In this document: positions 1-64,000 of the stretch, one piece after another
Position numbering within the stretch: the stretch's first letter is position 1
Layout: every line of letters begins with the position of its first letter
Origin: Acidiphilium acidophilum
GTDB lineage: Bacteria > Pseudomonadota > Alphaproteobacteria > Acetobacterales > Acetobacteraceae
Length of the DNA stretch: 64,000 bases
Direction: 5' to 3'
NCBI RefSeq assembly: GCF_033842475.1
Contig: NZ_JAWXYB010000018.1
Coordinates: forward strand, 975,501-1,039,500
Position numbers and translations under genes: made by a program
Notes under the pieces: model-generated
Told to the model about the DNA's origin: nothing
Database searches by the model: none
What the model saw: only the letters and a program-made list of their open reading frames with translations

Positions 1-249
1 GAGGGGGTGGTGCATTACTGCGTCGCCAACATGCCCGGCGCGGTGCCGCGCACCTCGACCTTCGCGCTCGCGCAGGCGACGCTGCCTTATGCGCTCAAAC
101 TCGCCGATCACGGCTGGAAGGCGGCGCTGCGGGCGGACCCGCATCTGCTCGCGGGGCTCAACGTCGCGGAGGGCAGGATCATGCATCCGGCGGTGGCGGC
201 CGCCCTTGGCGAGACATTGCATGATCCGGGCCGGATGCTGGCGGCCTGA
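1..249 (+). CDS. ald: alanine dehydrogenase, C-terminal end (5' cut by window)
   Basis: The frame is open from base 1 and ends at TGA 247-249, giving the last 82 residues. The stretch [18 protein letters not shown] is the highly conserved region near the C-terminus of NAD-dependent alanine dehydrogenase, followed by [13 protein letters not shown]-type family sequence. The enzyme interconverts L-alanine and pyruvate plus ammonia in the cytoplasm. It lies directly upstream (7 bases) of a PuuR-like regulator gene on the same strand, so co-transcription is possible. A link to alanine produced by the pyruvate-dependent aminotransferase downstream is an inference. Confidence 0.9.
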
Positions 250-256
250 CGCGCGG

Positions 257-832
257 ATGGATTACGAAACCCACCATGAGGCGGAGCCCGGCGTCGGCGG
301 ACGGCTGAAACGGATGCGCCAGGTGTTCGGCCTGACCCAGCGCGAACTCGCGCGCCGGGCCGGGGTGACCAACGGGGCGATTTCGCTGATCGAACAGGGG
401 CGGGTCAGCCCCTCGATTTCCTCGCTCAAGAAAATCCTCGACGGGATTCCAATGTCGCTCGCGGAGTTTTTCACGATCGATCTCGCCGCTCCCGAAGATG
501 TGTTTTTCAGTGCGGGCGATCTCACCGAGATCGCGTTCGAAGACCGGATTTCGTTTCGCATGGTCGGGCGGCGGCTCAAGGACCGGGCGTTGCAGATGCT
601 CCACGAATCCTACCGCCCGGGGGCCGATACCGGCGAGGCGATGCTGCGCCACGATGGCGAGGAGGCCGGGATCGTGGTGCGCGGGCGGATCGTGGTGACG
701 GTGGGCGATCAGGAACGCGCGCTCGGGGCCGGGGATGCGTATTATTTCCGCAGCCGGATCCCCCACCGGTTCCGCAATCCGTTCGATGAGATCTGCGAGG
801 TGATCAGTGCCAACACGCCGCCCAGTTTCTGA
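257..832 (+). CDS. PuuR/HipB-like regulator: XRE helix-turn-helix plus cupin domain
   Basis: A 191-residue protein. Residues about 14-68 form an XRE-type helix-turn-helix with [20 protein letters not shown] as the recognition region. Residues about 105-188 form a cupin_2 fold ending in a typical [16 protein letters not shown] segment. This architecture is that of PuuR, the putrescine-responsive repressor, and of related amino-acid catabolism regulators. The ATG at 257 is preferred over far-upstream starts because it gives the normal family length and does not run back over ald. The adjacent aminotransferase, GS-like ligase and permease genes are the expected targets; a dyad in their promoter could be its operator (inference). 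Confidence 0.88.
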
Positions 833-861
833 GCCTGCTGGATCGGGCGTTCGGATTTTTG

Positions 862-890
862 TTGAACCGGCTTCGGGTTCTGGTTACAAT
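862..890 (+). promoter_or_regulatory. sigma70-like promoter with internal dyad, upstream of the amine operon
   Basis: A -35 box TTGAAC (862-867) and a -10 box TACAAT (885-890) are separated by exactly 17 bases. An inverted repeat GAACC (864-868) / GGTTC (876-880) lies between and over the -35 box, where a repressor would block polymerase. The predicted start of transcription is near 896-898. Assigning the dyad to the adjacent PuuR-like regulator is inference. Confidence 0.55.
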
Positions 891-895
891 CCGTG

Positions 896-1024
896 ATGAT
901 GATGACAATCGGCAACATTTCGGGCGCGGGAGCAGAGCGGCGCGGCGTGCCGACCGGGCTCGACGCCCATGCCGAATTGCTGCGGCTCTGCGCCCGGATC
1001 GGCTACAGCCCGCATCGCTCCTGA
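896..1024 (+). CDS. possible leaderless small ORF, 42 residues
   Basis: Starts with three consecutive ATG codons (896, 899, 902) and ends at TGA 1022-1024. No Shine-Dalgarno is visible, but the first ATG falls 6 bases after the predicted -10 box, so the transcript could begin at the start codon. The peptide is polar and Arg/Leu-rich in its second half and matches no family I recognise. It ends 59 bases before the aminotransferase gene. It could be a leader peptide, a real small protein, or chance; protein conservation would decide. Confidence 0.3.
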   Translation: MMMTIGNISGAGAERRGVPTGLDAHAELLRLCARIGYSPHRS

Positions 1025-1083
1025 TCGTTTCAGCCGCGCGGCGGGTCGCCGCGATCCTGCTCTAACATCGGAGTTATCATTCA

Positions 1084-2475
1084 ATGCTCGATCATATCGT
1101 TTCACCGATTCCCACGCCGGATTACGACTGGCAGGCGGCGGATGCCGCGCATCATCTGCATCCGTTTTCGGACCATAAATCGCTGCATCAGGGACGGGTG
1201 CGGATCATCACCGGCGGGGAGGGGGTTTACCTCACCGACGATGCCGGACACCGGATTCTCGACGGCATGGCCGGGTTGTGGTGCGTCGCGGTGGGATACG
1301 GACGCCAGGAGCTGGTTGATGCCGCGACGCGGCAGATGCAGACGCTGCCGTTCTACAACACGTTTTTCAAAACCGCGACACGCCCGGTGATCGCCCTCGC
1401 CGACCGGTTGACCGCGATGGCGCCCGGCGATCTCAATCACGCCTTTTTTGCCTCCTCGGGGTCGGAGGCGGTCGATACCGCGCTGCGGATGGCCCGGACC
1501 TACTGGATCACCAGGGGCAAGCCGGGCAAGCGGATCATTCTCGGCCGGGAATACGGGTATCATGGCTCGACCACGCTGGGTGCGGCGGCGGGCGGCATGG
1601 TGGACATGCATCGCCAGGGGGCGGTGCTGCCGGATTTCGCCCATGTCATGCCGCCCTACTGGTACGGTTATGGCGGGCAGATGAGCCCGGAGGAATTCGG
1701 CCTGTATGCGGCGAAGCAGATCGAGGACAAGATCCGCGAGATCGGGGCGAAGAGCATTGCCGCCTTCATCGGCGAGCCGATCCAGGGTGCCGGCGGGGTA
1801 ATCATTCCGCCCGAGACCTACTGGCCGGAGGTTCAGCGGATCTGCCGCGAGAACGACATTCTGCTGATCGCCGACGAGGTGATCACCGGTTTCGGGCGCA
1901 CCGGGCGGATGTTCGGCAGCGAGACGTTCGGGATCGCGCCGGACATCATGACGCTCGCGAAGGCGATCACCTCGGGCTATATTCCGCTCTCGGCGGTGCT
2001 GGTGGGCGACCGGGTCGCCGATGTGCTGATCAATGAGACCGGCGAATTCTATCACGGGTTCACCTATTCGGGCCATCCGGTCGCCTGCGCGGTGGCGCTC
2101 GCCAATCTCGATATTTTGGAAAGCGAGGGGCTGGCAGCGCGGGCGGAGGCGAAGGGCGCGCGGTTGCGCGGAAAACTCGCCGAGGCGCTCGGGGACATGC
2201 CGATCGTGGGCGAAATTCGCGGGGTCGGGCTGATCGGGGCGATCGAACTGACCGCCGACCGGCGGACGCGGCGGTTTTTCGAAAGGCGTGGCCGGGTGGG
2301 CACGATCTGCCGGGATCATTGTTTCGCCAACGATCTGGTGATGCGCGCGGTGCGCGACACGATGGTGTTTTCCCCGCCGCTCACCATCACCGATGACGAG
2401 ATGGACGAGATGGTGGCACGCGCGGCCCGGGCGATCGCGGCGACGCAGGCCGATGTTCGTTCCGAGATCATGTGA
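1084..2475 (+). CDS. class III PLP aminotransferase (putrescine/beta-amine--pyruvate type)
   Basis: A 463-residue fold-type I aminotransferase that moves an amino group from an amine or omega-amino acid to an acceptor, probably pyruvate. SSGSEAVDTALRMAR (about 124-138) binds the PLP phosphate. DEVITGFGRTG (about 264-274) carries the Asp that contacts the pyridine nitrogen. Lys293 in TLAKAITSGY is the Schiff-base lysine. The overall pattern is that of SpuC-like putrescine/spermidine aminotransferases. The stop overlaps the start of the next gene by four bases. Together with the gamma-glutamyl ligase-like gene and permease this suggests amine catabolism; the exact substrate cannot be read from sequence. 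Confidence 0.88.
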   Translation: MLDHIVSPIPTPDYDWQAADAAHHLHPFSDHKSLHQGRVRIITGGEGVYLTDDAGHRILDGMAGLWCVAVGYGRQELVDAATRQMQTLPFYNTFFKTATRPVIALADRLTAMAPGDLNHAFFASSGSEAVDTALRMARTYWITRGKPGKRIILGREYGYHGSTTLGAAAGGMVDMHRQGAVLPDFAHVMPPYWYGYGGQMSPEEFGLYAAKQIEDKIREIGAKSIAAFIGEPIQGAGGVIIPPETYWPEVQRICRENDILLIADEVITGFGRTGRMFGSETFGIAPDIMTLAKAITSGYIPLSAVLVGDRVADVLINETGEFYHGFTYSGHPVACAVALANLDILESEGLAARAEAKGARLRGKLAEALGDMPIVGEIRGVGLIGAIELTADRRTRRFFERRGRVGTICRDHCFANDLVMRAVRDTMVFSPPLTITDDEMDEMVARAARAIAATQADVRSEIM

Positions 2476-3845
2476 GCGGGGCGATGGACAGCGCATCCTC
2501 GCACGATGAGCGGCTGGCCCTGCTCGCCGGCAGCGAGTTGATCGAGGCGTTCATCATCGATGTCAACGGCGTGCCGCGCGGGAAATGGCTGCAGCGCGAC
2601 AAGGCGGCGGCGCTGCTCGGCGCGGGGATTGCGATCCCGCGCTCGGCCTACCTGCTCGATATCTGGGGGCGGGATATTTTCGAGGGCGGGATTGCGTTCG
2701 ACACCGGCGATCCGGACGGGGTCTGCGTCGCGGTGCCACATTCGGTGACCCGGATGCAATGGGCCGAGGGGCAGGCGGCGCAGGCGCTGCTGACCATGCG
2801 CGAGGACGATGGCTCGCTGTTCTACGCCGATCCGCGCGGGGTGCTCACCCGGGTGCTGGAGCGCTATGCGGCGAAGGGGCTGACCCCGGCGCTGGGAGTG
2901 GAACTGGAGTTTTATCTGGTCGATCCCAACCGGGCGGGCGGCCAGCGGATTGCGCCGCGCGGGGCGGATGAAAGCTTCTGGCGCGGCTGGCAGACCGATA
3001 CGATGGGGTTGTGGGAAATCCATGAATACGAGCCGATTTTGCGCGATCTGCTCCGCGCCGCCTCGGCCCAGGATATCGCGCTCGATACCCTGATCAGCGA
3101 GAACGGGCCGGGCCAGTTCGAGGTGACGCTGCGCTACGGGCCGGATGCGCTGCGAATCGCCGACGATGCCGTGCTGTTCAAGCGCGCGGTCAAGCAGATT
3201 GCCCGCCAGCACGGCCTCTGCGCGACCTTCATGGCCAAGCCGTTCGGCAACTGGTCCGGCAGCGGGATGCATGTGCATATGTCGATGCTCGACCGGGCGG
3301 GGGCGAATGTGTTCAGCGGCGATGCGGTGCGGGCGAGCGACATGCTCTATCACGCGCTCGGCGGGCTGGTGGCGGCGATGCCGGACACCATGCTGGTGCT
3401 GGCCCCGCACGCCAATTCGTTCCGCCGCTTCGCACCCGGCACCCATGCGCCGGTGTTCGGCGACTGGGGCCACGACAACCGGCTTTCGGCGATCCGCGTG
3501 ATCAACGCCGATCCGCGCGCGGCGCGGCTGGAACACCGGGTCGCGGGGGCCGATTGCAACCCGTATCTCGCCTTCGCCGCCATGCTGGGCGCGATGCTCG
3601 ACGGGATCGAGACCGGGGCCGATCCGGGACCGGAAACGGTGGGCGACCGGACCGGTGCGGCGGCGCCGAAACTGCCGATCGCCTGGAGTGCCGCGACCGA
3701 TGCGTTCGCGGCCTCGCCGCGGGCGGCGGCGATTTTCGGGGCGAAATTCCAGGGGATTTTTGCCGCCTGCAAACGCCAGGAGATCGCGGAGTTCCGCACC
3801 CGGGTCTCGGACGTGGAGTACGACGCCTATCTGAAGAACGCCTGA
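2472..3845 (+). CDS. glutamine synthetase family ligase (gamma-glutamylpolyamine synthetase-like)
   Basis: A 457-residue protein with the GS catalytic fold: ALGVELEFYLVD, ENGPGQFEV, the GSGMHVHMS metal/ATP loop, SFRRFAPGTHAP and an ARLEHRVAGADCNPY region near the end. The N-terminal segment DVNGVPRGKW is typical of the PuuA/SpuI branch rather than of GlnA. These enzymes attach glutamate to putrescine or other amines with ATP. The GTG start at 2472 overlaps the aminotransferase stop (GTGA); an in-frame ATG at 2484 is an alternative. Operon context with the permease supports polyamine or monoamine use. Confidence 0.85.
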   Translation: MSGAMDSASSHDERLALLAGSELIEAFIIDVNGVPRGKWLQRDKAAALLGAGIAIPRSAYLLDIWGRDIFEGGIAFDTGDPDGVCVAVPHSVTRMQWAEGQAAQALLTMREDDGSLFYADPRGVLTRVLERYAAKGLTPALGVELEFYLVDPNRAGGQRIAPRGADESFWRGWQTDTMGLWEIHEYEPILRDLLRAASAQDIALDTLISENGPGQFEVTLRYGPDALRIADDAVLFKRAVKQIARQHGLCATFMAKPFGNWSGSGMHVHMSMLDRAGANVFSGDAVRASDMLYHALGGLVAAMPDTMLVLAPHANSFRRFAPGTHAPVFGDWGHDNRLSAIRVINADPRAARLEHRVAGADCNPYLAFAAMLGAMLDGIETGADPGPETVGDRTGAAAPKLPIAWSAATDAFAASPRAAAIFGAKFQGIFAACKRQEIAEFRTRVSDVEYDAYLKNA

Positions 3846-3921
3846 CCGACCACCCCCACGCATCGGGGCAAAATAACATGATGCGGCGCCAGGAGAGTTC
3901 AAACCGTACAGGAGGCTGACA

Positions 3922-5301
3922 ATGCGAACTGAGCTGCGTGCGAATTCATTATCGTTCATCGAATCGATCGTGATGGGAATTGCCGGCAGCGCGCCGGGCT
4001 ATACCATTGCGGTGACCACGGCGGCGCTGATCGGCACGGCGGGATTTCTCTCGCCGGGGAGCCTGATCATTTTCGCGGTGCCGATGCTGGGCATCGCGGT
4101 GGCCTACAAGGCACTGACGAAGCGGATGGCCGATGCCGGGGCGGCGTATCAGTGGACCACCCAGGTGTTCGGGCGGTTTTTCGGCTTCTTTTCCGGCTGG
4201 GCGCTGCTGGTGGCCTCGATGGTGTTCATGGTGACCGGCAGCCTGCCGATTGCGACCTCGACGCTCAATTTCATCGCGCCCGCCCTGACCAAGAACGTGA
4301 TTGCGACCACCGGCGTCGCAACGCTGTGGTTTCTGGCGATCGCGGTGGTGCTGATCGCCGGGATCAAGCTGACCAGCAAGATCCAGCTGTTCATGAGCAC
4401 GATCGAACTGGTGATTCTCGCGGTGGTGGCGGGGGCGGCGTTCGTGCATATCGGGCTGCACGGGGCGGTCAATCCGTTTTCGTGGTCGTGGTTCGGGTTT
4501 CATTACACCGCCGGGGGCTTCGCCGGGGCGGCGCTGGTGGTAATTTTTTTCTACTGGGGATGGGATGTCACCGCCAACCTCGCCGAGGAAACCGCCGATG
4601 CCGAGACCAATGCCGGCAATGGCGGGTTCGGCAGCGTGTTCGTGACCATCGCCTATTATGTCGCGTTCACGCTGGCGGCGCTGATGCTGTTTTCGCTCAA
4701 GGATGCGGAGGGGTTCAGCGATAATATCATTTACCATATCGCGGTGGCCTCGGGCCTCGGGCGGACCGGGGGGTTGTTCGCCTCGGTGGCGGTGATCCTG
4801 TCCTCGATCGCGACGCTCGAGACCACGATGCTGCAATTTTCGCGCACCTTGTTCGCGATGGGGCGGGACGGCGGCCTGTCGCGCCGGTTCGGCGTGGTCG
4901 ATGAGCGGACCGAAACGCCGGTGCGGGCGATGTATGTGCTGATCCTGGTCGGGCTGGTGGTGCTGTGGGTCTCGTCGCTGATGCCCTCGATCAATGCGAT
5001 CATCACCGATTCGGTGAACGCGATCGCGATTCAGGTGGCCTATTACTACGGGCTGGCCGGGCTGGTGGCGGCGTGGGTGATGCGCGATGCGTATCGGGAG
5101 TCGGTGCTGCGCTGGGTCGGGCTGTGCCTGTTTCCCGGGGCGAGCGCGTTGTTCCTGTTCGCGATGGCGATTTATGCGATGACGACGTACAATATGGTGA
5201 CCAATATCGTCGGGATCGGCGGATTGATCGCCGGCATCGTGTTCTTTCGCCCGACCCGTGCGGGCTTGCCGCGCGCGCCGGGACCGGCGGTGGCGGAATA
5301 G
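3922..5301 (+). CDS. APC-family amino acid/polyamine permease
   Basis: A 459-residue inner-membrane protein with about 12 hydrophobic segments and the APC signature SIVMGIAGSAPGYTIAV in the first helix, where substrate is bound. FFYWGWDVTANLAEET in the middle is typical of the amino acid/polyamine subgroup that takes up amines by proton or cation symport. A strong ribosome site (AGGAGG, 3910-3915) precedes the ATG by 6 bases. It follows the GS-like ligase gene by 76 bases and closes the amine unit. Likely role: uptake of the amine degraded by the preceding enzymes. Confidence 0.87.
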   Translation: MRTELRANSLSFIESIVMGIAGSAPGYTIAVTTAALIGTAGFLSPGSLIIFAVPMLGIAVAYKALTKRMADAGAAYQWTTQVFGRFFGFFSGWALLVASMVFMVTGSLPIATSTLNFIAPALTKNVIATTGVATLWFLAIAVVLIAGIKLTSKIQLFMSTIELVILAVVAGAAFVHIGLHGAVNPFSWSWFGFHYTAGGFAGAALVVIFFYWGWDVTANLAEETADAETNAGNGGFGSVFVTIAYYVAFTLAALMLFSLKDAEGFSDNIIYHIAVASGLGRTGGLFASVAVILSSIATLETTMLQFSRTLFAMGRDGGLSRRFGVVDERTETPVRAMYVLILVGLVVLWVSSLMPSINAIITDSVNAIAIQVAYYYGLAGLVAAWVMRDAYRESVLRWVGLCLFPGASALFLFAMAIYAMTTYNMVTNIVGIGGLIAGIVFFRPTRAGLPRAPGPAVAE

Positions 5302-5303
5302 GG

Positions 5304-6404
5304 TCAGAACGCCAAAGAGAGTTGCGTGCCCGGACCCGGCGGCGGGTTCGGGCGGGCGAAGGCGGCGCAGTCGAGCGGGGCGGGAGCATGGTTGAGCCCG
5401 TATTGCGCGGCGGCGCGGCGGAACCGGGCGGCCAGAAGATCGGCATAGGGGCCGGAGCCTTTGAAGCGGCTGCCGAATTTGGCATCGTTCAGCGCCCCGC
5501 CACGGGTCTGGCGGATCAGGCTGAGAACATGGCGGGCGCGCTCCGGCATGGTGCGGTGCAGCCAGTCCTCGAACAGGGCGCCGACTTCATGGGGCAGGCG
5601 TAGCAGGATTGCGCTCGCTGACCGTGCCCCGGCTTTGGCCGAGGCTTCGAGAATGGCCTCAAGCTCGGAATCGTTGACGCCGGGGATCATCGGCGCGGCG
5701 AGGACGCCGACCGGGATGCCGGCCTCGCTCAGCATCGCGACGGTCGCGAGGCGGCGAGATGGGGTGGCGGCGCGCGGTTCCATCGCGCGGGCGAGGCGTG
5801 CATCGAGCGTGGTGATCGACAGATGGACGCGAGCGAGGTTGCGCCCGGCCATGCGCGCCAGAATATCGGCATCGCGCAGCACGCCGGCGGATTTGGTGAT
5901 GACGGAAACCGGATGATTGAACCGGTCCAGCACCTCGAGCACGGCGCGGGTGAGCTTCAGCTGGCGCTCGACCGGTTGGTAGGGATCGGTGTTGGAGCCG
6001 AGCACGATCGGGGCGGGGATGTAGGATTTCCGCGACAATTCGCGTTCCAGCAAGTGCGCGGCCTCGGGCTTGAAGATCAGTTTGGTTTCGAAATCGAGAC
6101 CGGCTGAAAAGCCGAGATAGGCGTGGGTCGGGCGGGCGTAGCAGTAGATGCAGCCGTGCTCGCAGCCGCGATAGGGATTGAGGCCGCGATCGAACCCGAG
6201 ATCGGGACTGTCGTTGTGGCTGATGATCGACCGGCTGGCATCGCGGATCAGGATGGTGTCCTGCGGCGGGGTGGGGTCGGCCAGCGTGTCCCACCCATCG
6301 TCGAACGGATCGGTGCTGGTCGCTTCGAAGCGGTTCGCCGGGTCGTGCGGCGTGCCGCGCGGCGCGAATGAGGTGTTGCGGGGGATGATCGTGCGAGAGT
6401 TCAT
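5304..6404 (-). CDS. PA0069-family radical SAM protein
   Basis: A 366-residue protein with the [4Fe-4S] cluster motif C81-x3-C85-x2-C88 (CEHGCIYCYARPTHAYLG), preceded by GLNPYRGCEHGC, a hallmark of the SplB-like PA0069/Rv2578c family. GSNTDPYQPVE and VHLSITTLD follow as SAM-barrel motifs. Members are widespread and their substrate is unknown; the spore photoproduct lyase relationship is only structural. It is convergent with the permease, whose stop lies 2 bases away, so each gene end must terminate within a very short space. Confidence 0.85.
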   Translation of the reverse strand: MNSRTIIPRNTSFAPRGTPHDPANRFEATSTDPFDDGWDTLADPTPPQDTILIRDASRSIISHNDSPDLGFDRGLNPYRGCEHGCIYCYARPTHAYLGFSAGLDFETKLIFKPEAAHLLERELSRKSYIPAPIVLGSNTDPYQPVERQLKLTRAVLEVLDRFNHPVSVITKSAGVLRDADILARMAGRNLARVHLSITTLDARLARAMEPRAATPSRRLATVAMLSEAGIPVGVLAAPMIPGVNDSELEAILEASAKAGARSASAILLRLPHEVGALFEDWLHRTMPERARHVLSLIRQTRGGALNDAKFGSRFKGSGPYADLLAARFRRAAAQYGLNHAPAPLDCAAFARPNPPPGPGTQLSLAF

Positions 6405-6475
6405 GATACGTTCTGGATATCACACAGATTCGCATCGATGGTCAAGAACAAAAGATGAAAACCGGAACGGGAGTT

Positions 6476-7966
6476 TCAGCGCACCCCGGAAGGCCAGAGC
6501 ACGACGCGCAGGGTTTGCAGGATGATCAGGATATCCAGCGCGATCGAGGCGTTTTTCACGTAATAGAGGTCGTAGCTCAGCTTCGAGCGGGCATCGTCGA
6601 GCGAGGCGCCGTAGGGGTAGTTGATCTGCGCCCACCCGGTCAGCCCGGCCTTGACGATGTGGCGCTCGTTATAAAGCGGCAGCTTGGCCGCGAGCTCGGT
6701 GATGAATTCCGGCCGTTCCGGGCGCGGGCCGACGAATGACATCTCACCGCGCAGGATGTTGAAGAGTTGCGGAATCTCGTCGATCCGGGTGCGACGGAGG
6801 AAATTGCCGACTTTGGTGATCCGCCGGTCGTTCGATCCGGCCCAGACCGCGCCCGCGGCTTCGGCATCGATCCGCATGGTCCGGAGCTTGAGGATGCGGA
6901 ATGTGCGCATCCCCTTGGTCACCCGCGTTTGCGAATAGAACGGCCAGTGCCGGTCCTGCAGCCACACTGCGGCGATGCCGCCGAGCAGGAACGGTGATGC
7001 GGCGACCAGCAGAAGCAGGCTCACGGTAATGTCGAGCGCGCGTTTCAGCACCCGGTCGAACAGGGTGGCGGCAAACCCGTCCGAATAGAGCAGCCATGAA
7101 AGATCGAGCCGCTTGATGTCGATCCGCCGGATCTCGGATTCGAGGAAATCCATGTATTGATAGACCGGATAGCCCGCCATTTTGCAGTCGATCAGCCGGT
7201 CGAGCGCCATGCCGCGCCGCTCGTCCGGCGCGATGACGATCTGATCGGCGTGCAGTTGCCGCGCGGTGGCGAGGTAGGAAGTGGACCGCCGGATGATGCT
7301 GCGGGGATTTTCGGACTGAACCCGTGGGTCGATCAGGCCGAAGCGCTCGTCGTGGATGAAATGGACATCGTAATGCAGGTTGCGCCCTTCGTTGCGGAGC
7401 ATCCACGCCAGATCCCAGGCGCGGGTGCCGGCCCCGACGACCAGAAGCCGGCGCTTGAGCAGGCCGGATTTTCGCAGCCGCAGGAAGACCAGCCGGGCGG
7501 TGACGCCGCAGCCGGTGAAGCAGATCGTGGCGGCGACGAACAAGGGATCGGGCAGGCGATGGAACCATGACGGGCGGAGGCTCGCGAGCAGCAGCACCGG
7601 AATTGTCGCGCCGATCGTGCCGATGCCGACCACGAAGGGCAGCCGCCGGATCGATCGCCGCACCGCCAGAATGACATCCCGCCGGTACAGGCCCAGCGCG
7701 TAGAGTGCAATCAGGTTGGCGACCGGGTAGAGCGCGAGGATGCCCGCGATCGTGAGATCGAGCCGGGGAATCCGGTCCGCCACGGTGAACCAGGCGGCGA
7801 ACGGCCAGGCGAGCAGGATCAGCGCGGCATCGAGGCCGAACATGATCGCGCTGGAATTGAGCGGGATCGTGGTGCGGTGCGGGGCAATATTTGCGGTCGG
7901 CGGCGGGAGATCGAGTGCGTCGGGCATGGGTCCAACCATCAGGGGTTGGCGGATGATGGACCCCAA
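6476..7966 (-). CDS. polyprenyl-phosphate sugar-1-phosphate transferase (WcaJ-like)
   Basis: A 496-residue membrane enzyme that starts exopolysaccharide repeat units by moving hexose-1-P from a UDP-sugar to undecaprenyl phosphate. The N-terminal half has four to five hydrophobic helices and a CoA-binding-like soluble domain with VVGAGTRAWDLAWML. The C-terminal bacterial sugar transferase domain (about 300-496) shows KRALDITVSLLLL, FRILKLRTM, RRTRIDEIPQLFNILRGEMS and VGPRPERPEF. In-frame Mets at residues 10 and 14 are possible later starts. It lies next to manC, which makes GDP-mannose, suggesting a mannose-containing polymer. Confidence 0.88.
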   Translation of the reverse strand: MGSIIRQPLMVGPMPDALDLPPPTANIAPHRTTIPLNSSAIMFGLDAALILLAWPFAAWFTVADRIPRLDLTIAGILALYPVANLIALYALGLYRRDVILAVRRSIRRLPFVVGIGTIGATIPVLLLASLRPSWFHRLPDPLFVAATICFTGCGVTARLVFLRLRKSGLLKRRLLVVGAGTRAWDLAWMLRNEGRNLHYDVHFIHDERFGLIDPRVQSENPRSIIRRSTSYLATARQLHADQIVIAPDERRGMALDRLIDCKMAGYPVYQYMDFLESEIRRIDIKRLDLSWLLYSDGFAATLFDRVLKRALDITVSLLLLVAASPFLLGGIAAVWLQDRHWPFYSQTRVTKGMRTFRILKLRTMRIDAEAAGAVWAGSNDRRITKVGNFLRRTRIDEIPQLFNILRGEMSFVGPRPERPEFITELAAKLPLYNERHIVKAGLTGWAQINYPYGASLDDARSKLSYDLYYVKNASIALDILIILQTLRVVLWPSGVR

Positions 7967-7980
7967 TGATGAAGGAAGGC

Positions 7981-9423
7981 TTAATTCCGCCCGTAAGTAT
8001 CCTCGTAGCGCACGATATCGTCCTCACCGAGATAGGCGCCGGACTGGACCTCGATCAGGGTGAGCGGGATCTTGCCGGGGTTTTCCATGCGGTGGATGCA
8101 GCCGAGCGGCAGATAGAGGCTCTCGTTTTCCCGGATCAGATGGGTTTCGGCATCGCGGGTCACCAGGGCGGAGCCGGCGACCACCACCCAGTGCTCGGCG
8201 CGGTGGAAATGCTTCTGCAGGGACAGTTTCGCCCCCGGCAGCACCACGATGCGCTTGACCTGGAACCGGTCGCCCTGGATCAGGCTTTCATAGAACCCCC
8301 AGGGCCGGTAGACCCGGTTATGCGCCTCGGCTTCGGGCCGTTTATCGCGCTTGAGCCGGTCGACCACGCGCTTGACGTTCTGGGTCTGGCTGCGATGGGT
8401 GACCAGAACGGCGTCCGGCGTGGTGATCACGATGACATCCTGCAGCCCGAGCACGGCGGTGATCGCGCCTTCGCTGCGGACGTAGCAATTGGTCGATTGC
8501 TCGACCACGGCATCGCCCAGGGTCGCGTTGCCGCCTTTGTCCTTGGCCGCGACATCCCAGATCGCGGCCCAGGAGCCAACATCCGACCAGCCGAGCGCGG
8601 CCGGAACGACCACGGCACGATCGGTCTTTTCGGCGATCGCGTAATCGATGCTGATATCGGGTGCGGCGGCGAAACCTTCGGCATCGAGGCGGATGAAGTC
8701 GAGGTCGGGCCGCCGGGCGTCGAACGCGATGCGGACCGCGCGGGCGACATCCGGCGCGTGGCGCTCCATTTCGGCGAGCAGGGTGCGGGCCGAGGCGACG
8801 AACATGCCGGAGTTCCAGAAATGCCGGCCATCGCCGATCAGGGTGGTGGCGGTCGCGGCATCGGGTTTTTCGACGAAGCGGGCGATGCGGAACGCGCCGT
8901 GCTGGCCGGGGAGCGGGTCGCCTTGTTCGATATAGCCGTAGCCGGTTTCCGGGCCGGTCGGGTGCATGCCGAAGGTGACGATGAAGCCTTCGCGCGCGGC
9001 GCTGGCGGCGGTGGCGAGGGCGGCGTGCAGGGCATCGGCATCGGTGATCGCGGCATCCGCCGCCATGATCCAGAGAAGCTGATCGGGGTCGGCTTCGGCG
9101 ATCATCAGTGCCGCGGCGGCGATGGCGGGGGCGCTGTTGCGGCCCATCGGTTCGAGCAGGATGCGGGCCCCGGCGATGCCGGATTCGCGGAGCTGTTCGG
9201 CAACGATGAACCGATGTTCCTCGTTGGCGACCACAACGGGCGGCGCGAAGCCGGTGCCGCTGGCGCGACCGGCGGTTTCCTGCAGCATGGTCTGGGCCGA
9301 GACCAGCGGCCAGAACTGCTTGGGGTAGGCCTTGCGCGAAACCGGCCACAGCCGGGTGCCGGTGCCGCCCGAAAGGATCACCGGAACGATCGTTTCGTTG
9401 CGCGTTACAGTCTCGTCAGCCAT
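7981..9423 (-). CDS. manC: mannose-1-phosphate guanylyltransferase / mannose-6-phosphate isomerase
   Basis: A 480-residue bifunctional enzyme. The N-terminal nucleotidyltransferase domain begins with VILSGGTGTRLWPVSRK and carries YPKQF; it makes GDP-mannose from mannose-1-P and GTP. From about residue 320 the type II isomerase cupin domain appears (RPWGFYESL, LSLQKHFHRAEHWVVV), which converts fructose-6-P to mannose-6-P. It is upstream of the sugar transferase gene on the same strand with a 14-base gap, so both are probably co-transcribed for exopolysaccharide synthesis. Confidence 0.93.
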   Translation of the reverse strand: MADETVTRNETIVPVILSGGTGTRLWPVSRKAYPKQFWPLVSAQTMLQETAGRASGTGFAPPVVVANEEHRFIVAEQLRESGIAGARILLEPMGRNSAPAIAAAALMIAEADPDQLLWIMAADAAITDADALHAALATAASAAREGFIVTFGMHPTGPETGYGYIEQGDPLPGQHGAFRIARFVEKPDAATATTLIGDGRHFWNSGMFVASARTLLAEMERHAPDVARAVRIAFDARRPDLDFIRLDAEGFAAAPDISIDYAIAEKTDRAVVVPAALGWSDVGSWAAIWDVAAKDKGGNATLGDAVVEQSTNCYVRSEGAITAVLGLQDVIVITTPDAVLVTHRSQTQNVKRVVDRLKRDKRPEAEAHNRVYRPWGFYESLIQGDRFQVKRIVVLPGAKLSLQKHFHRAEHWVVVAGSALVTRDAETHLIRENESLYLPLGCIHRMENPGKIPLTLIEVQSGAYLGEDDIVRYEDTYGRN

Positions 9424-9497
9424 GCAGGCCCCCTTCGGTCATGCGCGCTTCATTGCCAGCGCACGGGTTTTGCGTCCAGCATGGCGGGCGAGGGAAA

Positions 9498-10301
9498 ATG
9501 ACGAATCAGGCGGCATCGAAAGTATTTCTGGAGGATCTGACTAGCGCGGAACTGCGCGCGGCGATGACGCGGCATCCGCTGGTGCTGCTGCCGCTCGGCA
9601 GCCAGGAGGATCAGGGGGCCCATGCGCCGATGGGCGATTTCCGGCTCGCCGGGGCGATTGCCGGGCGGATCGCGGAGGCGGCCCGGGCGTTGGGGTCCGC
9701 CGTGCTGGTGGCACCGACCCTGCCGTTCGGGACGGCGGATCATTTCGGGATGGTGCCGGGCGGGCTTGCGCTGTCGCCCGCGAGTTTTCGCGCGGTGTTG
9801 CATGATCTGATCGGGGATCTGCGGCGCAACGGGCTGGAGCGGATCGTTCTGCTCAACGGCCATGGCGGGAATGTGCCGATCATTCACGAGGTGACGCTGG
9901 CGATCCGCCGCGCCGGGGGGCCGGTGATCCCTTCGGTCTATTTATGGAAGATCGCCCGGGAGCTGATGATCCGGCGGCTCGGCACCGGCGATGCCAGGTT
10001 CGGCCATGGCGGCGAGCCGCTCGCCTCGATCGGGCTGGCGCTGCGCGGCGATGCCATGCGGCCCGATTTCGCGGTGGCGCCGGCCAGAGCGGGGGTTGTG
10101 GCGGGGTATCAGGTCGCGGGGTTCGGCGCGATCCGGTTCGAGGGGATCGAGATCGACGCGCCGGTGGAATATCATGAAGTCGCGCCCAATTCCGCCGCGG
10201 GCGATGCGACCGGGGCGGATGCCGCGCTGGGGGCGGCGGTGGTGGATGATCTGGTCGCGCTCATCGCGCGGTTCTGCGTCAACGAAGCAGGACGATCATG
10301 A
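9498..10301 (+). CDS. creatininase-family amidohydrolase
   Basis: A 267-residue member of the creatininase/MftE/FAPy-deformylase fold. Visible metal-site signatures are GSQEDQGAHAPMGDFRLA near the start, LNGHGGN in the middle and FGHGGEPLASIGL later. These zinc or manganese enzymes hydrolyse cyclic or linear amides; substrate cannot be assigned. ATG 9498 is preferred because it starts just before the conserved domain and avoids extending into manC's upstream region. It is divergent from manC. The next gene, a DMT transporter, overlaps its stop by four bases, so transporter and hydrolase may serve one substrate. Confidence 0.85.
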   Translation: MTNQAASKVFLEDLTSAELRAAMTRHPLVLLPLGSQEDQGAHAPMGDFRLAGAIAGRIAEAARALGSAVLVAPTLPFGTADHFGMVPGGLALSPASFRAVLHDLIGDLRRNGLERIVLLNGHGGNVPIIHEVTLAIRRAGGPVIPSVYLWKIARELMIRRLGTGDARFGHGGEPLASIGLALRGDAMRPDFAVAPARAGVVAGYQVAGFGAIRFEGIEIDAPVEYHEVAPNSAAGDATGADAALGAAVVDDLVALIARFCVNEAGRS

Positions 10302-11233
10302 CGCCCGCGCTGGGCGGCGTGCCGGACTGGATTCCGGTGACGCTGGCGGCGGCGATCTTTCAGGTGTGGCGCACCGCGTTGCAGGCAAGGCTGCGGGGGG
10401 TGCTGACCCCGGCGGGGGCGGGCTTCGTGCGCTATATCTATGCGCTGCCGGTCGATTACGTGTTGCTGGCGGCAGGGCTCGCGCTGACCGGGCTGGGGGT
10501 GCCGGCGTTCGGCTGGGATTTCGTGCTGCTGTGCCTCGCGGGCGGGATCGCGCAGATTTTCGGGACCAATCTGCTGATCATGGCGTTCGGCTATCGCAAC
10601 TTCGTGGTCGGCACCGCCTATGCCAAGACCGAGGCGGCGCAGCTCGTGGTGTTTTCCGTGCTGATCTTCGGCGCGCATCTGCCGGTGCTCGCGATCGTCG
10701 GGATCATGCTCGCGGTCGCGGGGGTGCTGGCGCTTTCTTTCGCGGATACGGCGCTGACGCCGCGCGACCTGCTGCGCGCCTCGGTGCAGCCGGCGGCGCT
10801 GTGCGGGCTGGGTTCGGGATTCGCCTTTGCGGTGACCGCGATTTTGCTGCGCAACGCGACACTGGCGCTGCCGGTGGCAACGCCGGTGCTGCTCCGGGCG
10901 CTGCTGGTGCTGGCGGTGGCGAATTCGCTCCAGACGCTGGCGCAAGGCAGTTACATGGCGTGGCGGAGTCCGGCGGAACTGGCCTCGTGCCTGCGGCTGT
11001 GGCGGCGGGCGGCGCCGGTGGGGGCGTTATCGGCGCTGGGGTCGGGCTGCTGGTTCGCGGGGTTCGCCATGACCAATGTGGCGCTGGTGCGCGGGTTCGG
11101 GCAGATCGAAATTCTGTTCACCCTCGCGGTCGGGCATTTTTATCTCAAGGAGCGGACGCGGCGGGGCGAAAGCGTCGGGCTGGTGATGGTCGGGCTGGGC
11201 GTGGTGCTGATCGCGGCGGGCGGGATCGGGTAG
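10298..11233 (+). CDS. DMT/EamA-type transporter
   Basis: A 311-residue inner-membrane protein of about ten hydrophobic helices in two halves, as in EamA/DMT exporters or importers. The end of the second half (IEILFTLAVGHFYLKERTRR) is the usual EamA signature of a short loop with KE before the last helix. The ATG overlaps the creatininase-family gene stop (ATGA), implying translational coupling. The transported compound is unknown; an amide or amine handled by the hydrolase is a guess from context. It is convergent with ispD, with a single base between stop codons. Confidence 0.8.
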   Translation: MTPALGGVPDWIPVTLAAAIFQVWRTALQARLRGVLTPAGAGFVRYIYALPVDYVLLAAGLALTGLGVPAFGWDFVLLCLAGGIAQIFGTNLLIMAFGYRNFVVGTAYAKTEAAQLVVFSVLIFGAHLPVLAIVGIMLAVAGVLALSFADTALTPRDLLRASVQPAALCGLGSGFAFAVTAILLRNATLALPVATPVLLRALLVLAVANSLQTLAQGSYMAWRSPAELASCLRLWRRAAPVGALSALGSGCWFAGFAMTNVALVRGFGQIEILFTLAVGHFYLKERTRRGESVGLVMVGLGVVLIAAGGIG

Positions 11234-11234
11234 C

Positions 11235-11915
11235 TCAGCGGTTCTGCAGGATGAAGATCGCGCGGGCGAGATCGTCTTCGGTCGTGATCTTGAAATTATC
11301 GTCGCTCGCCGGGACCATGGCGACGGCGAGGCCGGCGGCTTCGGCGATGGCCGCATCGTCGGTGAAATCCTGACGGTCCGGGTTGTCGCGGAACGCGGCG
11401 CGGTGGGCGTCGAGCAGGGGCCGGTAGTGAAATCCCTGCGGGGTCTGGGCGCGCCAGAGATCGGTGCGCTCCACCGTGCCGGTGATTTTGCCGTCGCGGC
11501 AGCGCTTGAGCGTGTCGGCGAGCGGCACGCCGGCGATGGCACCCGGAGTGTGGCGCAGGGCGGCGATCACCGCGCCGATCGTGGCACCAGCGATGAAGGG
11601 GCGGACCGCATCGTGGATCAGCACGAGGTCGGGCGGGTCGGATTCGAGGCCTTCGAGGCCGCGCCGCACCGATTCCTGGCGGGTGGCCCCGCCGAGCAGA
11701 GGTGGCGACAGATCGGCACCGGCGGTGGCCTGATGATAGAGGTCCTGATCGTCGGGATGGATCACGACACGGACGCGATCGATCGCGCCGTGGGATTGGA
11801 AGGCCGCGATGGTGTGGCGGATGATCGGCAGGTGATCGAGCAGGCGATATTGCTTGGGGATCGGGCCGCCGAGGCGTTGGCCCCGGCCACCGGCGACGAT
11901 GAGGGCGGTGATCAT
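11235..11915 (-). CDS. ispD: 2-C-methyl-D-erythritol 4-phosphate cytidylyltransferase
   Basis: A 226-residue enzyme of the non-mevalonate isoprenoid pathway, joining MEP and CTP to give CDP-ME. The N-terminal ALIVAGGRGQRLGGPIPKQY holds the CTP-binding loop and catalytic Arg/Lys. LIHDAVRPF and ERTDLWRAQTPQGF are diagnostic IspD motifs. The domain is alone; no IspF fusion is seen, unlike many alphaproteobacteria that carry ispDF. The ATG at 11915 overlaps the stop of the upstream nagA-murQ gene by four bases, which defines the start and suggests coupling. It is last in the his-headed operon. Confidence 0.93.
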   Translation of the reverse strand: MITALIVAGGRGQRLGGPIPKQYRLLDHLPIIRHTIAAFQSHGAIDRVRVVIHPDDQDLYHQATAGADLSPPLLGGATRQESVRRGLEGLESDPPDLVLIHDAVRPFIAGATIGAVIAALRHTPGAIAGVPLADTLKRCRDGKITGTVERTDLWRAQTPQGFHYRPLLDAHRAAFRDNPDRQDFTDDAAIAEAAGLAVAMVPASDDNFKITTEDDLARAIFILQNR

Positions 11916-13972
11916 GCTGTGGGTCTCGAACTGAGGGCGTGGCGCAGGTGGGATCGGTGGCCGGCGAGGTGGGCGCGGGCGGCGGTGGGGTCGAGATCGT
12001 GGCGGTGCATGACGAGTGCGGTTTTGACCTCGAAATCGCAGCGTTCCAGCAGGGCGCGCGCGGTTGCGGCATCGCAGCCGGCGATCGCGGCGACGATGCG
12101 GGTGGCGCGGTCGCGCAGCTTGAGGTTGGTCGCGCGGAGATCGACCATGTAGGGGCCGAAGCTCTTGCCGAGGCGGATCATGATGGTGGTGGAGAGCGCA
12201 TTCAGCGCGATTTTCTGGGTGGTGCCGGCGGAAAGGCGGGTCGAGCCGGCAAGGACTTCCGCGCCGGAGGCGATGACGATGGAATGATCGACCTCGTCGG
12301 TCATGATGCCGGCACTGTTCACGATGCAGCCGGTGAGCGCGCCCGCGGCTTTGGCGTGGCTGAGGGCAGCGCGGGTGAAGGGCGTGCTGCCCGAGGCGGC
12401 AATGCCGATCAGGGCGTCGCCGGGGCCGATACCGTGGTGGGCGAGCAGCCGGGATGCGGCTTCGGTATCGTCCTCCGCCCCTTCGACCGCACCGGCGATT
12501 GCCGCATCGCCTCCGGCGATCAGGGGGATGATGATGCCCGGCGGCAGGGAGAAGGTCGGGCCGCATTCCACCGCATCGAGCACGGCGAGGCGGCCCGAGG
12601 TGCCGGCCCCGGCGTAGAACAAGCGGCCCCCTTCACGGAGTTTCAGCGCGACGGCATCGGCGAGCGTGGCGAGGGCGGGGGCGATGCGGCGCAAGGCGTG
12701 CTGGGCGTGAGCTTCCTGGGCGAACAGGAGGGCGATGATCGCCTCGCTCGGTTGCTCATCGAGATCGGTCGCCGAGGGATTGAGCGTTTCGGTCGCGGGC
12801 AGGCGGGGCTTGCGGGGTGGTGCGCTCGCGACCGGGCGGATCGGCACCCCGGCGATCCAGGTGTTCTGGACGTTGAAATCATCGTCGAGCCAGATCAGGT
12901 CGGCGCGGCATCCGGCAGCGAGGCGGCCCCGGTCGGTGAGGCCGATGGCATGGGCGGGGGCCTGGGTGGCGGCGTGGAGCGCGGCTTCGGGCGGGATGCC
13001 GGCGGCGATCAGGCGGCGGATACCCTCATCGAGGGTGATGGTCGCGCCGGTCAGGGTGCCGTCCGGGCGGCGGGCGGCACCGCCTTCGGCGATCGCGCCT
13101 GCACCGCCAAAGGCGGTCGTGCTGCCTCTCGGCAGTCCGGCGAGGCTGATCGAATCGGTCACCGCGACGGCGCGCATCCCTGTGGCGGCGAAGCCGAGGC
13201 GCAGCGCGATCGGGTCAGAGTGGACGCCATCGGCGATGAAGCAGGCGGCAAGGCGCGGATCGGTCAGGGCGACGCCGATCATCCCCGGATCGCGATGGTG
13301 GAACGGGCGCATCGCGGTGAAGACATGGGTTGCGAGGCGGGCACCGGCCTCGATCGCGCGGGTTGCGGTCGCGGCATCCGCATCGGTATGGCCGAGGGCG
13401 ATGGCGATGGCCGATCGGGTCAGGCGCTCGATGGCGGCGATGGCGTGCGGCAGTTCCGGGGCGAGGGTGATCAGGCGCAGAGTGGCGCGCAGGGCGTCGG
13501 GGGCGAGCAATGTCTCCAGCGTCGGCGCGTCGGGGGTCAGCAGCCAGTCGGCGCGATGCGCGCCGCGCCGGGCGCGGGCGAGAAACGGGCCTTCGAGATG
13601 GAGTCCGGGCATTTGCGCGAGGGGTGCGGCGGTCAAGGCCCCGATCGCGGTGCGGATGCGGGCGGCGGCATCGTGCAGATCGGGGATCGGGGCGGTGATG
13701 ATCGTGGGAAGGAAACTGGTGACGCCGGATTGGGCGAGGCTGCGGCAGAGATGTTCGAAACCGTCGGTATCCGCCGTCGCGCAGTCGATCCCGAAGGCGC
13801 CGTTATTGTGGAGGTCGATCAGCCCGGGGGCGAGGATGCCGTGGGGCAGGATGAGATCGGCATCGGCCGGGATATGGCCGAGCACCGCGACGATCCGGCC
13901 CGCCTCGATCACGAGTGCGCCCTCCGCCTCGAACCTTCCGTCGCGGAACAGGCGCGGCGCGGCGAGGATCAT
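11912..13972 (-). CDS. fusion: GlcNAc-6-phosphate deacetylase (NagA) - MurNAc-6-phosphate etherase (MurQ)
   Basis: One 686-residue open frame. Residues 1-380 are NagA: GLIDLHNNG, Glu127 in LHLEGPF, His195 in ALGHTD, His216 in ATHVFTAM and Asp273 in VTDS correspond to the metal ligands and catalytic Asp of E. coli NagA. Residues about 393-686 are a complete MurQ: TETLNPSATDLDE start motif, GAGTSGRLAVLDA with Glu469, EGAEDD with Glu500, and GIAASGSTPFTRAA. A short Pro/Arg linker joins them. MurQ removes lactate from MurNAc-6-P to give GlcNAc-6-P, which NagA deacetylates to GlcN-6-P, so the fusion joins two successive steps of cell-wall recycling. It lies 3 bases after the HIT gene and overlaps ispD by four. 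Confidence 0.93.
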   Translation of the reverse strand: MILAAPRLFRDGRFEAEGALVIEAGRIVAVLGHIPADADLILPHGILAPGLIDLHNNGAFGIDCATADTDGFEHLCRSLAQSGVTSFLPTIITAPIPDLHDAAARIRTAIGALTAAPLAQMPGLHLEGPFLARARRGAHRADWLLTPDAPTLETLLAPDALRATLRLITLAPELPHAIAAIERLTRSAIAIALGHTDADAATATRAIEAGARLATHVFTAMRPFHHRDPGMIGVALTDPRLAACFIADGVHSDPIALRLGFAATGMRAVAVTDSISLAGLPRGSTTAFGGAGAIAEGGAARRPDGTLTGATITLDEGIRRLIAAGIPPEAALHAATQAPAHAIGLTDRGRLAAGCRADLIWLDDDFNVQNTWIAGVPIRPVASAPPRKPRLPATETLNPSATDLDEQPSEAIIALLFAQEAHAQHALRRIAPALATLADAVALKLREGGRLFYAGAGTSGRLAVLDAVECGPTFSLPPGIIIPLIAGGDAAIAGAVEGAEDDTEAASRLLAHHGIGPGDALIGIAASGSTPFTRAALSHAKAAGALTGCIVNSAGIMTDEVDHSIVIASGAEVLAGSTRLSAGTTQKIALNALSTTIMIRLGKSFGPYMVDLRATNLKLRDRATRIVAAIAGCDAATARALLERCDFEVKTALVMHRHDLDPTAARAHLAGHRSHLRHALSSRPTA

Positions 13973-13975
13973 GGC

Positions 13976-14365
13976 TCAGGTGACGAGCATCGGGCCCAGG
14001 GGACGGCCGGCGAACAGGTGGACGTGCAGATGCGGGACTTCCTGATGACTGTCCGGCCCCATATTGGCGAGCAGGCGGTAGCCGGTATCCTCGAAGCCGA
14101 GCATGTGCGCGACATGGCCGATCGCGCGGATGAAGCCGGTGATTTCGGCCTCCGGGGCGGTCGCGGCGAAATCCGCGAAGGCGACGTAGCGGCCTTTGGG
14201 GATGACCAGGATGTGATGCGGCGCCTGGGGGTTGATGTCGTGAAAGGCGAGGGCGAATTCGTCCTCGTAGACCTTGCGGCAGGGGATGTCGCCGCGCAGG
14301 ATTTTGGCGAAGATGTTGTTATCGTCATAGGGCGGTTTGCCGCTGACGCCTTGTTTCGGGGTCAT
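13976..14365 (-). CDS. HIT-family (histidine triad) nucleotide hydrolase
   Basis: A 129-residue HINT-like protein. The triad motif is H112-L-H114-V-H116 in [10 protein letters not shown]; the central histidine forms the covalent nucleotidyl intermediate. [20 protein letters not shown] is the usual N-terminal signature. It hydrolyses AMP-lysine or nucleoside phosphoramidates; the physiological substrate is unclear. The ATG overlaps the hisE stop by four bases. HIT genes next to hisE are common in alphaproteobacterial his operons (general knowledge). Confidence 0.93.
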
Positions 14366-14886
14366 GGGATTTTCCTGGTTTCAGCGATCGAGAGCAGGAC
14401 GGGGCGGGCGTTTTTCTCGGCGATGCCGGAAATCGCCTCGCGGCGTTTGAGTTCGGTCCAGACATCTTCGGGGCGCAGGCTGCACGCGACCCACATGACC
14501 AGAAGATGATAGAGCACATCGGCACTTTCCGCGATCAGTGCCTCGCGGTTGCCGGCGACCGCCTCGATCAGGCATTCGACCGACTCCTCGCCGAATTTCT
14601 GGGCGACCTTGTTGATGCCGCGCGAGAGCAGCCGGGCGGAATGGCTGACCAGCGGATCGGCGGCCTGGCGCGCCACGATGGTGGACCACAGCCGGTCCAG
14701 CACCTTGGCATCGGGGGCGGCGGGATCGAGCGGCGGGACCGGCAGGATGGCGGCGAGTTTCGGCTTGCGCGCGGTCTTGACCGGTTTGGTGCCGACCGTT
14801 CTGGCTTTCGCGGGCTTGGCTTTCGCGGTTTTGGCCTTTGGTTTTGCCGCCGTCTTGCCCGTTGATTTGGTCGGTTTTTTTGCCAT
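14362..14886 (-). CDS. hisE: phosphoribosyl-ATP pyrophosphohydrolase with Lys/Ala/Pro-rich N-terminal tail
   Basis: A 174-residue protein for histidine step 2, hydrolysing PR-ATP to PR-AMP. The catalytic MazG-like all-alpha domain spans about 58-165, with [20 protein letters not shown] supplying metal-binding acidic residues and [13 protein letters not shown] following. Usual HisE is about 100-110 residues; here roughly 48 extra N-terminal residues are a low-complexity basic tail of AKPKAK-type repeats, like a histone H1 tail. The ATG at 14886 is the first after hisF (9 bases downstream of its stop). No internal ATG exists before the domain, so the tail is probably real. Confidence 0.88.
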
Positions 14887-14895
14887 TGGAGTCTC

Positions 14896-15663
14896 CTAAC
14901 GCGGGGTCGGCAGGGGGCGCACCGGCAGTCCGGCTTCGGCAAGGCTCGATTTCACTTCGGCGATGGTGAACTGGCCGAAATGGAACACGCTGGCGGCGAG
15001 CAGACCGGTGGCCCCGGCGGCGGCGCCTTCGGCGAAATGGGCGAGGGTGCCAACCCCGCCGGATGCGACGATCGGGATGGTGATCCGCGCTGCCACCGTC
15101 TTCAATAAATCGAGATCGAAGCCGGTTCCGGTGCCGTCCCGGTCCATCGAGGTCAGCAGGATTTCGCCGGCACCGCGAGCCTGCATTTCGGCGCACCATT
15201 CCACCGCGTCGATCCCGGTCGGGTTACGGCCGCCATGGGTGAAGATCGCCCAGCCATCGCCGGTACGGCGGGCATCGACCGCGACGACCACGCACTGGCT
15301 GCCGAATTTATGTGCGGCCTCGTTGATGAAATCGGGGCGCGCGATGGCAGCCGAATTGATGCTGCATTTATCCGCCCCGGCGAGCAGGAGCCGCCGCATG
15401 TCCTCGGTGCTGCGGATGCCGCCGCCGACGGTGAGGGGCAGGAACACTTTCGCGGCGGTGCGGCCGACCACGTCGATGATGGTGTCGCGGTTTTCGTGAC
15501 TGGCGGTGATGTCGAGAAAGGTGAGTTCATCGGCCCCGGCGGCATCGTAGATCGCGGCCTGTTCGACCGGATCGCCCGCATCCCGCAGGGAGACGAAATT
15601 GACGCCCTTGACCACGCGGCCATCCTTGACGTCGAGACAGGGGATCACCCGCAGCTTCAGCAT
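14896..15663 (-). CDS. hisF: imidazole glycerol phosphate synthase, cyclase subunit
   Basis: A 255-residue (beta/alpha)8 barrel. [15 protein letters not shown] holds catalytic Asp11; [14 protein letters not shown] holds the second catalytic Asp; PIVASGGVG is the late phosphate-binding strand. With HisH it converts PRFAR and ammonia into IGP and AICAR. The ATG at 15663 gives the normal length; the frame is open further upstream but that part overlaps hisA. It starts 7 bases after the hisA stop in the minus-strand his operon. Confidence 0.95.
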
Positions 15664-15670
15664 GCCGGTC

Positions 15671-16411
15671 TCAGCATGCGCGTGCCGCCGCGAGGGCGGC
15701 GGCGGCATCGATACGGCCATCGTACAGGGCGCGGCCGATGATGGTGCCGGCAAGGTTGGGCGTGCGCGACGCTGCCTCGCGCAGGGCGATGATGTCCGCG
15801 AGGCCCGCCACACCGCCGGAGGCGATCACCGGGATGGTGACGCTTCGTGCCAGCGCTTCGGTCGCTTCGAGGTTGAGGCCGGCGAGCATGCCGTCGCGCG
15901 CGATATCGGTGTGGATGATCGCGCAGATCCCGGCATCCTCCAGCCGCACGGCGAGGTCGGTTGCGCTGATGGTGGAAATCTCGGCCCAGCCTTCGGTCGC
16001 CACCATGCCGTCCGACGCGTCGATGCCGACGATGATCCGGCCGGGGAAGGCGGCGGCGGCGGTGCGGACGAGTTGGGGGTTTTTGACCGCGACGCTGCCG
16101 AGGATGATGCGGGCGATGCCGAGATCGAACCACGCCTCGATCCCGGCCATGTCGCGGATGCCGCCGCCGAGCTGGATCGGGAGCGAAACCGCCTCGCTGA
16201 TCGCGCGGACCGCCGCCTGGTTGACGCCGTGGCCGGCGAAGGCGCCGTTGAGATCGACCACGTGCAGCGCCTCGAACCCGGCCTGCTGGAAGGCCCGGGC
16301 CTGGGATGCGGGATCATCGGCGTAGATCGTCGCCTGATCCATCGCGCCGCGCCGGAGCCGGACGCAGGCGCCATCCTTCAAATCGATCGCCGGGTAGAGT
16401 GTGAGGGCCAT
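15671..16411 (-). CDS. hisA: ProFAR isomerase
   Basis: A 246-residue TIM barrel homologous to His[19 protein letters not shown] gives the first catalytic Asp (Asp10) and [15 protein letters not shown] the second. It catalyses the Amadori rearrangement of ProFAR to PRFAR. The ATG at 16411 is used here; an in-frame GTG at 16417 would overlap the upstream GNAT stop as GTGA, the same coupling style seen elsewhere in this operon, so the real start may be two codons earlier. Confidence 0.95.
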
Positions 16412-16413
16412 GC

Positions 16414-16971
16414 TCACTGGGCCCGCAGCATCTTGTAATAGAAATAGCCGGCGACGGTCCGGCCCTCGGTGCGGGCATAGGCGGGATGGGTGCCCCAGCG
16501 GAGGAACCCGGCGGCTTCGTAGAGGGCGATGGCGGCGGTCTGGGTTTCGCGGACGTCGAGGTTGAGGACCTGATAGCCGAGGGCGCGGGCGCGATCTTCG
16601 AGGCGGTGGACGATCAGCCGGGCGAGGCCGTGACCGCGCGCATAGGGGGCGACGAAATTGAGCGCGAGGGTGGCGCCGAAGGCCTGGGCCTCGTTGTTGC
16701 GCGGCGGGCGGACGAGCTGGGCCGCGCCGTAGATCGTGCCGTCCATCCGGCCCACGAACAATTCCCGTTCGGGGACCATGACCACGCCACGGAAATATTG
16801 TTCGAGCGCGGCGCGGCCCGGCGGCTTGATCCAGCCGAAGCCGCCGCCATCGATGATCGCGGCATCGGCGGCTTCGCAGAGCGCCTGCATGTCGTCATCG
16901 CCGATCACGGTGAGCCGGTCGACCGCGAGGGTTTCGGGGGGGGGCAGATCGCGGATCGGGGCGGTGTTCAT
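16414..16971 (-). CDS. GNAT-family N-acetyltransferase inside the his operon
   Basis: A 185-residue acetyltransferase. Acetyl-CoA is expected to bind in the segment around [20 protein letters not shown], the GNAT motif A with a variant Arg-x-x-Gly-x-Gly/Ala loop, followed by [19 protein letters not shown], the motif B helix. Substrate is unknown. It overlaps hisH by four bases and hisA start closely, so it is co-translated with histidine enzymes. Whether it has a role in histidine metabolism cannot be told. Confidence 0.82.
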
Positions 16972-17606
16972 GCCGGGCTCCAGCGCAGGAAATTACCGAG
17001 TATCGTCAATCCGACCTCCTGGCTCTTTTCGACGTGAAACTGGGTGCCGGCGCGGTTGCCGGTCGCGACCATCGCCGCCACCGGGCCGCCATAGTCGGTG
17101 GTGGCGATCACCGGTGGTGAGGCGATGCGGTCGAGCGCGTAGGAATGGACGAAATAGGCGTGATCGCCGGGGTTGAGCCCGTCGAGCAGCGGGTGGGCGC
17201 CCGGGGTGAAGTGGAGTTCGTTCCAGCCCATGTGCGGCAGGCGCAGACCTTCGGCGCGCATCGGTGCGATATCACCGGCGATCCAGCCGAAACCGGGGGT
17301 GATCCGGTGTTCGAGGCCGCGCGCGGCCATCAGTTGCATGCCGACGCAGATGCCGAGGAACGGCGCGCCGGCATCGACCCGGCGGTGCATGGAATCGGCA
17401 AGGCCGGGGCGGGCGGCGAGGCCGGCGGCGCAATCGGCGAAGGCACCCTGGCCGGGCAGGACGATGCGGTCGGCGGCGGCGATTTCGTCCGGGCGGTCGG
17501 TGATGGCGACAATGGCGGCGATGCCGAGGCGGGTGGCCGCGAGTTCGAGACCGCGCGCGGCGGAGGCGAGGTTGCCGCTGCCATAGTCGATTACCGCAAT
17601 TCTCAC
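16968..17606 (-). CDS. hisH: imidazole glycerol phosphate synthase, glutaminase subunit
   Basis: A 212-residue class I amidotransferase. The nucleophile Cys87 lies in PFLGICVGMQL and the His191/Glu193 pair in QFHVEKSQ. It supplies ammonia from glutamine to HisF. VIDYGSGNL at the start is the family N-terminal signature. Its start overlaps the hisB stop by four bases. Confidence 0.95.
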   Translation of the reverse strand: MRIAVIDYGSGNLASAARGLELAATRLGIAAIVAITDRPDEIAAADRIVLPGQGAFADCAAGLAARPGLADSMHRRVDAGAPFLGICVGMQLMAARGLEHRITPGFGWIAGDIAPMRAEGLRLPHMGWNELHFTPGAHPLLDGLNPGDHAYFVHSYALDRIASPPVIATTDYGGPVAAMVATGNRAGTQFHVEKSQEVGLTILGNFLRWSPA

Positions 17607-18193
17607 AGCACGCCTTTGGTCGAGGGGATCGCGCCCGCCGCGCGGGGGTCGGGTGCGACCGCCATGCGCAGGGCGCGGGCGACCGATTTGAACGCGGCTT
17701 CGGCGACGTGATGGGCGTTGTGCCCGGCGCGCAGGCGGATGTGCAGAGCGAACTGGCCGTTGGCGGCAAGGGATTGGAAGAATTCCTGGACGAGTTGGGT
17801 GTCCATGTCACCGAGCATCGGGCGTTCGAAGGGCACCTCGAAGCCGAGATAGCCCCGGCCCGAGAGGTCGATCGCGGCTTCGCACAGGGCTTCGTCCATC
17901 GGGATCACCGCATGGCCGAAGCGGGTGATGCCGCGTTTGTCGCCGATCGCCTCGCGGATCGCCTGGCCGAGCACGATGCCGACATCCTCCACGGTGTGAT
18001 GGGCATCGATGTGCAGATCGCCTTCCGCCGAAATGTCGAGGTCGAACATCGCGTGGCGGCCCAAAGCGGTCAGCATGTGGTCGAAGAAGCCGATTCCGGT
18101 GGCGATTTCGGTGCGGCCGGACCCGTCGAGATCGAGCAGGAGCTCGATTGCGGTTTCCGAGGTTTTGCGGGTCAGCGTGGCGGTGCGATTCAT
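17603..18193 (-). CDS. hisB: imidazoleglycerol-phosphate dehydratase
   Basis: A 196-residue monofunctional IGPD, without the phosphatase domain of enterobacterial HisB. DAHHTVEDVGIVLG and AGHNAHHVAEAAFK supply the manganese-binding histidines and glutamates. It dehydrates IGP to imidazole acetol-phosphate. It heads the minus-strand operon hisB-hisH-GNAT-hisA-hisF-hisE-HIT-nagA::murQ-ispD. The 97-base gap to divergent valS must hold both promoters; no attenuator-like His-rich leader peptide is evident in it. Confidence 0.95.
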   Translation of the reverse strand: MNRTATLTRKTSETAIELLLDLDGSGRTEIATGIGFFDHMLTALGRHAMFDLDISAEGDLHIDAHHTVEDVGIVLGQAIREAIGDKRGITRFGHAVIPMDEALCEAAIDLSGRGYLGFEVPFERPMLGDMDTQLVQEFFQSLAANGQFALHIRLRAGHNAHHVAEAAFKSVARALRMAVAPDPRAAGAIPSTKGVL

Positions 18194-18290
18194 TCGGGCT
18201 GCCTAGCCCAAATCGGCATCATCGCCAATGTGCCGTGGGATCGGGTTGGGCGGACTTTCATGATCTTGTCGTTTCGCGCATAATTACGCC

Positions 18291-20966
18291 ATGCTGGACA
18301 AGAATTTCGACCCGACTGCTTTCGAAGCACGGCTTTACGACACCTGGGAAGGCGAGGGCGCTTTTGCGGCCGATCCGGCGCGCAATGCGAAGCCGTTCAC
18401 GATCATGATCCCGCCGCCCAATGTGACCGGGCGGCTGCATGTGGGTCATGCGCTGACCATGACGCTGCAGGACGTGCTGATCCGGTTTCAGCGGATGAAC
18501 GGGCGCGATGCGCTGTGGCAGCCCGGCACCGATCATGCCGGGATCGCGACGCAACTGATGGTCGAGCGCGATTTGCAGAGCGAGGGCAGCAGCCGCAAGG
18601 AGATCGGGCGCGAGGCGTTTCTCGAACGGGTCTGGCGCTGGAAAGAGGAGCAGGGCGGGGCGATCACGAAGCAGTTGCGCCGGCTGGGGGCCTCGCCCGA
18701 CTGGTCGCGCGAGCGGTTCACCATGGACGAGGGATTGACCCGTGCGGTGCGGACGATTTTCGTCCGGCTGTTCAATGACGGGCTCATCTACCGGGCCAAG
18801 CGGCTGGTGAACTGGGACCCGGCGTTCGGCTCGGCGATTTCGGACCTCGAAGTCGAGATGCGCGAGGTCAAGGGGCATTTGTGGCATCTGCGCTATCCGG
18901 TCGAGGGTAGCGACGAGGTGATCATTGTGGCGACCACGCGGCCCGAGACCATGCTGGGGGATACGGCCGTGGCGGTGCATCCGGGCGATGAGCGCTATGC
19001 CGCGCTGGTCGGGCGGACCGTGATCCAGCCGATCACCGGGCGGCGGTTTCCGATCATTGCCGATGAGTATTCCGACCCGGAAAAAGGCACCGGGGCGGTG
19101 AAGATCACGCCGGCGCATGATTTCAACGATTTCGCGGTGGGGCAGCGGCATGGGCTGGCGACACCCTCGATTTTCGATCGGGCGGCGCGGGTGACGCTGG
19201 CCGAGGTGCGCGACGGGGCGAACCCGCCCGATCCGATGTTTTTCCAGAGTCTGGAAGGGCTCGACCGGTTTGCGGCGCGGCAGGAGATCGTGGCGCATCT
19301 CGATGCGATCGGAGCGCTGGAGAAGGTCGAGCCGCATACCCACACCGTGCCGCAGGCGGAACGGGGCGATACCGTGATCGAGCCGCTGCTGACCGAGCAG
19401 TGGTTCTGCAATGCCGAGGTGCTGGCCAAACCGGCGATCGCCGCGGTGGAGGAGGGCCGGATCGAATTCGTACCCAAGCAGTGGGAGAACACGTATTTCG
19501 CCTGGATGCGGAATATCCAGCCCTGGTGCATTTCGCGGCAGTTATGGTGGGGGCATCGGATTCCGGCGTGGTACGGGCCGGAGGGGATGATTTTCGTGGC
19601 CGAGTCCGAGGCCGAGGCGCATCGCGATGCCGAGGAGCATTTCGGCCACAAGGTTGAGTTGCGGCAGGACGAGGACGTGCTGGATACCTGGTTCAGCTCG
19701 GCTCTGTGGCCGTTCTCGACGCTGGGGTGGCCGGAATCGACGCCGGAACTTGCGAAATACTATCCGGGGGATGTGCTGGTCACCGGGTTCGACATCATTT
19801 TCTTCTGGGTCGCCCGGATGGTGATGATGGGGCTGTACGTGATGGGCGAGGTGCCGTTCCGCACCGTGATGATGAACGGGCTGGTGCGCGACGAGCGCGG
19901 CCAGAAAATGAGCAAGACCAAGGGCAATGTGGTCGATCCGATCACGCTGATCGAGGATTATGGCGCCGATGCGCTGCGCTATACCGTGAGTGCACAGAGC
20001 GGGGCGGGGCGGTCGATCAAGCTGGGGCCGACCGTGGTGGCGGCGAACCGGAGTTTCATTACCAAGATCTGGAATGCGGCGCGGTTCTGCGAGATGAATG
20101 CGTGCCAGCCCGATCCGGCGTTTCGGCCCGAGGCGGCGCGGCTGGCCTTGTCGCGCTGGATTCTGGATGCGGCCAACCGGGCGGTGATCGAGGCGACGGG
20201 GGCGCTGGAGGCGTATCGGGTCGCGGAGTATGCGCAGGTTTGTTACCGGTTCACCTGGGGTGATTTCTGCGACTGGTTCCTCGAACTGGCCAAGCCGGGG
20301 CTTGCGGGCGAGGATGCCGACGCTGTGGAACGCAGGGCGGTCGCGGCGCATGTGCTCGGGGTGTTGCTGCGGTTGCTGCATCCGATGATCCCGTTCGTGA
20401 CCGAAGCATTGTGGGATGAGTTGGGGTATGGCGCGGTGGGGTCGTTGATCCGGGAACCGTGGCCGGAGCGCGAGGTGGTGAGCGAGGCGGCGGCGGCGCG
20501 GGACGAGGTTTCGTGGGTGATTGCCGCGATTTCGGAAATCCGGGCGGTGCGCAGCGAGATGAACGTGCCGGCGGCGACGCGGATTCCGATTTTGATCCGC
20601 GATGCTTCGGAGGAGACGCTGGCGCGGGCGGGGCGGTGGCGCGAGGAGATTGCGCGGTTGGCCCGGATTTCCAGCCTGGAGGCATTGCAGGGTGACATGC
20701 CGCATGGGGCGGCGCAGGCGATTCTGGGCGAGGCGACGCTGATTCTGCCGCTGGCCGATATCATCGATCTGGCGGCGGAGCGGAAGCGGCTTGCGAGCAC
20801 GCGGGCGAAGACGGCGAGCGATGCCGAGAAGATTGCGCGCAAGCTGGAGAATCAGGATTTCGTCAGCAAGGCGCCGGAAGATATCATTGTGGAGAACCGG
20901 GACCGGCTGGAAGCGGCGCATGCGGAACTGGCCCGGTTGGACGCCGCGCTATCTAGAATAGGTTAG
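18291..20966 (+). CDS. valS: valyl-tRNA synthetase
   Basis: An 891-residue class I synthetase. The HIGH motif is PPPNVTGRLHVGHAL near residue 45 and the KMSKS motif is KMSKTKGNVVDP in the middle. The editing (CP1) domain with ATTRPETMLGDTAVAVHP lies between. The C-terminal helical coiled-coil tail (RKRLASTRAKTASDAEKIA, then NQDFVSKAP) is typical of ValS. It charges tRNA-Val and clears mischarged Thr. It is divergent from hisB and followed by an AT-richer 89-base gap. Confidence 0.97.
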   Translation: MLDKNFDPTAFEARLYDTWEGEGAFAADPARNAKPFTIMIPPPNVTGRLHVGHALTMTLQDVLIRFQRMNGRDALWQPGTDHAGIATQLMVERDLQSEGSSRKEIGREAFLERVWRWKEEQGGAITKQLRRLGASPDWSRERFTMDEGLTRAVRTIFVRLFNDGLIYRAKRLVNWDPAFGSAISDLEVEMREVKGHLWHLRYPVEGSDEVIIVATTRPETMLGDTAVAVHPGDERYAALVGRTVIQPITGRRFPIIADEYSDPEKGTGAVKITPAHDFNDFAVGQRHGLATPSIFDRAARVTLAEVRDGANPPDPMFFQSLEGLDRFAARQEIVAHLDAIGALEKVEPHTHTVPQAERGDTVIEPLLTEQWFCNAEVLAKPAIAAVEEGRIEFVPKQWENTYFAWMRNIQPWCISRQLWWGHRIPAWYGPEGMIFVAESEAEAHRDAEEHFGHKVELRQDEDVLDTWFSSALWPFSTLGWPESTPELAKYYPGDVLVTGFDIIFFWVARMVMMGLYVMGEVPFRTVMMNGLVRDERGQKMSKTKGNVVDPITLIEDYGADALRYTVSAQSGAGRSIKLGPTVVAANRSFITKIWNAARFCEMNACQPDPAFRPEAARLALSRWILDAANRAVIEATGALEAYRVAEYAQVCYRFTWGDFCDWFLELAKPGLAGEDADAVERRAVAAHVLGVLLRLLHPMIPFVTEALWDELGYGAVGSLIREPWPEREVVSEAAAARDEVSWVIAAISEIRAVRSEMNVPAATRIPILIRDASEETLARAGRWREEIARLARISSLEALQGDMPHGAAQAILGEATLILPLADIIDLAAERKRLASTRAKTASDAEKIARKLENQDFVSKAPEDIIVENRDRLEAAHAELARLDAALSRIG

Positions 20967-21055
20967 AGTTTTTTCGCGTTTTTTGTAACTCGGTTTTGTC
21001 GCGGCGTATTTTGTTATGATTTCGTAACGAAGTGGGCGTGGTTAGGCGCGGCGGG

Positions 21056-21700
21056 TCAGGCGGGTTTTTTGGCGGGGCCGGGCCAGCGGTGGGACCATGA
21101 ATTCCAGCAGGGCGTGTCGTAGATGCCGACCAGGGTGAAGCCGTAGTCGCGGGGTTTGCGGGGTTTGGGCGGTTGGGGTGGTTTCGGTTCCGGGACGGGT
21201 TTGGGGAGTTGCAGCCATGAGGGCGGGGCGATGCCGAACATGCGGCAGAGCGAGCGCAACGTGGGGGTGGATTTCGGGGTTTGGGCGATGAGGTCGGCGG
21301 TGGCTTCGGCGGCGAGGAGGGCGGTGAGCGCGGCGGTGGCGGCGGCGATGTCGTCGGCGGCGTCCGGCAGATAGCGCGGGGTGAGGTGCTGCAGCCAGGC
21401 GGGGCAGCGCATGATCATGCCCGGAGTGGTGTTGGGGTTGGGGCGTGGGCGCGGCGGGACGGGTTTGGGCGCTGGGCTGGGTGTGGGTTTGGGTGTGGGT
21501 CCGGGTTGGGTGCCGGAGGAGGTGATGGCGCGGGTGAGGCGGCGGATGAAGAAGTCGAGGTGGCGGAGGAGGATTTCGACCGTGAAGTCCGACATGGTGG
21601 GGCTGGGGGTTTTGCGCGCGACGCTGACCACGAGATCCCGCAGGATCCGGACGAACTGGGCGACGGGGTGGTGGGGGTGAGTGGGCGCGATGCTGGACAC
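21056..21700 (-). CDS. uncharacterised protein with Pro-rich linkers
   Basis: A 214-residue frame with two structured-looking parts separated by proline-rich spacers. The first part (about 1-68) holds VAQFVRILRDLVVSVARK and ILLRHLDFFIRRLTRAI helices. A PTPKPTPSPAPKPVPPRPRP linker follows. The second part holds an Ala-rich helix, RSLCRMFGIAPPSWLQLP, another PxP run, and ends in GIYDTPCWNSWSHRW. Helix spacing and codon bias look like a real gene. I recall similar Pro-rich Acetobacteraceae proteins but no function. It is convergent with valS. Confidence 0.65.
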   Translation of the reverse strand: MSSIAPTHPHHPVAQFVRILRDLVVSVARKTPSPTMSDFTVEILLRHLDFFIRRLTRAITSSGTQPGPTPKPTPSPAPKPVPPRPRPNPNTTPGMIMRCPAWLQHLTPRYLPDAADDIAAATAALTALLAAEATADLIAQTPKSTPTLRSLCRMFGIAPPSWLQLPKPVPEPKPPQPPKPRKPRDYGFTLVGIYDTPCWNSWSHRWPGPAKKPA

Positions 21701-21778
21701 CCTCGCTATTAATCACATGGGGTGGGGGGTGAGAAAGCGGGGATTTCGGCGGTGGCGTCCCGGGTGGCGGGAGGGCGC

Positions 21779-22327
21779 TCAGATCGGTTTGCCGGCGCTG
21801 CGGTGCCAAGTTTCGGCCATGAGCGTGTTGCTCGGCAGGGACGTGTCGAGGACTTTTCGGGCGGTTTCGGCGCCGGCGACCGGGAGGCCGGTGGGGTCGA
21901 GCAGGCCGAGCTGGACCAGGACGGAGGCCTGATCCCAGTAGATGTGCTCGTGGGCGAGTTTGCCGTCGCGGAAATGGATGATTGCGACCAGGGGGATTTC
22001 GACGGTGCGCCCGGTGGGCGGGATGCCGGGGAGCATCCAGTCGATCGCCGAGGTGTGGGTGAAGCTGAAGATCATTTCATCGACGATCCGGTCGGGGCCG
22101 ATGGTGCGGCTGACCGGGATCATGCGGGTATCGGGCGGGTTGCCGCCGATGAAATGGTATTTGTAGAAGCGCTTGAGCTGGTCGTGGCCGACCCCGCCGG
22201 TCATGGTCGGGATGTGGTTGACGTAGGGCTCGGCCACCATGGTCGCCATCGTGGCATCGACATCGCGGGTCTCGAATTCGTGGCGGCAGTGCTCTTCCCA
22301 CAGGGCTTCGAGGTTATGGTCGGCCAT
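21779..22327 (-). CDS. NTF2-like/SnoaL-type polyketide cyclase-like protein
   Basis: A 182-residue protein with the SnoaL-like cone fold pattern: ALWEEHCRHEFETRDVDATM, VNHIPTMTGGVGHDQLKRFY, and IPLVAIIHFRDGKLAHEHIYWDQ, the last being the commonest signature of the family. ATG 22327 gives a normal N-terminus; upstream frame is non-homologous sequence in the gap to yjbQ. Members bind small molecules and the catalytic role is unknown here. Confidence 0.82.
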   Translation of the reverse strand: MADHNLEALWEEHCRHEFETRDVDATMATMVAEPYVNHIPTMTGGVGHDQLKRFYKYHFIGGNPPDTRMIPVSRTIGPDRIVDEMIFSFTHTSAIDWMLPGIPPTGRTVEIPLVAIIHFRDGKLAHEHIYWDQASVLVQLGLLDPTGLPVAGAETARKVLDTSLPSNTLMAETWHRSAGKPI

Positions 22328-22368
22328 TGCCGGTGTCTCCGTCGGTTGGGTGGTGACGATCCCCTGCG

Positions 22369-22788
22369 TCACGCGCCGAATAAATGCAAGACGATTTCGC
22401 GCCGGTTGGGGTGGCGGCGGTGTTCGAACAGATAGAGCGCCTGCCATGTGCCGAAAACCGGGCGGCCGGCTGCGACCGGGATGCTGATCTGGGTTTGCGT
22501 CAGCATCGTGCGGAGATGGGCGGGCATGTCGTCGGGGCCTTCGTCCTCATGGGCGTAGCGGCCGGTGGCTTCGGGCACGAGTGCCTCGAAGAAACGCAGG
22601 ATATCGGCGCGGACGGTGGGATCGGCGTTTTCCTGCACCGTGAGCGAGGCCGAGGTGTGACGGCACCAGACCGTCAGGAGGCCGGTTGCGATGCCCTGGG
22701 TTGCGGTCCACTCGATGATCGGGCGGGTGAGGTCGGTCAGGCCTTTGCCCGTGGTCGCGATGGTCAGTTGGTGCAGGGCCTGTTTCAT
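22369..22788 (-). CDS. YjbQ/UPF0047-family protein
   Basis: A 139-residue protein with the UPF0047 signatures LLTVWCRHTSASLTVQENAD, HEDEGPDDMPAHL and GTWQALYLFEHR. E. coli YjbQ has weak thiamine-phosphate synthase activity, but the biological role is open. It precedes the SnoaL-like gene on the same strand with a 41-base gap. Confidence 0.92.
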   Translation of the reverse strand: MKQALHQLTIATTGKGLTDLTRPIIEWTATQGIATGLLTVWCRHTSASLTVQENADPTVRADILRFFEALVPEATGRYAHEDEGPDDMPAHLRTMLTQTQISIPVAAGRPVFGTWQALYLFEHRRHPNRREIVLHLFGA

Positions 22789-23090
22789 GCCCGGGACCGT
22801 TCTGCGATCGACGGGCTGGCGGCGCGGGCGGGGGAGGGTTTGGCGACATTCCGCTTGCTGAGCGGAGGTTTGCGATCGGCCAAGCGCTTGTCCCCAGGCT
22901 TATCCCGGATTTTGTGGATAACTTCCCGGTGGGGATAAGTCGCTCCGGTGGGGGCGGTGGCGGGTTGATTCGTTGAACAGGACGGCATGGAGCAGGGCGG
23001 CATGGTGCGGGGATCGTACCAGATACCGGCGCTCGGCGGAACGGTGGGGCGATTCTGGTGCGGCGGGGGGGGGGGGGGGTGGCGCGCCCT
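22789..23090. other. 302-base gap with DnaA-box-like cluster and poly-G tract
   Basis: No gene is seen. Between 22899 and 22939 there are three TTATCC-type motifs, one of them a perfect DnaA box (TTATCCACA on the minus strand, 22913-22921). A run of 15 G (23065-23079) lies 11 bases beyond the stop of the beta-repeat protein gene. It also contains the upstream region of yjbQ. Confidence 0.6.
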
Positions 23091-25331
23091 TCAGGAGATG
23101 ATCGGGGGGGTGACGTTGCTGGCGGTGGTGATCGAACTGCCGAAGCCCATGAAGCGCAGGGTCGATCCGTCGCTGAGCTGGACGACCGAGGCGATGCCGA
23201 TGGTGCCCGGGCTCAGGGCGATCAGCCCGGCGGAGGTGGAGGTGACGGTGATGCCCGGTGCGATGTCGAGTTGATCCGCTGCGGTCCAGCCCTGGATGAT
23301 CGTCACTGATCCTTTCGCGGCTGGGTCGCCTGCAAAGATGGTGTTGGCAGCACCGGTCGTGATGAGGTTCGACCCGGCACCGAGCACGAAGGAATTGGCT
23401 CCGGCGGCGCCGGTCATGGACGTGGTGCCGCCCGGGACCGTGGAGCCGACCAGGGTGGTGGCGCCGCCCATCGCGGTGAGGCTTTCATTGCCGCCCGCGC
23501 CGGCGACGAGGAGGTTGAGGCCCGCGTGTCCGCCGGTCAGTGTGTTGTCGGTGCCCGCGCCGAACAGGGTGGCCGCGCCCGCGCCGCCGGAGAGATTGTT
23601 GTTTCCGTTGGTGCCGCCCTGCACGACCGAGGCGCCGGAGCCGCCGATGAAGGAGACCGAGCCGGAGCCGTTGTTGAAGCTGGTCGAGGTGCCGCCGCGC
23701 ATGGTGACGTCGGCGTTCGAGCCGTAGATGGTGCTGGCGCCGGATGCCTCGATGGTGTCGCTGCCGTTCGAGGTGAAGGCGATATTGGTCGGGCCCGTGA
23801 AGGTGAGGCTGTTGTTGCCGCCGGCGAGATCGACGAAGCCGGAGCCGGAGGTCGTGACCTGATCGCCGCCTTCGATGATGTTGTTGGCGTTGCTGGTGAT
23901 CATGACGCTGTCATTCGCGGCTGAGTTGCCGAGGATGACGCTGGCGGTGCCGCTGGCGGTGACGGCACCATCGGTCATCTGGCCGCGGACGATGCCGCTG
24001 GAGGCGGTGACGGTGTTGTTCGAGCCGTTGGTCATGACATAGGTGGTGCCGTTGCCGACAGTCATGGTTCCGTCGGTGCCGTAGAGGTAGACGATCGGCG
24101 CGTTTGAGACCGAGACCGTGTTGTGGGTGCCGAAATCGGCCACGGCGGCGCCGGTGGAGGAGACCGTGTCGTTGCCGCCGAGAATTTCGACGCCGCCGGC
24201 GCTGCCGACCGTAAGCTGGTCGTTCGAGCCGAAGATGTTGATGTGCGACGGATCGCCGGTGACGCCGGAGGCCATGATGGTGTCGGCTGAGCCGCCGATA
24301 TTGGCGGTCTGGTCGAGGCCGGCGATGGTGATGAGCGCGCCGGTCGCCGCGGTGCCGAGGCCGAGATAGCTGTTGTCCCCGGTGAGGGAGACGATCGCGC
24401 CGGCGGTTCGGACCGTGAGGGTGGTGGCGCTGCCGCTCGCCATGACCGTATCGGTGCCGCCGGTCATCAGGATGTCGTTTCCGGAACCGGTGACGTCGAG
24501 CGTCGAGCTTGCGGCGACCGAGACCGAATTGCCGGTTCCGCCGATATCGAGAATGTCCTGTCCGGCGAGGGTGACAAAGGCCCCGCTTTCGGTGGCGGCG
24601 AGGTTGATCGTCGAGTTGCCGGTGACGGAGATCATGTCGGTGAAGGCGCCCGCGCCGATGCCGGCGACGTTGATCAGGTCGGTTCCGCCGGAGGTGATGG
24701 TGGCGCCGACGAGGGCGCCGGTCACGTTGATCGTGTTGGTGGTTCCGGGGTCTGTCGTGATGTTGTCGTAGGTATAGCCGGACGGGCTGAGCGAGGCGGG
24801 GGCATCGGACAGGTTGAGCGTATTTTTGCCGCTGCCGACGACGATCTGGGTGTTGATGTTCGAGACGTTCAGGGTGCTCGACGTGCCGCCGGCATAGATC
24901 GAGGTCTGGCCCGGCCTGGTCTGCACGAGATTATCCGTGATGTTGGTGCCGGAGGCGAGGATCAGGAAGCCGTTTTCGGCGATGGACCCATCGAGCGTCA
25001 GGGTTGCGGGATCGGTGACGATGAGGCCGGCAAAGGCACCGCCTGCGCCGCTGAAGGCGGGCAGGGACAGGGTGCCGCTGGCGGTGCCGGTGATCTCTTC
25101 GAAATAGCCGGTCGAAGCCGTGGTGCCCGGCGCGGCGATGCTGGTGTCGATGACGCCGGAGCCGGTGTCGAGCGTGCCGACCGCGACGCCGACATAGGGG
25201 TTCGGCGACAGGATCAGGGTGGTGATGTCGTTGGTGAGCAGGGTTTGGACCGACGGGGCGAGGGGGCTGGCGATCGAGAACGTATCGGTGATCTCGGACG
25301 ATGCGACGAAAGAGATCTGCGAACCGGACAT
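23091..25331 (-). CDS. 746-residue Gly/Asn/Thr/Ser-rich beta-repeat protein, probably secreted or surface
   Basis: Residues about 60-640 are built of degenerate short repeats with alternating hydrophobic residues and G-N-x-x or GG turns (e.g. GGNNSLTFTGPTNI, VQGGTNGNNNLSGGAGAATL), as in parallel beta-roll/RTX-like or beta-helix adhesins. No cleavable N-terminal signal peptide is visible, and the last 90 residues (AADQLDIAPGITVTSTSAG and a VVQLSDGSTLRFMGF strand) resemble C-terminal regions of type I-secreted repeat proteins. Calcium-binding GGXGXDXUX nonapeptides are not strictly conserved. A ribosome site AAGGA lies 8 bases before ATG. No secretion genes are nearby. Function is unknown; adhesion or matrix is a guess. 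Confidence 0.75.
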   Translation of the reverse strand: MSGSQISFVASSEITDTFSIASPLAPSVQTLLTNDITTLILSPNPYVGVAVGTLDTGSGVIDTSIAAPGTTASTGYFEEITGTASGTLSLPAFSGAGGAFAGLIVTDPATLTLDGSIAENGFLILASGTNITDNLVQTRPGQTSIYAGGTSSTLNVSNINTQIVVGSGKNTLNLSDAPASLSPSGYTYDNITTDPGTTNTINVTGALVGATITSGGTDLINVAGIGAGAFTDMISVTGNSTINLAATESGAFVTLAGQDILDIGGTGNSVSVAASSTLDVTGSGNDILMTGGTDTVMASGSATTLTVRTAGAIVSLTGDNSYLGLGTAATGALITIAGLDQTANIGGSADTIMASGVTGDPSHINIFGSNDQLTVGSAGGVEILGGNDTVSSTGAAVADFGTHNTVSVSNAPIVYLYGTDGTMTVGNGTTYVMTNGSNNTVTASSGIVRGQMTDGAVTASGTASVILGNSAANDSVMITSNANNIIEGGDQVTTSGSGFVDLAGGNNSLTFTGPTNIAFTSNGSDTIEASGASTIYGSNADVTMRGGTSTSFNNGSGSVSFIGGSGASVVQGGTNGNNNLSGGAGAATLFGAGTDNTLTGGHAGLNLLVAGAGGNESLTAMGGATTLVGSTVPGGTTSMTGAAGANSFVLGAGSNLITTGAANTIFAGDPAAKGSVTIIQGWTAADQLDIAPGITVTSTSAGLIALSPGTIGIASVVQLSDGSTLRFMGFGSSITTASNVTPPIIS

Positions 25332-25405
25332 TTTCCTATTCCTTAAAGCTTCAATGACTTTTTATACATGTTTGGCATCAAAATCTAGAAGCAGTCTGGA
25401 ATATG

Positions 25406-25473
25406 ATCCGAAAAATCGGATAGGCGTTACGCGCCTGTCGGGGGCGAGGCGTTCGACGCCATTTCGCCCCCGA
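25406..25473. other. three successive DNA dyads upstream of the beta-repeat gene
   Basis: Dyad 1: ATCCGA/TCGGAT with loop AAAA (25406-25421). Dyad 2: AGGCG/CGCCT (25422-25436). Dyad 3: ten-base arms TCGGGGGCGA/TCGCCCCCGA (25438-25473) enclosing an inner hairpin GGCGT/ACGCC. They sit between the metallophosphoesterase stop and the beta-repeat gene start, both on the minus strand, next to a hairpin repeat copy. No clear U-tract follows dyad 3 on the minus strand. Confidence 0.6.
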
Positions 25474-25486
25474 TAGTCTTACGAAT

Positions 25487-25522
25487 GAAAGTTTTTTGCT
25501 TCTTTTTTACAAAAAAGAAGCG
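25487..25522 (+). repeat. AT-rich hairpin repeat, copy A (single)
   Basis: The common unit reads AAAGTTTTTT followed by arms GCTTCTTTTTT and AAAAAAGAAGC around a 2-base AC loop (stem 11 bp). Copy A lies 22 bases beyond the metallophosphoesterase gene stop. The same unit occurs at four further places in the window, always between genes. Confidence 0.85.
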
Positions 25523-25543
25523 CTGCGCTTTCTTTGGTTTTTA

Positions 25544-26731
25544 TCACCCCACCACGCGCCGGGATTTCCAGTCGAATTTGAGGGTGTCGCGCAGGCGGGG
25601 TGGGGTTCGGTAGGGTTCCTGTGGGCGGGGGACGGTGTAGGTGCGGATGGTGATGATTTCGGGGTCGATTTCGAGGCGGAGGAAGCCGAAGCGGTCGTCG
25701 ATATAGGCGTCGAGGGTGACGTTGGGCTGGTCGGGCGGGGTCAGGGGGACGGTGGGGGGTTGGCCATCGACCGATTGCATGCGCGAGAGGTTGTGATAGC
25801 CGCCGAAGCCCGCGACGATGAAGGGTTTGGCGCTGCCGTCTGTCTCGGTGATGGTGAAGCGCTGGTAGTTATGGACGTGGCCGGCGAAGACCATGTGGGC
25901 CTGGCGGCCCGAGGCGGTTTCGGCTTCGGTGAGGACCTCCTGCATGACTTTGCTGCCGGAATTATAGGCATCGAGCGAGTGGATCGGGTGGTGCATCGCG
26001 ACGATGATGGGTTTGTCGGTGGCGGCGGCCTGGAGTTCGCCGGCGAACCAGTCGCGCTGGTCCTGTTGGACGACGCCGCCTTCGGGGACGTTGTCGTAGA
26101 GGCCGATGAAGGTGGCGTAGGGGGTTTCGAGGGTGAAGTAGCAGTTCGGCTGGGTCATCGCGGTGCGCGGGATGTCCATGGCTTCGGGCGTGTGGGTGCC
26201 GGGGGTGGCGGCGCAGAAATTCTGCATGAAGGCGGTGAGGGAGGGGACGTTATCGACGATGACGCCGTTATCGTAGATGTCGCCATCGTGGTTGCCGGGG
26301 ACGCCGAGGATGGGCAGGGGGTAGTATTCGTAGGGCAGGTAGAACTGGGGGTAGTAGCGGCTCGCCTGACCGTCGAAATAGATCACGTCGCCGCAATGGT
26401 AGGCGAAGGCGGGTTTGCCGTAGGGGCCGGTGATGGCGGCATCGGTGATCATGCCGGCGGCGACGAGTTCCTGGGGGGTGGGGTCGAGCACGCCGCCGGT
26501 ATCGGCGATGAGGTGCAGGGCCATGCCGCCGGCTTTTTTCATGGCGGCGACCTGATCGGGGATGATGCTGGCGAGGTCGAGCCGGTAGGGGGCTTCGCCG
26601 GTCGGCGGGGGCAGGGGCTGGAAGCCGGCGCCTTCGCTGAGCGGGGCGAGTTGGGAGTGCAGGCCGTGATGTTCGGCGATCGGGGTGCCGAAACGGTGGG
26701 GGTTGGGTTTGCCGTGGTGATGTTTTGTCAT
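25544..26731 (-). CDS. calcineurin-like metallophosphoesterase
   Basis: A 395-residue protein with the dinuclear metal motifs in order: HLIADTGG (variant of D-x-H), FAYHCGDVIYFDG (GD), LGVPGNHDGD (GNHD), VAMHHPIHS and VFAGHVHNYQRF (GHxH). It belongs to the group that resembles purple acid-type phosphatases, cleaving phosphomono- or diesters. There is no N-terminal signal peptide; the start is His-rich (MTKHHHGKPN). The gene is alone, with the hairpin repeat just downstream. Confidence 0.85.
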   Translation of the reverse strand: MTKHHHGKPNPHRFGTPIAEHHGLHSQLAPLSEGAGFQPLPPPTGEAPYRLDLASIIPDQVAAMKKAGGMALHLIADTGGVLDPTPQELVAAGMITDAAITGPYGKPAFAYHCGDVIYFDGQASRYYPQFYLPYEYYPLPILGVPGNHDGDIYDNGVIVDNVPSLTAFMQNFCAATPGTHTPEAMDIPRTAMTQPNCYFTLETPYATFIGLYDNVPEGGVVQQDQRDWFAGELQAAATDKPIIVAMHHPIHSLDAYNSGSKVMQEVLTEAETASGRQAHMVFAGHVHNYQRFTITETDGSAKPFIVAGFGGYHNLSRMQSVDGQPPTVPLTPPDQPNVTLDAYIDDRFGFLRLEIDPEIITIRTYTVPRPQEPYRTPPRLRDTLKFDWKSRRVVG

Positions 26732-26803
26732 GCCGCCCTCTGAATTGGTGGGACCGATGGGTTAGCGCGCCGGGTGGGGGGTGAGAAAGACAGGTTTATG
26801 ACA

Positions 26804-27535
26804 TCAGAACTGGTCCTTCGCGGTGCGCAGGCGGGCGAATTCCTCGGGGGTCTGGGCGCGGAGGAAGGGGTTGGTCAAAAGCTCCTCGGCGAGGCGGACC
26901 GGGATTGTGGGTTCGCGCTCGGCGCGGAGGCGTTCGACTTCCCGGGCGCGGACCATCAGGGCTTCGTTGTCGGGATCGACGCTGCGGGCGAAGCGGGCAT
27001 TGGCGAGGGTGTATTCGTGGCCGCAGAGCAGCATGGTGTCGGGCGGGAGGGTCGCGATGCGGTGCAGGCTGGTGTGGAAGGTCTCGGGCGTGCCTTCGAA
27101 CATGCGGCCGCAGCCGAGGCTGAACAAGGTGTCGCCGACGGCGGCGATGATGTCGTCGAACACGTAGGTGACGTGGCCGGTGGTGTGGCCGGGGGTGGTG
27201 ATCATGCGGAGTTTGGCGCTGCCGAAATCGATCGTGTCGTTGTCGTTCAGGGCGATGTCGAGCGGGGGAAGGCGGTGCGCGTCGGCGGCGTTGCCGACGA
27301 GTTTGGCCCCGAAACGGGCGGCGAGGGCTTGGGCGCCGGCGATGTGGTCGTCGTGATGGTGGGTGAGCAGGACGTAGTCGAGCTTCGAGCCTTCGCGGTC
27401 GACCGCGAGGATGGCGGCTTCGGCATCGGCGGGGTCGATGAACGCGGTGGCGTCGTCGCGGGAGAGGTACCAGGCGTAGTTGTCGGTCAGCATGGGGACG
27501 CGGGTGATGGTGTAGCCGGCGTAGGCGATGGACAT
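26804..27535 (-). CDS. gloB: hydroxyacylglutathione hydrolase (glyoxalase II)
   Basis: A 243-residue metallo-beta-lactamase-fold enzyme with the binuclear site THHHDDHIAGA, TTPGHTTGHVTYV and a CGHEYT segment typical of GloB; the C-terminal HAGH domain follows (NARFARSVDPDNEALM, RLRAEREPTIP). It hydrolyses S-lactoylglutathione to lactate and glutathione in methylglyoxal detoxification. It is divergent from a methyltransferase gene with a 32-base gap, an arrangement common in alphaproteobacteria. Confidence 0.94.
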   Translation of the reverse strand: MSIAYAGYTITRVPMLTDNYAWYLSRDDATAFIDPADAEAAILAVDREGSKLDYVLLTHHHDDHIAGAQALAARFGAKLVGNAADAHRLPPLDIALNDNDTIDFGSAKLRMITTPGHTTGHVTYVFDDIIAAVGDTLFSLGCGRMFEGTPETFHTSLHRIATLPPDTMLLCGHEYTLANARFARSVDPDNEALMVRAREVERLRAEREPTIPVRLAEELLTNPFLRAQTPEEFARLRTAKDQF

Positions 27536-27567
27536 GATCGATCTTTCAGAAGTGCTATAACGTTCGC

Positions 27568-28275
27568 ATGAGTATAGATGCGACGACGATGGCGGATTTC
27601 TATGCCACGCGCCACGGCGTGATGGCGGCGCGCCAGATCCGTGCGCGTCTCGGGGTGTTGTGGCCGGATGCGACCGGGCTGGATGTGCTGGGGCTGGGTT
27701 ATGCGGCCCCTTACGTGCGGCTGTGGCGCGAGCAGGCGGCGCGGTGCGTGATGATTACGCCGGCGCAGATGGGGGCGGCGCGCTGGCCGGCTTCGCGACC
27801 CAATGCCAGTGCGGCGGCGGAGGAGGATTGCCTGCCGCTCGCGGATGTCAGTATCGACCGGCTCCTGCTGATCCACGGGCTGGAACATGCGGAATCGGCG
27901 CGGCGGATGCTGCGCGAGGCGTGGCGGGTGTTGCGGCCGGAGGGGCGGATGATCGTGGTGGTGCCCAACCGGGCCTCGCTCTGGGCGTATCTGGAGCGGA
28001 CCCCGTTCGGGCATGGCCAGCCTTACAGCGCGGCGCAGCTCGGGCGGTTGCTGGCGGGGTCGTTGTTCCGGGTCGAGCGTCGGGATGTCGCGTTGCTGAT
28101 TCCGCCGCTGGGGTTCGGGAAGGATCTGAGCACCGCCGACCTGCTGGAGCGGCTGGGGCGGCGGGCGATGCCGCAACTGGGCGGGGTGGTGGTGGCCGAG
28201 GCGGTGAAGGATGTCGCCGGCGTGATCCCGCTGATGCAGGGACGCCGGCGGCTGGTGCTGGCGCGGTCAGGGTAG
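27568..28275 (+). CDS. class I SAM-dependent methyltransferase-like protein
   Basis: A 235-residue protein with a Rossmann-type methyltransferase pattern: DVLGLGYAAPYV replaces the usual glycine-rich motif I, and RLLLIHGLEHAESARRMLREAWRVLRPEGRMIVVVPNR matches motifs IV-VI of Methyltransf_11 proteins (split here only for description). It is the usual partner divergent from gloB. Substrate unknown. Confidence 0.8.
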   Translation: MSIDATTMADFYATRHGVMAARQIRARLGVLWPDATGLDVLGLGYAAPYVRLWREQAARCVMITPAQMGAARWPASRPNASAAAEEDCLPLADVSIDRLLLIHGLEHAESARRMLREAWRVLRPEGRMIVVVPNRASLWAYLERTPFGHGQPYSAAQLGRLLAGSLFRVERRDVALLIPPLGFGKDLSTADLLERLGRRAMPQLGGVVVAEAVKDVAGVIPLMQGRRRLVLARSG

Positions 28276-28282
28276 ACGCATA

Positions 28283-28834
28283 TCAGCTATGTTTGAGTTT
28301 TTTCAGATGTTTCGCGGTCATCGCTTCGGCGCGGGCGCGGAACACCGTGTCGATCTTTTTCTGCTGGGCGGGGGTGAGCTTGGCGTAGAGGGTCTGGAAC
28401 GCGGCTGAGAGGGCGTTCATGTCGTCGGCGTTTTTGGCTGCGATGGCGGCGTAGGATTCCATGTTCTGGACCGCGTTCATGGTCGAGAGGGTTTTGCTGC
28501 GCTGCTGGTAGAGGGTGGCGAGGTTGAGGGCGTTGGTGCGCGAGACCTGGGTGAAGCCGTGCCAGCTCGATTCCTCGGCGGTGGTGATGCCGATCGATTT
28601 CTTCAATTTCGCGAGATTGGCGTCGACATGGGCGATCATGGCTTTCTGGGCCGGGGTCATGGTTGTCGTGGTGCCGGTGGTGGATTTTGTGGCGGTCGTG
28701 GTTTTGTCGGCCTTGGCGGTGGCGGTGGTGGTGGTGGCGGCGGTGGCGATGCCTGACGTGGCGATGCCGGCGGCGAGGATCAGGGCGGCCAAGGCGGGAG
28801 CGAGGGTCGGGGCAGATGGGTTGCGCAAGCGCAT
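28283..28834 (-). CDS. exported Spy/CpxP-like LTxxQ-motif protein
   Basis: A 183-residue protein. Residues 1-32 are a signal peptide (basic start, LAALILAAGIATSG core, ATA cleavage-like end). A Thr/Ala/Lys low-complexity stretch (about 33-58) is encoded by near-perfect trinucleotide repeats. The mature part is helical: MTPAQKAMIAHVDANLAKLK and a C-terminal LTPAQQKKIDTVF LTxxQ motif. Spy/CpxP proteins are periplasmic chaperones or stress sensors. Convergent with the methyltransferase gene. Confidence 0.78.
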   Translation of the reverse strand: MRLRNPSAPTLAPALAALILAAGIATSGIATAATTTTATAKADKTTTATKSTTGTTTTMTPAQKAMIAHVDANLAKLKKSIGITTAEESSWHGFTQVSRTNALNLATLYQQRSKTLSTMNAVQNMESYAAIAAKNADDMNALSAAFQTLYAKLTPAQQKKIDTVFRARAEAMTAKHLKKLKHS

Positions 28835-29068
28835 GAGCGGTCTCCTTCACGAGGGGCGGGTGGATGTCGGTAAGTTTAGAGCTTTGGTGATGACCGGATG
28901 TCGGCACGGGCGTGGCGGAATCATGGCCGAGGGTTGTTCGTGCGCGACGGCTTGCATGTTGGCGGAGCGGTTGATTTTTGCGATCGCGGTCGCAATGGTA
29001 TAGAAAGGACTGGAGTTGTCCGGTTTGTCCGGGCCGGTTTTTGGGCCAGTTTTATCAGGAGAATATCC

Positions 29069-29626
29069 ATGTTCATCGAAACCGATGTCACGCCTAATCC
29101 TGCGACGCTGAAATTCCTGCCCGGGCGTGTGGTGCTCGAACAGGGTTCCGCGGATTTCGACAGTGCGGAGGCGGCGGCGATCAGCCCGCTGGCCAAGGTT
29201 CTGTTCGAACTGCCGGCGGTCGAGCGGGTGTTTCTCGGCTCGGATTTCGTCTCTGTGACCAAGAGCGACGATGTGGCGTGGCCGGCGCTCAAGCCGCAGG
29301 TGCTCGGCGCGATCATGGAGCATTATCTGTCGGGGCGACCGGTGATGATGAGCGATGCTGCTGCGGCGGCGGAGGATGTCGATCCTGAGGACCGGGCGAT
29401 TGCCGATCAGATCAAGGAATTGCTCGATGCGCGGGTGCGGCCTGCCGTGGCCGGCGATGGCGGCGACATCGTGTTCCGGGGGTATCGCGCCGGGGTGGTG
29501 ACGCTGCATATGCAGGGGGCGTGCTCGGGATGCCCGTCATCCACGGCGACGCTGAAAATGGGGATCGAGAACCTGCTGCGCCATTACGTGCCGGAGGTGA
29601 CCTCGGTCCAGCAGGTGGCCGCGTGA
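29069..29626 (+). CDS. NifU-family Fe-S scaffold/carrier (Nfu)
   Basis: A 185-residue protein with an N-terminal Nfu_N domain ([19 protein letters not shown], about 5-90) and a C-terminal NifU-like domain with the Fe-S ligand motif CSGCPSS. It carries 4Fe-4S clusters to targets. ATG 29069 has AGGAG-like sequence (CAGGAG) just upstream. The stop overlaps the nitroreductase GTG start by four bases. The gene is in line with nitroreductase-tsaB-rimI, all overlapped. Confidence 0.93.
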
Positions 29627-30207
29627 GTCTTGACGATGCGGCGCTGGACACGCTGTTCCGCGCCGCACGGACCAAGAATGCGTGGACCGATGAGCCGGTT
29701 TCCGACGAGGTTTTGCAGCAGCTTTACGATATCGTGAAGTTCGGCCCGACATCGGCGAATTCCTCGCCCGCGCGGTTCGTGTTTCTGCGGACGCCGGAGG
29801 CGCGCGAGAAGCTGAAGCCCGCGCTCAATCCTGGAAATATCGAGAAGACGATGACGGCGCCGGTGACGGTGATCGTTGCGTTCGATCCGCTGTTTTACGA
29901 GAAGCTGCCGAAATTGTTTCCTCATGCCGATGCGCGGGGCTGGTTTTCCGGCAATCCGGATCTGGCCGATGAGACCGCGTTTCGCAATGGGACGTTGCAG
30001 GGGGCTTATCTGATCATGGCGGCGCGGGCGCTCGGGCTGGATTGCGGGCCGATGTCCGGCTTCGACCGGGCCAAGGTGGATCAGTTGTTTCTGTCCGATC
30101 AGGGGTGGAAATCGAATTTTCTGGTCAATCTCGGGCATGGGGTCGCGGAGGATGCGTTCGAGCGGTCGCCGCGACTCGATTTCGACGAGGCCTGCGTTCT
30201 GGCGTGA
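29623..30207 (+). CDS. nitroreductase family protein (RutE-like malonic semialdehyde reductase type)
   Basis: A 194-residue FMN enzyme. [15 protein letters not shown] and the late [15 protein letters not shown] region are typical of the RutE/HadB subgroup (3-hydroxypropionate-forming reductases). A GTG start at 29623 overlaps the nfu stop; it gives the family-length N-terminus [20 protein letters not shown]. Other rut genes are absent, so the RutE role is not certain. Confidence 0.85.
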
Positions 30208-30866
30208 TGGCGCGGCATGTTCTGGTGATCGATGCGGCGCAACGCGGGGCGCGGGTTGCGGTGCTCGATGGCGAGCGGGTGGTGGCCGAACGATCCGGCG
30301 CGCCGGAGACCGGGCTCGCTGATGTTTTGCCGGTCTGGATTGCCGAGTGCATCGGCGCGGCGGGGATTGCGGCGGGCGACCTCGGTGCGATCGGGGTGAC
30401 GGTCGGGCCGGGGAGTTTTACCGGGTTGCGGGCCTCGATCGCGGTGGCGCAGGGCGTCGGGCTCGCGGCTGACGTGCCGGTTCATGGGATTGCCATGGGC
30501 GAGGCGTTTTCGGCCGCGTTTCCCATGTTGCGACGGCCGCTCTGGGTTGCGCTGACCGCGCGGCGGGGGCGGGTGTTTCTGGAGCGGGACGGGGTGGCTG
30601 CCGGGTTCGACGAGACCGATCTGCCCGAACCGGAGGGGCCGATCGCGCTGGCCGGTGAACAGGCCGGGGCGGTTGCGGCGCGGCTGGCGGCGCGCGGGTT
30701 CGATGTGATGCTGACCGATGCGCGGGCCTGTTCCGCGACGGCGATGGCGGCGGCGCTGCGGCTTCATGTGGCGGCGGGGCTGCCATTGCGGGCGGCGATG
30801 CCGCTTTATGTCGATCCGCCGGAAGCGAGGCTGCCGAGCGGCGGGTTGCGCCCCGCGCCGCAATGA
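30207..30866 (+). CDS. tsaB: tRNA t6A synthesis protein TsaB
   Basis: A 219-residue actin-like ATPase-fold protein with GAIGVTVGPGSFTGLRASIA, the diagnostic TsaB segment, and an N-terminal VLVIDAAQRG strand. TsaB acts with TsaD and TsaE in threonylcarbamoylation of A37 in ANN-decoding tRNAs. The ATG shares one base with the preceding stop and the gene overlaps rimI by four, a common tsaB-rimI pair. Confidence 0.92.
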   Translation: MARHVLVIDAAQRGARVAVLDGERVVAERSGAPETGLADVLPVWIAECIGAAGIAAGDLGAIGVTVGPGSFTGLRASIAVAQGVGLAADVPVHGIAMGEAFSAAFPMLRRPLWVALTARRGRVFLERDGVAAGFDETDLPEPEGPIALAGEQAGAVAARLAARGFDVMLTDARACSATAMAAALRLHVAAGLPLRAAMPLYVDPPEARLPSGGLRPAPQ

Positions 30867-31297
30867 TGGGCGATATCGTCGCGGTCTCGGGCGTGCAGTG
30901 CGAGGCGATGGCGGCGGTGCATCGGGCGGCTTTCGGGGTGGAGGCGTGGTCCGCGCGGGAGATCGCCACTCTGTTCGCCACGCCGCTGGTGTTCGGCTTT
31001 CTGAGCGAAGCCGGCGGGATGGTGATGGCGCGGGCGGTGGCGGATGAGGCCGAAATCCTGACGATCGGCGTGGTGCCCGCGATGCGACGGCAGGGTCTTG
31101 CGCGGGGCTTGCTCGATCGGGTGATCGCGGAAGCGCGATGCCGGGCGGCGACGACGCTGTTTCTGGAGGTTGCGGCGGGGAATGCGGCGGCGCGTGCGCT
31201 TTACCGCAGCGCCGGGTTCGAGGAGTGTGGTGTTCGCGCCGATTACTACGGTGCGGGGCGCGATGCGGTGGTGCTCAGGCGGTCCCTTTGCGAATGA
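30863..31297 (+). CDS. rimI: ribosomal protein S18 alanine N-acetyltransferase
   Basis: A 144-residue GNAT enzyme. AEILTIGVVPAMRRQGLARGLLD carries the acetyl-CoA loop (RRQGLA) and FLEVAAGNAAARALYRSAGF is the RimI motif B. It acetylates the N-terminal Ala of S18. It follows tsaB with overlap ATGA. The last 23 bases overlap the 3' end of convergent tusA-like gene. Confidence 0.9.
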   Translation: MMGDIVAVSGVQCEAMAAVHRAAFGVEAWSAREIATLFATPLVFGFLSEAGGMVMARAVADEAEILTIGVVPAMRRQGLARGLLDRVIAEARCRAATTLFLEVAAGNAAARALYRSAGFEECGVRADYYGAGRDAVVLRRSLCE

Positions 31298-31538
31298 CCA
31301 GCACGGCGCTGCCATCATCGAGATCGAACATGTCGAGCAGGTCGTGACCCTGATCGGCGGCGGCGCGGGGAACATTGGCGCGCGGATCGGTTCCGGTGAG
31401 TCGCACCAGTAGAATCGCACCCTCCGGTAGCGAATCGAGCGCGAGCCGGGTGCGGACGAAAGTCATGGGGCAGGTTTCGCCAGTAATGTCGATCGCCCGG
31501 TCGTGCGGGGGCATCTCTGCGATGTTGATGCGCTGCAT
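31275..31538 (-). CDS. TusA-family sulfur carrier protein
   Basis: An 87-residue protein with the family motif around the active cysteine: AIDITGETCPMTFVRTRLAL, a CPMTFV variant of CPxP found in TusA-like proteins of alphaproteobacteria. The C-terminal DDGSAVLVIRK strand fits the fold. It transfers persulfide sulfur, but the acceptor is unknown. Its 3' end runs 23 bases into rimI on the opposite strand. Confidence 0.88.
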   Translation of the reverse strand: MQRINIAEMPPHDRAIDITGETCPMTFVRTRLALDSLPEGAILLVRLTGTDPRANVPRAAADQGHDLLDMFDLDDGSAVLVIRKGTA

Positions 31539-31694
31539 TAAGGTTTTCCAATCATCCGCAAAAGTTTGACCAATGGTCGCCTGTTCTGATTTGGCCGATC
31601 GGGGGGAATTTCATGGCGTTTGTTGCATTCGCGATGAAAATACGCCAAACACTTGCCCAGTCACCCCGTAACAACGCATTCCGAAGGACTAATG

Positions 31695-32162
31695 ATGTCT
31701 GAGTCACAATCCAACAGCCAACTATTGCAACTGACCGCGCAGATTATTGCAGCGCATGTGTCGCATAATTCGGTGACCACGGATATGCTGCCGGCGCTCA
31801 TCCGCGAAGTCTATCAGAGCCTGAGCGGGACTGAAACCCCGGTGGTCGAGGCTGCGGCGCCGCCGGAGCCGGCGGTCAATCCGAAGAAATCGGTGTTCAA
31901 CGATTACATCATCTGCCTCGAAGACGGCAAAAAGCTGAAAATGCTGCGTCGTCATCTGAAGTCGGCCTATAATCTGACGCCGGAACAGTATCGTGAGCGT
32001 TGGCAGCTTCCTGCCGAGTATCCGATGGTCGCGCCGAGCTATGCCAAGCAGCGCTCCAATCTGGCCAAGAAGATCGGCCTCGGCACCAAGCCCGCCGCGG
32101 CTGCCGCAGCACCCGCCGCCGCTCCGGCGACACCGACGCCGCGCGGCAAGAAGAACGCCTGA
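31695..32162 (+). CDS. MucR/Ros-family transcriptional regulator
   Basis: A 155-residue protein with the Ros/MucR core CLEDGKKLKMLRRHLKSAYN, LTPEQYRERWQLPAEYPMVA and a YAKQRSNLAKKIGLG end, followed by an Ala-rich tail. Within the zinc-finger-like region Cys74, Asp77 and His87 are kept, but Ala91-Tyr92 stand where Ros has His-His. MucR proteins bind AT-rich DNA as silencers of exopolysaccharide and surface genes. Start ATG 31695 is 6 bases after GAAGGA; the ATG one codon earlier is only 3 bases away. It has its own 156-base upstream region and a strong terminator. Confidence 0.92.
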   Translation: MSESQSNSQLLQLTAQIIAAHVSHNSVTTDMLPALIREVYQSLSGTETPVVEAAAPPEPAVNPKKSVFNDYIICLEDGKKLKMLRRHLKSAYNLTPEQYRERWQLPAEYPMVAPSYAKQRSNLAKKIGLGTKPAAAAAAPAAAPATPTPRGKKNA

Positions 32163-32210
32163 TTTCGGCTGCGTGCCGGGTCGGCTCTGCCGGATTTTTT
32201 GAAGATACCG

Positions 32211-32242
32211 AAAAAAAGGCCGGTCTTGTGACCGGCCTTTTT
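32211..32242. terminator. bidirectional intrinsic terminator between mucR-like gene and glpF
   Basis: Stem GGCCGGTC/GACCGGCC (32218-32225 and 32230-32237), loop TTGT, with A7 before and T5 after. It serves the plus-strand mucR-like gene and, read on the minus strand, the glp operon whose last stop is at 32262. The same 8-bp stem occurs at 55240. Confidence 0.9.
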
Positions 32243-32261
32243 GCGTTGCGGTGATGTCGGA

Positions 32262-33278
32262 TCAGCGTGCGAGCGGGCCGTGGGCCTGTTTTGCACGGTC
32301 GAGCGCGGCCTGGAGTTGTTCGAGGCTGTAGCCCATGCCGTCCTGGGCAGGTTTCGGGTGCTGGGATTTCAGCAACTGGTCCCGTGCGATCAGGGTGAGG
32401 CCGATCGCCCATTTATAGACGTAGACCGCGAGGACGGCGCCGATCATCGGGCCGACGACCGGGACCCACCAGTAATCATGCGGGCCGGGGAAGGCGTTGG
32501 AGCCCCAGCCGGCGACCCAGGTGAACAGGCGCGGGCCGAAGTCACGGGCCGGGTTGATCGCGTAACCGGCATCGACGCCGTAGGACATGCCGATCACCGC
32601 GACCGCGATGCCGACCATGAACGGACCCATGTTCGATTGCGGGCTGAGGTTCAGATTGTCGGAGATCGCGAGGATGAACAGCAGCAGGAAGAAGGTGCCG
32701 ATGATCTGGTCGAGCAAGGCAAGGTCCATGTGCGCGCCGAGATAGGAGGCGGGGAAGGTGGCGAAGATGCTGAACGTGGTCAGCCCGCCTTTGGCCGCGT
32801 AGGAGGCGACGTGGTGGGCGGCGTTCCAGGCATCGATCGCGCGGAAGTAATCGGCGTAGACTAGGGCGGCGCCGGTGAAGCAGCCGGCGACCTGGGCGAC
32901 CCAGTAGGGCAGGATCTTGCGCCAGGGGAAATCGCCCTTGACCGCAAAGGCGAGGCTGACTGCCGGGTTGAGATGCGCCCCGGTGACGCCGCCGGCGACA
33001 TAGACCGCGAGGGTGACCGCGAAGGCCCAGCCCCAGGTGATCAGCAGCCAGCCGCCCGCGCCGTTGAAGATGACCGCGGTGCGACCCGATTCGGTAAGGC
33101 CGACCACCGCGACCGCGACGACGCCGGCACCGAAGGCGATCAGCACGACGCAGCCGAGGAATTCGGCGATCATTTCGGCGTAGATCGAGGTGGCGCGCCA
33201 GCCCGACTTCACGCCCATCAAGGGCCGCGAGGCGGGTTGTGGCGTGCTTTCCATCTGGTATTCGGTTGTGTTGGACAT
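32262..33278 (-). CDS. glpF: glycerol facilitator, MIP/aquaglyceroporin family
   Basis: A 338-residue inner-membrane channel with six helices and both pore motifs: GAHLNPAVSLAF (about 100-110) and GYAINPARDFGPR (about 236-248). The Asp after the second NPAR is the glycerol-facilitator marker (GlpF-type rather than water-only). It has an extended C-terminal cytoplasmic tail of about 45 residues ending QAALDRAKQAHGPLAR. It is last in the glpD-glpK-glpF order, 25 bases after glpK. Confidence 0.93.
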   Translation of the reverse strand: MSNTTEYQMESTPQPASRPLMGVKSGWRATSIYAEMIAEFLGCVVLIAFGAGVVAVAVVGLTESGRTAVIFNGAGGWLLITWGWAFAVTLAVYVAGGVTGAHLNPAVSLAFAVKGDFPWRKILPYWVAQVAGCFTGAALVYADYFRAIDAWNAAHHVASYAAKGGLTTFSIFATFPASYLGAHMDLALLDQIIGTFFLLLFILAISDNLNLSPQSNMGPFMVGIAVAVIGMSYGVDAGYAINPARDFGPRLFTWVAGWGSNAFPGPHDYWWVPVVGPMIGAVLAVYVYKWAIGLTLIARDQLLKSQHPKPAQDGMGYSLEQLQAALDRAKQAHGPLAR

Positions 33279-33303
33279 AAAACGAGTTCCCCTTGATTTT
33301 TGT

Positions 33304-34803
33304 TCAGTCGACCCAGGCGAAAGAGCGCTGGACGGCTTTTTTCCATGATTTGTAGTGATGATTGCGGGCTTCGGCGGTCATTTTGGGTTCCCAGGTCTTG
33401 TCGATGCCCCAGTTGGCGCGGAGATCCTCGACGTTTTTCCAGTAACCGACGGCGAGACCCGCCGCGTAGGCTGCGCCGAGGGCGGTGGTTTCGGTCATTT
33501 TCGGGCGCACCACCGGGGCGTCGAGAATGTCGGACTGGAATTGCATCAGCAATTCGTTCGCGACCATGCCGCCATCGGTTTTCAATGCGGCGAGGGTGAT
33601 GCCGCTATCGGCCTGCATGGCTTCGACCACGTCGCGCACCTGATAGGCGGTGGATTCGAGGGCGGCGCGGGCGAGATGGGCGCGGGTGGCGTAGCGGGTG
33701 AGGCCGGCGATGACGCCGCGGGCGTCGTCTTTCCAGTAGGGGGCGTAGAGGCCGGAAAAGGCGGGGACGATATAGACATCGCCGTTATCGGCGACGCTGG
33801 CGGCGAGGGGTTCGATCTGCGGGGCGACATCGAAGAGTTTGAGATTGTCGCGCAGCCATTGCACCAGCGCGCCGGTGATGGCGATGGCACCTTCCAGCGC
33901 GTAGCGGGGTTTTTCATCGCCGAACTGATAGGCGAGGGTGGTGAGCAGGCCGGCTTTGGATTGCACGGGTTCGGTGCCGGTGTTCATCAGCATGAAGGAG
34001 CCGGTGCCGTAGGTGTTTTTCGCCTCGCCGGGGGAGAAGCAGGTCTGGCCGACCAGGGCGGCCTGCTGGTCGCCGAGCATGCCGGCGAGCCGGGTGCCGC
34101 GCAGCGGGGCGGTGTGGATTTCGCCGTAGATCGCCGAGGAGGGCACGATTTTCGGCAGGCAGGCGCGCGGGATGTTGAAATGCTTCAGCATTTCGTCGTC
34201 CCAGTCGCAGGTGGCGAGGTCGATCAGCATGGTGCGGCTGGCGTTGGTGACATCGGTGACGTGAACGCCGCCATTTGTGCCGCCGGTGAGGTTCCAGGTC
34301 ATCCAGGAGTCGATCGTGCCGAACAGGGCATCGCCCGATTCGGCCTTTGCGCGGGCGCCTTCGATGTTTTCCAGAATCCAGAGCAGTTTCAGGCCGGAGA
34401 AATAGGTGGCCAGCGGCAGGCCGGTTTTGGCGCGGAACCGGTCCTGCCCGCCATCGCGGGTGAAGCGCTGGACCAGCTGGTCGGTGCGGGTATCCATCCA
34501 GACCAGGGCATTGCAGAGCGGCTGGCCGGTGTGACGGTCCCACAGGAGTGTGGTTTCGCGCTGGTTGGTGATGCCGACCGCGACCAGATCGGACGCGGTG
34601 AGGTTGGCGCGGGCGAGGGCGGCGCCGATGACCTCGTTGGTGTTGGCCATGATTTCCAGCGGGTCGTGCTCGACCCAGCCGGGTTTGGGGTAGATTTGTT
34701 TGTGTTCCTTCTGGGCGACCGAGACGATGTTGCCGCCTTTGTCGAACACGATGAAGCGCGAACTCGTGGTGCCCTGATCGATGGCGCCGACGTAACTGGT
34801 CAT
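33304..34803 (-). CDS. glpK: glycerol kinase
   Basis: A 499-residue FGGY kinase starting with [18 protein letters not shown] and carrying [30 protein letters not shown] and [11 protein letters not shown]. It phosphorylates glycerol to sn-glycerol-3-P. It follows glpD by 141 bases that hold two inverted hairpin repeat copies. Confidence 0.97.
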
Positions 34804-34842
34804 GTTGATTTCCCCCGTGGGTTTTTATTCAGGACGTAACAA

Positions 34843-34877
34843 GCTTCTTTTTTTTGTAAAAAAAGAAGCAAAAAAAT
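34843..34877 (-). repeat. AT-rich hairpin repeat, copy B (inverted member of pair B-C)
   Basis: Reads on the minus strand as TTTTTTGCTTCTTTTTTTAC and its complement, i.e. the same unit as copies A, C and E in opposite orientation. It stands in the glpK leader 40 bases before its start codon. A 46-base spacer separates it from copy C. Confidence 0.85.
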
Positions 34878-34923
34878 TCCTTTGCCTTGGTCTGTGCTGG
34901 TTTCACCTCCCGTGACCCAGTCC

Positions 34924-34960
34924 AAAAAGTTTTTTGCTTCTTTTTTACAAAAAAGAAGCG
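34924..34960 (+). repeat. AT-rich hairpin repeat, copy C (pair B-C); supplies the glpD stop codon
   Basis: Arms GCTTCTTTTTT and AAAAAAGAAGC around AC, preceded by AAAAAGTTTTTT. The TAA of glpD (34945-34947 on the minus strand) is formed by the loop and arm of this hairpin, and its last codons for Ala-Ser-Phe-Leu are read from the repeat. Confidence 0.88.
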
Positions 34961-36468
34961 CCTTCCCTGACTTTTTTCCGCTGCAGCCGTGCCGCGACCC
35001 GTGAGGCCGTACCTTCCGGCACATGCAGGGCGAGTTTCGATCGCCGCCAGAGGATGTCCTCGACGTCCCGGACGAATTCGTGGGTCACGAGGTAGTCGAT
35101 TTCGGCTTCGGTCAGGTCGCCGCCGTAGTTTTCGCCGAGATCCGCCATGATGACGGCGTTGCCGAGGATGCGCGGGGCGCGGGTGCCGTAGGCGCGGGCG
35201 AGGCGGTGCAGCATCGGCTCGGGCAGGGCGCTGTAGCGTTTGACCAGCCCGGCGAAAAACGCATCGAAATCGGCGTTGGGCATGTCGCCACCGGGCAGGG
35301 GTTTGCTCGCGGTCCAGCTGGTGCCGGTCGGGCGGCCCATGGCGGGTAGGAGTTTTTCCAGCGCGTGTTCGGCGAGTTTGCGATAGGTGGTGATTTTGCC
35401 GCCGAAGACCGAGAGCAGGGCGGGTCGGTCTGTGCCGCCTTCGACATCGAGCACATAGTCGCGGGTGACGGCGGAGGCGTTGGCGGCGTGGTCGTCATAG
35501 AGCGGGCGGACGCCGGAATAGGTGCGCACGACATCGGCCGGGGTGACCGGCGTGCGGAAATAGCGCGAGACGCTGTCGCAGAGATAATCGGTTTCGGCGG
35601 GGGTGATTTCGACCTTCGCGGGATCGGCCTCGTAGGGGATATCCGTCGTGCCGATCAGGGTGAAATCGTGTTCGTAGGGGACCGCGAAGACGATGCGCTT
35701 GTCGGGGTTCTGGAGGATGAAGGCGAAATCGCCCTCGTAGAGTTTGCGGGTGATGATGTGGCTGCCCTTGATCATCCGCACGGTTTTCTGGGTGTTGCGG
35801 CCGAGCCTGGTGCTGAGCACGTCGCCGACCCAGGGGCCGGCGGCGTTGACCATGGCGCGGGCGGTGACGGTTTCGCGCGCGCCGGTCGCGCGGTCTTCGA
35901 GGTCGGCGGACCAGAGCATGCCCTCGGCGCGGGCGGTGATCAGTTTTGTTCGGGTTCGAACATCGGCGCCGCGTTCGCGCGCATCCATCGCGTTGAGGAC
36001 GACGAGGCGGCTGTCTTCGACCCAGCAATCGGCGTAGGTGAAACCTTTGCGGTTTTGCGGTTTGAGGATCGCGGCGGCGGGGTGCGGACCGAACCGGACC
36101 GCGCGCGAGGCGGGCAGGCGCCGGCGTTTGGCCAGATGGTCGTACATGAACAGGCCGGCGCGGATCATCCAGGCGGGGCGCTGCTCGGCGGAGTGCGGCA
36201 GGACGAATTCGAGCGGCCAGATGATGTGCGGGGCGATGGTGAGCAGACGTTCGCGCTCCATCAGGGCTTCGCGGACCAGACGGAATTCGTAATATTCGAG
36301 ATAGCGCAGGCCGCCATGGACCAGTTTGGTGCTGGCGGACGAGGTGTGGGAGGCGAGATCGTCCTGCTCCACCAGCAGGACCGACAGGCCGCGCCCGGCG
36401 GCGTCGCGCGCGATGCCGGTGCCGTTGATGCCGCCGCCGATGATCAGCAGGTCGACCGGCGCGGTCAT
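34945..36468 (-). CDS. glpD: glycerol-3-phosphate dehydrogenase (FAD, aerobic type)
   Basis: A 507-residue flavoenzyme that oxidises sn-glycerol-3-P to DHAP at the membrane, feeding electrons to quinone. FAD is bound by DLLIIGGGINGTGIARDAAG; ASHTSSASTKLVHGGLRYLEY follows as family signature. ATG 36468 is chosen because homology starts at once (MTAPVDLLII). The C-terminus ends in RKKVREGASFL, the last four residues being encoded by hairpin repeat copy C. It is first in the operon glpD-glpK-glpF and divergent from glpR. Confidence 0.95.
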   Translation of the reverse strand: MTAPVDLLIIGGGINGTGIARDAAGRGLSVLLVEQDDLASHTSSASTKLVHGGLRYLEYYEFRLVREALMERERLLTIAPHIIWPLEFVLPHSAEQRPAWMIRAGLFMYDHLAKRRRLPASRAVRFGPHPAAAILKPQNRKGFTYADCWVEDSRLVVLNAMDARERGADVRTRTKLITARAEGMLWSADLEDRATGARETVTARAMVNAAGPWVGDVLSTRLGRNTQKTVRMIKGSHIITRKLYEGDFAFILQNPDKRIVFAVPYEHDFTLIGTTDIPYEADPAKVEITPAETDYLCDSVSRYFRTPVTPADVVRTYSGVRPLYDDHAANASAVTRDYVLDVEGGTDRPALLSVFGGKITTYRKLAEHALEKLLPAMGRPTGTSWTASKPLPGGDMPNADFDAFFAGLVKRYSALPEPMLHRLARAYGTRAPRILGNAVIMADLGENYGGDLTEAEIDYLVTHEFVRDVEDILWRRSKLALHVPEGTASRVAARLQRKKVREGASFL

Positions 36469-36496
36469 GATCCGTGGCCGCGCGGGGAGCGGATCA

Positions 36497-36511
36497 CATA
36501 TTCGGAATATG
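36497..36511. promoter_or_regulatory. palindrome CATATTC-G-GAATATG upstream of glpD
   Basis: A perfect 15-base palindrome with 7-base arms, 29 bases before the glpD start, in the glpD/glpR divergent region. A GlpR operator or another repressor site is plausible from position (inference). Confidence 0.5.
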
Positions 36512-36584
36512 ACATTAAATTCCTCATTTTCGAACTGTTTCCCGGTGTATTTTGTTGAAATCGCATTATCAGGCCGGTTTGATA

Positions 36585-36610
36585 TTCGCAAGCGAAAATT
36601 TTAGCTTTCG
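36585..36610. promoter_or_regulatory. TTCG/CGAA dyads in the glpD-glpR divergent region
   Basis: TTCGC-AA-GCGAA (36585-36596) overlaps a second dyad CGAAA/TTTCG (36593-36610). Repeated TTCG/CGAA half-sites in an AT-rich island within a GC-rich gap suggest DeoR-family (GlpR) operators; assignment is inference. Confidence 0.45.
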
Positions 36611-36746
36611 ACGAGATGTGATTTCGCAAGTGCGGGATGGTGCCGGGGTGGTGGCCCGATTGCGGTTCCGGTTGCCAATTGCGTGGGGGCGCGGCATTTC
36701 TCGTTGCCGGATCCATCACCGCCGCGAATCCGCGCAGGAGTTCAGA

Positions 36747-37550
36747 CTGTCAGACCGTGTCACGACCACCAGCCGCCTGTCCGAGATCGTCGCGCTGGTC
36801 GCATCGCGCGGGTTTCAGACCATCGATGCCCTCGCCCAGCATTTCGACGTGACGGTGCAGACGATCCGGCGCGATCTCAATGCGCTTGCCGCCGAGGGGC
36901 GGATCAGCCGTTATCGGGGTGGGGCTGGGCTGCCGTCGAGCATCGAGAACATGGAATATGCGCGCCGGAAGGTGGTGCATCTGGCAGCGAAGCAGCGGAT
37001 TGCGGCGCTGGTGGCGGCGGATGTGCCGGAGCGTGCGTCCCTGTTCATCAATATCGGTTCGACCACCGAGCAGGTTGCGCGGGCGCTGCTCGATCATCAG
37101 CATTTGCGGGTGATCACCAATAATCTGAATGTCGCGCGGATTTTGAGCGAGAATACCGATTTTCGCATCGTGATTACCGGCGGGATGGTGCGCAACGGCG
37201 ATGGCGGCATTACCGGGCAGGCGACGCGGGATATGCTGGATCAGTTCCGCGCGGATATCGGGATTATCGGGATTTCGGGGATCGATGCCGATGGGGATCT
37301 GTATGATTACGACATGGACGAGGTGATCTGTTCGCAGGCGATCATCCGGAATGCGCGGCGGGTGTTTCTGGTGACGGATCATACCAAATTCGGGCGGCCG
37401 GCGCTGATGCGGGTGGGTACGATGGCGCAGGTTTCCGCCCTGTACACTGATATGCCGCCGCCGCCGGCGATGACCGCGTTGCTGGCGGCGCTGGGGGTGG
37501 CGCTGCATGTGGCGCCGCCGGAGATGCCGCCCGAACCTGCGGCGTCGTGA
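36747..37550 (+). CDS. glpR: DeoR-family glycerol-3-phosphate regulon repressor, probable CTG start
   Basis: A 267-residue DeoR-type repressor. RLSEIVALVASRGFQTIDAL and HFDVTVQTIRRDLNALAAEG form the winged helix-turn-helix; the sugar-phosphate isomerase-like sensor domain follows (IGSTTEQVARALL, ITNNLNVARIL, ITGGMVRNGDGGITG, GIIGISGIDADG). No ATG/GTG lies just before the HTH. A CTG at 36747 has AGGAG six bases upstream and gives the family-normal 9-residue lead; a TTG at 36672 is the next option. It is divergent from the glp operon it presumably represses, with G3P as inducer. Confidence 0.85.
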   Translation: MSDRVTTTSRLSEIVALVASRGFQTIDALAQHFDVTVQTIRRDLNALAAEGRISRYRGGAGLPSSIENMEYARRKVVHLAAKQRIAALVAADVPERASLFINIGSTTEQVARALLDHQHLRVITNNLNVARILSENTDFRIVITGGMVRNGDGGITGQATRDMLDQFRADIGIIGISGIDADGDLYDYDMDEVICSQAIIRNARRVFLVTDHTKFGRPALMRVGTMAQVSALYTDMPPPPAMTALLAALGVALHVAPPEMPPEPAAS

Positions 37551-38296
37551 GCTGGCAGGATGTGGTGCTGGTGCTCGCGTCCTTCGCGGCGGGGGCGCAG
37601 AACGCGCTGGCGGGCGGTGGTTCGTTTCTGACGTTTCCGGCCTTGCTGTTCGCCGGGCTCGATCCGCGCGCGGCCAATATCACCTCGACCATTGCGCTGT
37701 TTCCCGGGCAGGTGACCACCGGGCTGGCCGGGCGCAGTCTGGTGACCGGGGCGGCGGGGCTGGGGTTTGCGACGTTGTTCGGGCTCAGCCTGGTCGGCGG
37801 GGCGCTCGGTGCGGTGCTGCTGCTGGTGACGCCGCCGGGCGTGTTCGCGCGGATGGTGCCGTTTCTGGTGTTGTTCGCGACGGTGGTGTTCGCTTGGGGC
37901 AGTTTCGGTCGCCGCCCGGCGGGTGATGCGGGGGCGCGGCTCGGGGTGCGGGGGGCGATGTTCGCGCAGTTTATCATTGCGATTTATGGCGGGTATTTCG
38001 GCGGCGGGATCGGGATATTGATGCTGGCGGCGCTGACGGCGGCGGGTGTCGCGGTGCGGGCGGCGGGGGCGACCAAGAATGTGCTGGCCGGGGTGATGAA
38101 TGCGGCGGCGGTGGTGGTGTTTCTGTTCCGCGCGCATGTCGCCTGGGGGCTGGTTGCCTATGTCGCGATCGCGGCGATCGCCGGTGGGCAACTCGGGGTG
38201 GCGCTGCTGCGGCGGATCAACGAAACCGTGCTGCGGGTCGGGGTGGTTCTGATCGGGATCGGGCTGACGATCGGCTTGTTCATCGACATGCACTGA
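37547..38296 (+). CDS. TauE/SafE-family sulfite/anion exporter
   Basis: A 249-residue membrane protein with seven to eight helices and the two family repeats: GAQNALAGGGSFLTFPALLF in the first half and IIAIYGGYFGGGIGILMLAAL in the second. Such carriers export sulfite, sulfonates or organic anions. The GTG start overlaps the glpR stop (GTGA), so it is translated from the glpR transcript; a role connected with glycerol is not implied by family. Confidence 0.85.
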   Translation: MSWQDVVLVLASFAAGAQNALAGGGSFLTFPALLFAGLDPRAANITSTIALFPGQVTTGLAGRSLVTGAAGLGFATLFGLSLVGGALGAVLLLVTPPGVFARMVPFLVLFATVVFAWGSFGRRPAGDAGARLGVRGAMFAQFIIAIYGGYFGGGIGILMLAALTAAGVAVRAAGATKNVLAGVMNAAAVVVFLFRAHVAWGLVAYVAIAAIAGGQLGVALLRRINETVLRVGVVLIGIGLTIGLFIDMH

Positions 38297-38310
38297 CCCA
38301 TAATCCCCCC

Positions 38311-38976
38311 ATGAGCGACATGGCGGGATCTCGTCTGGACGGAATGGTTGCGCTGGTGACCGGTGCGGGTCGCGGCCTGGGGGCGGCGACCGCGCTGGCG
38401 CTGGCGGCGCGGGGCGCGCATGTGGTGATCGCCTCGCGCGACGATGCGGGGTTGACCGCGACGGATGATGCGATCCGCGCCGCTGGCGGCGAGGCGACGC
38501 TGCTGCCGGCGGATCTGACCCGCGCCGATGTCGCGGATCAGACCGGGCCGAGCCTGTATGACCGTTTCGGGCGGCTGGATATTCTGGTTCATGCCGCGAT
38601 GCATCGGGCAGCGCCGGGCGCGGCGACCGGGATCGATCAGGGGGATTGGGACCGGACCTGGGGCCTCAATGTCAATGCGACGTGGCGGCTGATCCGCTCG
38701 ACCGAATTCTTGTTGCGGACGGCGCCTTATGGCCGCGCGGTGGTTCTGGTCGATGAAGGGGCGGTCATTCCGCGCGCCTATGCGGCGCTCGGTTCGGCGA
38801 GTATGGCGGCGCGGCGGAATCTGGTTCTGGCCTGGGCCGAGGAGCATCGGCGGAGCCGGTTGCGGATCAATCTGTTCGATACCGGCGGGGTCGATGCGTG
38901 CACGGATGACAAGGCCCGGTTGCTGACCGGGCTTTGTCTGCCGAGCGAAATGCGGCACGGCGCGCTGGTGGGGTGA
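38311..38976 (+). CDS. short-chain dehydrogenase fold protein lacking the catalytic Ser and Lys
   Basis: A 221-residue SDR. The nucleotide motif TGAGRGLGAA (17-26) and DLTRADVAD are normal. The active-site region reads VVLVDEGAVIPRAYAALGSA: Tyr157 may be present, but the Ser upstream is absent and Gly161 sits where the Lys of YxxxK should be; the NAG motif reads HAA. It may be an inactive, regulatory, or divergent reductase. It begins 14 bases after the exporter gene. Confidence 0.75.
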   Translation: MSDMAGSRLDGMVALVTGAGRGLGAATALALAARGAHVVIASRDDAGLTATDDAIRAAGGEATLLPADLTRADVADQTGPSLYDRFGRLDILVHAAMHRAAPGAATGIDQGDWDRTWGLNVNATWRLIRSTEFLLRTAPYGRAVVLVDEGAVIPRAYAALGSASMAARRNLVLAWAEEHRRSRLRINLFDTGGVDACTDDKARLLTGLCLPSEMRHGALVG

Positions 38977-38992
38977 TCCCCTTCGGGCTCGC

Positions 38993-40228
38993 TCAGGATG
39001 TCGAGAGGATCGCGGGGGCGAGGGCGACGGTCTTGGCGGCGGGGTGGGATGGATTTCGAAACCGCATCGCGCTTTCCGGACCCAGCGCGCCGTAGAGTTC
39101 GAGACGCGACGCGCAGGTGACCGCGACGACCACCCGGGCTTCCGGGAAGGTCAGGAACTGGCGGGCTTCCCCTTCCAGGGTGAGCTGGTCACGCAGCAAG
39201 CCCCATTCCAGACGGTCGGTATCCTCGATGAACATGGCGAGAATGCCGGGTTTCGTGCCGGTCAGGCGGGTGGGGGCGAGGGCGGAGAGGCGTTTGCGCA
39301 TGGCGACGGCGACCTCGTTTTCGCTGCCGGCGCGGGCGGCGAGAACCAGCACGCCCTTGCCGCTGCCGGTGACCGCGAGATTGGCTTCGGGGCCGAATTC
39401 GTGGCGCAGCTTGGTCATCAGGCCGTTTTCGTTGGCTTGGGCGGCGGCGAGCATGAGCGGATCGAGCCGCAGCACGGCGGCTTCGTCGTGATCCGACCGC
39501 TTGGCACCGGCCAGCATGGTGTTGATCCGTTCATGGAGCGCCGCCAGAGTGGCCGTGCCGTCCTTCGCGTCGCGCAGGCCTTGCGGCAGGGTCATTTTCA
39601 GCAGGTAGCGGCCGGGATGGGCGGAGAGCCAGGTTTGTAGGTCCGGATCGATCCGGTCGACCAGCCGCATCCAGGCGGCGCGATGGACGAGGCGGCCTTC
39701 CTCGGCGGACAGCGTATCGCAGGCGATTTCGGCGAATTCGCCATCGCGCGCAATCAGGAGATCGTAGGGGGTGCCGAGGTCGAAGCCGGTATAATCGACG
39801 ATGAAGCCGAGATTTTCGTGCAGGCAGCCGGTGCGGTGGATGTGCAGCAGGGGGACTAGGGTATTCTCACCGGTCAGGCATTCGGCGAGCCGCTCGCGCA
39901 GGCGGGTTTTGCCGGCATCGCTCAGGCGCGCGTCGAGCGCGACCAGCCCGGCCACGCGGTCGGCCAGGATCGCTTCGGTGGGGGTGAGTTCGGCACCCGT
40001 GCGGCATTTTTCGGCGGCGAATTCGGCGGCGTGCTTGATCGCGACGAGTTTGCCGTAGCGCGCGGTGGCGGCGACGTTGGCGCGGAGAGCGGAGATGCGC
40101 GCGGACCACGATTTTCGGCCGACCATCGCGATGAGCGCCTTGATATCCCGGCAACGCTGTGCCGCGGATCGTGGGGCGGGGGAACGCGGGACCGATGTCT
40201 CGGTGGCCTTGGTGCGCAACATGTCCAT
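38993..40228 (-). CDS. uncharacterised 411-residue protein
   Basis: I do not recognise a family. The protein is soluble and has no signal peptide. Start ATG 40228 (MDMLRTKATETSV) is favoured; a second Met two codons later is equally possible. Visible features: a basic first 80 residues with SRISALRANVAATARY-like helix, a central HIHRTGCLHENLGFIVDYTG segment, LAVTGSGKGVLVLAARAG resembling a strand-turn-helix with Gly turns, and a C-terminal RVVVAVTCASRLELYGALG. Codon use is like the neighbours. It is convergent with the SDR gene and upstream of nothing on its strand. Confidence 0.7.
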   Translation of the reverse strand: MDMLRTKATETSVPRSPAPRSAAQRCRDIKALIAMVGRKSWSARISALRANVAATARYGKLVAIKHAAEFAAEKCRTGAELTPTEAILADRVAGLVALDARLSDAGKTRLRERLAECLTGENTLVPLLHIHRTGCLHENLGFIVDYTGFDLGTPYDLLIARDGEFAEIACDTLSAEEGRLVHRAAWMRLVDRIDPDLQTWLSAHPGRYLLKMTLPQGLRDAKDGTATLAALHERINTMLAGAKRSDHDEAAVLRLDPLMLAAAQANENGLMTKLRHEFGPEANLAVTGSGKGVLVLAARAGSENEVAVAMRKRLSALAPTRLTGTKPGILAMFIEDTDRLEWGLLRDQLTLEGEARQFLTFPEARVVVAVTCASRLELYGALGPESAMRFRNPSHPAAKTVALAPAILSTS

Positions 40229-40266
40229 GATACGCAGATTGTAGCGGATTGATTGCGGCAGCGATA

Positions 40267-41388
40267 TCACAAAGTTGTGATATTGGTCGGCAGCGGGAGC
40301 GAAGCGGGGGTGAAACTGCCGCATTGGGCGCGGTGGCGGAGGAAATGGTCGGCCAGCACGCAGGCCATCATCGCTTCGCCGACCGGCACGGCACGGATGC
40401 CGACGCAGGGGTCGTGGCGGCCTTTGGTCTGGATCGGGGTTTCGCGGCCTTCGGAATCGACGCCGGCGACTTCGGTGAGGATCGAACTGGTCGGTTTGAC
40501 CGCGAAGCGCACGATGATCGGCTGGCCCGTTGAAATGCCGCCGAGGATGCCGCCGGCATGGTTGGCGAGGAAGGCGACGCTGCCATCCGGGTTCATTCGC
40601 ATTTCATCGGCGTTCTGTTCGCCGCGCAGGGCGGCTGCGGCGAAACCGTCGCCGATTTCAACGGCTTTGACCGCGTTGATCCCCATCATGGCGCTGGCGA
40701 GGTCGGCATCGAGCTTGGCGTAGATCGGGGCGCCGAGGCCGGGCGGGGCGCCGGTTGCCTGGATTTCGACGACGGCGCCGATCGAGGAGCCGGCTTTGCG
40801 GATGGCGTCGAGTTCGGTGGCCCATTCGGCTGCGGCGACCGGATCGGGGCAGAAGAAATCGTTGCGCGGGATTTCATCCCAGTCGAACCGGGAGCGGTCG
40901 ATGCGGTGGGCGCCGATTTGCACCAGGGCACCGCGGATCACGACCGTGGCGGGGAGGATTTTGCGGGCGATGGCACCGGCGGCGACGCGCATGGCGGTTT
41001 CGCGCGCCGAGGAGCGGCCACCGCCCCGGGGGTCGCGGATGCCGTATTTCCAGTGATAGGCGATGTCGGCGTGGCCGGGGCGGAACCGGTCGGCGATGTT
41101 GGCGTAGTCGCGGGAGCGCTGGTCGGTGTTTTCGATGATCAGGGCGATCGGTGTGCCGGTGGTCATGCCGTCATGGACGCCGGAGACGATTTTGACCGCG
41201 TCCGGTTCGCGGCGCTGGGTGGTGAAGCGGGACTGGCCGGGACGGCGCTGGTCGAGGAAGGGCTGGATGTCGGCTTCGGTGAGGGGAATCCGGGGTGGGG
41301 CGCCATCGATCACGCAGCCGATCGCGGGGCCGTGACTCTCGCCCCAGGTGGTGACACGGAACAGGTGGCCGAAGCTGTTATGCGACAT
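40267..41388 (-). CDS. aroC: chorismate synthase
   Basis: A 373-residue FMN enzyme making chorismate from EPSP. Signatures: [20 protein letters not shown] (first motif), [20 protein letters not shown] (second), and [19 protein letters not shown] (third). Downstream of nothing obvious; 44 bases separate it from sufE. It is monocistronic or follows sufE-tyrS on the same strand. Confidence 0.96.
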
Positions 41389-41432
41389 GAAGGCTGCTTA
41401 CACCCGGACGCGCGCCATCGACAAAGCGGGGG

Positions 41433-41876
41433 TCACGCTTCGTCCTGGGCGAAACGCTGGATTCGGGCGGCCATGGCGGCGACGCCGTTGCCGCGGTTGC
41501 CGGACAGGGCGCCGATCAGGCCCCAGTCCTGGAGGAATTTTGCCGGGGTGGCGCGGATTTCGGCGGCGGGGCGGCCCGAATAGACCGCCAGCAGCAGGGC
41601 GACGAGGCCCGCGACGATCGGCGCGTCCGACGCGCCGGCGAAGAACAGGCGGTCATCCTGGCGGGCGGGTTCGAGCCAGACGCGGCTCTGGCAGCCGGGG
41701 ACCAGACGGTCTTCGGTTTTCAGCGCGTCCGGGTAGAGGGGAAGGGCCTGACCGCGTTCGATGATGAACTGGTAGCGGTCCATCCAGTCATCGAACAGGA
41801 ATAATTCGTCGTGCAGGTGCGCGATCGCTTCGGCGGCGGTGGGCTGGTCGGGCTGGACGAAGGGCGCGTCGGTCAT
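41433..41876 (-). CDS. sufE: SufE-family sulfur acceptor
   Basis: A 147-residue protein with the active cysteine in [12 protein letters not shown], plus [19 protein letters not shown] and [12 protein letters not shown]. SufE takes persulfide from SufS for Fe-S assembly; no suf operon is in view, so it acts from a remote locus. The start overlaps the tyrS stop by four bases. Confidence 0.92.
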
Positions 41877-43120
41877 CCGGCGCGGACCAGACGGTGCTGC
41901 TTGCGGCCGGCGGAGAGTTTCGCGGCACCATCGATCAGGTCGGCGAGCGAGACGGTTTGAGCTTCGTCGGTGATCGGGGTGTCGTTGAGGCGGGCACCGC
42001 CGCCGCGGATCAGACGGCGGGCTTCGCCGTTGCTGGTGGCGAGACCGGTGCGGACGAACAGCGCGATGGCGGGGACGCCGGCACCGAGCTCGGCGCGGGG
42101 GATGTCGATGCCCGGCAGGTCCTCGGCGGCTTCGCCGGATTCGAACGTGCGGCGGGCGGTTTCGGCGGCGGCTTCGGCGGCTTCGGCACCGTGGCAGAGG
42201 GTGGTGGCTGCGGTGGCGAGGATTTTTTTGGCCTCGTTGATTTCGGCACCGCCGAGGGACTCCAGGCGCGCGATTTCATCGAGCGGCAGATCGGTGAACA
42301 GGCGGAGGAAGCGGCCGACATCGGCATCCTCGGTGTTGCGCCAGAACTGCCAGTAGTCGAACGGCGAGCGTTTTGCGGCGGAGAGCCAGACCGCGCCGGC
42401 GGCGGTTTTGCCCATTTTGACGCCGGAGGCGGTGGCGAGGAGCGGGGCGGTGAGGCCGAAGACCTGTTTGGTCTCGGTCCGGCGGACCAGATCGATCCCC
42501 TGGACGATGTTGCCCCACTGGTCCGATCCGCCCATTTGCAGCGTGACACCGTAGCGGCGGTTGAGTTCGCGGAAGTCGAACGCCTGAAGGATGGAGTAGT
42601 TGAATTCGAGGAAGGTGAGGCCCTGTTCGCGTTCGAGACGGTTGCGCACCGAATCGAAGGACAGCATGCGGTTGACGCTGAAATGGACGCCGACTTCACG
42701 CAAAAGATCGATGTAGCTGAGCTTGTCGAGCCACTCGGCATTGTTGACCAGAATGGCGTCGCTGCCGGTGTGACCGAAGCTGAGAAATGTTTCGAGACTC
42801 TTTCGGATGCCAGCGAGGTTGATGGCGATTTGCTCGTCGGTGAGGAGCTGGCGGGCTTCTTCGCGGAACGAGGGGTCACCGATGCGGGTGGTGCCGCCGC
42901 CGAGCACGGCGACCGGTTTGTGACCGTATTTCTGAAGCAGCCGCAGCATCATGATCTGGGTCATGTGACCGACGTGCAGACTGTCTGCCGTGCAGTCGAA
43001 CCCGACATAGCCGGCGACGGGGGCGGCGCGCATGGCGTCGCGAAGGCCATCCATATCGGTGCACTGGAAAATGAAGCCGCGCGCTTCGGCTTCGCGCAGG
43101 AAATCGCTAGGGTCACTCAT
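41873..43120 (-). CDS. tyrS: tyrosyl-tRNA synthetase
   Basis: A 415-residue class I synthetase: [20 protein letters not shown] holds the HIGH variant and [13 protein letters not shown] the KMSKS variant (KMGKT). The C-terminal S4-like domain is present ([19 protein letters not shown]). It follows the GT87 gene by 18 bases and overlaps sufE. Confidence 0.96.
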
Positions 43121-43138
43121 GATGGAAATCCGCCGGTT

Positions 43139-44389
43139 TCAGACAGAGGCGGGGTAGCACGCGGGGGCGGTGGTGCCAATTCCGTCGAGCCGGTGGTAGG
43201 CGCGGATGGCACCGAGGAGGAGGATCAGGGGCGTGAGTTCCATATGGAGGCTGGTGGCTATGATCGGACACAAAGCGGGCCACATCCAGATGAGAACGTC
43301 GGCAAACTCCAGTCTGCGCTGTTCCCAGGCGAGCCAGACGACCATGATCGAGACGCCGCAGAGATCGGTCGTATAGCCATAGGGGGTGACCAGAAGGGTG
43401 AGCATGACGGTCAATGCGATCAGGGCAGTGCGGTCGGTGACGGGGCGGCGCCATGCGTGGAAGCAGATCGCGATGGCGCCGGCTGCACTGATCGTCTGGA
43501 TCACCCCGGCCACGCCGACCGAGCCGCCGAGACTGCGGACCATCCAGAAAACAGATGCGCCCTTCTGCTCGTACGTCGTTGGAAATGGCGCCACGAGGAT
43601 TTGATGCGATGTTTTCATACCCTCAAGCAGAAAGGCACCCCAGATCGACCAGCCGGAGATCAGGGTAATCGCCGCGCAGAGACACGCGATCATGATGGTG
43701 CCCGTAACGATGGGGCGGTACTCGCGTCGCGCCAGAAGAGCGATCGGCGCAAGAAGCCCGGCCTGCGGTTTCAGCACGAGGGCGCCGAAGATGAACCCGG
43801 ATGTTGCCGGTGCGGTTTCGACGGAGGCGAGGCCGGTGATGAACATCGCCCCGGTCAGAAAACCGAGTTGGCCGACTAGCATGTTGAAAAGATTTGCCGT
43901 GCTGAGCACACCGGCGGCGATGATGATCCACGGTACCCTTGCACGCCTTAGGAGAGCGATGCCGGTTCCGGTCAGGCTGAGCGTCCAGATCAGGAATCCG
44001 CCCATGAAGCCGAATGGAGCGGTAACCAGGGTCAGAAGCAGGGTCGGCGGTGGATAGAAGAACTGGAGGTAGCTGGGCGTATGCGGCATCAGGTGCGAAG
44101 ACTGCCATGCGGAGAACCAGGGCGGATCATAGATGCGGGCGGCATCGGTCGTGGTGGCCAGATGTCCCACGGGCCAGAAAACCAGGAAATCATTACCGAG
44201 ATCGGCGGGCGACACGCTCCCATGCCAGGGCGAGACGCCGATGAGTGCGATGATCAGGGCGTTGATCAGGGAGCGCGCGTAATTGAGCCAGAGCGGAGAC
44301 AGAATGCCCAGAAGAACCCAGGGGAAAGCGATTTTCGGGGATATGTGCCGGGTGAGAGCATCGGGCAGGCGTCGTGTTGATGCGCTCAT
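43139..44389 (-). CDS. GT87/DUF2029-family polyprenol-linked mannosyltransferase-like membrane protein
   Basis: A 416-residue protein of about ten hydrophobic helices. The first periplasmic loop contains LGNDFLVFWPVGHLAT with the acidic catalytic-type residue usual in GT-C enzymes, and YLQFFYPPPTLLLTLVTAPF is the GT87 hallmark. Such enzymes transfer mannose from a polyprenyl carrier. It precedes tyrS and is divergent from anmK. Lower GC and more mixed codon use than its neighbours hint at different origin, weakly. Confidence 0.8.
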   Translation of the reverse strand: MSASTRRLPDALTRHISPKIAFPWVLLGILSPLWLNYARSLINALIIALIGVSPWHGSVSPADLGNDFLVFWPVGHLATTTDAARIYDPPWFSAWQSSHLMPHTPSYLQFFYPPPTLLLTLVTAPFGFMGGFLIWTLSLTGTGIALLRRARVPWIIIAAGVLSTANLFNMLVGQLGFLTGAMFITGLASVETAPATSGFIFGALVLKPQAGLLAPIALLARREYRPIVTGTIMIACLCAAITLISGWSIWGAFLLEGMKTSHQILVAPFPTTYEQKGASVFWMVRSLGGSVGVAGVIQTISAAGAIAICFHAWRRPVTDRTALIALTVMLTLLVTPYGYTTDLCGVSIMVVWLAWEQRRLEFADVLIWMWPALCPIIATSLHMELTPLILLLGAIRAYHRLDGIGTTAPACYPASV

Positions 44390-44462
44390 ATCGCTTTTGT
44401 CGCTACACTCTCATAGGTCGTTATGGTTGGAACTGACCGAACATGGTTTTGTGTAGGATAAG

Positions 44463-45527
44463 ATGATTGCGATCGGGTTAATGAGCGGGACGTCGCTGGA
44501 TGGGGTGGATGCGGCGGTGATCGAGACCGATGGGGAGGTGGTCGGGCGGAGCGGGAAGACCGCGACGCTGGTGTTCGAGGATGGGTTGCGGATACGGTTG
44601 CGGCGCTTGCTGGATGCGGCGCCGGGATTGGCTCCGGATGATCCGGAGGTGCTTGCGGTGGCGCGGTTGATTGCGGATCGGCATGCCGAGGCGGTGGCGA
44701 TGCTCGCGAGCCGGGCGGATATCATCGGGTTTCACGGACAGACGATTCTGCATGATCCGGCGGCGGGGCGGACCTGGCAGATCGGGGATGCCGGGTTGCT
44801 GGCGCACAAGACGCTGCTGCCGGTCGCGTTCGATTTTCGCAGTGCCGATGTGGCGGCGGGGGGCGAGGGTGCGCCGCTCGCGCCGTTATTTCATGCGGCG
44901 ATGGCGGCGGGGATCGCCAAGCCGCTGCTGATCGTGAATATCGGCGGTGTTGCGAATATCACTTATCTCGGGGCGGATGCGGAGATTCTGGCGTGCGATA
45001 CCGGGCCGGGCAACGGGCCGCTCGATGACTGGGTGCGGCGGCATACCGGGGCCGCGTTCGATCGCGACGGCGAACTCGCGGCATCGGGCGTGGTTCAGCA
45101 TCGGCGGTTGGAGCGGTTGCTGAGCGATGGGTATTTCCGGCGGCCCATCCCGAAATCGCTCGACCGGTTGCATTTTTCAGCACTGGTGGACGAAGCGACC
45201 GCCGGGCTGAGTGCGGCTGACGGGGCGGCGACGCTGGCGGCGTTCACCGCGGCGGCGATTGCCGCGGCACCGCTGCCGGCCCCGCCGCTGCGGGTGCTAG
45301 TGGCAGGCGGGGGGCGGCATAATCGGGCGATCATGGCGGCGCTGCGGGGGCGGTTTGCCGTGCCGGTCGATCCGGTCGAGGCGGTGGGATGGGATGGCGA
45401 TGCGCTGGAGGCGCAGTGTTTCGGATTTCTGGCGGTGCGGGTGCTGCGGGGCTTGCCGCTGTCGCTGCCGGGGACGACCGGTGTTGCGCAGCCGCTGCCG
45501 GGCGGGCGTCTGGTTCAGCCAGGGTAG
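44463..45527 (+). CDS. anmK: anhydro-N-acetylmuramic acid kinase
   Basis: A 354-residue ASKHA-fold kinase starting IAIGLMSGTSLDGVDAAVIE, the diagnostic AnmK start, with GFHGQTILHDP, FDFRSADVAAGGEGAPLAP and LACDTGPGNGPLDDWV. It cleaves and phosphorylates 1,6-anhydroMurNAc to MurNAc-6-P, the substrate of the MurQ half of the fusion encoded at 11.9-14 kb. It is divergent from the GT87-tyrS unit, a common alphaproteobacterial neighbourhood for tyrS. Confidence 0.95.
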   Translation: MIAIGLMSGTSLDGVDAAVIETDGEVVGRSGKTATLVFEDGLRIRLRRLLDAAPGLAPDDPEVLAVARLIADRHAEAVAMLASRADIIGFHGQTILHDPAAGRTWQIGDAGLLAHKTLLPVAFDFRSADVAAGGEGAPLAPLFHAAMAAGIAKPLLIVNIGGVANITYLGADAEILACDTGPGNGPLDDWVRRHTGAAFDRDGELAASGVVQHRRLERLLSDGYFRRPIPKSLDRLHFSALVDEATAGLSAADGAATLAAFTAAAIAAAPLPAPPLRVLVAGGGRHNRAIMAALRGRFAVPVDPVEAVGWDGDALEAQCFGFLAVRVLRGLPLSLPGTTGVAQPLPGGRLVQPG

Positions 45528-45567
45528 GGATCGGGGCGGAATGATGAGGGAAGGAAGGGAACGGCAA

Positions 45568-46629
45568 ATGGATGATCCGGCGGCGCCGAGGCTTGTTGAC
45601 ATGTTGCCGCAGCATCGTCTCGATGAGGTGCGGCTCGGGGCGTATCTGGCGGCGCATGTTCCCGGATTCGAACCCCCGATGGCGATCCGGCAGTTTCAGG
45701 GCGGACAGTCCAATCCGACCTATCTGATCGAGGCGGGGGGAGCGCGGTATGTGCTGCGCAAGCAGCCGCCGGGGCGATTGCTGCCCTCCGCGCATCAGAT
45801 CGACCGGGAGTACCGCATACAAAGTGCGCTGGCGGGGTCGGGCGTGCCGGTGGCGCCGATGCTGCATTATTGCGCGGATGCCGGGGTGATCGGCACGCCC
45901 TTTTATGTGATGGGCCATGTCGCGGGGCGGGTGTTTCATGACGTGATGATGCCGGGGCTGGTGCCAGAGGAGCGCGGGGCGATTCAGGCGCAGTTGATCG
46001 AGACCATCGCGGCGCTGCATCGGGTGGATTATCGGGCGGCGGGGCTCGACGGATTCGGGCGGCCGGACCGGTATGTGGCGCGGCAGATCGAGCGGTGGAC
46101 GACCCAGTACGAGGCCTCGAAAACCGGGGATTTGCCGGCGATGACCGAACTGATCGCGTGGCTGCGGGCGCATATGCCGGCGACGGATGAAACCGCGATC
46201 GTTCACGGCGATTTCAGGCTCGGCAATATGGTGGTCGATCCGGCGGCGCCACGGATAGCGGCGGTGCTGGACTGGGAGTTGGCGACATTGGGGCATCCGC
46301 TCGCGGATTTTGCGTATTGCTGCATGTCGTATCATCTGCCGCCGGGATCGGGGCCGGCGATGGCGGGGTATCGGGGGGTCGATCTGGCATCGCTCGGGTT
46401 GATGAGCGAGGCGGCGGCGCTCGATTTGTATTGTGCGAGGACCGGGCGGGACGGGATTGCCGACTGGCGGTTCTTCATGGGGTTTTCGCTGTTCCGTTCG
46501 GCGGCGATCGTGGAGGGTGTGTATGCGCGCTCGCTCGCGGGCAATGCCGCCGATCAACGGGCCGGGCGGATGCATGATATGTTCGTCACGGTCGCCACCA
46601 CGGGGTGGGAGCTGGTGCAAGGCGGGTGA
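45568..46629 (+). CDS. APH/ChoK-like phosphotransferase (ACAD10/11 kinase-like)
   Basis: A 353-residue protein-kinase-like enzyme. QFQGGQSNPTYLIEAGGARY is the nucleotide loop, YVLRKQPPG the Lys strand, IVHGDFRLGNMVVDP the catalytic loop and VLDWELATLGHPLADFAY the metal-binding DxE segment. It matches the ACAD10/ACAD11 kinase domain group often linked to hydroxy-acyl-CoA degradation. ATG 45568 is 7 bases after AAGGAAGGGA and is preferred over the ATG at 45541. It follows anmK by 40 bases. Confidence 0.85.
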   Translation: MDDPAAPRLVDMLPQHRLDEVRLGAYLAAHVPGFEPPMAIRQFQGGQSNPTYLIEAGGARYVLRKQPPGRLLPSAHQIDREYRIQSALAGSGVPVAPMLHYCADAGVIGTPFYVMGHVAGRVFHDVMMPGLVPEERGAIQAQLIETIAALHRVDYRAAGLDGFGRPDRYVARQIERWTTQYEASKTGDLPAMTELIAWLRAHMPATDETAIVHGDFRLGNMVVDPAAPRIAAVLDWELATLGHPLADFAYCCMSYHLPPGSGPAMAGYRGVDLASLGLMSEAAALDLYCARTGRDGIADWRFFMGFSLFRSAAIVEGVYARSLAGNAADQRAGRMHDMFVTVATTGWELVQGG

Positions 46630-46692
46630 GGTGGGCTTGCATGACGCGCGGCAAGGCCGATATTCGCGGTCCAACCAAGGTCAGGCAACGCC

Positions 46693-47292
46693 ATGAAACT
46701 GTTCTATTCCGCCACCAGCCCGTATGTTCGCAAGGTGATGGCGTGCGCCATCGTGCGCGGCATCGATCAGCAGATCGAGAAAATTCCGACAAATGCGCAT
46801 GAAAGCCCGGCGGCGCTGGTTTCCGCCAATCCGCTCTCGAAAGTGCCGTGCCTCGTGACGGAGGACGGGTTCGCGCTGTTCGACAGTCCGGTGATCTGTG
46901 AATATCTCGACACGGTGGGGGATGCGCTGCCGCTGTTTCCGGCGAGCGGCGCGGCGCGGTGGGTGGCGCTGCGGCATCAGGCGGTCGGGGACGGGATGCT
47001 CGATGCGGCGGTGGCGCGGCGGATGGAAAGCGCCAAGCCGCGCGAGGATGCGCGCGACGCGTTCATGGCGCGGCAGAAGCAGGCGGTCGAGCGCAGCCTT
47101 GCCATGCTGGAACGCGATATGCCGGGTAAGCTGATGGATATCGGCACCATCGCGGTGGGATGTGCGCTGGCTTATCTCGATTTCCGGTTCGCCGAGGATG
47201 ACTGGCGCGCCGGCCATCCGCAACTGGCATCGTGGTTCGATCAGTTTGCCACCGATCGGGCATTCACCGAAACCGCGCCGCCGGCGGGGTGA
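46693..47292 (+). CDS. glutathione S-transferase family protein
   Basis: A 199-residue GST with N-terminal thioredoxin-fold domain (KLFYSATSPYVRKVMAC, NPLSKVPCLV, FDSPVICEYLD) and an all-helical C-terminal domain (DIGTIAVGCALAYLDFRF). The active residue is probably the Ser in ATSPYVRK. Substrate unknown. It ends 17 bases before hairpin repeat copy D. Confidence 0.88.
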   Translation: MKLFYSATSPYVRKVMACAIVRGIDQQIEKIPTNAHESPAALVSANPLSKVPCLVTEDGFALFDSPVICEYLDTVGDALPLFPASGAARWVALRHQAVGDGMLDAAVARRMESAKPREDARDAFMARQKQAVERSLAMLERDMPGKLMDIGTIAVGCALAYLDFRFAEDDWRAGHPQLASWFDQFATDRAFTETAPPAG

Positions 47293-47309
47293 GTGCGAGG
47301 GAAGGAAGC

Positions 47310-47345
47310 GCTTCTTTTTTTGAAAAAAAAGAAGCAAAAAAACTT
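47310..47345 (-). repeat. AT-rich hairpin repeat, copy D (inverted member of pair D-E)
   Basis: Arms GCTTCTTTTTTT and AAAAAAGAAGC with a central GA mismatch and trailing AAAAAAACTT: the unit in minus orientation. A 45-base spacer separates it from copy E. Confidence 0.82.
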
Positions 47346-47390
47346 CTGTTATCTGGGACTGCGCACCTGAAAACGCCCGTGCCCTAGGTT

Positions 47391-47426
47391 AAGAAAGTTT
47401 TTTGCTTCTTTTTTACAAAAAAGAAG
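47391..47426 (+). repeat. AT-rich hairpin repeat, copy E (pair D-E)
   Basis: AAGAAAGTTTTTT followed by arms CTTCTTTTTT and AAAAAAGAAG around AC: identical in core to copies A and C. It lies 29 bases beyond the gcvP stop and between convergent GST and gcvP genes. Confidence 0.85.
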
Positions 47427-47455
47427 TACTTTCTTCCTACCCTTGACTTCCCGCC

Positions 47456-50326
47456 CTACTCTGCCGCCGTCGCGTAATCCGTGAGCGGGGCGCAGGAGCA
47501 GACCAGGTTGCGGTCGCCGTAGGCGTTGTCGACTCGTTTGACTGGTGGCCAGTATTTGGCGGTCTGGACGAAGGGGAGCGGGAAGGCGGCTTGTTCGCGG
47601 CTGTAGGGGTGGGTCCAGGTGGTTGCCATGATTTCGGCGGCGGTATGGGGGGCGTTTTTCAGGGGGTTGTCGTCGCGGGGGAGGGTGGTTGCGGCGATTT
47701 CGGCGATTTCGGCGCGGATCGCGATCATGGCGTCGCAGAAGCGGTCGATTTCGGCTTTGGTTTCGCTTTCGGTGGGTTCGATCATGAGGGTGCCGGGGAC
47801 CGGCCAGGACATGGTGGGGGCGTGAAAGCCGTAATCCTGGAGGCGTTTGGCGATGTCTTCGACCTGGATGCCGGTGGTGGACTGAGAGCCCCGGCAGTCG
47901 ATGATGCATTCATGGGCGACCATGCCGCCGGTGCCGGTGTAGAGGATAGGGTAGTGGGGCGCGAGGCGGTGGGCGATGTAGTTGGCGTTGAGGATGGCGA
48001 TTGAGGTGGCTTCGCGCAGGCCTTCGGGGCCCATCATGCGGATATAGGCGTAGGGGATCGGCAGGATCGAGGCGCTGCCGAACGGGGCGGCGCTGACCGG
48101 GCCGTAGCCGGTGGCGGGACCGGCATCGGCGCGGAGCGGGTGGTTGGGCAGATGCGGGGCAAGATGGGCGGCAACGCCGATCGGGCCGATGCCGGGGCCG
48201 CCGCCGCCGTGGGGGATGCAGAAGGTTTTGTGCAGGTTGAGGTGGCAGACATCCGCGCCGATCGCGCCGGGGCTGGTGAGGCCGACCTGGGCGTTCATGT
48301 TGGCACCATCCATGTAGACCTGGCCACCGGCGGCGTGGACGCGGTCGCAGATGGTGCGGATTGTGGATTCGAAAACGCCGTGGGTGGAGGGGTAGGTGAT
48401 CATGAGCGCGGCGAGACGCTCGGCGTGGAGGGCGAGTTTGGCATCGAGATCGGCGAGGTCGATGTTGCCGGACTTGTCGCAGCCGACCACGACGACGCGG
48501 TAGCCGGCCATGGTGGCGGAGGCGGGGTTGGTGCCGTGGGCGGAGGACGGGATCAGGCAGATGTCGCGGTGCGCATCCCCGCGTGACTGGTGCCAGGCGC
48601 GGATGCTGAGCAGGCCGGCGTATTCGCCCTGTGCGCCGGAATTGGGTTGCAGCGAGACGGCGGCGAAGCCCGTGATGCGGGCGAGATGGGTGCTGAGGCG
48701 TTCGATCAGGGTGGTGTAGCCGATGGTCTGATCGGGCGGGGCGAAGGGGTGGATATCGGCGAAGGCGCGCCAGGTGATCGGGACCATTTCGGCGGTCGCG
48801 TTGAGTTTCATGGTGCAGGAGCCGAGCGGGATCATGCTGCGGTTCAGGGCGATGTCCTTGTCTTCGAGGCGCTTGAGGTAGCGGAGCATTTCGTGCTCCG
48901 AGCGGTGGGCGTGGAAGACCGGGGCGGTCATGTAGGGGCTGCGCCGGGTGAGCGGTTCGGGGATCGGGCCCGTTTGTTCGCCAGTTTGCGGTGCGGGGCC
49001 GAGCAGGGTCGCGAGAGTGTCGAGTTCGGGGCGGGTGATCGTTTCGTCGAGCGCGATTGCGACGCCGGTTGCGTCGATCCGGCGGAGGTTGAAGCCGGCG
49101 TGCAGGGCGCTGGCCATGACGGCATCGGTTTCGGTGCCGGTTTCGAGGGCGATGGTGTCGAAGAAATGCTGGTGGCGGAGGGGGAAGCGGCTGGCGGTGG
49201 CGAGGATGCGCGCGGCGAGGTTGATGCGGGTCGCGATGCGGCGAAGGCCTTCGGGGCCGTGCCAGACGCCGTAGAATCCGGCCATGACGGCGAGCAGGAC
49301 CTGGGCGGTGCAGATGTTCGAGGTCGCTTTTTCGCGGCGGATGTGTTGCTCGCGGGTTTGCAAAGCGAGGCGCAGGGCGGGGGTGCCGGCGGCGTCGATC
49401 GAGACGCCGACGAGACGGCCGGCCATGTGGCGCTTGAGGGAATCGCGTGTGGCGAAGTAGGCGGCGTGCGGGCCGCCGAATCCCATCGGAACGCCGAAGC
49501 GCTGGGTGGTACCGACCACGACGTCGGCCCCCATTTCGCCGGGAGGTTTTAGCAGAGCGAGGGCGAGCGGGTCGGCGGCGACGATGGCGAGCGCGCCGGC
49601 GGCATGGGCGGCGGCGATTTCGGCGGTGAGATCGCGGATGGCGCCGGTGGTACCGGGGTATTGCAGGACCACGGCGAAGGGCGCGGTGGATGCGATGGCG
49701 GCGACGTCGTCGGGCTCGATATCGGTCAGGGTCCAGCCGAGCGGGGCGGCACGGGTGGCGATGACGGCGCGGGTCTGCGGGTGGAGATCGGACGCGACGG
49801 CGATGGTGGTGGAGTGGCCTTTATGGACGGCGTGGGCGAGAGCGACGCCTTCGGCGGCGGCGGTGGCTTCGTCGAGCAGGGAGGCGTTGGCGATCGCCAT
49901 GCCGGCCAGTTCGGCGGCCATGGTCTGGAAATTGAGCAGGGCTTCGAGGCGGCCCTGGGAGATTTCGGCCTGATAGGGCGTGTAGGCGGTGTACCAGCCG
50001 GGATTTTCGAGCACGTTGCGCAGGATGACCAGCGGCGTGACGGTGCCGTGGTAGCCGAGACCGATCAGGCTGCGCTTGACCTGATTGCGCGCGGCGAAGT
50101 GACGCAGATCGTCGAGGATATCGCCCTCGGTGAGCGCGGCCGGAAGGTCGAGATCGCGATCGGCCAGGATGTCGCCGGGGATGATGCGGCGGATGAGCGC
50201 ATCGAGGGTGGGGGCGTCGAGCGCGCGGAGCATGGCGGCGCGGTCGGCGTCATCGGGGCCGATATGGCGGGTGGCGAAGCGGTCTGCGGCGGTGATGGCG
50301 TCGAACGCGGCAATCGAATCGGGCAT
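47456..50326 (-). CDS. gcvP: glycine dehydrogenase (decarboxylating), single-chain P protein
   Basis: A 956-residue PLP enzyme with both halves in one chain. [17 protein letters not shown] is the N-terminal signature, [19 protein letters not shown] lies in the first half, and the PLP lysine is in [18 protein letters not shown]. It decarboxylates glycine and loads aminomethyl on GcvH. Follows gcvH by 14 bases. Confidence 0.97.
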
Positions 50327-50340
50327 GATCGGACCTGGGG

Positions 50341-50715
50341 TCAGAGGGTTTGGACGAAAGCCTGGTAGTCCGCTGCGGTCATCAGCGTGGCGAAGGCGGC
50401 GGGATCGTCGAGGCGGAGTTTGAAGAACCAGGCGGTGGATTCGGCGGATTTGTTGACCAGGGCGGGATCTTCGGCGAGGGCGGGGTTGTGTTCGGTGACG
50501 CTGCCGGCGAGCGGGGCGTAGACATCCGACGCGGCCTTGACGCTTTCGACCACGGCGCAGGCCTCGGCGGCGGCGACGTGGCGGCCCGGTTCCGGGAGTT
50601 CGACGAACACGACGTCACCGAGGGCGGTCTGCGCGTGGTCGGTGATGCCGATCGTGGCGATGTCGCCTTCGAGGCTGACCCATTCGTGGTCGTTGGTGAA
50701 GCGGGTTTCGGACAT
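50341..50715 (-). CDS. gcvH: glycine cleavage system H protein
   Basis: A 124-residue lipoyl carrier. [19 protein letters not shown] is the family start; the lipoylated Lys is in [17 protein letters not shown]. It shuttles the methylamine group between P, T and L proteins. Between gcvT and gcvP with short gaps. Confidence 0.97.
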
Positions 50716-50726
50716 GGCGGAGCCTT

Positions 50727-51872
50727 TCAGCGGGCGTAGCGGTGGGGGACGAAGGGCAACGGGGCGACGTGCAGCGTGACGGTGCGGCCGCGCAGGGTGG
50801 TTTGCAGCGGCGTACCGTCCTCGGCGTGGTCGGGGTGGACGTAGCCGAGGGCGATCGGGGCATCGAGGCTGGGGGCGAAGGTGCCGGAGGTGACGATGCC
50901 GGTGGGTGTGCCGGAGAGTGTGTGGAGGCTGGCGCCGTGGCGGACCGGGGCGCGGCCTTCGGCGCGGAGGCCGACGAGTTTGCGGGCGGCGCCGGATTCG
51001 AAGGCGGCGCGCACCGTGGCACCGCCGGGAAAATCCCAGGTGGTCTTGCGGCGCTTGGCGATGGCGAAGCCGAGTCCTGCCTCGATCGGCGAGGTGGTTT
51101 CGTCGATATCGTTGCCATAGAGCGGCAGGCCGGCTTCGAGGCGGAGGGAATCGCGGGCGCCGAGGCCGGCGGGTTTGACCCGTGCATCGGTCAGCAGGGC
51201 GGTGGCGAGGGCTTCGGCGCGTTCGGCGGGGAGGCCGATTTCGAAACCGTCCTCGCCGGTGTAGCCGGACCGGGTGATTGTCATGCGGGCACCGAGACTG
51301 GTGACCGTGATGATGTCCATGAAGCGCATTCCGGCGATTTCGGGGATCAGGGATTGCAGGATGGCACCGGATTCGGGGCCTTGCAGGGCGAGCAGGGCGC
51401 GGTCGAATTGCGGGGTGAGGGTGACGCCGGGGGGGAGATGGGCGCGGATATGGGCGATGTCGGTATGTTTGCGTCCGGCATTGAGGACGAGGAGGAGATG
51501 ATCGCCGGTGTTGGCGACCATCAGGTCGTCGACGATGCCGCCGGTTTCGTTCATTAAAAGAGTGTAGCGCTGGCGGCCCGGTTTCAGGCCGGTGATGTCG
51601 CCGGTGACGACGCGCTCAAGGGCGGATGCCGCATCCGGGCCGGTCAGAATGGCTTGGCCCATGTGCGAGACGTCGAACAGGGCCGCATGGGCGCGGCAAT
51701 GGAGGTGTTCGGCGATGATGCCCTCGTATTGCACCGGCATGGCGTAGCCGGCGAAATCGACCATGCGGGCGCCGAGGGCACGGTGCATTGCATCGAGCGG
51801 CACGATGTGCGGGTCGTGGGTGTGCGATTCGAGACTTTGCGATTCGAGACTGTGCGATTCGTGATCGGCCAA
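50727..51872 (-). CDS. gcvT: aminomethyltransferase (T protein) with repetitive N-terminus
   Basis: A 381-residue folate enzyme. From residue 24 it reads PLDAMHRALGARMVDFAGYA and VQYEGIIAEHLHCR, matching GcvT; FDVSHMGQ, ALQGPESG and TRSGYTGEDGFEI follow. The first 20 residues are three 5-residue repeats (HSLES-QSLES-HT) coded by 15-base tandem units. It is the first gene of gcvT-gcvH-gcvP, under a tandem glycine riboswitch. Confidence 0.95.
   Translation of the reverse strand: MADHESHSLESQSLESHTHDPHIVPLDAMHRALGARMVDFAGYAMPVQYEGIIAEHLHCRAHAALFDVSHMGQAILTGPDAASALERVVTGDITGLKPGRQRYTLLMNETGGIVDDLMVANTGDHLLLVLNAGRKHTDIAHIRAHLPPGVTLTPQFDRALLALQGPESGAILQSLIPEIAGMRFMDIITVTSLGARMTITRSGYTGEDGFEIGLPAERAEALATALLTDARVKPAGLGARDSLRLEAGLPLYGNDIDETTSPIEAGLGFAIAKRRKTTWDFPGGATVRAAFESGAARKLVGLRAEGRAPVRHGASLHTLSGTPTGIVTSGTFAPSLDAPIALGYVHPDHAEDGTPLQTTLRGRTVTLHVAPLPFVPHRYAR
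51823..51867 (-). repeat. 15-base tandem repeat, three units, in the gcvT start region
   Basis: Plus-strand units TGCGATTCGAGACTT, TGCGATTCGAGACTG and TGCGATTCGTGATCG lie end to end. They encode the repeated Glu-Ser-His/Gln-Ser-Leu at the GcvT N-terminus. In-frame gain or loss of units would only change tail length. Confidence 0.85.
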
Positions 51873-51926
51873 GGGTCGAGTGTCTCCCGCGTGAACAGCG
51901 GACGGGTGCAGAACCGTCCAGACTGA

Positions 51927-52136
51927 CCCCCCTCTGTCGCGGAACCTGAGAGATTCGGATCGGGGTTGGCCCGGTCCTTACGCCGTCGGTGCGGCGCGAT
52001 TGCGCCGGCTTTCCAGAGATTCGTTTTTCCGCGCGGTCCTGTGTGCCTGAGCGTTTCCGGGGGCCGGTTGCGCCTTCGGCGGCGATGCTGAGGCCCGGGG
52101 TTGGTTCCGGTTGCGTCGCTCTCTCCCGCGCGGGAG
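51927..52136 (-). ncRNA. tandem glycine riboswitch upstream of gcvTHP
   Basis: Read on the minus strand the two aptamers are clear. Aptamer 1 (about 52136-52030): CGGGAGAGAGC, CCGAAGGCGCAA, GGAAACGCTCAGGCA and ACAGGACCGCG. Aptamer 2 (about 52025-51930): AATCTCTGGAAAG, CGACGGCGTAAG, GAATCTCTCAGGTTCC and GACAGAGGGGGG. This is the standard two-aptamer arrangement that turns on gcv operons when glycine binds. The gcvT ATG is about 55 bases further on. No strong intrinsic terminator is seen, so control of translation start is the likelier output (inference). Confidence 0.93.
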
Positions 52137-52203
52137 TTCGAATACGCCCTTGATGAGCGAGGTTGGAGTTAAAAGCAAGCGGCGCGTAACGGAGGCAGCC
52201 GCA

Positions 52204-52404
52204 CTATACCGACATGTTGAGAATCGAGCCACGCGGTGTGGCACCGGGGGATGGAACCGGCTGTGTCGTTGCCGGGGGTTGCGGCACGGGTGCGGGGGCG
52301 CTCGGCGCCATGCGCAAAGGCGGGGTGCCGAAGCTCGACCCGATCGGGGCGGCGAAGGCTGAGAGTGAGGTGACTGCGATCATGAGCATCAGGATAATCA
52401 ACAT
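52204..52404 (-). CDS. possible small exported Pro-rich protein, 66 residues
   Basis: MLIILMLMIAVTSLSAFA followed by APIGSS looks like a signal peptide with cleavage at A18. The remainder is Pro-rich and low-complexity (PSAPAPVPQPPATTQPVPSP). AGGA is directly adjacent to the ATG, too close for an ideal ribosome site. It lies between nnr and the glycine riboswitch on the same strand. Family unknown. Confidence 0.45.
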   Translation of the reverse strand: MLIILMLMIAVTSLSAFAAPIGSSFGTPPLRMAPSAPAPVPQPPATTQPVPSPGATPRGSILNMSV

Positions 52405-52445
52405 TTCCTAAGAATAGGTTAACAGATCGGGTTTCGCCAACGATC

Positions 52446-53873
52446 TTAAGTCGTATTTTTCGGGCGGTGCTTGGAATGATACGTGGGAACGAGGCTTGCA
52501 AGAATTGCGGGCAGGGCGTCCGCGAGGTCTTCGGCGATCAGGCCGGGGCCGCACGAGCGGGCCGCCGCGCCATGCAACCAGACGCCGGCGGCGGCGGCTT
52601 CGAAGGTGGGCATGTTTTGGGTGAGCAGTCCGGCGATGATGCCGGCGAGCGTGTCACCGGAGCCTGCCGTCGCGAGGCTCGGCGGGGCGTTGTCGTTGAT
52701 CGCGGCCCGGCCATCGGGGGCGGCTATTACGGTATCCTCGCCTTTCAGGACCACGACCGCGCCGATCCGGGCGGCGGCGGTGCGGGCGCGGGCGAGTTTG
52801 TCGCCGGACAGGGAAGGGAAGATCCGGGCGAATTCCCCTTCGTGCGGGGTGATGACGGCAACGCCGGCGAGGCGTTCGGGCTGGTTGGCGCAGGCGGTCA
52901 GGGCATCAGCGTCTGCGACGATCCGGCGTTGCGCTTCGATCAGGGTGGCGAGGGCGGAGCCTGCGGTTTCAATGCCGAGACCGGGGCCGCAGAGCCAGGT
53001 CATGCGGCGGGAATCGGCGAGCAGGCCGGCCATCGGATCGGTGCGGATCATGATGCCGGGAGCGGCACCGTGGATCGGTGTCGGGGTGGCGAGGGTGAGG
53101 AGGCCGACGCCGGTGCGGCGCGCGGCATTGGCGGCGAGGATGGCGGCGCCGGACATCGGGCCGGCGAGGATGGTCAGGTGGCCGCGATCGTATTTATGTC
53201 CGGCGTGGTCCGGCGTGGGGATGCGCCAGAGTGCCGGGGTGTTGCGCCAGAGCGAGGGGGTGATGTGCGCGATCGCCTCGGACGGCATGCCGATATCCGC
53301 GCAGTGAATGATGCCGCAGCGGGATTTGCCGGGCAGCAGGAGATGGCCGGGTTTGGGCGCAACGAAGGTAATCGTGCGGGCGGCATGGCCGGGCTCGCCG
53401 CGCAGTGCGCCGGTCGCACCGTCCACCCCGCTCGGGATGTCGATCGCGATGAGGGTTTTTGCCGCATCGAGCAGGCGGGACACTGCGGGGTCGAGCGGGC
53501 GGGACAGGCCGGCGCCGAAAACCGCGTCGATCACCAGATCCGCGCGGCGGACCTGATCGAGATCGGGCGCGACGGTTGGACCGCGCCAGGCGGCGGCGGC
53601 CTGGCCGGGGGGGCTGGCGGGATGGGAATGGGTGATCGGGGCGACGGTAACCGGCCAGCCGGCGGCGGCCAGATGACGGGCGGCAATGTACCCGTCGCCG
53701 CCGTTATTGCCCGGTCCGGCAAGGACCAGCACCCGGCACGGATGGTGGTGACGGCGGATGAGGCGGGCGACGGCGCGGCCGGCGTTTTCCATCAATGTCG
53801 CGACCGGCATGCCGCAACCGGGGGCGGCGCGGTCGATCAGGGTCATTTCCGCAGGCGTGAATAGTGGTTCCAT
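52446..53873 (-). CDS. nnr: bifunctional NAD(P)H-hydrate epimerase / ADP-dependent dehydratase
   Basis: A 475-residue fusion of YjeF_N and a carbohydrate-kinase-like domain. The N-terminal half has RVLVLAGPGNNGGDGYIAAR, with VTVAPITHSHP, and DLVIDAVFGAGLSRPL; the C-terminal half has GHLTILAGPMSGAAILA, VITPHEGEFARIFP, VVLKGEDTVIA and LATAGSGDTLAGIIAGLL. It repairs hydrated NAD(P)H. It is divergent from the ParA-like gene; it is alone in its transcription unit upstream of the small exported ORF. Confidence 0.95.
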   Translation of the reverse strand: MEPLFTPAEMTLIDRAAPGCGMPVATLMENAGRAVARLIRRHHHPCRVLVLAGPGNNGGDGYIAARHLAAAGWPVTVAPITHSHPASPPGQAAAAWRGPTVAPDLDQVRRADLVIDAVFGAGLSRPLDPAVSRLLDAAKTLIAIDIPSGVDGATGALRGEPGHAARTITFVAPKPGHLLLPGKSRCGIIHCADIGMPSEAIAHITPSLWRNTPALWRIPTPDHAGHKYDRGHLTILAGPMSGAAILAANAARRTGVGLLTLATPTPIHGAAPGIMIRTDPMAGLLADSRRMTWLCGPGLGIETAGSALATLIEAQRRIVADADALTACANQPERLAGVAVITPHEGEFARIFPSLSGDKLARARTAAARIGAVVVLKGEDTVIAAPDGRAAINDNAPPSLATAGSGDTLAGIIAGLLTQNMPTFEAAAAGVWLHGAAARSCGPGLIAEDLADALPAILASLVPTYHSKHRPKNTT

Positions 53874-53941
53874 GTTCGATATGTGGGACAGGCGGTCGGG
53901 GGTTTGCTAGACCGGTGGGCCCATGATCGTGTTTCGCGTGC

Positions 53942-54592
53942 ATGGTGAAACCGGAGGCTCCGATGGTGGCGGTGATTGCGGTGGCGCAGCAGAAGGGCGG
54001 GGCGGGCAAGACCATGATGGCGGCACAGCTCGCGGTGGCGTTTGCGGCGGATCGGCGCGTGGCGCTGCTCGACATCGATCCGCAGGGATCGCTCACCGCC
54101 TGGGCCCGGCTGCGGGCGGCGAATCCGAAGGCGCGGGGGGTGGTGACGATCGAGACCGTCTCGGGCTGGCGGCTCGCGGCGGCGCTCGAAAAACTGCGTG
54201 GGGGCCATGAGATCGTGCTGATCGATACACCGCCGGTGCTCGATTCGGATGCGCGGCGGGCGATCAGGGGTGCTGATCTGGTGCTGGTGCCGCTTAATCC
54301 GGCGCCACCCGATTTATGGGCGGCGGAGGGGACGCTGAAACTCGCCGCCGAGGAACGCCGCGCGGTGGCGCTGGTGTTCAACCGGGCGGCGGCGGGATCG
54401 AAGCTGCGGCGGGTTATGGAGGCCGGGATTGCGGGGCGCGGGTTGGTCCTGCTCGAAGAGACGCTCGGGAATCGGGCTGGTTATGCCAATGCCTTCGCCG
54501 AGGGATTGGGGGTGGCGGAGACCGCACCTTCAAGCCTCGCGGGGCGGGAAGTGGCGGCGCTGGCGGCGCGGGTGCTGGCGATGGTGGCATGA
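53942..54592 (+). CDS. ParA/Soj-like P-loop ATPase
   Basis: A 216-residue protein with the deviant Walker A motif AQQKGGAGKTMMAAQLAVAF, LLDIDPQGSLTAW and LIDTPPVLDSDARRA. No ParB partner is next to it; small ParA-like proteins of this kind are orphan positioners (e.g. MipZ-like or McdA-like roles), so function is unsettled. ATG 53942 or the later 53963 could be the start. It overlaps the next membrane protein gene by four bases. Confidence 0.85.
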   Translation: MVKPEAPMVAVIAVAQQKGGAGKTMMAAQLAVAFAADRRVALLDIDPQGSLTAWARLRAANPKARGVVTIETVSGWRLAAALEKLRGGHEIVLIDTPPVLDSDARRAIRGADLVLVPLNPAPPDLWAAEGTLKLAAEERRAVALVFNRAAAGSKLRRVMEAGIAGRGLVLLEETLGNRAGYANAFAEGLGVAETAPSSLAGREVAALAARVLAMVA

Positions 54593-55014
54593 GCACGCCG
54601 GCTTATGATCTGATGACCGGCTTGCTCGCGGTTCACTTGGCCGGGTTCGCGGCGTGGAGCGGCTTTCTCGCCGGGGTTCTGCTGCTCGGGCCGGCGGGGG
54701 TGCAGTTGTTGCGATGGTCGCTGATCGCGATGCCGGTATCATTGGCTTCGGGCTGGGCGCTGGCGGTCGTGCAGTATGGGGGGCCGGAGGATTGGCCCTG
54801 GGCGGTCAATGCGATGCAGACCGCAGGGCTCGCCATGGCGGTCGTGCTGCTGGTGGCGTGGTTCGGCGGGGTGTTGCTGGTGCGCGATTCGGAGGCCTCG
54901 CGCGATGCCGATGCGCGGGAGCAGGCGATGCGGCGGTTGAACCGGCTGGTCGCGATCGATTTGCTGCTGGCCGTGATGAATCTGGGGTTTGCGGTGATCG
55001 GCAGATATGGATGA
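54589..55014 (+). CDS. small integral membrane protein, four helices
   Basis: A 141-residue protein with four predicted membrane helices (GLLAVHLAGFAAWSGFLAGV; LIAMPVSLASGWALAVV; GLAMAVVLLVAWFGGVLLV; LVAIDLLLAVMNLGFAVI). The third and fourth are joined by a charged cytoplasmic loop rich in Arg/Asp/Glu. No family is recognised, though the layout resembles small CopD/DUF2269-type proteins. ATG overlaps the ParA-like stop, so the pair is likely co-expressed. Confidence 0.75.
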   Translation: MSTPAYDLMTGLLAVHLAGFAAWSGFLAGVLLLGPAGVQLLRWSLIAMPVSLASGWALAVVQYGGPEDWPWAVNAMQTAGLAMAVVLLVAWFGGVLLVRDSEASRDADAREQAMRRLNRLVAIDLLLAVMNLGFAVIGRYG

Positions 55015-55239
55015 AATACGAATATATCAAAAATTAGCATGCCGATGGATGCATGTAACACATTTTTTCTTTCAATACCCCCTATACGACACGAAAGGGT
55101 CTTGCTCGATTGTCAAAAATCGTTCATCTATCGGCCGTGGCGCTTACGGGAATTTGACAGGTCGAAATCGATTGGTCGGGTTGTCAGGGTGCCAGCCGCC
55201 AAGTTTAGGGAGCCTCATATATCGCATCAGAATGGTGCT
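55015..55239 (+). other. noncoding AT-rich stretch ending in a plus-strand terminator; possible small RNA or 3' UTR
   Basis: No protein is supported. The stretch is clearly AT-richer than its surroundings at 55015-55130 and has a perfect TTGACA (55154-55159) without a convincing -10 box. It ends in the terminator at 55240. It is either the long 3' UTR of the ParA-like unit or a small RNA gene. Confidence 0.4.
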
Positions 55240-55266
55240 GGCCGGTCCAATGACCGGCCTTTTTTT
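55240..55266 (+). terminator. intrinsic terminator
   Basis: Stem GGCCGGTC/GACCGGCC (55240-55247, 55252-55259), loop CAAT, then T7. It works on the plus strand. The stem is identical to that of the mucR/glpF terminator. Confidence 0.85.
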
Positions 55267-55289
55267 ATGCGGTTTTGCGGGCTGGTTTG

Positions 55290-55600
55290 GGTTTGCCGGG
55301 AGGTTTCGGGGTTCGGTGGAAGTGGGGGGCTTCTGTTGCCCGGTGCCCCCCGAACCGCGCTTATCGCTTATGCAGCGACAGCGAATGCCTCGAAATTATC
55401 GTTGGCACTTGTGATATAGCCCGATAACGGCGGTACAATGCCGAGCGAAAGATGGGTCTTTACCGTGCGTGTCGAGCCTGTTTCGCCCCCATGATCCGCC
55501 AATGAAGGCGGAATTTGGTGGAGGCGCCGGGTACTGCCCCCGGGTCCACAACACTTATTCCACGCACCGTTTATCGCCATAGCCGGTTGCCCAGCTTGCG
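55290..55600 (-). ncRNA. ssrA: circularly permuted two-piece tmRNA
   Basis: Minus-strand order is acceptor piece, short spacer, coding piece, as in alphaproteobacterial permuted tmRNA. The acceptor piece ends at 55516 with CGCCTCC plus encoded ACCA and has a T-arm CCGGG-GGCAGTA-CCCGG. A 25-base spacer with hairpin CCGCC/GGCGG follows. The coding piece starts at 55490 with GGGGGCG, which pairs with CGCCTCC giving the G3-U3 alanine identity pair. CACGCAC (55471-55465) pairs with GTGCGTG (55567-55561) as the P2 helix joining the two pieces. The tag frame follows. Outer ends are estimates. Confidence 0.93.
55368..55406 (-). other. tmRNA proteolysis-tag reading frame
   Basis: From the resume codon GCC (55406-55404) the frame reads ANDNFEAFAVAA then TAA (55370-55368). 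It fits the alphaproteobacterial tag type (compare Caulobacter AANDNFAEEFAVAA) and ends in the ClpXP-recognised AVAA. The tag is one residue shorter between F and F than the Caulobacter form. Confidence 0.93.
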
Positions 55601-55636
55601 TCATATAGGCGATATAAGCGCCTTGCGAAAGGGAGC

Positions 55637-56557
55637 ATGATGAATCTCACGGAATCCGACCTTGCCGAGATCGACGCCGCGCGGGGGCAGTCGGCCACGA
55701 CCCGGCGCGCCACCGTGCCGGCGCTGGAGGCGATGCTGTTCACCCCGGTGCCAGTGCTCGACCACGGATTCGTCCGGGTGATCGACTACATGGGCGATGA
55801 CGCCGCCGTGGTGCAGGCGGCACGGGTCTCCTATGGGCGGGGGACGCGCAAGGTGAGCGAGGATGAGGGGTTGATCCGCTATCTGATGCGCCACCGTCAT
55901 TCCACGCCGTTCGAGATGTGCGAGATCAAGTTTCATGTGAAGCTGCCGATTTTCGTCGCACGGCAATGGATCCGGCATCGGACCGCGAATGTGAACGAGT
56001 ATTCCGGGCGGTATTCGGTGATGGACCGGGAGTTTTATATTCCGGCCCCTGAGCATCTGGCGGCGCAATCGGCGAGCAACCGGCAGGGCCGCGGCGAGGT
56101 GCTGGAAGGCGCGGAGGCAGAGTCGGTTCTGGCGTTGCTGCGTGAGGATGCCGAACGCAATTACGCCCATTACGAGGCGATGCTCAACGAGGGCGGTGCC
56201 GATCCCGACCGGCGCGGGTTGGCGCGGGAGTTGGCGCGGATGAACCTGACGCTGAACGCCTATACCCAGTGGTACTGGAAGACTGACCTGCATAATTTGT
56301 TCAATTTCATGTCGTTACGCGGCGATGCTCATGCCCAGTATGAAATTCGGGTCTATGCCGATGCGATGCTGGCGATGACCCGTGCCTGGGTGCCGGCGAG
56401 CTGCCGGGCGTTCGAGGACTACCGGCTCGGGGCCGCGCAGTTTTCCGCGACGATGCTGGCGGTGCTGCGGCGGATGCTGGGCGGCGAGGTGGTGGAGCAG
56501 GCGGCGTCCGGGCTTTCGAAGCGGGAATGGTCCGAAATGATGGCCATGCTCGAATAA
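55637..56557 (+). CDS. thyX: flavin-dependent thymidylate synthase
   Basis: A 306-residue FAD enzyme that makes dTMP with folate and NADPH. The family motif [15 protein letters not shown] (RHRx7S) is intact, and [19 protein letters not shown] and [19 protein letters not shown] follow the usual pattern. ATG at 55637 or 55640, after AAGGGAG. It is divergent from ssrA, with its start 37 bases from the estimated 5' edge of the acceptor piece, so both promoters share the interval. Confidence 0.95.
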
Positions 56558-56746
56558 TGGATGCGGGACGTTCCAAACACGCATATCGCCGATGTGATCG
56601 GCGGACATGGCAAAAAAATGAAAAAGATCGAATATATCCACTTGACGAGACCGGCCTGCATCCGCGCAATATCATGTTGCCGTACAGGCCAATAGGTTAA
56701 CAAATCGATCGGTGCCCGGAATCCGGGCGTGCGCCAGGAGCAGGAT

Positions 56747-57973
56747 ATGAACCGCGACCACAAGTTCATCGCGCAATGCGACAAGGCTTTGGCAGAAATC
56801 CGCGCCGCCGGGCGGTATCGCCGGTTCGTGGCGCTTGAGAAGCTGGCGGATCGGTTTCCGTATTACCGCGTGACGATGGAGGGCAGAACCGAAGATATTC
56901 TGGTCTGGTCGTCGAACGATTACCTTGCGATGGGCACCGACCCCGAAGTGATCGAGGCCTCGATCGAGGCGGCGCGGACCATGGGCGCGGGGGCGGGCGG
57001 CACACGCAACATTGCGGGGTCCTCGCCGATCCATGTCGCGCTGGAAGCCGAGCTGGCGGCGCTTCACGGCAAGGATGCGGCGTTGCTGTTCACCTCGGGT
57101 TATGTGTCGAACCAGGCGACGCTGAGTGCGGTGCTGAATTCGCTGCCGGACTGGCATGTGTTTTCCGATGCGCAGAACCATAATTCAATGATCGTGGGCA
57201 TCAAGGGCGGTAAATCCTCGACCGTTCATGTGTTCGGGCATAACGATCTGGAGGATCTGGAACGCAAGCTGGCAGCGGCACCGGTCGATGCGCCGAAGAT
57301 GGTGGCGTTCGAGAGCGTGTATTCGATGGATGGCGATATCGCGCCGATCGGGGCGATCTGCGATCTGGCGGATAAATATAACGCAATCACCTATCTCGAC
57401 GAGGTTCACGCGGTGGGGATGTATGGGCCGCATGGGGCTGGCGTTTCCGAGCGGGACGGGGTGGCGCACCGGCTGACCATCATCGAGGGGACGCTGGCAA
57501 AGGCCTATGGCTGCCATGGTGGGTATGTGGCGGGGGATTCCAGCGTGATCGATTATATCCGCTCGACCGCGGCGGGGTTCATTTTCACGACGGCCTTGCC
57601 GCCGCCGACGGTGGCTGCGGCGCTGGCTTCGATCCGGCGGTTGAAGGTGGATCAGGCGCGGCGGGATACGCTGTTTGCGCGGGCGGAAATGCTGAAGGCG
57701 AAATTCGATGCGGCGGGGTTGCCGCGCCTTGCGTCCGAGAGCCATATCGTGCCGCTGATGATCGGCAATGCCGCGCGGGCGACCGAGGTTTCGATGCGGC
57801 TGATCCGCGAGTTCGGCATGTATGCGACCCCGATCAATTACCCGACGGTACCGGCGGGGACGGAGCGGCTGCGCTTTACCCCGGGTCCGAAGCATACCGA
57901 GGCGATGATGGACGATCTGGTCACCGCTTTGAAGCATATTCTCTCGGGCGCCAGCGCGGTGGCGGCGGCGTAG
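56747..57973 (+). CDS. hemA: 5-aminolevulinate synthase
   Basis: A 408-residue PLP enzyme condensing glycine and succinyl-CoA to ALA, the first step of haem in alphaproteobacteria. [39 protein letters not shown] and [17 protein letters not shown] (with the PLP lysine) are diagnostic. ATG 56747 with CAGGAG nine bases upstream is chosen over the ATG six codons earlier. A 189-base gap to thyX contains AT-rich promoter-like sequence. It is followed by tRNA-Thr. Confidence 0.96.
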
Positions 57974-58018
57974 GGTCGGCTTGCGAGGGTGATGCGCTCT
58001 CGCTATAGCGGGCGCGTG

Positions 58019-58093
<75 letters not shown>

Positions 58094-58187
58094 TGTGTTT
58101 TACCGAATTCCGGGAATTTTGATCGCTGGACCGCGCGGTTTGGCGGGGTTCAGCGCTGCTTGATGTGATTGTGGCGCGGTTCCTTGG

Positions 58188-59852
58188 TCAGGAGATCAGG
58201 TCGGTGAAGCCGTTGGTGATCGGGTAGCGGCGGTCGCGGCCGAAGGCGCGTTGGGTGATTTTCACGCCGGGCGGGGCCTGGCGGCGTTTGTATTCGGCGC
58301 GGTCGAGCAGGCGCCAGATCCGGGTGACGGTGGCGCGGTCGTGGCCGGCGTCGATCAGGTCGGCGAGGGAGGCTTCGCCCTCGATCAGGCCGGCGAGGAT
58401 TTCATCGAGACACTCGTAGGGCGGCAGGCTGTCCTGATCGGTCTGGTTGTCGCGGAGTTCGGCGCTGGGGGGCTTGGTGATGACGCGGGCGGGCATGACC
58501 GGGCCGGCCGGGCCCATCGCGTTATCCGGACGGTGGGTGTTGCGCCAGCGGCAGAGCTCGAACACCGTGGTTTTGTAGACGTCTTTCAGAACCGAGTAGC
58601 CGCCGCACATGTCGCCGTAGAGGGTGGCGTAGCCGACCGACATTTCGGATTTGTTGCCGGTCGTGAGCACCATCGCGCCGAGTTTGTTCGATAGCGCCAT
58701 CAGGATCAGGCCGCGGGCGCGGGACTGGATGTTTTCCTCGGTGATGTCCGGCGCGCGGCCTTCGAATAGCGGGGTGAGGACGGTCTCGAACGCGGCGGTG
58801 GCATCCGTGATCGGGATGGTGTCGCACCGGATGCCGAGCAGGCTGGCGCAGGCGGCGGCGTCTTCGAGGCTGTGGGCGCTGGTGTAGCGGCTCGGCATCA
58901 TCACCGCGCGCACCCGGGCCGGGCCCAGCGCATCGACCGCGACGGCGGCGGAGATCGCGCTGTCGATCCCGCCGGACAGGCCGAGGATGACGCCGGGGAA
59001 GTTGTTTTTGTTCACGTAATCGGCGAGGCCCATGACCATGGCGCGGTAGACGAGGTCGAGCCGTTCGGGATCGGGGGGGATGGGATGCGGCGTGCAGACC
59101 AGCCCGGTTGCGGTGCGCTGCCACGTCGTGATGGCGAGACCGGGTTCGAAATGGGCCATGCGCAGGGCGATCGAGCGATCGGCGTTCAGGGCGAAGGAGG
59201 CACCGTCGAACACGATCTCGTCCTGCCCGCCGGTGAGGGCGGCGAAAATGAACGGGAGGCCGGTTTCGACCACGCGGTTGAGCGCGAGTTGCAGGCGCCG
59301 CCCCTGCTTGCCGTCTTCGAACGGGGAGGCGTTGGTCGAAATCAGGATTTCGGCCCCGGTTTCGGCAAGGGTTTCGGGAACGGCGGGGAACCACCAATCC
59401 TCGCAGATCGGCACGCCGAGGCGGAAGCCGCGAAATGGCACCGGGCCGGGGGCGGGACCGGCGACGAAGACGCGTTTTTCATCGAACACGCCGTAATTCG
59501 GCAGTTCGTGCTTGGCACGGCGGGCGATGATGGCGCCGCCATCGAGGATGAAGGCGGCGTTGTGCAGATTGCCGTTCGAGAGCCAGGGCAGGCCGACGAT
59601 CACGCCGGGTCCGCCATCCGCGGTGTCGGCGGCGAGGGATGCGGCGGCGGTTTCGCAGGCGGCGATGAAGGCGGGTTTCAGGACGAGATCTTCGGGCGGG
59701 TAGCCGGCGATGCTGAGTTCGGGCGTGACCAGCAGATCCGCACCCTGGCGGGATGCCTCGTTGCGGGCGGTGCGGATGGCGGCGAGGTTTTTGTCGATGG
59801 CGCCGACGTGAAGGTCGAGCTGGGCGATCGCGATGGTCAGCTTTTCGGTCAT
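58188..59852 (-). CDS. nadE: glutamine-dependent NAD+ synthetase
   Basis: A 554-residue fusion of a nitrilase-like glutaminase (LVTPELSIAGYPPEDL with Glu, HELPNYGVFDEKR with Lys, VPICEDWWFP with Cys) and the NAD synthetase ATP-pyrophosphatase domain (GLSGGIDSAISAAVAVDAL, TGNKSEMSVGYATLYGDMCG). It amidates deamido-NAD+. ATG 59852 gives MTEKLTIAIAQLDLHVG, the normal start. It is convergent with tRNA-Thr. Confidence 0.96.
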   Translation of the reverse strand: MTEKLTIAIAQLDLHVGAIDKNLAAIRTARNEASRQGADLLVTPELSIAGYPPEDLVLKPAFIAACETAAASLAADTADGGPGVIVGLPWLSNGNLHNAAFILDGGAIIARRAKHELPNYGVFDEKRVFVAGPAPGPVPFRGFRLGVPICEDWWFPAVPETLAETGAEILISTNASPFEDGKQGRRLQLALNRVVETGLPFIFAALTGGQDEIVFDGASFALNADRSIALRMAHFEPGLAITTWQRTATGLVCTPHPIPPDPERLDLVYRAMVMGLADYVNKNNFPGVILGLSGGIDSAISAAVAVDALGPARVRAVMMPSRYTSAHSLEDAAACASLLGIRCDTIPITDATAAFETVLTPLFEGRAPDITEENIQSRARGLILMALSNKLGAMVLTTGNKSEMSVGYATLYGDMCGGYSVLKDVYKTTVFELCRWRNTHRPDNAMGPAGPVMPARVITKPPSAELRDNQTDQDSLPPYECLDEILAGLIEGEASLADLIDAGHDRATVTRIWRLLDRAEYKRRQAPPGVKITQRAFGRDRRYPITNGFTDLIS

Positions 59853-60022
59853 GTGCCGATGATAGGGGGATTCGGGCGGCGCGTCATGATTGCCGGCGCG
59901 GATCGCGCTTGTTTTGGCAGCGAACGGGCGGTATGCCGCCTCACGCCCTTGTGAGGTTGTGTCCGCACGAGGCATCAATCAATGCGATCGGCTTCACCCA
60001 ACCTTTGACGGAGATGTTTTTC

Positions 60023-60334
60023 ATGACGACGACGAAAATCCTGCGGGCGATCCTGCCCGCGCTGGCGCTGACCTTCGCGGTGGGTGCGATCGGCACCGCG
60101 CATGCCAGCACCAAGAAGAAGACCGAATCGAGCATGACCCACAGCAAGCTGCCGGGCTACAAGACCGAAGCAAAAGCCAAGACCGCCTGCGGCATGGGCG
60201 CAGTGGTGTGGCACGCTACCGGCAGCAAGGCGTATCATACTGCAAAGTCGAAGTATTTCGGCAAGACCAAGCATGGTGCCTACGTGTGCGAGAAGGCGGC
60301 GATGGAGGATCATCTGCACGCGGCGAAGAATTAA
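60023..60334 (+). CDS. small exported protein of an uncharacterised alphaproteobacterial family
   Basis: A 103-residue precursor. Signal peptide: MTTTKILRAILPALALTFAV core and a THAS-type (AHAS) cleavage site near residue 30. The mature part contains VVWHATGSKAYHTAKSKYFG followed by KTKHGAYVCEKAA. I recall this VW-x-N/H-x-x-S-x-x-YH ... Y-G-x-T-K-x-G-x-Y-x-C-E pattern in many short alphaproteobacterial secreted proteins, function unknown. ATG 60023 is 9 bases after CGGAG; an ATG at 60014 is in frame but too close. Two Cys could form a disulfide. Confidence 0.75.
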   Translation: MTTTKILRAILPALALTFAVGAIGTAHASTKKKTESSMTHSKLPGYKTEAKAKTACGMGAVVWHATGSKAYHTAKSKYFGKTKHGAYVCEKAAMEDHLHAAKN

Positions 60335-60411
60335 TCGCAACGCGCAATAATCCCGTTTGACTCGCGGCCGGATTGCCTGCTTGATCCGGTCGCGAAATCG
60401 CGAGGGGTGTC

Positions 60412-60783
60412 ATGGGTTTGTTCGATCAGATTTCCGGCATGGTGGGCTCGGCGCTCGGCGGGTCCGACGATGCGGCGGGCGGTGGCATACAGGCTCAGGT
60501 GATGAGCGTGCTGAAGCAGAACGGGATCGATGGGATGTCCGGCCTGGTGCAGCAATTCGAGCAATCCGGCATGGGGGCGCATGTCGCCTCATGGGTCGGG
60601 GACGGACAGAATTTGCCGATTTCGGCCGCGCAGGTGCAGGCAGCGCTGGGCAGTCCGGTGATTGCCTCGATCGCGCAACGGTTCGGCGTCGATCCGGCGA
60701 TGGCGGCCAATCTGCTCGCGCAGCACCTGCCCGATGCGGTGGATCAGGCGACGCCGGATGGCACTATGCCCGACGGTTCGTGA
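60412..60783 (+). CDS. YidB/DUF937-family protein
   Basis: A 123-residue protein. MGLFDQISGMVGSALGGS is the characteristic start of YidB-like proteins; SGLVQQFEQSGMGAHVASWVG and the DUF937 core ALGSPVIASIAQRFGVDP follow. Function is unknown. It has a start codon shortly after GAGGGG-type purine-rich sequence. Confidence 0.88.
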   Translation: MGLFDQISGMVGSALGGSDDAAGGGIQAQVMSVLKQNGIDGMSGLVQQFEQSGMGAHVASWVGDGQNLPISAAQVQAALGSPVIASIAQRFGVDPAMAANLLAQHLPDAVDQATPDGTMPDGS

Positions 60784-60789
60784 CCGGGG

Positions 60790-61344
60790 ATGAGCGATTT
60801 CACCATCGTCGGGTTGTGCGGCAGTCTGCGGCGGGGTTCGTTCAACATGGCCGCGTTGCGCGCGGCGGCCGATCTGGTGCCTGAGGGGGCGGTGATCGAG
60901 ATCGCCGGGATCGGCGATATCCCGTTATATGACGATGATGTGCGCGCGACGGGAATGCCTGAACCGGTGCTGACGCTGGCCGCGCGTGTGGCGGCGGCGG
61001 ATGCGGTTCTGATCGCGACGCCGGAATATAACTACTCGATTCCCGGGGTGCTCAAGAACACGATCGATTGGCTGTCCCGCTGCGATCCGCAGCCATTCAA
61101 GGGCAAGCCGGTGGCGATCATGGGGGCGAGCCCCGGCATGATCGGGACGGCGCGGGCGCAATACGATCTGCGCAAGGTGTTCGTGTTTCTCGATGCGCAT
61201 GTGCTGAACAAGCCGGAGATCATGATTGGCGGGGCCGCGCAGAAATTCGATGGCGGTGGCGTATTGGTCGATCCGGTGACACGCCAGTTCATCGGTCAGC
61301 AGATCATCGCATTGCGCGACTGGGCGCGGCGGTTGCAGGGCTGA
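60790..61344 (+). CDS. NADPH-dependent FMN reductase (quinone/azoreductase-like)
   Basis: A 184-residue flavodoxin-fold protein. VGLCGSLRRGSFNMAALRAA is the FMN phosphate-binding start, IATPEYNYSIPGVLKNTIDW is the hallmark of the FMN_red family, and GASPGMIGTARAQYDLRKV follows. It reduces quinones, chromate or flavins with NADPH. It starts 6 bases after the YidB-like gene. Its last 41 bases overlap the end of the convergent ArfA-like frame. Confidence 0.93.
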   Translation: MSDFTIVGLCGSLRRGSFNMAALRAAADLVPEGAVIEIAGIGDIPLYDDDVRATGMPEPVLTLAARVAAADAVLIATPEYNYSIPGVLKNTIDWLSRCDPQPFKGKPVAIMGASPGMIGTARAQYDLRKVFVFLDAHVLNKPEIMIGGAAQKFDGGGVLVDPVTRQFIGQQIIALRDWARRLQG

Positions 61345-61522
61345 AACGGCAATCGCCCGAACCGTGGGGCGGTTCGGGCGATCTTGTCGGGGCTTTGTGT
61401 TTGGCGCGGCGGTTCCACCGATCGGCTTTCAGCGCACGTTCCACGCGGGTTTTCGTGTGTTTCGGGCGGTAGAGCGGATTGGTCAGAAGATCGCGCGCCA
61501 TGGGATTTCGCTTGCGCGCCAT
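61304..61522 (-). CDS. small basic protein resembling ArfA-type ribosome rescue factors
   Basis: A 72-residue frame. Residues 1-46 (ARKRNPMARDLLTNPLYRP, then KTRVERALKADRWNRRAKHK) follow the ArfA pattern: N-terminal A-x-x-L-L-x-x-P-L-[FY]-R and a basic tail ending in RRAKHK, although the KGKGSY block is replaced. The part after residue 46 is formed by a 13-bp hairpin (61352-61382) plus bases antisense to the FMN reductase, so it is unlikely to be conserved protein. In E. coli such a hairpin in arfA makes the mRNA stopless and tmRNA-controlled. Assignment to ArfA is tentative. Confidence 0.55.
   Translation of the reverse strand: MARKRNPMARDLLTNPLYRPKHTKTRVERALKADRWNRRAKHKAPTRSPEPPHGSGDCRFSPATAAPSRAMR
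61352..61382. terminator. 13-bp perfect hairpin between FMN reductase and ArfA-like gene
   Basis: Arms ATCGCCCGAACCG (61352-61364) and CGGTTCGGGCGAT (61370-61382) with a 5-base loop. Only short T-runs follow on either strand. It lies 8 bases after the reductase stop on the plus strand and inside codons 47-57 of the minus-strand ORF. It may act as a weak terminator or as an RNase III substrate. Confidence 0.75.
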
Positions 61523-61583
61523 GGCATTTACTCCAGAATGGGGCGCGGATCGCGCCCGGAACGTTACGCTGGTAGCGCCGGGA

Positions 61584-61793
61584 TTATCGCAGCGTCAAGA
61601 CGATGTTGCGCGCGGCGCGACGGCGGAGCCACCACCGGGCGCCCTCCAGGCATAAGGCGAGGCCGATGAGCACGATCAGAATGTTCTGGCCGAGGGGGCT
61701 GAGTGACAGGCCGACAGGCGTGCCGCGCATCGCGATGCCGGGGACTGCGGCGATCATGGCCAGGACCAGCGAGGCGGTCACGACTGGATGCAT
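61584..61793 (-). CDS. small two-helix membrane protein, 69 residues
   Basis: Two hydrophobic segments, VVTASLVLAMIAAVPGIAM and LGQNILIVLIGLALCLEGA, followed by a basic tail WWLRRRAARN. It is preceded on its strand by CCTGAGGAGCC-type purine-rich sequence suitable for ribosome binding. No family recognised. Confidence 0.55.
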   Translation of the reverse strand: MHPVVTASLVLAMIAAVPGIAMRGTPVGLSLSPLGQNILIVLIGLALCLEGARWWLRRRAARNIVLTLR

Positions 61794-61969
61794 CGGTAGG
61801 CTCCTCAGGTTGAGCGATCAGGTCGCGACGGACCTAGCCAGAAATTTAATGCAAGGTTCATGCCGATATGAGAAAACAACGGGTTACGTCTCCCCAATTG
61901 GGACGAGTGTAAGATTTCCTGACAAACTCTATGGGATCGTCGGAGTTCAGGACAAGCGGTTGGTGGCGT

Positions 61970-63118
61970 TCAGGTTCGGTCGCGCAGCAGGAATTCGCGG
62001 CCGATCTTGACGCGGGACTGGCCGTCATAGGCGACGATATCGGCGGTGGCGTAGGTTTCGCCCCAGGTTTCGGGGATGAAGCTGCCGGTACCGACCACGT
62101 CGATCGGGGTGTGGGCATCGGCGAGGACGCTGCATTTCTCGACTCCGAAGCCGGAGGAGGCCACGATCCTGACGCGGACGAACCCGGCTTCATCGAGGGT
62201 TTCGCGCATCCGCCAGATCGCGGCCGCGGAGACGCCGGTTCCGATCAGGTAGCGCAATTCGTTGTGGCTGCGGTAGCGGCGGATCGCGCCCGGTGCGTGA
62301 CGTTCCATCACCGCATAGCTTTCCTGCGGATCGAGCCCTTCGAGGAATCGGCCGCCATGGGTGTCGAGCCGGACCGAGAGGCGGCCGGATGCGGCAAGTT
62401 CGGGGTAGCGGCGGCACACGGCGAGGGCATCGGTGACTTCGAGGCCGAAATAATCGGTCAGCACCGTGAGGTCGGAGTCGGGAAAGGTTTCGCGGAACAT
62501 CTCGGCGGCGCGCAAGGTACTGCCGGCATAGCCGATCAGGGCGTGGGGCATGGTGCCGAACCCGTGCGGCGCGCCGAAATAATGCGCGGTGGCATCGTTG
62601 GCGTTGCCGATGAAGCCGCGCGCGCCTTCGGCCTGCGCCGCGCGCGAGCCGACGGCGGCGGCGTAGGCCATCATCTCGGCCATCTCGGCCCCGGCGCAGT
62701 GCCGGGCTTCCATCGCGAGAAAGGCGGATTTCGGCAGGGCCGCGCACATCTGATAGGCGTTGTGCGCGGCAACGCAGGCCGGACCGAGTTTCTGCAGCAG
62801 GATGGTCTCAAGGTCGACCAGGAGCAGGAAACTGCCGGTGATATAGGCGATCGGTTCACCAGCGCCGACCCAGGTGCCTTCGGGGTGCTGAAGCTCGATA
62901 TCGATGGTCTCGCCGCGCGCGGCGGCGACCTCGTTCAGCCAGGCCAGCATGAGGGCGGGGGCGGAGACGACCGGGCGGCGGAGAAAATAGGCGTAGGTCA
63001 CCCGGCTGTCGCCGAATTTGGCGACGATCGCCTTGGTCCGGTTGAAATACGCATCGGTCCGCGCCGCGATCCCGGCATCGAGATCGGCGCGGGAGACGCG
63101 GCGCGGGGCGCGGCCCAT
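61970..63118 (-). CDS. pncB: nicotinate phosphoribosyltransferase
   Basis: A 382-residue enzyme of NAD salvage that joins nicotinate and PRPP. AARTDAYFNRTKAIVAKFGD, MEARHCAGAEMAEMMAY, GTMPHALIGYAGSTLRAAEM and VRIVASSGFGVEKC match the family, with TPIDVVGTGSFIPE near the end. ATG 63118 shares one base with the stop of the upstream DAHP synthase gene; earlier in-frame starts would overlap it. Confidence 0.92.
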   Translation of the reverse strand: MGRAPRRVSRADLDAGIAARTDAYFNRTKAIVAKFGDSRVTYAYFLRRPVVSAPALMLAWLNEVAAARGETIDIELQHPEGTWVGAGEPIAYITGSFLLLVDLETILLQKLGPACVAAHNAYQMCAALPKSAFLAMEARHCAGAEMAEMMAYAAAVGSRAAQAEGARGFIGNANDATAHYFGAPHGFGTMPHALIGYAGSTLRAAEMFRETFPDSDLTVLTDYFGLEVTDALAVCRRYPELAASGRLSVRLDTHGGRFLEGLDPQESYAVMERHAPGAIRRYRSHNELRYLIGTGVSAAAIWRMRETLDEAGFVRVRIVASSGFGVEKCSVLADAHTPIDVVGTGSFIPETWGETYATADIVAYDGQSRVKIGREFLLRDRT

Positions 63119-64000
63119 TATTCCGCCGCGATCTCGGTGGTCCGGGGGGCGCGGCGGGATTTCAGCTCGGCGGCGATCAGGAAGGCGAGTTCGAGCGATT
63201 GTTCCGCGTTGAGGCGGGGGTCGCAGAAGGTTTCGTAACGGGCTGAAAGGTCGGCCTCCGAGAGTTGGCGGGCCCCGCCGATGCATTCGGTGACGTCCTG
63301 CCCGGTCATTTCGACATGCACACCGCCGGGAATGGTGCCCTCCGCCTCGTGAATGTCGAAGAAGCCGCGGACTTCGGACAGGATCGCATCGAAGCGACGG
63401 GTCTTGATCCGGCCTGCGGTGGTGATGGTGTTGCCGTGCATCGGGTCGCACAGCCAGGCATTGTGGCGGCCTTCGCGCCGGGCTGCGCGCAGGAGTTTGG
63501 GCAGCTTGGCCGCGACGTGATCGGCCCCCATCCGGGCGATGAGCGTGAGGCGGCCGGGTTCGGCATCGGGGTCGAGCCGCTCGATAAGGCGGAGCAGGTC
63601 GTCCTCCTCCATGGTCGGGCCGACCTTCAGGCCGATCGGGTTTTTCACCCCGCGCATGAATTCGACATGCGCGCCTTCGAGCTGGCGGGTACGATCGCCG
63701 ATCCAGAGGAAATGGGCGGAGCAGGCATAGTGATCGCCGGTGGTGGAATCGACGCGGGTGAGCGCCTGTTCATAGGGCAGCAGGAGGGATTCGTGGCTGG
63801 TGTAGAATTCGGTCTCGTGGATCTGCGGCGTGGATTGGCTGGTCATGCCGCAGGCGGCCATGAATTGCAGGGTCTCGTCGATGCGCGAGGACAGGTCGCG
63901 GTAGCGCTCGGCCAGGGGCGAGCGGCGGACGAAATCGAGATTCCAGCGATGGACCTGATGGAGGTCGGCATAGCCGCCGGAGGCGAAGGCGCGCAGCAGA
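63118..64000 (-). CDS. class II 3-deoxy-7-phosphoheptulonate (DAHP) synthase, C-terminal part (5' cut by window)
   Basis: About 293 residues are visible up to the window end. [53 protein letters not shown]-like ([15 protein letters not shown]), [34 protein letters not shown] and [13 protein letters not shown] are plant-type (class II) DAHP synthase signatures. It makes DAHP from PEP and erythrose-4-P, first step of the shikimate pathway that aroC completes. It overlaps pncB by one base. Confidence 0.95.

Follow-up and report, generated by a model that had tools for sequence, protein, structure and literature searches.

A small gene with a hairpin inside its reading frame

We analyzed a 64,000-nucleotide stretch of the Acidiphilium acidophilum genome, hereafter called the window. 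On its minus strand, positions 61304-61522 hold an ORF of 72 codons with an ATG start, and a Shine-Dalgarno sequence (GGAG, 61531-61534, minus strand) lies 8 nt 5' of the ATG. A G/A-rich Shine-Dalgarno sequence precedes the ATG in eight of the nine intact homologues compared, the exception being locus L008. Codons 1-43 (MARKRNPMARDLLTNPLYRPKHTKTRVERALKADRWNRRAKHK, 61394-61522, minus strand) form a conserved coding core, recognized by its homologues, by purifying selection, and by profile similarity to ArfA. The core contains a putative RF2-binding patch, LLTNPLYR, at codons 12-19 (61466-61489, minus strand), assigned by hhalign, residue mapping, and the ArfA contacts described in PMC5378476. 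Its C-terminal half is basic (10 Lys/Arg in 24 residues) and ends in Lys-His-Lys at codons 41-43 (61394-61402, minus strand), which includes the Lys-His motif common to ArfA and BrfA. Codons 1-43 are under purifying selection, with uncorrected pN/pS of 0.1-0.4 in 13 pairs; between the window copy and that of G153, pN was 0.06 and pS was 0.55. When the window protein was searched against Pfam, the sole row was YpzG (E 0.14), and the NCBIfam search returned no row.

The frame then runs into a hairpin. Codons 47-57 (61352-61382, minus strand) comprise the arms ATCGCCCGAACCG and CGGTTCGGGCGAT with the 5-nt loop CCCCA, giving 13 perfect pairs plus one G-U pair, and no in-frame stop lies between the conserved codons and this hairpin, which is a predicted message end or cut site. 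Folding of the whole ORF gave a z score of -4.1, and folding of the 60 nt 3' of the Lys-His-Lys codons gave -5.0; in both cases none of 200 shuffles was equally stable. Since 17 comparable hairpins (13 or more pairs, 8 or more of them G-C, a loop of 3-9, and no more than one mismatch) occur in the 64 kb, a single copy is weak evidence. The hairpin rises above chance because its position and frame are kept across genera, as described below. From the hairpin to the TGA (61304-61351, minus strand) the frame is unconserved between genera. This part comprises 48 nt including the stop, of which 7 are intergenic bases and the remainder is antisense to the end of an FMN reductase gene; we predict that it is, as a rule, untranslated. 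An earlier note on the window, made from the sequence alone, had placed a perfect 13-bp hairpin at codons 47-57 and had called the rest of the frame antisense of the reductase. Both statements held, the second one after the 7 intergenic bases.

The convergent NADPH-dependent FMN reductase gene (60790-61344, plus strand; PF03358, E 6e-44) overlaps the end of the frame. The upstream neighbor is a small membrane-type ORF of 69 amino acids (61584-61793, minus strand), which marks the far border of a site found empty in genomes G096 and G263. Next to it is a conserved neighbor, a phosphoribosyltransferase gene with a QRPTase_N domain (61970-63451, minus strand), given here as the longest ORF with its true start uncertain. 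A phosphoribosyltransferase gene is also found near the new gene in G153 and G232, two genomes of the window genus. Elsewhere in the window, a glycine riboswitch aptamer (Rfam RF00504) was identified at 52024-52138 on the minus strand.

Relatives of the gene

Homologues were found in Acidiphilium, in a second Acetobacteraceae genus (g63), in one further MAG (G094), and in unplaced bins. The gene was detected in 11 of 397 Acetobacteraceae genomes after two weak matches had been dropped. It is present in 6 of the 13 genomes of the window genus (a seventh, weak match was rejected) and in four of the six g63 genomes, one of which has two truncated copies and one a frameshifted copy. Two further loci, L024 and L025, lie in metagenome bins without an established family. 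No other clear family member was found among 337 genomes of the class. When the window protein alone was searched against genome contigs, no relative was confirmed; viral contigs searched with the family profile (A2, nine sequences) gave no match, and no family member was found in plasmids and phages. Among the class-wide matches, L057 and L058-L061 were judged to be chance by inspection of their frames, and L056 and the window itself were kept; L016, L017, L019, L020, and L028 were rejected on inspection of their loci. Entries with the same frames were counted once (L021 with L009, L022 with L010, L023 with L007, L026 with L008, and L027 with L011).

Some copies look damaged, namely the copy of G137, which has a one-base frameshift, the two truncated copies of G223, and the copy of G357. 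G382, a genome conspecific with the window genome, has neither the gene nor the reductase; because the reductase is absent too, the locus is probably missing from the assembly. In g63, flanking DNA is common to L006, L007, and L011, and L006 and L011 lie opposite different tRNA-Lys genes. It is possible that the gene moves or duplicates near tRNA genes in this genus.

The in-frame hairpin recurs across loci

We examined the DNA 3' of the conserved Lys-His-Lys codons, which was readable at 13 distinct loci; L025 was left out of the hairpin counts because its contig stops short of this region. At 10 of these loci (L005, L006, L007, L009, L010, L011, L012, L015, L018, and L024), a hairpin lies in frame just 3' of the conserved part and before any stop. 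These hairpins have 11 to 21 pairs (scanner count, at most one mismatch) and begin at most 13 nt after Lys-His-Lys, with the next in-frame stop 63 to 678 nt after it and folding z scores of -3.3 to -5.3. The N-terminus is intact at seven of the 10 loci, L011 being frameshifted upstream and L015 and L018 being truncated. By reading, a T-rich tail follows on the same strand at nine of the 10, the window copy being the exception. The tails are TTTTTTTT in G232, TTTTTTT in G370, CTTTTT in G153, TTTCTTT in L006, L007, L015, L018, and L024, and TCTCTTT in L011. In L012 (G370, 300-385), the frame stop and the ATG of the following gene, which is on the same strand, overlap (TGATG) just 3' of the in-frame terminator.

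Downstream DNA is common to only 5 of 45 locus pairs, each within one genus: L006, L007, and L011 mutually, L007 with L018, and L005 with L009. The last two have a neighbor gene in common, and L006, L007, L011, and L018 all belong to g63. Between genera, protein similarity stops at the hairpin. Stem pairing was 95.7% over 140 cells, of which 7 carried a two-sided change, a count reached by none of 500 shuffles. The two-sided changes fall in only 2 of the 14 stem pairs (Acidiphilium versus g63), which was matched by 186 of 500 shuffles, and the number of further pair types in the stem was not above that in shuffles. As a control, we folded 8 of 27 arfA loci, taking E. coli and seven of enterobacterial or Pseudomonas type by protein appearance, and a strong in-frame stem before the stop was present in all eight.

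The three remaining readable loci have no hairpin. At L008 (G094), the frame ends in a normal stop 30 nt past Lys-His-Lys, and the z score is +1.0. L013 and L014, from low-completeness MAGs of the window genus, have neither a hairpin nor a stop near Lys-His-Lys (z +1.3 and -1.8).

In the window copy, no good T-run follows the stem (TTGCCGTTT), and no terminator was detected when 60700-62000 was scanned. One explanation is that this copy is decaying, having kept the hairpin and lost the T-run, so that it would be read to its stop codon and be ungated. The empty terminator scan and the damaged copies in other genomes speak for decay. Against it, codons 1-43 are under purifying selection relative to G153, the 13-bp stem is perfect, and the arfA stem-loop can serve as an RNase III target as well (PMC8012679). 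We consider decay unlikely. If the window copy does make a stopless message, its poor T-run means that cutting by RNase III or weak termination has to be assumed.

The hairpin is missing together with the gene, not with the reductase

In the window and in G153, the hairpin lies immediately 3' of the reductase stop. It could therefore be a property of the convergent FMN reductase gene that falls within the frame of the small gene by accident, and the earlier note had taken it to serve also as the 3' end of the reductase gene. The order of genes in related genomes contradicts this explanation. In G096 and G263, a YidB-type gene, the reductase, the small membrane ORF, and the phosphoribosyltransferase gene are present in unchanged order and the new gene is absent; in both, the gap between the reductase stop and the membrane ORF measures just a few tens of bases, and the hairpin is absent together with the gene. 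In G370, the gene that follows the new gene and its hairpin lies on the same strand. In G062 and G137, the gene lies opposite a convergent tRNA-Lys gene instead of the reductase, and in G232 it still adjoins the phosphoribosyltransferase gene. The hairpin is thus not needed as the 3' end of the reductase gene, since G096 and G263 keep the reductase without it and the hairpin occurs elsewhere without the reductase. Ownership by the reductase is all but excluded, and that part of the earlier note is corrected.

Similarity to ArfA at the RF2-binding residues

We compared the family (nine sequences) with ArfA (A3, 13 sequences picked from the 27 loci) by hhalign, which gave a probability of 76.8% and a score of 26.5. 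The alignment covers 24 N-terminal columns only. The highest score among 300 column shuffles was 16.9 (16.6 in the first set). ArfA had been chosen by eye beforehand, so that a correction for the number of families is due, and the match survives it only just: the extrapolated tail, 1.5e-6, multiplied by 24,736 Pfam families is about 0.04. Residues L19, L24, and F25 of ArfA bind RF2 at W319, V198, and F217 (PMC5378476), and these three ArfA residues align with L12, L17, and Y/F18 of the new family. L12 and L17 are invariant and position 18 is Y or F in all nine family sequences. In the RF2 of the window genome, Val and Phe lie around SPF as far apart as V198 and F217 of E. coli RF2; in the RF1 of this genome, Thr takes the place of the Phe. 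Rescue factors of this kind are poorly matched to the RF2 of a foreign species (PMC6881298). K41-H42 is invariant in the nine sequences; the Lys-His motif of ArfA and BrfA contacts U534 of 16S rRNA (PMC6881298).

Other features separate the family from ArfA. The Pfam ArfA model (PF03889) matched neither the window protein nor the nine family members at E values up to 10, and it found no match in the window genome itself, with the E. coli control positive. The KGKGS motif, present in all 13 ArfA sequences, is absent from all nine family sequences, and the spacer from the aromatic residue to Lys-His is four residues longer than in ArfA. In profile searches of PDB chains, profile A1 gave no match, and both A1 and the ArfA profile A3 failed to return BrfA. 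ArfA is unstructured off the ribosome.

Because the protein is ArfA-like in the anatomical signs tested and yet fails the PF03889 match and lacks KGKGS, we call it ArfA-type and not plain ArfA. The earlier note had described residues 1-46 as resembling ArfA. This held in part, as the sensitive comparison found N-terminal profile similarity above all shuffles but in 24 columns only, and membership of ArfA proper was corrected. Among the results that the same note had named as refuting its reading are homologues conserved well past residue 57 and no similarity to ArfA in a sensitive search; neither was found, the similarity between genera ending at the hairpin.

An origin independent of ArfA, such as has been argued for BrfA, is possible but unlikely. 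The NPLYR patch, Lys-His, and the in-frame terminator would then be convergent. In favor of it are the missing Pfam ArfA match, the missing KGKGS, and the C-terminal half, which shows no direct alignment to ArfA; moreover, BrfA and ArfA have been described as convergent, with Lys-His and stopless messages in common (PMC6881298, PMC8012679). PMC11633108 instead treats ArfA and BrfA as homologous. Against an independent origin stand seven small alphaproteobacterial proteins (A4; L056, L070-L074, and L076, with L075 left out) that bridge the two families, hhalign linking them to the new family with a probability of 95.6% and to ArfA with one of 94.8%. One of them, L071, a 35-residue ORF with a normal stop (MKKRNPIAEDLRSPKYKKRIVKPKKGKGSFKRKKK) from the 1.2-Mb alphaproteobacterial genome G779, contains KGKGSF and matches Pfam ArfA with 32.8 bits against a cut-off of 25.5.

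Complementary distribution with ArfB

We next searched 80 Acetobacteraceae genomes (13 of the window genus, six of g63, G094, and G001-G060) with the ArfB model NF006718. ArfB was found in none of the 11 genomes with the new gene and in 49 of the 69 without it (Fisher 8e-6). When only intact-looking copies were counted, the figures were 0 of 8 versus 49 of 72 (p 2.7e-4), and within Acidiphilium they were 0 of 6 versus 3 of 7 (p 0.19). These p-values overstate the case because the genomes are related and not independent. ArfB is also absent from 20 of the 69 genomes without the new gene, including four of the window genus and two of g63, so the new gene alone does not explain the absence of ArfB. 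Most genomes of the window genus have two release-factor copies by PF00472, and incomplete G382 has one. A third, ArfB-type copy occurs within the genus only in G096, G263, and G328, all of which lack the new gene. G196, G288, and G309 of the same genus yielded no match for the new gene or for ArfB.

The family could also be ordinary: small basic proteins that bind nucleic acid or associate with ribosomes, with a hairpin that is a mere terminator overlapping an ill-defined C-terminus. Small basic proteins are numerous, and the hairpin is missing at 3 of the 13 homologous loci. However, in a normal gene the stop precedes the terminator, which is not so at 10 loci; between genera, conservation does not extend past the start of the hairpin; and neither the ArfB pattern nor the match at the RF2 patch is predicted by this explanation. 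We regard it as very unlikely.

A permuted alphaproteobacterial tmRNA gene (ssrA) is located at 55277-55634 on the minus strand, as the union of the predictions of two tools (55277-55610 and 55321-55634), about 5.7 kb from the new gene, whose gatekeeper its product is predicted to be. ARAGORN detected no tmRNA in the DNA around the gene in G153 (19.5 kb), G232 (10.1 kb), G062 (19.9 kb), or G370 (8 kb). We therefore dropped the closeness of the two genes as a functional linkage, as it looks incidental.

A probable ArfA-type factor with proposed gating by trans-translation

The sequences show a protein family under purifying selection, with a recurrent in-frame hairpin and similarity to ArfA at the RF2-binding patch. 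They also show a distribution complementary to that of ArfB, with gene and hairpin both missing from the site in two ArfB-bearing relatives. The likely reading is that the new gene encodes an unrecognized ArfA-type, RF2-dependent rescue factor that is gated by trans-translation and replaces ArfB. The message ends, tagging, RF2 dependence, and rescue activity are inferred. In this model, transcription would end, or RNase III would cut, at the hairpin inside the frame, leaving a stopless message with a product of about 57-60 residues. While trans-translation works, the product would be tagged by tmRNA and destroyed. When trans-translation fails, the protein would be released and place its basic C-terminal half into the empty mRNA channel, and the L12/L17/Y18 patch would recruit and open RF2, so that the ribosome is freed. 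The gating is proposed by analogy with arfA and brfA, and the factor would stay off until the main rescue system fails. It would then stand in for ArfB, which is absent from the genomes with the gene.

The earlier note had proposed this stopless, tmRNA-gated logic beside a permuted ssrA and had considered it new for an alphaproteobacterium. The logic is supported, with an architecture as in the eight arfA control loci, although mRNA ends and activity are inferred. The permuted ssrA is real, and "beside" is corrected to a distance of about 5.7 kb that appears incidental. The claim of novelty is supported by the literature survey and by our searches. In a 2024 survey of 15,259 genomes with DNA profiles (nhmmer), arfA was found in 0 and arfB in 2,022 of 2,376 Alphaproteobacteria (PMC11633108), and a review noted that further small rescue factors could exist, perhaps undetectable by sequence similarity (PMC8012679). 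Our searches of open-licence PMC papers turned up no description of the new family, nor of ribosome rescue in Acidiphilium. The known backup to trans-translation in Alphaproteobacteria is ArfB. The present candidate was found by its anatomy, and its natural comparison is the site with or without the gene against the absence or presence of ArfB. With it, the backup of trans-translation in Acidiphilium becomes open to direct test, as does the number of times that gating by stopless messages has evolved.

Comparison with known rescue factors

Like ArfA (YhdL, PF03889; beta- and gammaproteobacteria), the predicted product is a small basic protein with a leucine/aromatic patch of the RF2-binding type and a basic tail with Lys-His, and its gene has a hairpin in frame before the stop. 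It differs from ArfA in lacking KGKGS, in the longer spacer before Lys-His, and in being missed by the Pfam model, and its known occurrence is so far limited to Acetobacteraceae and unplaced bins of Proteobacteria. BrfA (YqkK, Bacillus) has an in-frame rho-independent terminator, Lys-His, and an aromatic residue, Phe31, at RF2 (PMC6881298), which are points of likeness; a point of difference lies in two helices at the N-terminus of BrfA, which contact 23S rRNA. ArfB (YaeJ, NF006718) is likewise a backup rescue factor in Alphaproteobacteria, with a distribution complementary to that of the new gene, but ArfB has its own GGQ and is independent of a release factor, whereas the new protein has no GGQ. 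ArfT of Francisella is also a short basic factor that recruits release factors; it is not ArfA-like in regulation and lacks a hydrophobic residue where ArfA has F25 (PMC6299226).

DUF7230 and the alphaproteobacterial ArfA-like proteins (L056 and L070-L076) share with the new family a (K/R)NPxAxxL-type start and a basic tail. They differ from it in having ordinary stop codons in all eight frames. L056 has a stem in frame, rich in GC and about 11 pairs long, but without a T-run, and the six other bridging loci that were folded (L070-L074 and L076) had no comparable stem wholly before the stop. L076 passes the DUF7230 (PF23876) cut-off and the other bridging proteins match below it; the same profile gave no match for the window family. 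It is possible that DUF7230 is an unrecognized family of rescue factors; searched by name, it returned nothing in the open-access literature covered.

In a bolder reading, ArfA, DUF7230, and the new family form a single ancient superfamily whose members recruit RF2 to rescue ribosomes. It would extend across Alphaproteobacteria, small-genome lineages among them, where the 2024 survey found no arfA, and stopless gating would be a detachable module in it. The module would be present in Acidiphilium and g63, other members would have a normal stop in its place, and hairpin and gene would be lost together where ArfB is present. Taken as a whole, this joint claim is one that we lean slightly against. 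If it were true, terminators inside conserved small frames would be a general route to rescue factors missed by sequence searches.

Two observations on these proteins are recorded here. L056, L070, and L072-L076 are small basic proteins with a scattered occurrence in Alphaproteobacteria, and several weakly match DUF7230, ArfA, or both. L071 passes the Pfam ArfA cut-off although the 2024 survey gives no arfA in Alphaproteobacteria.
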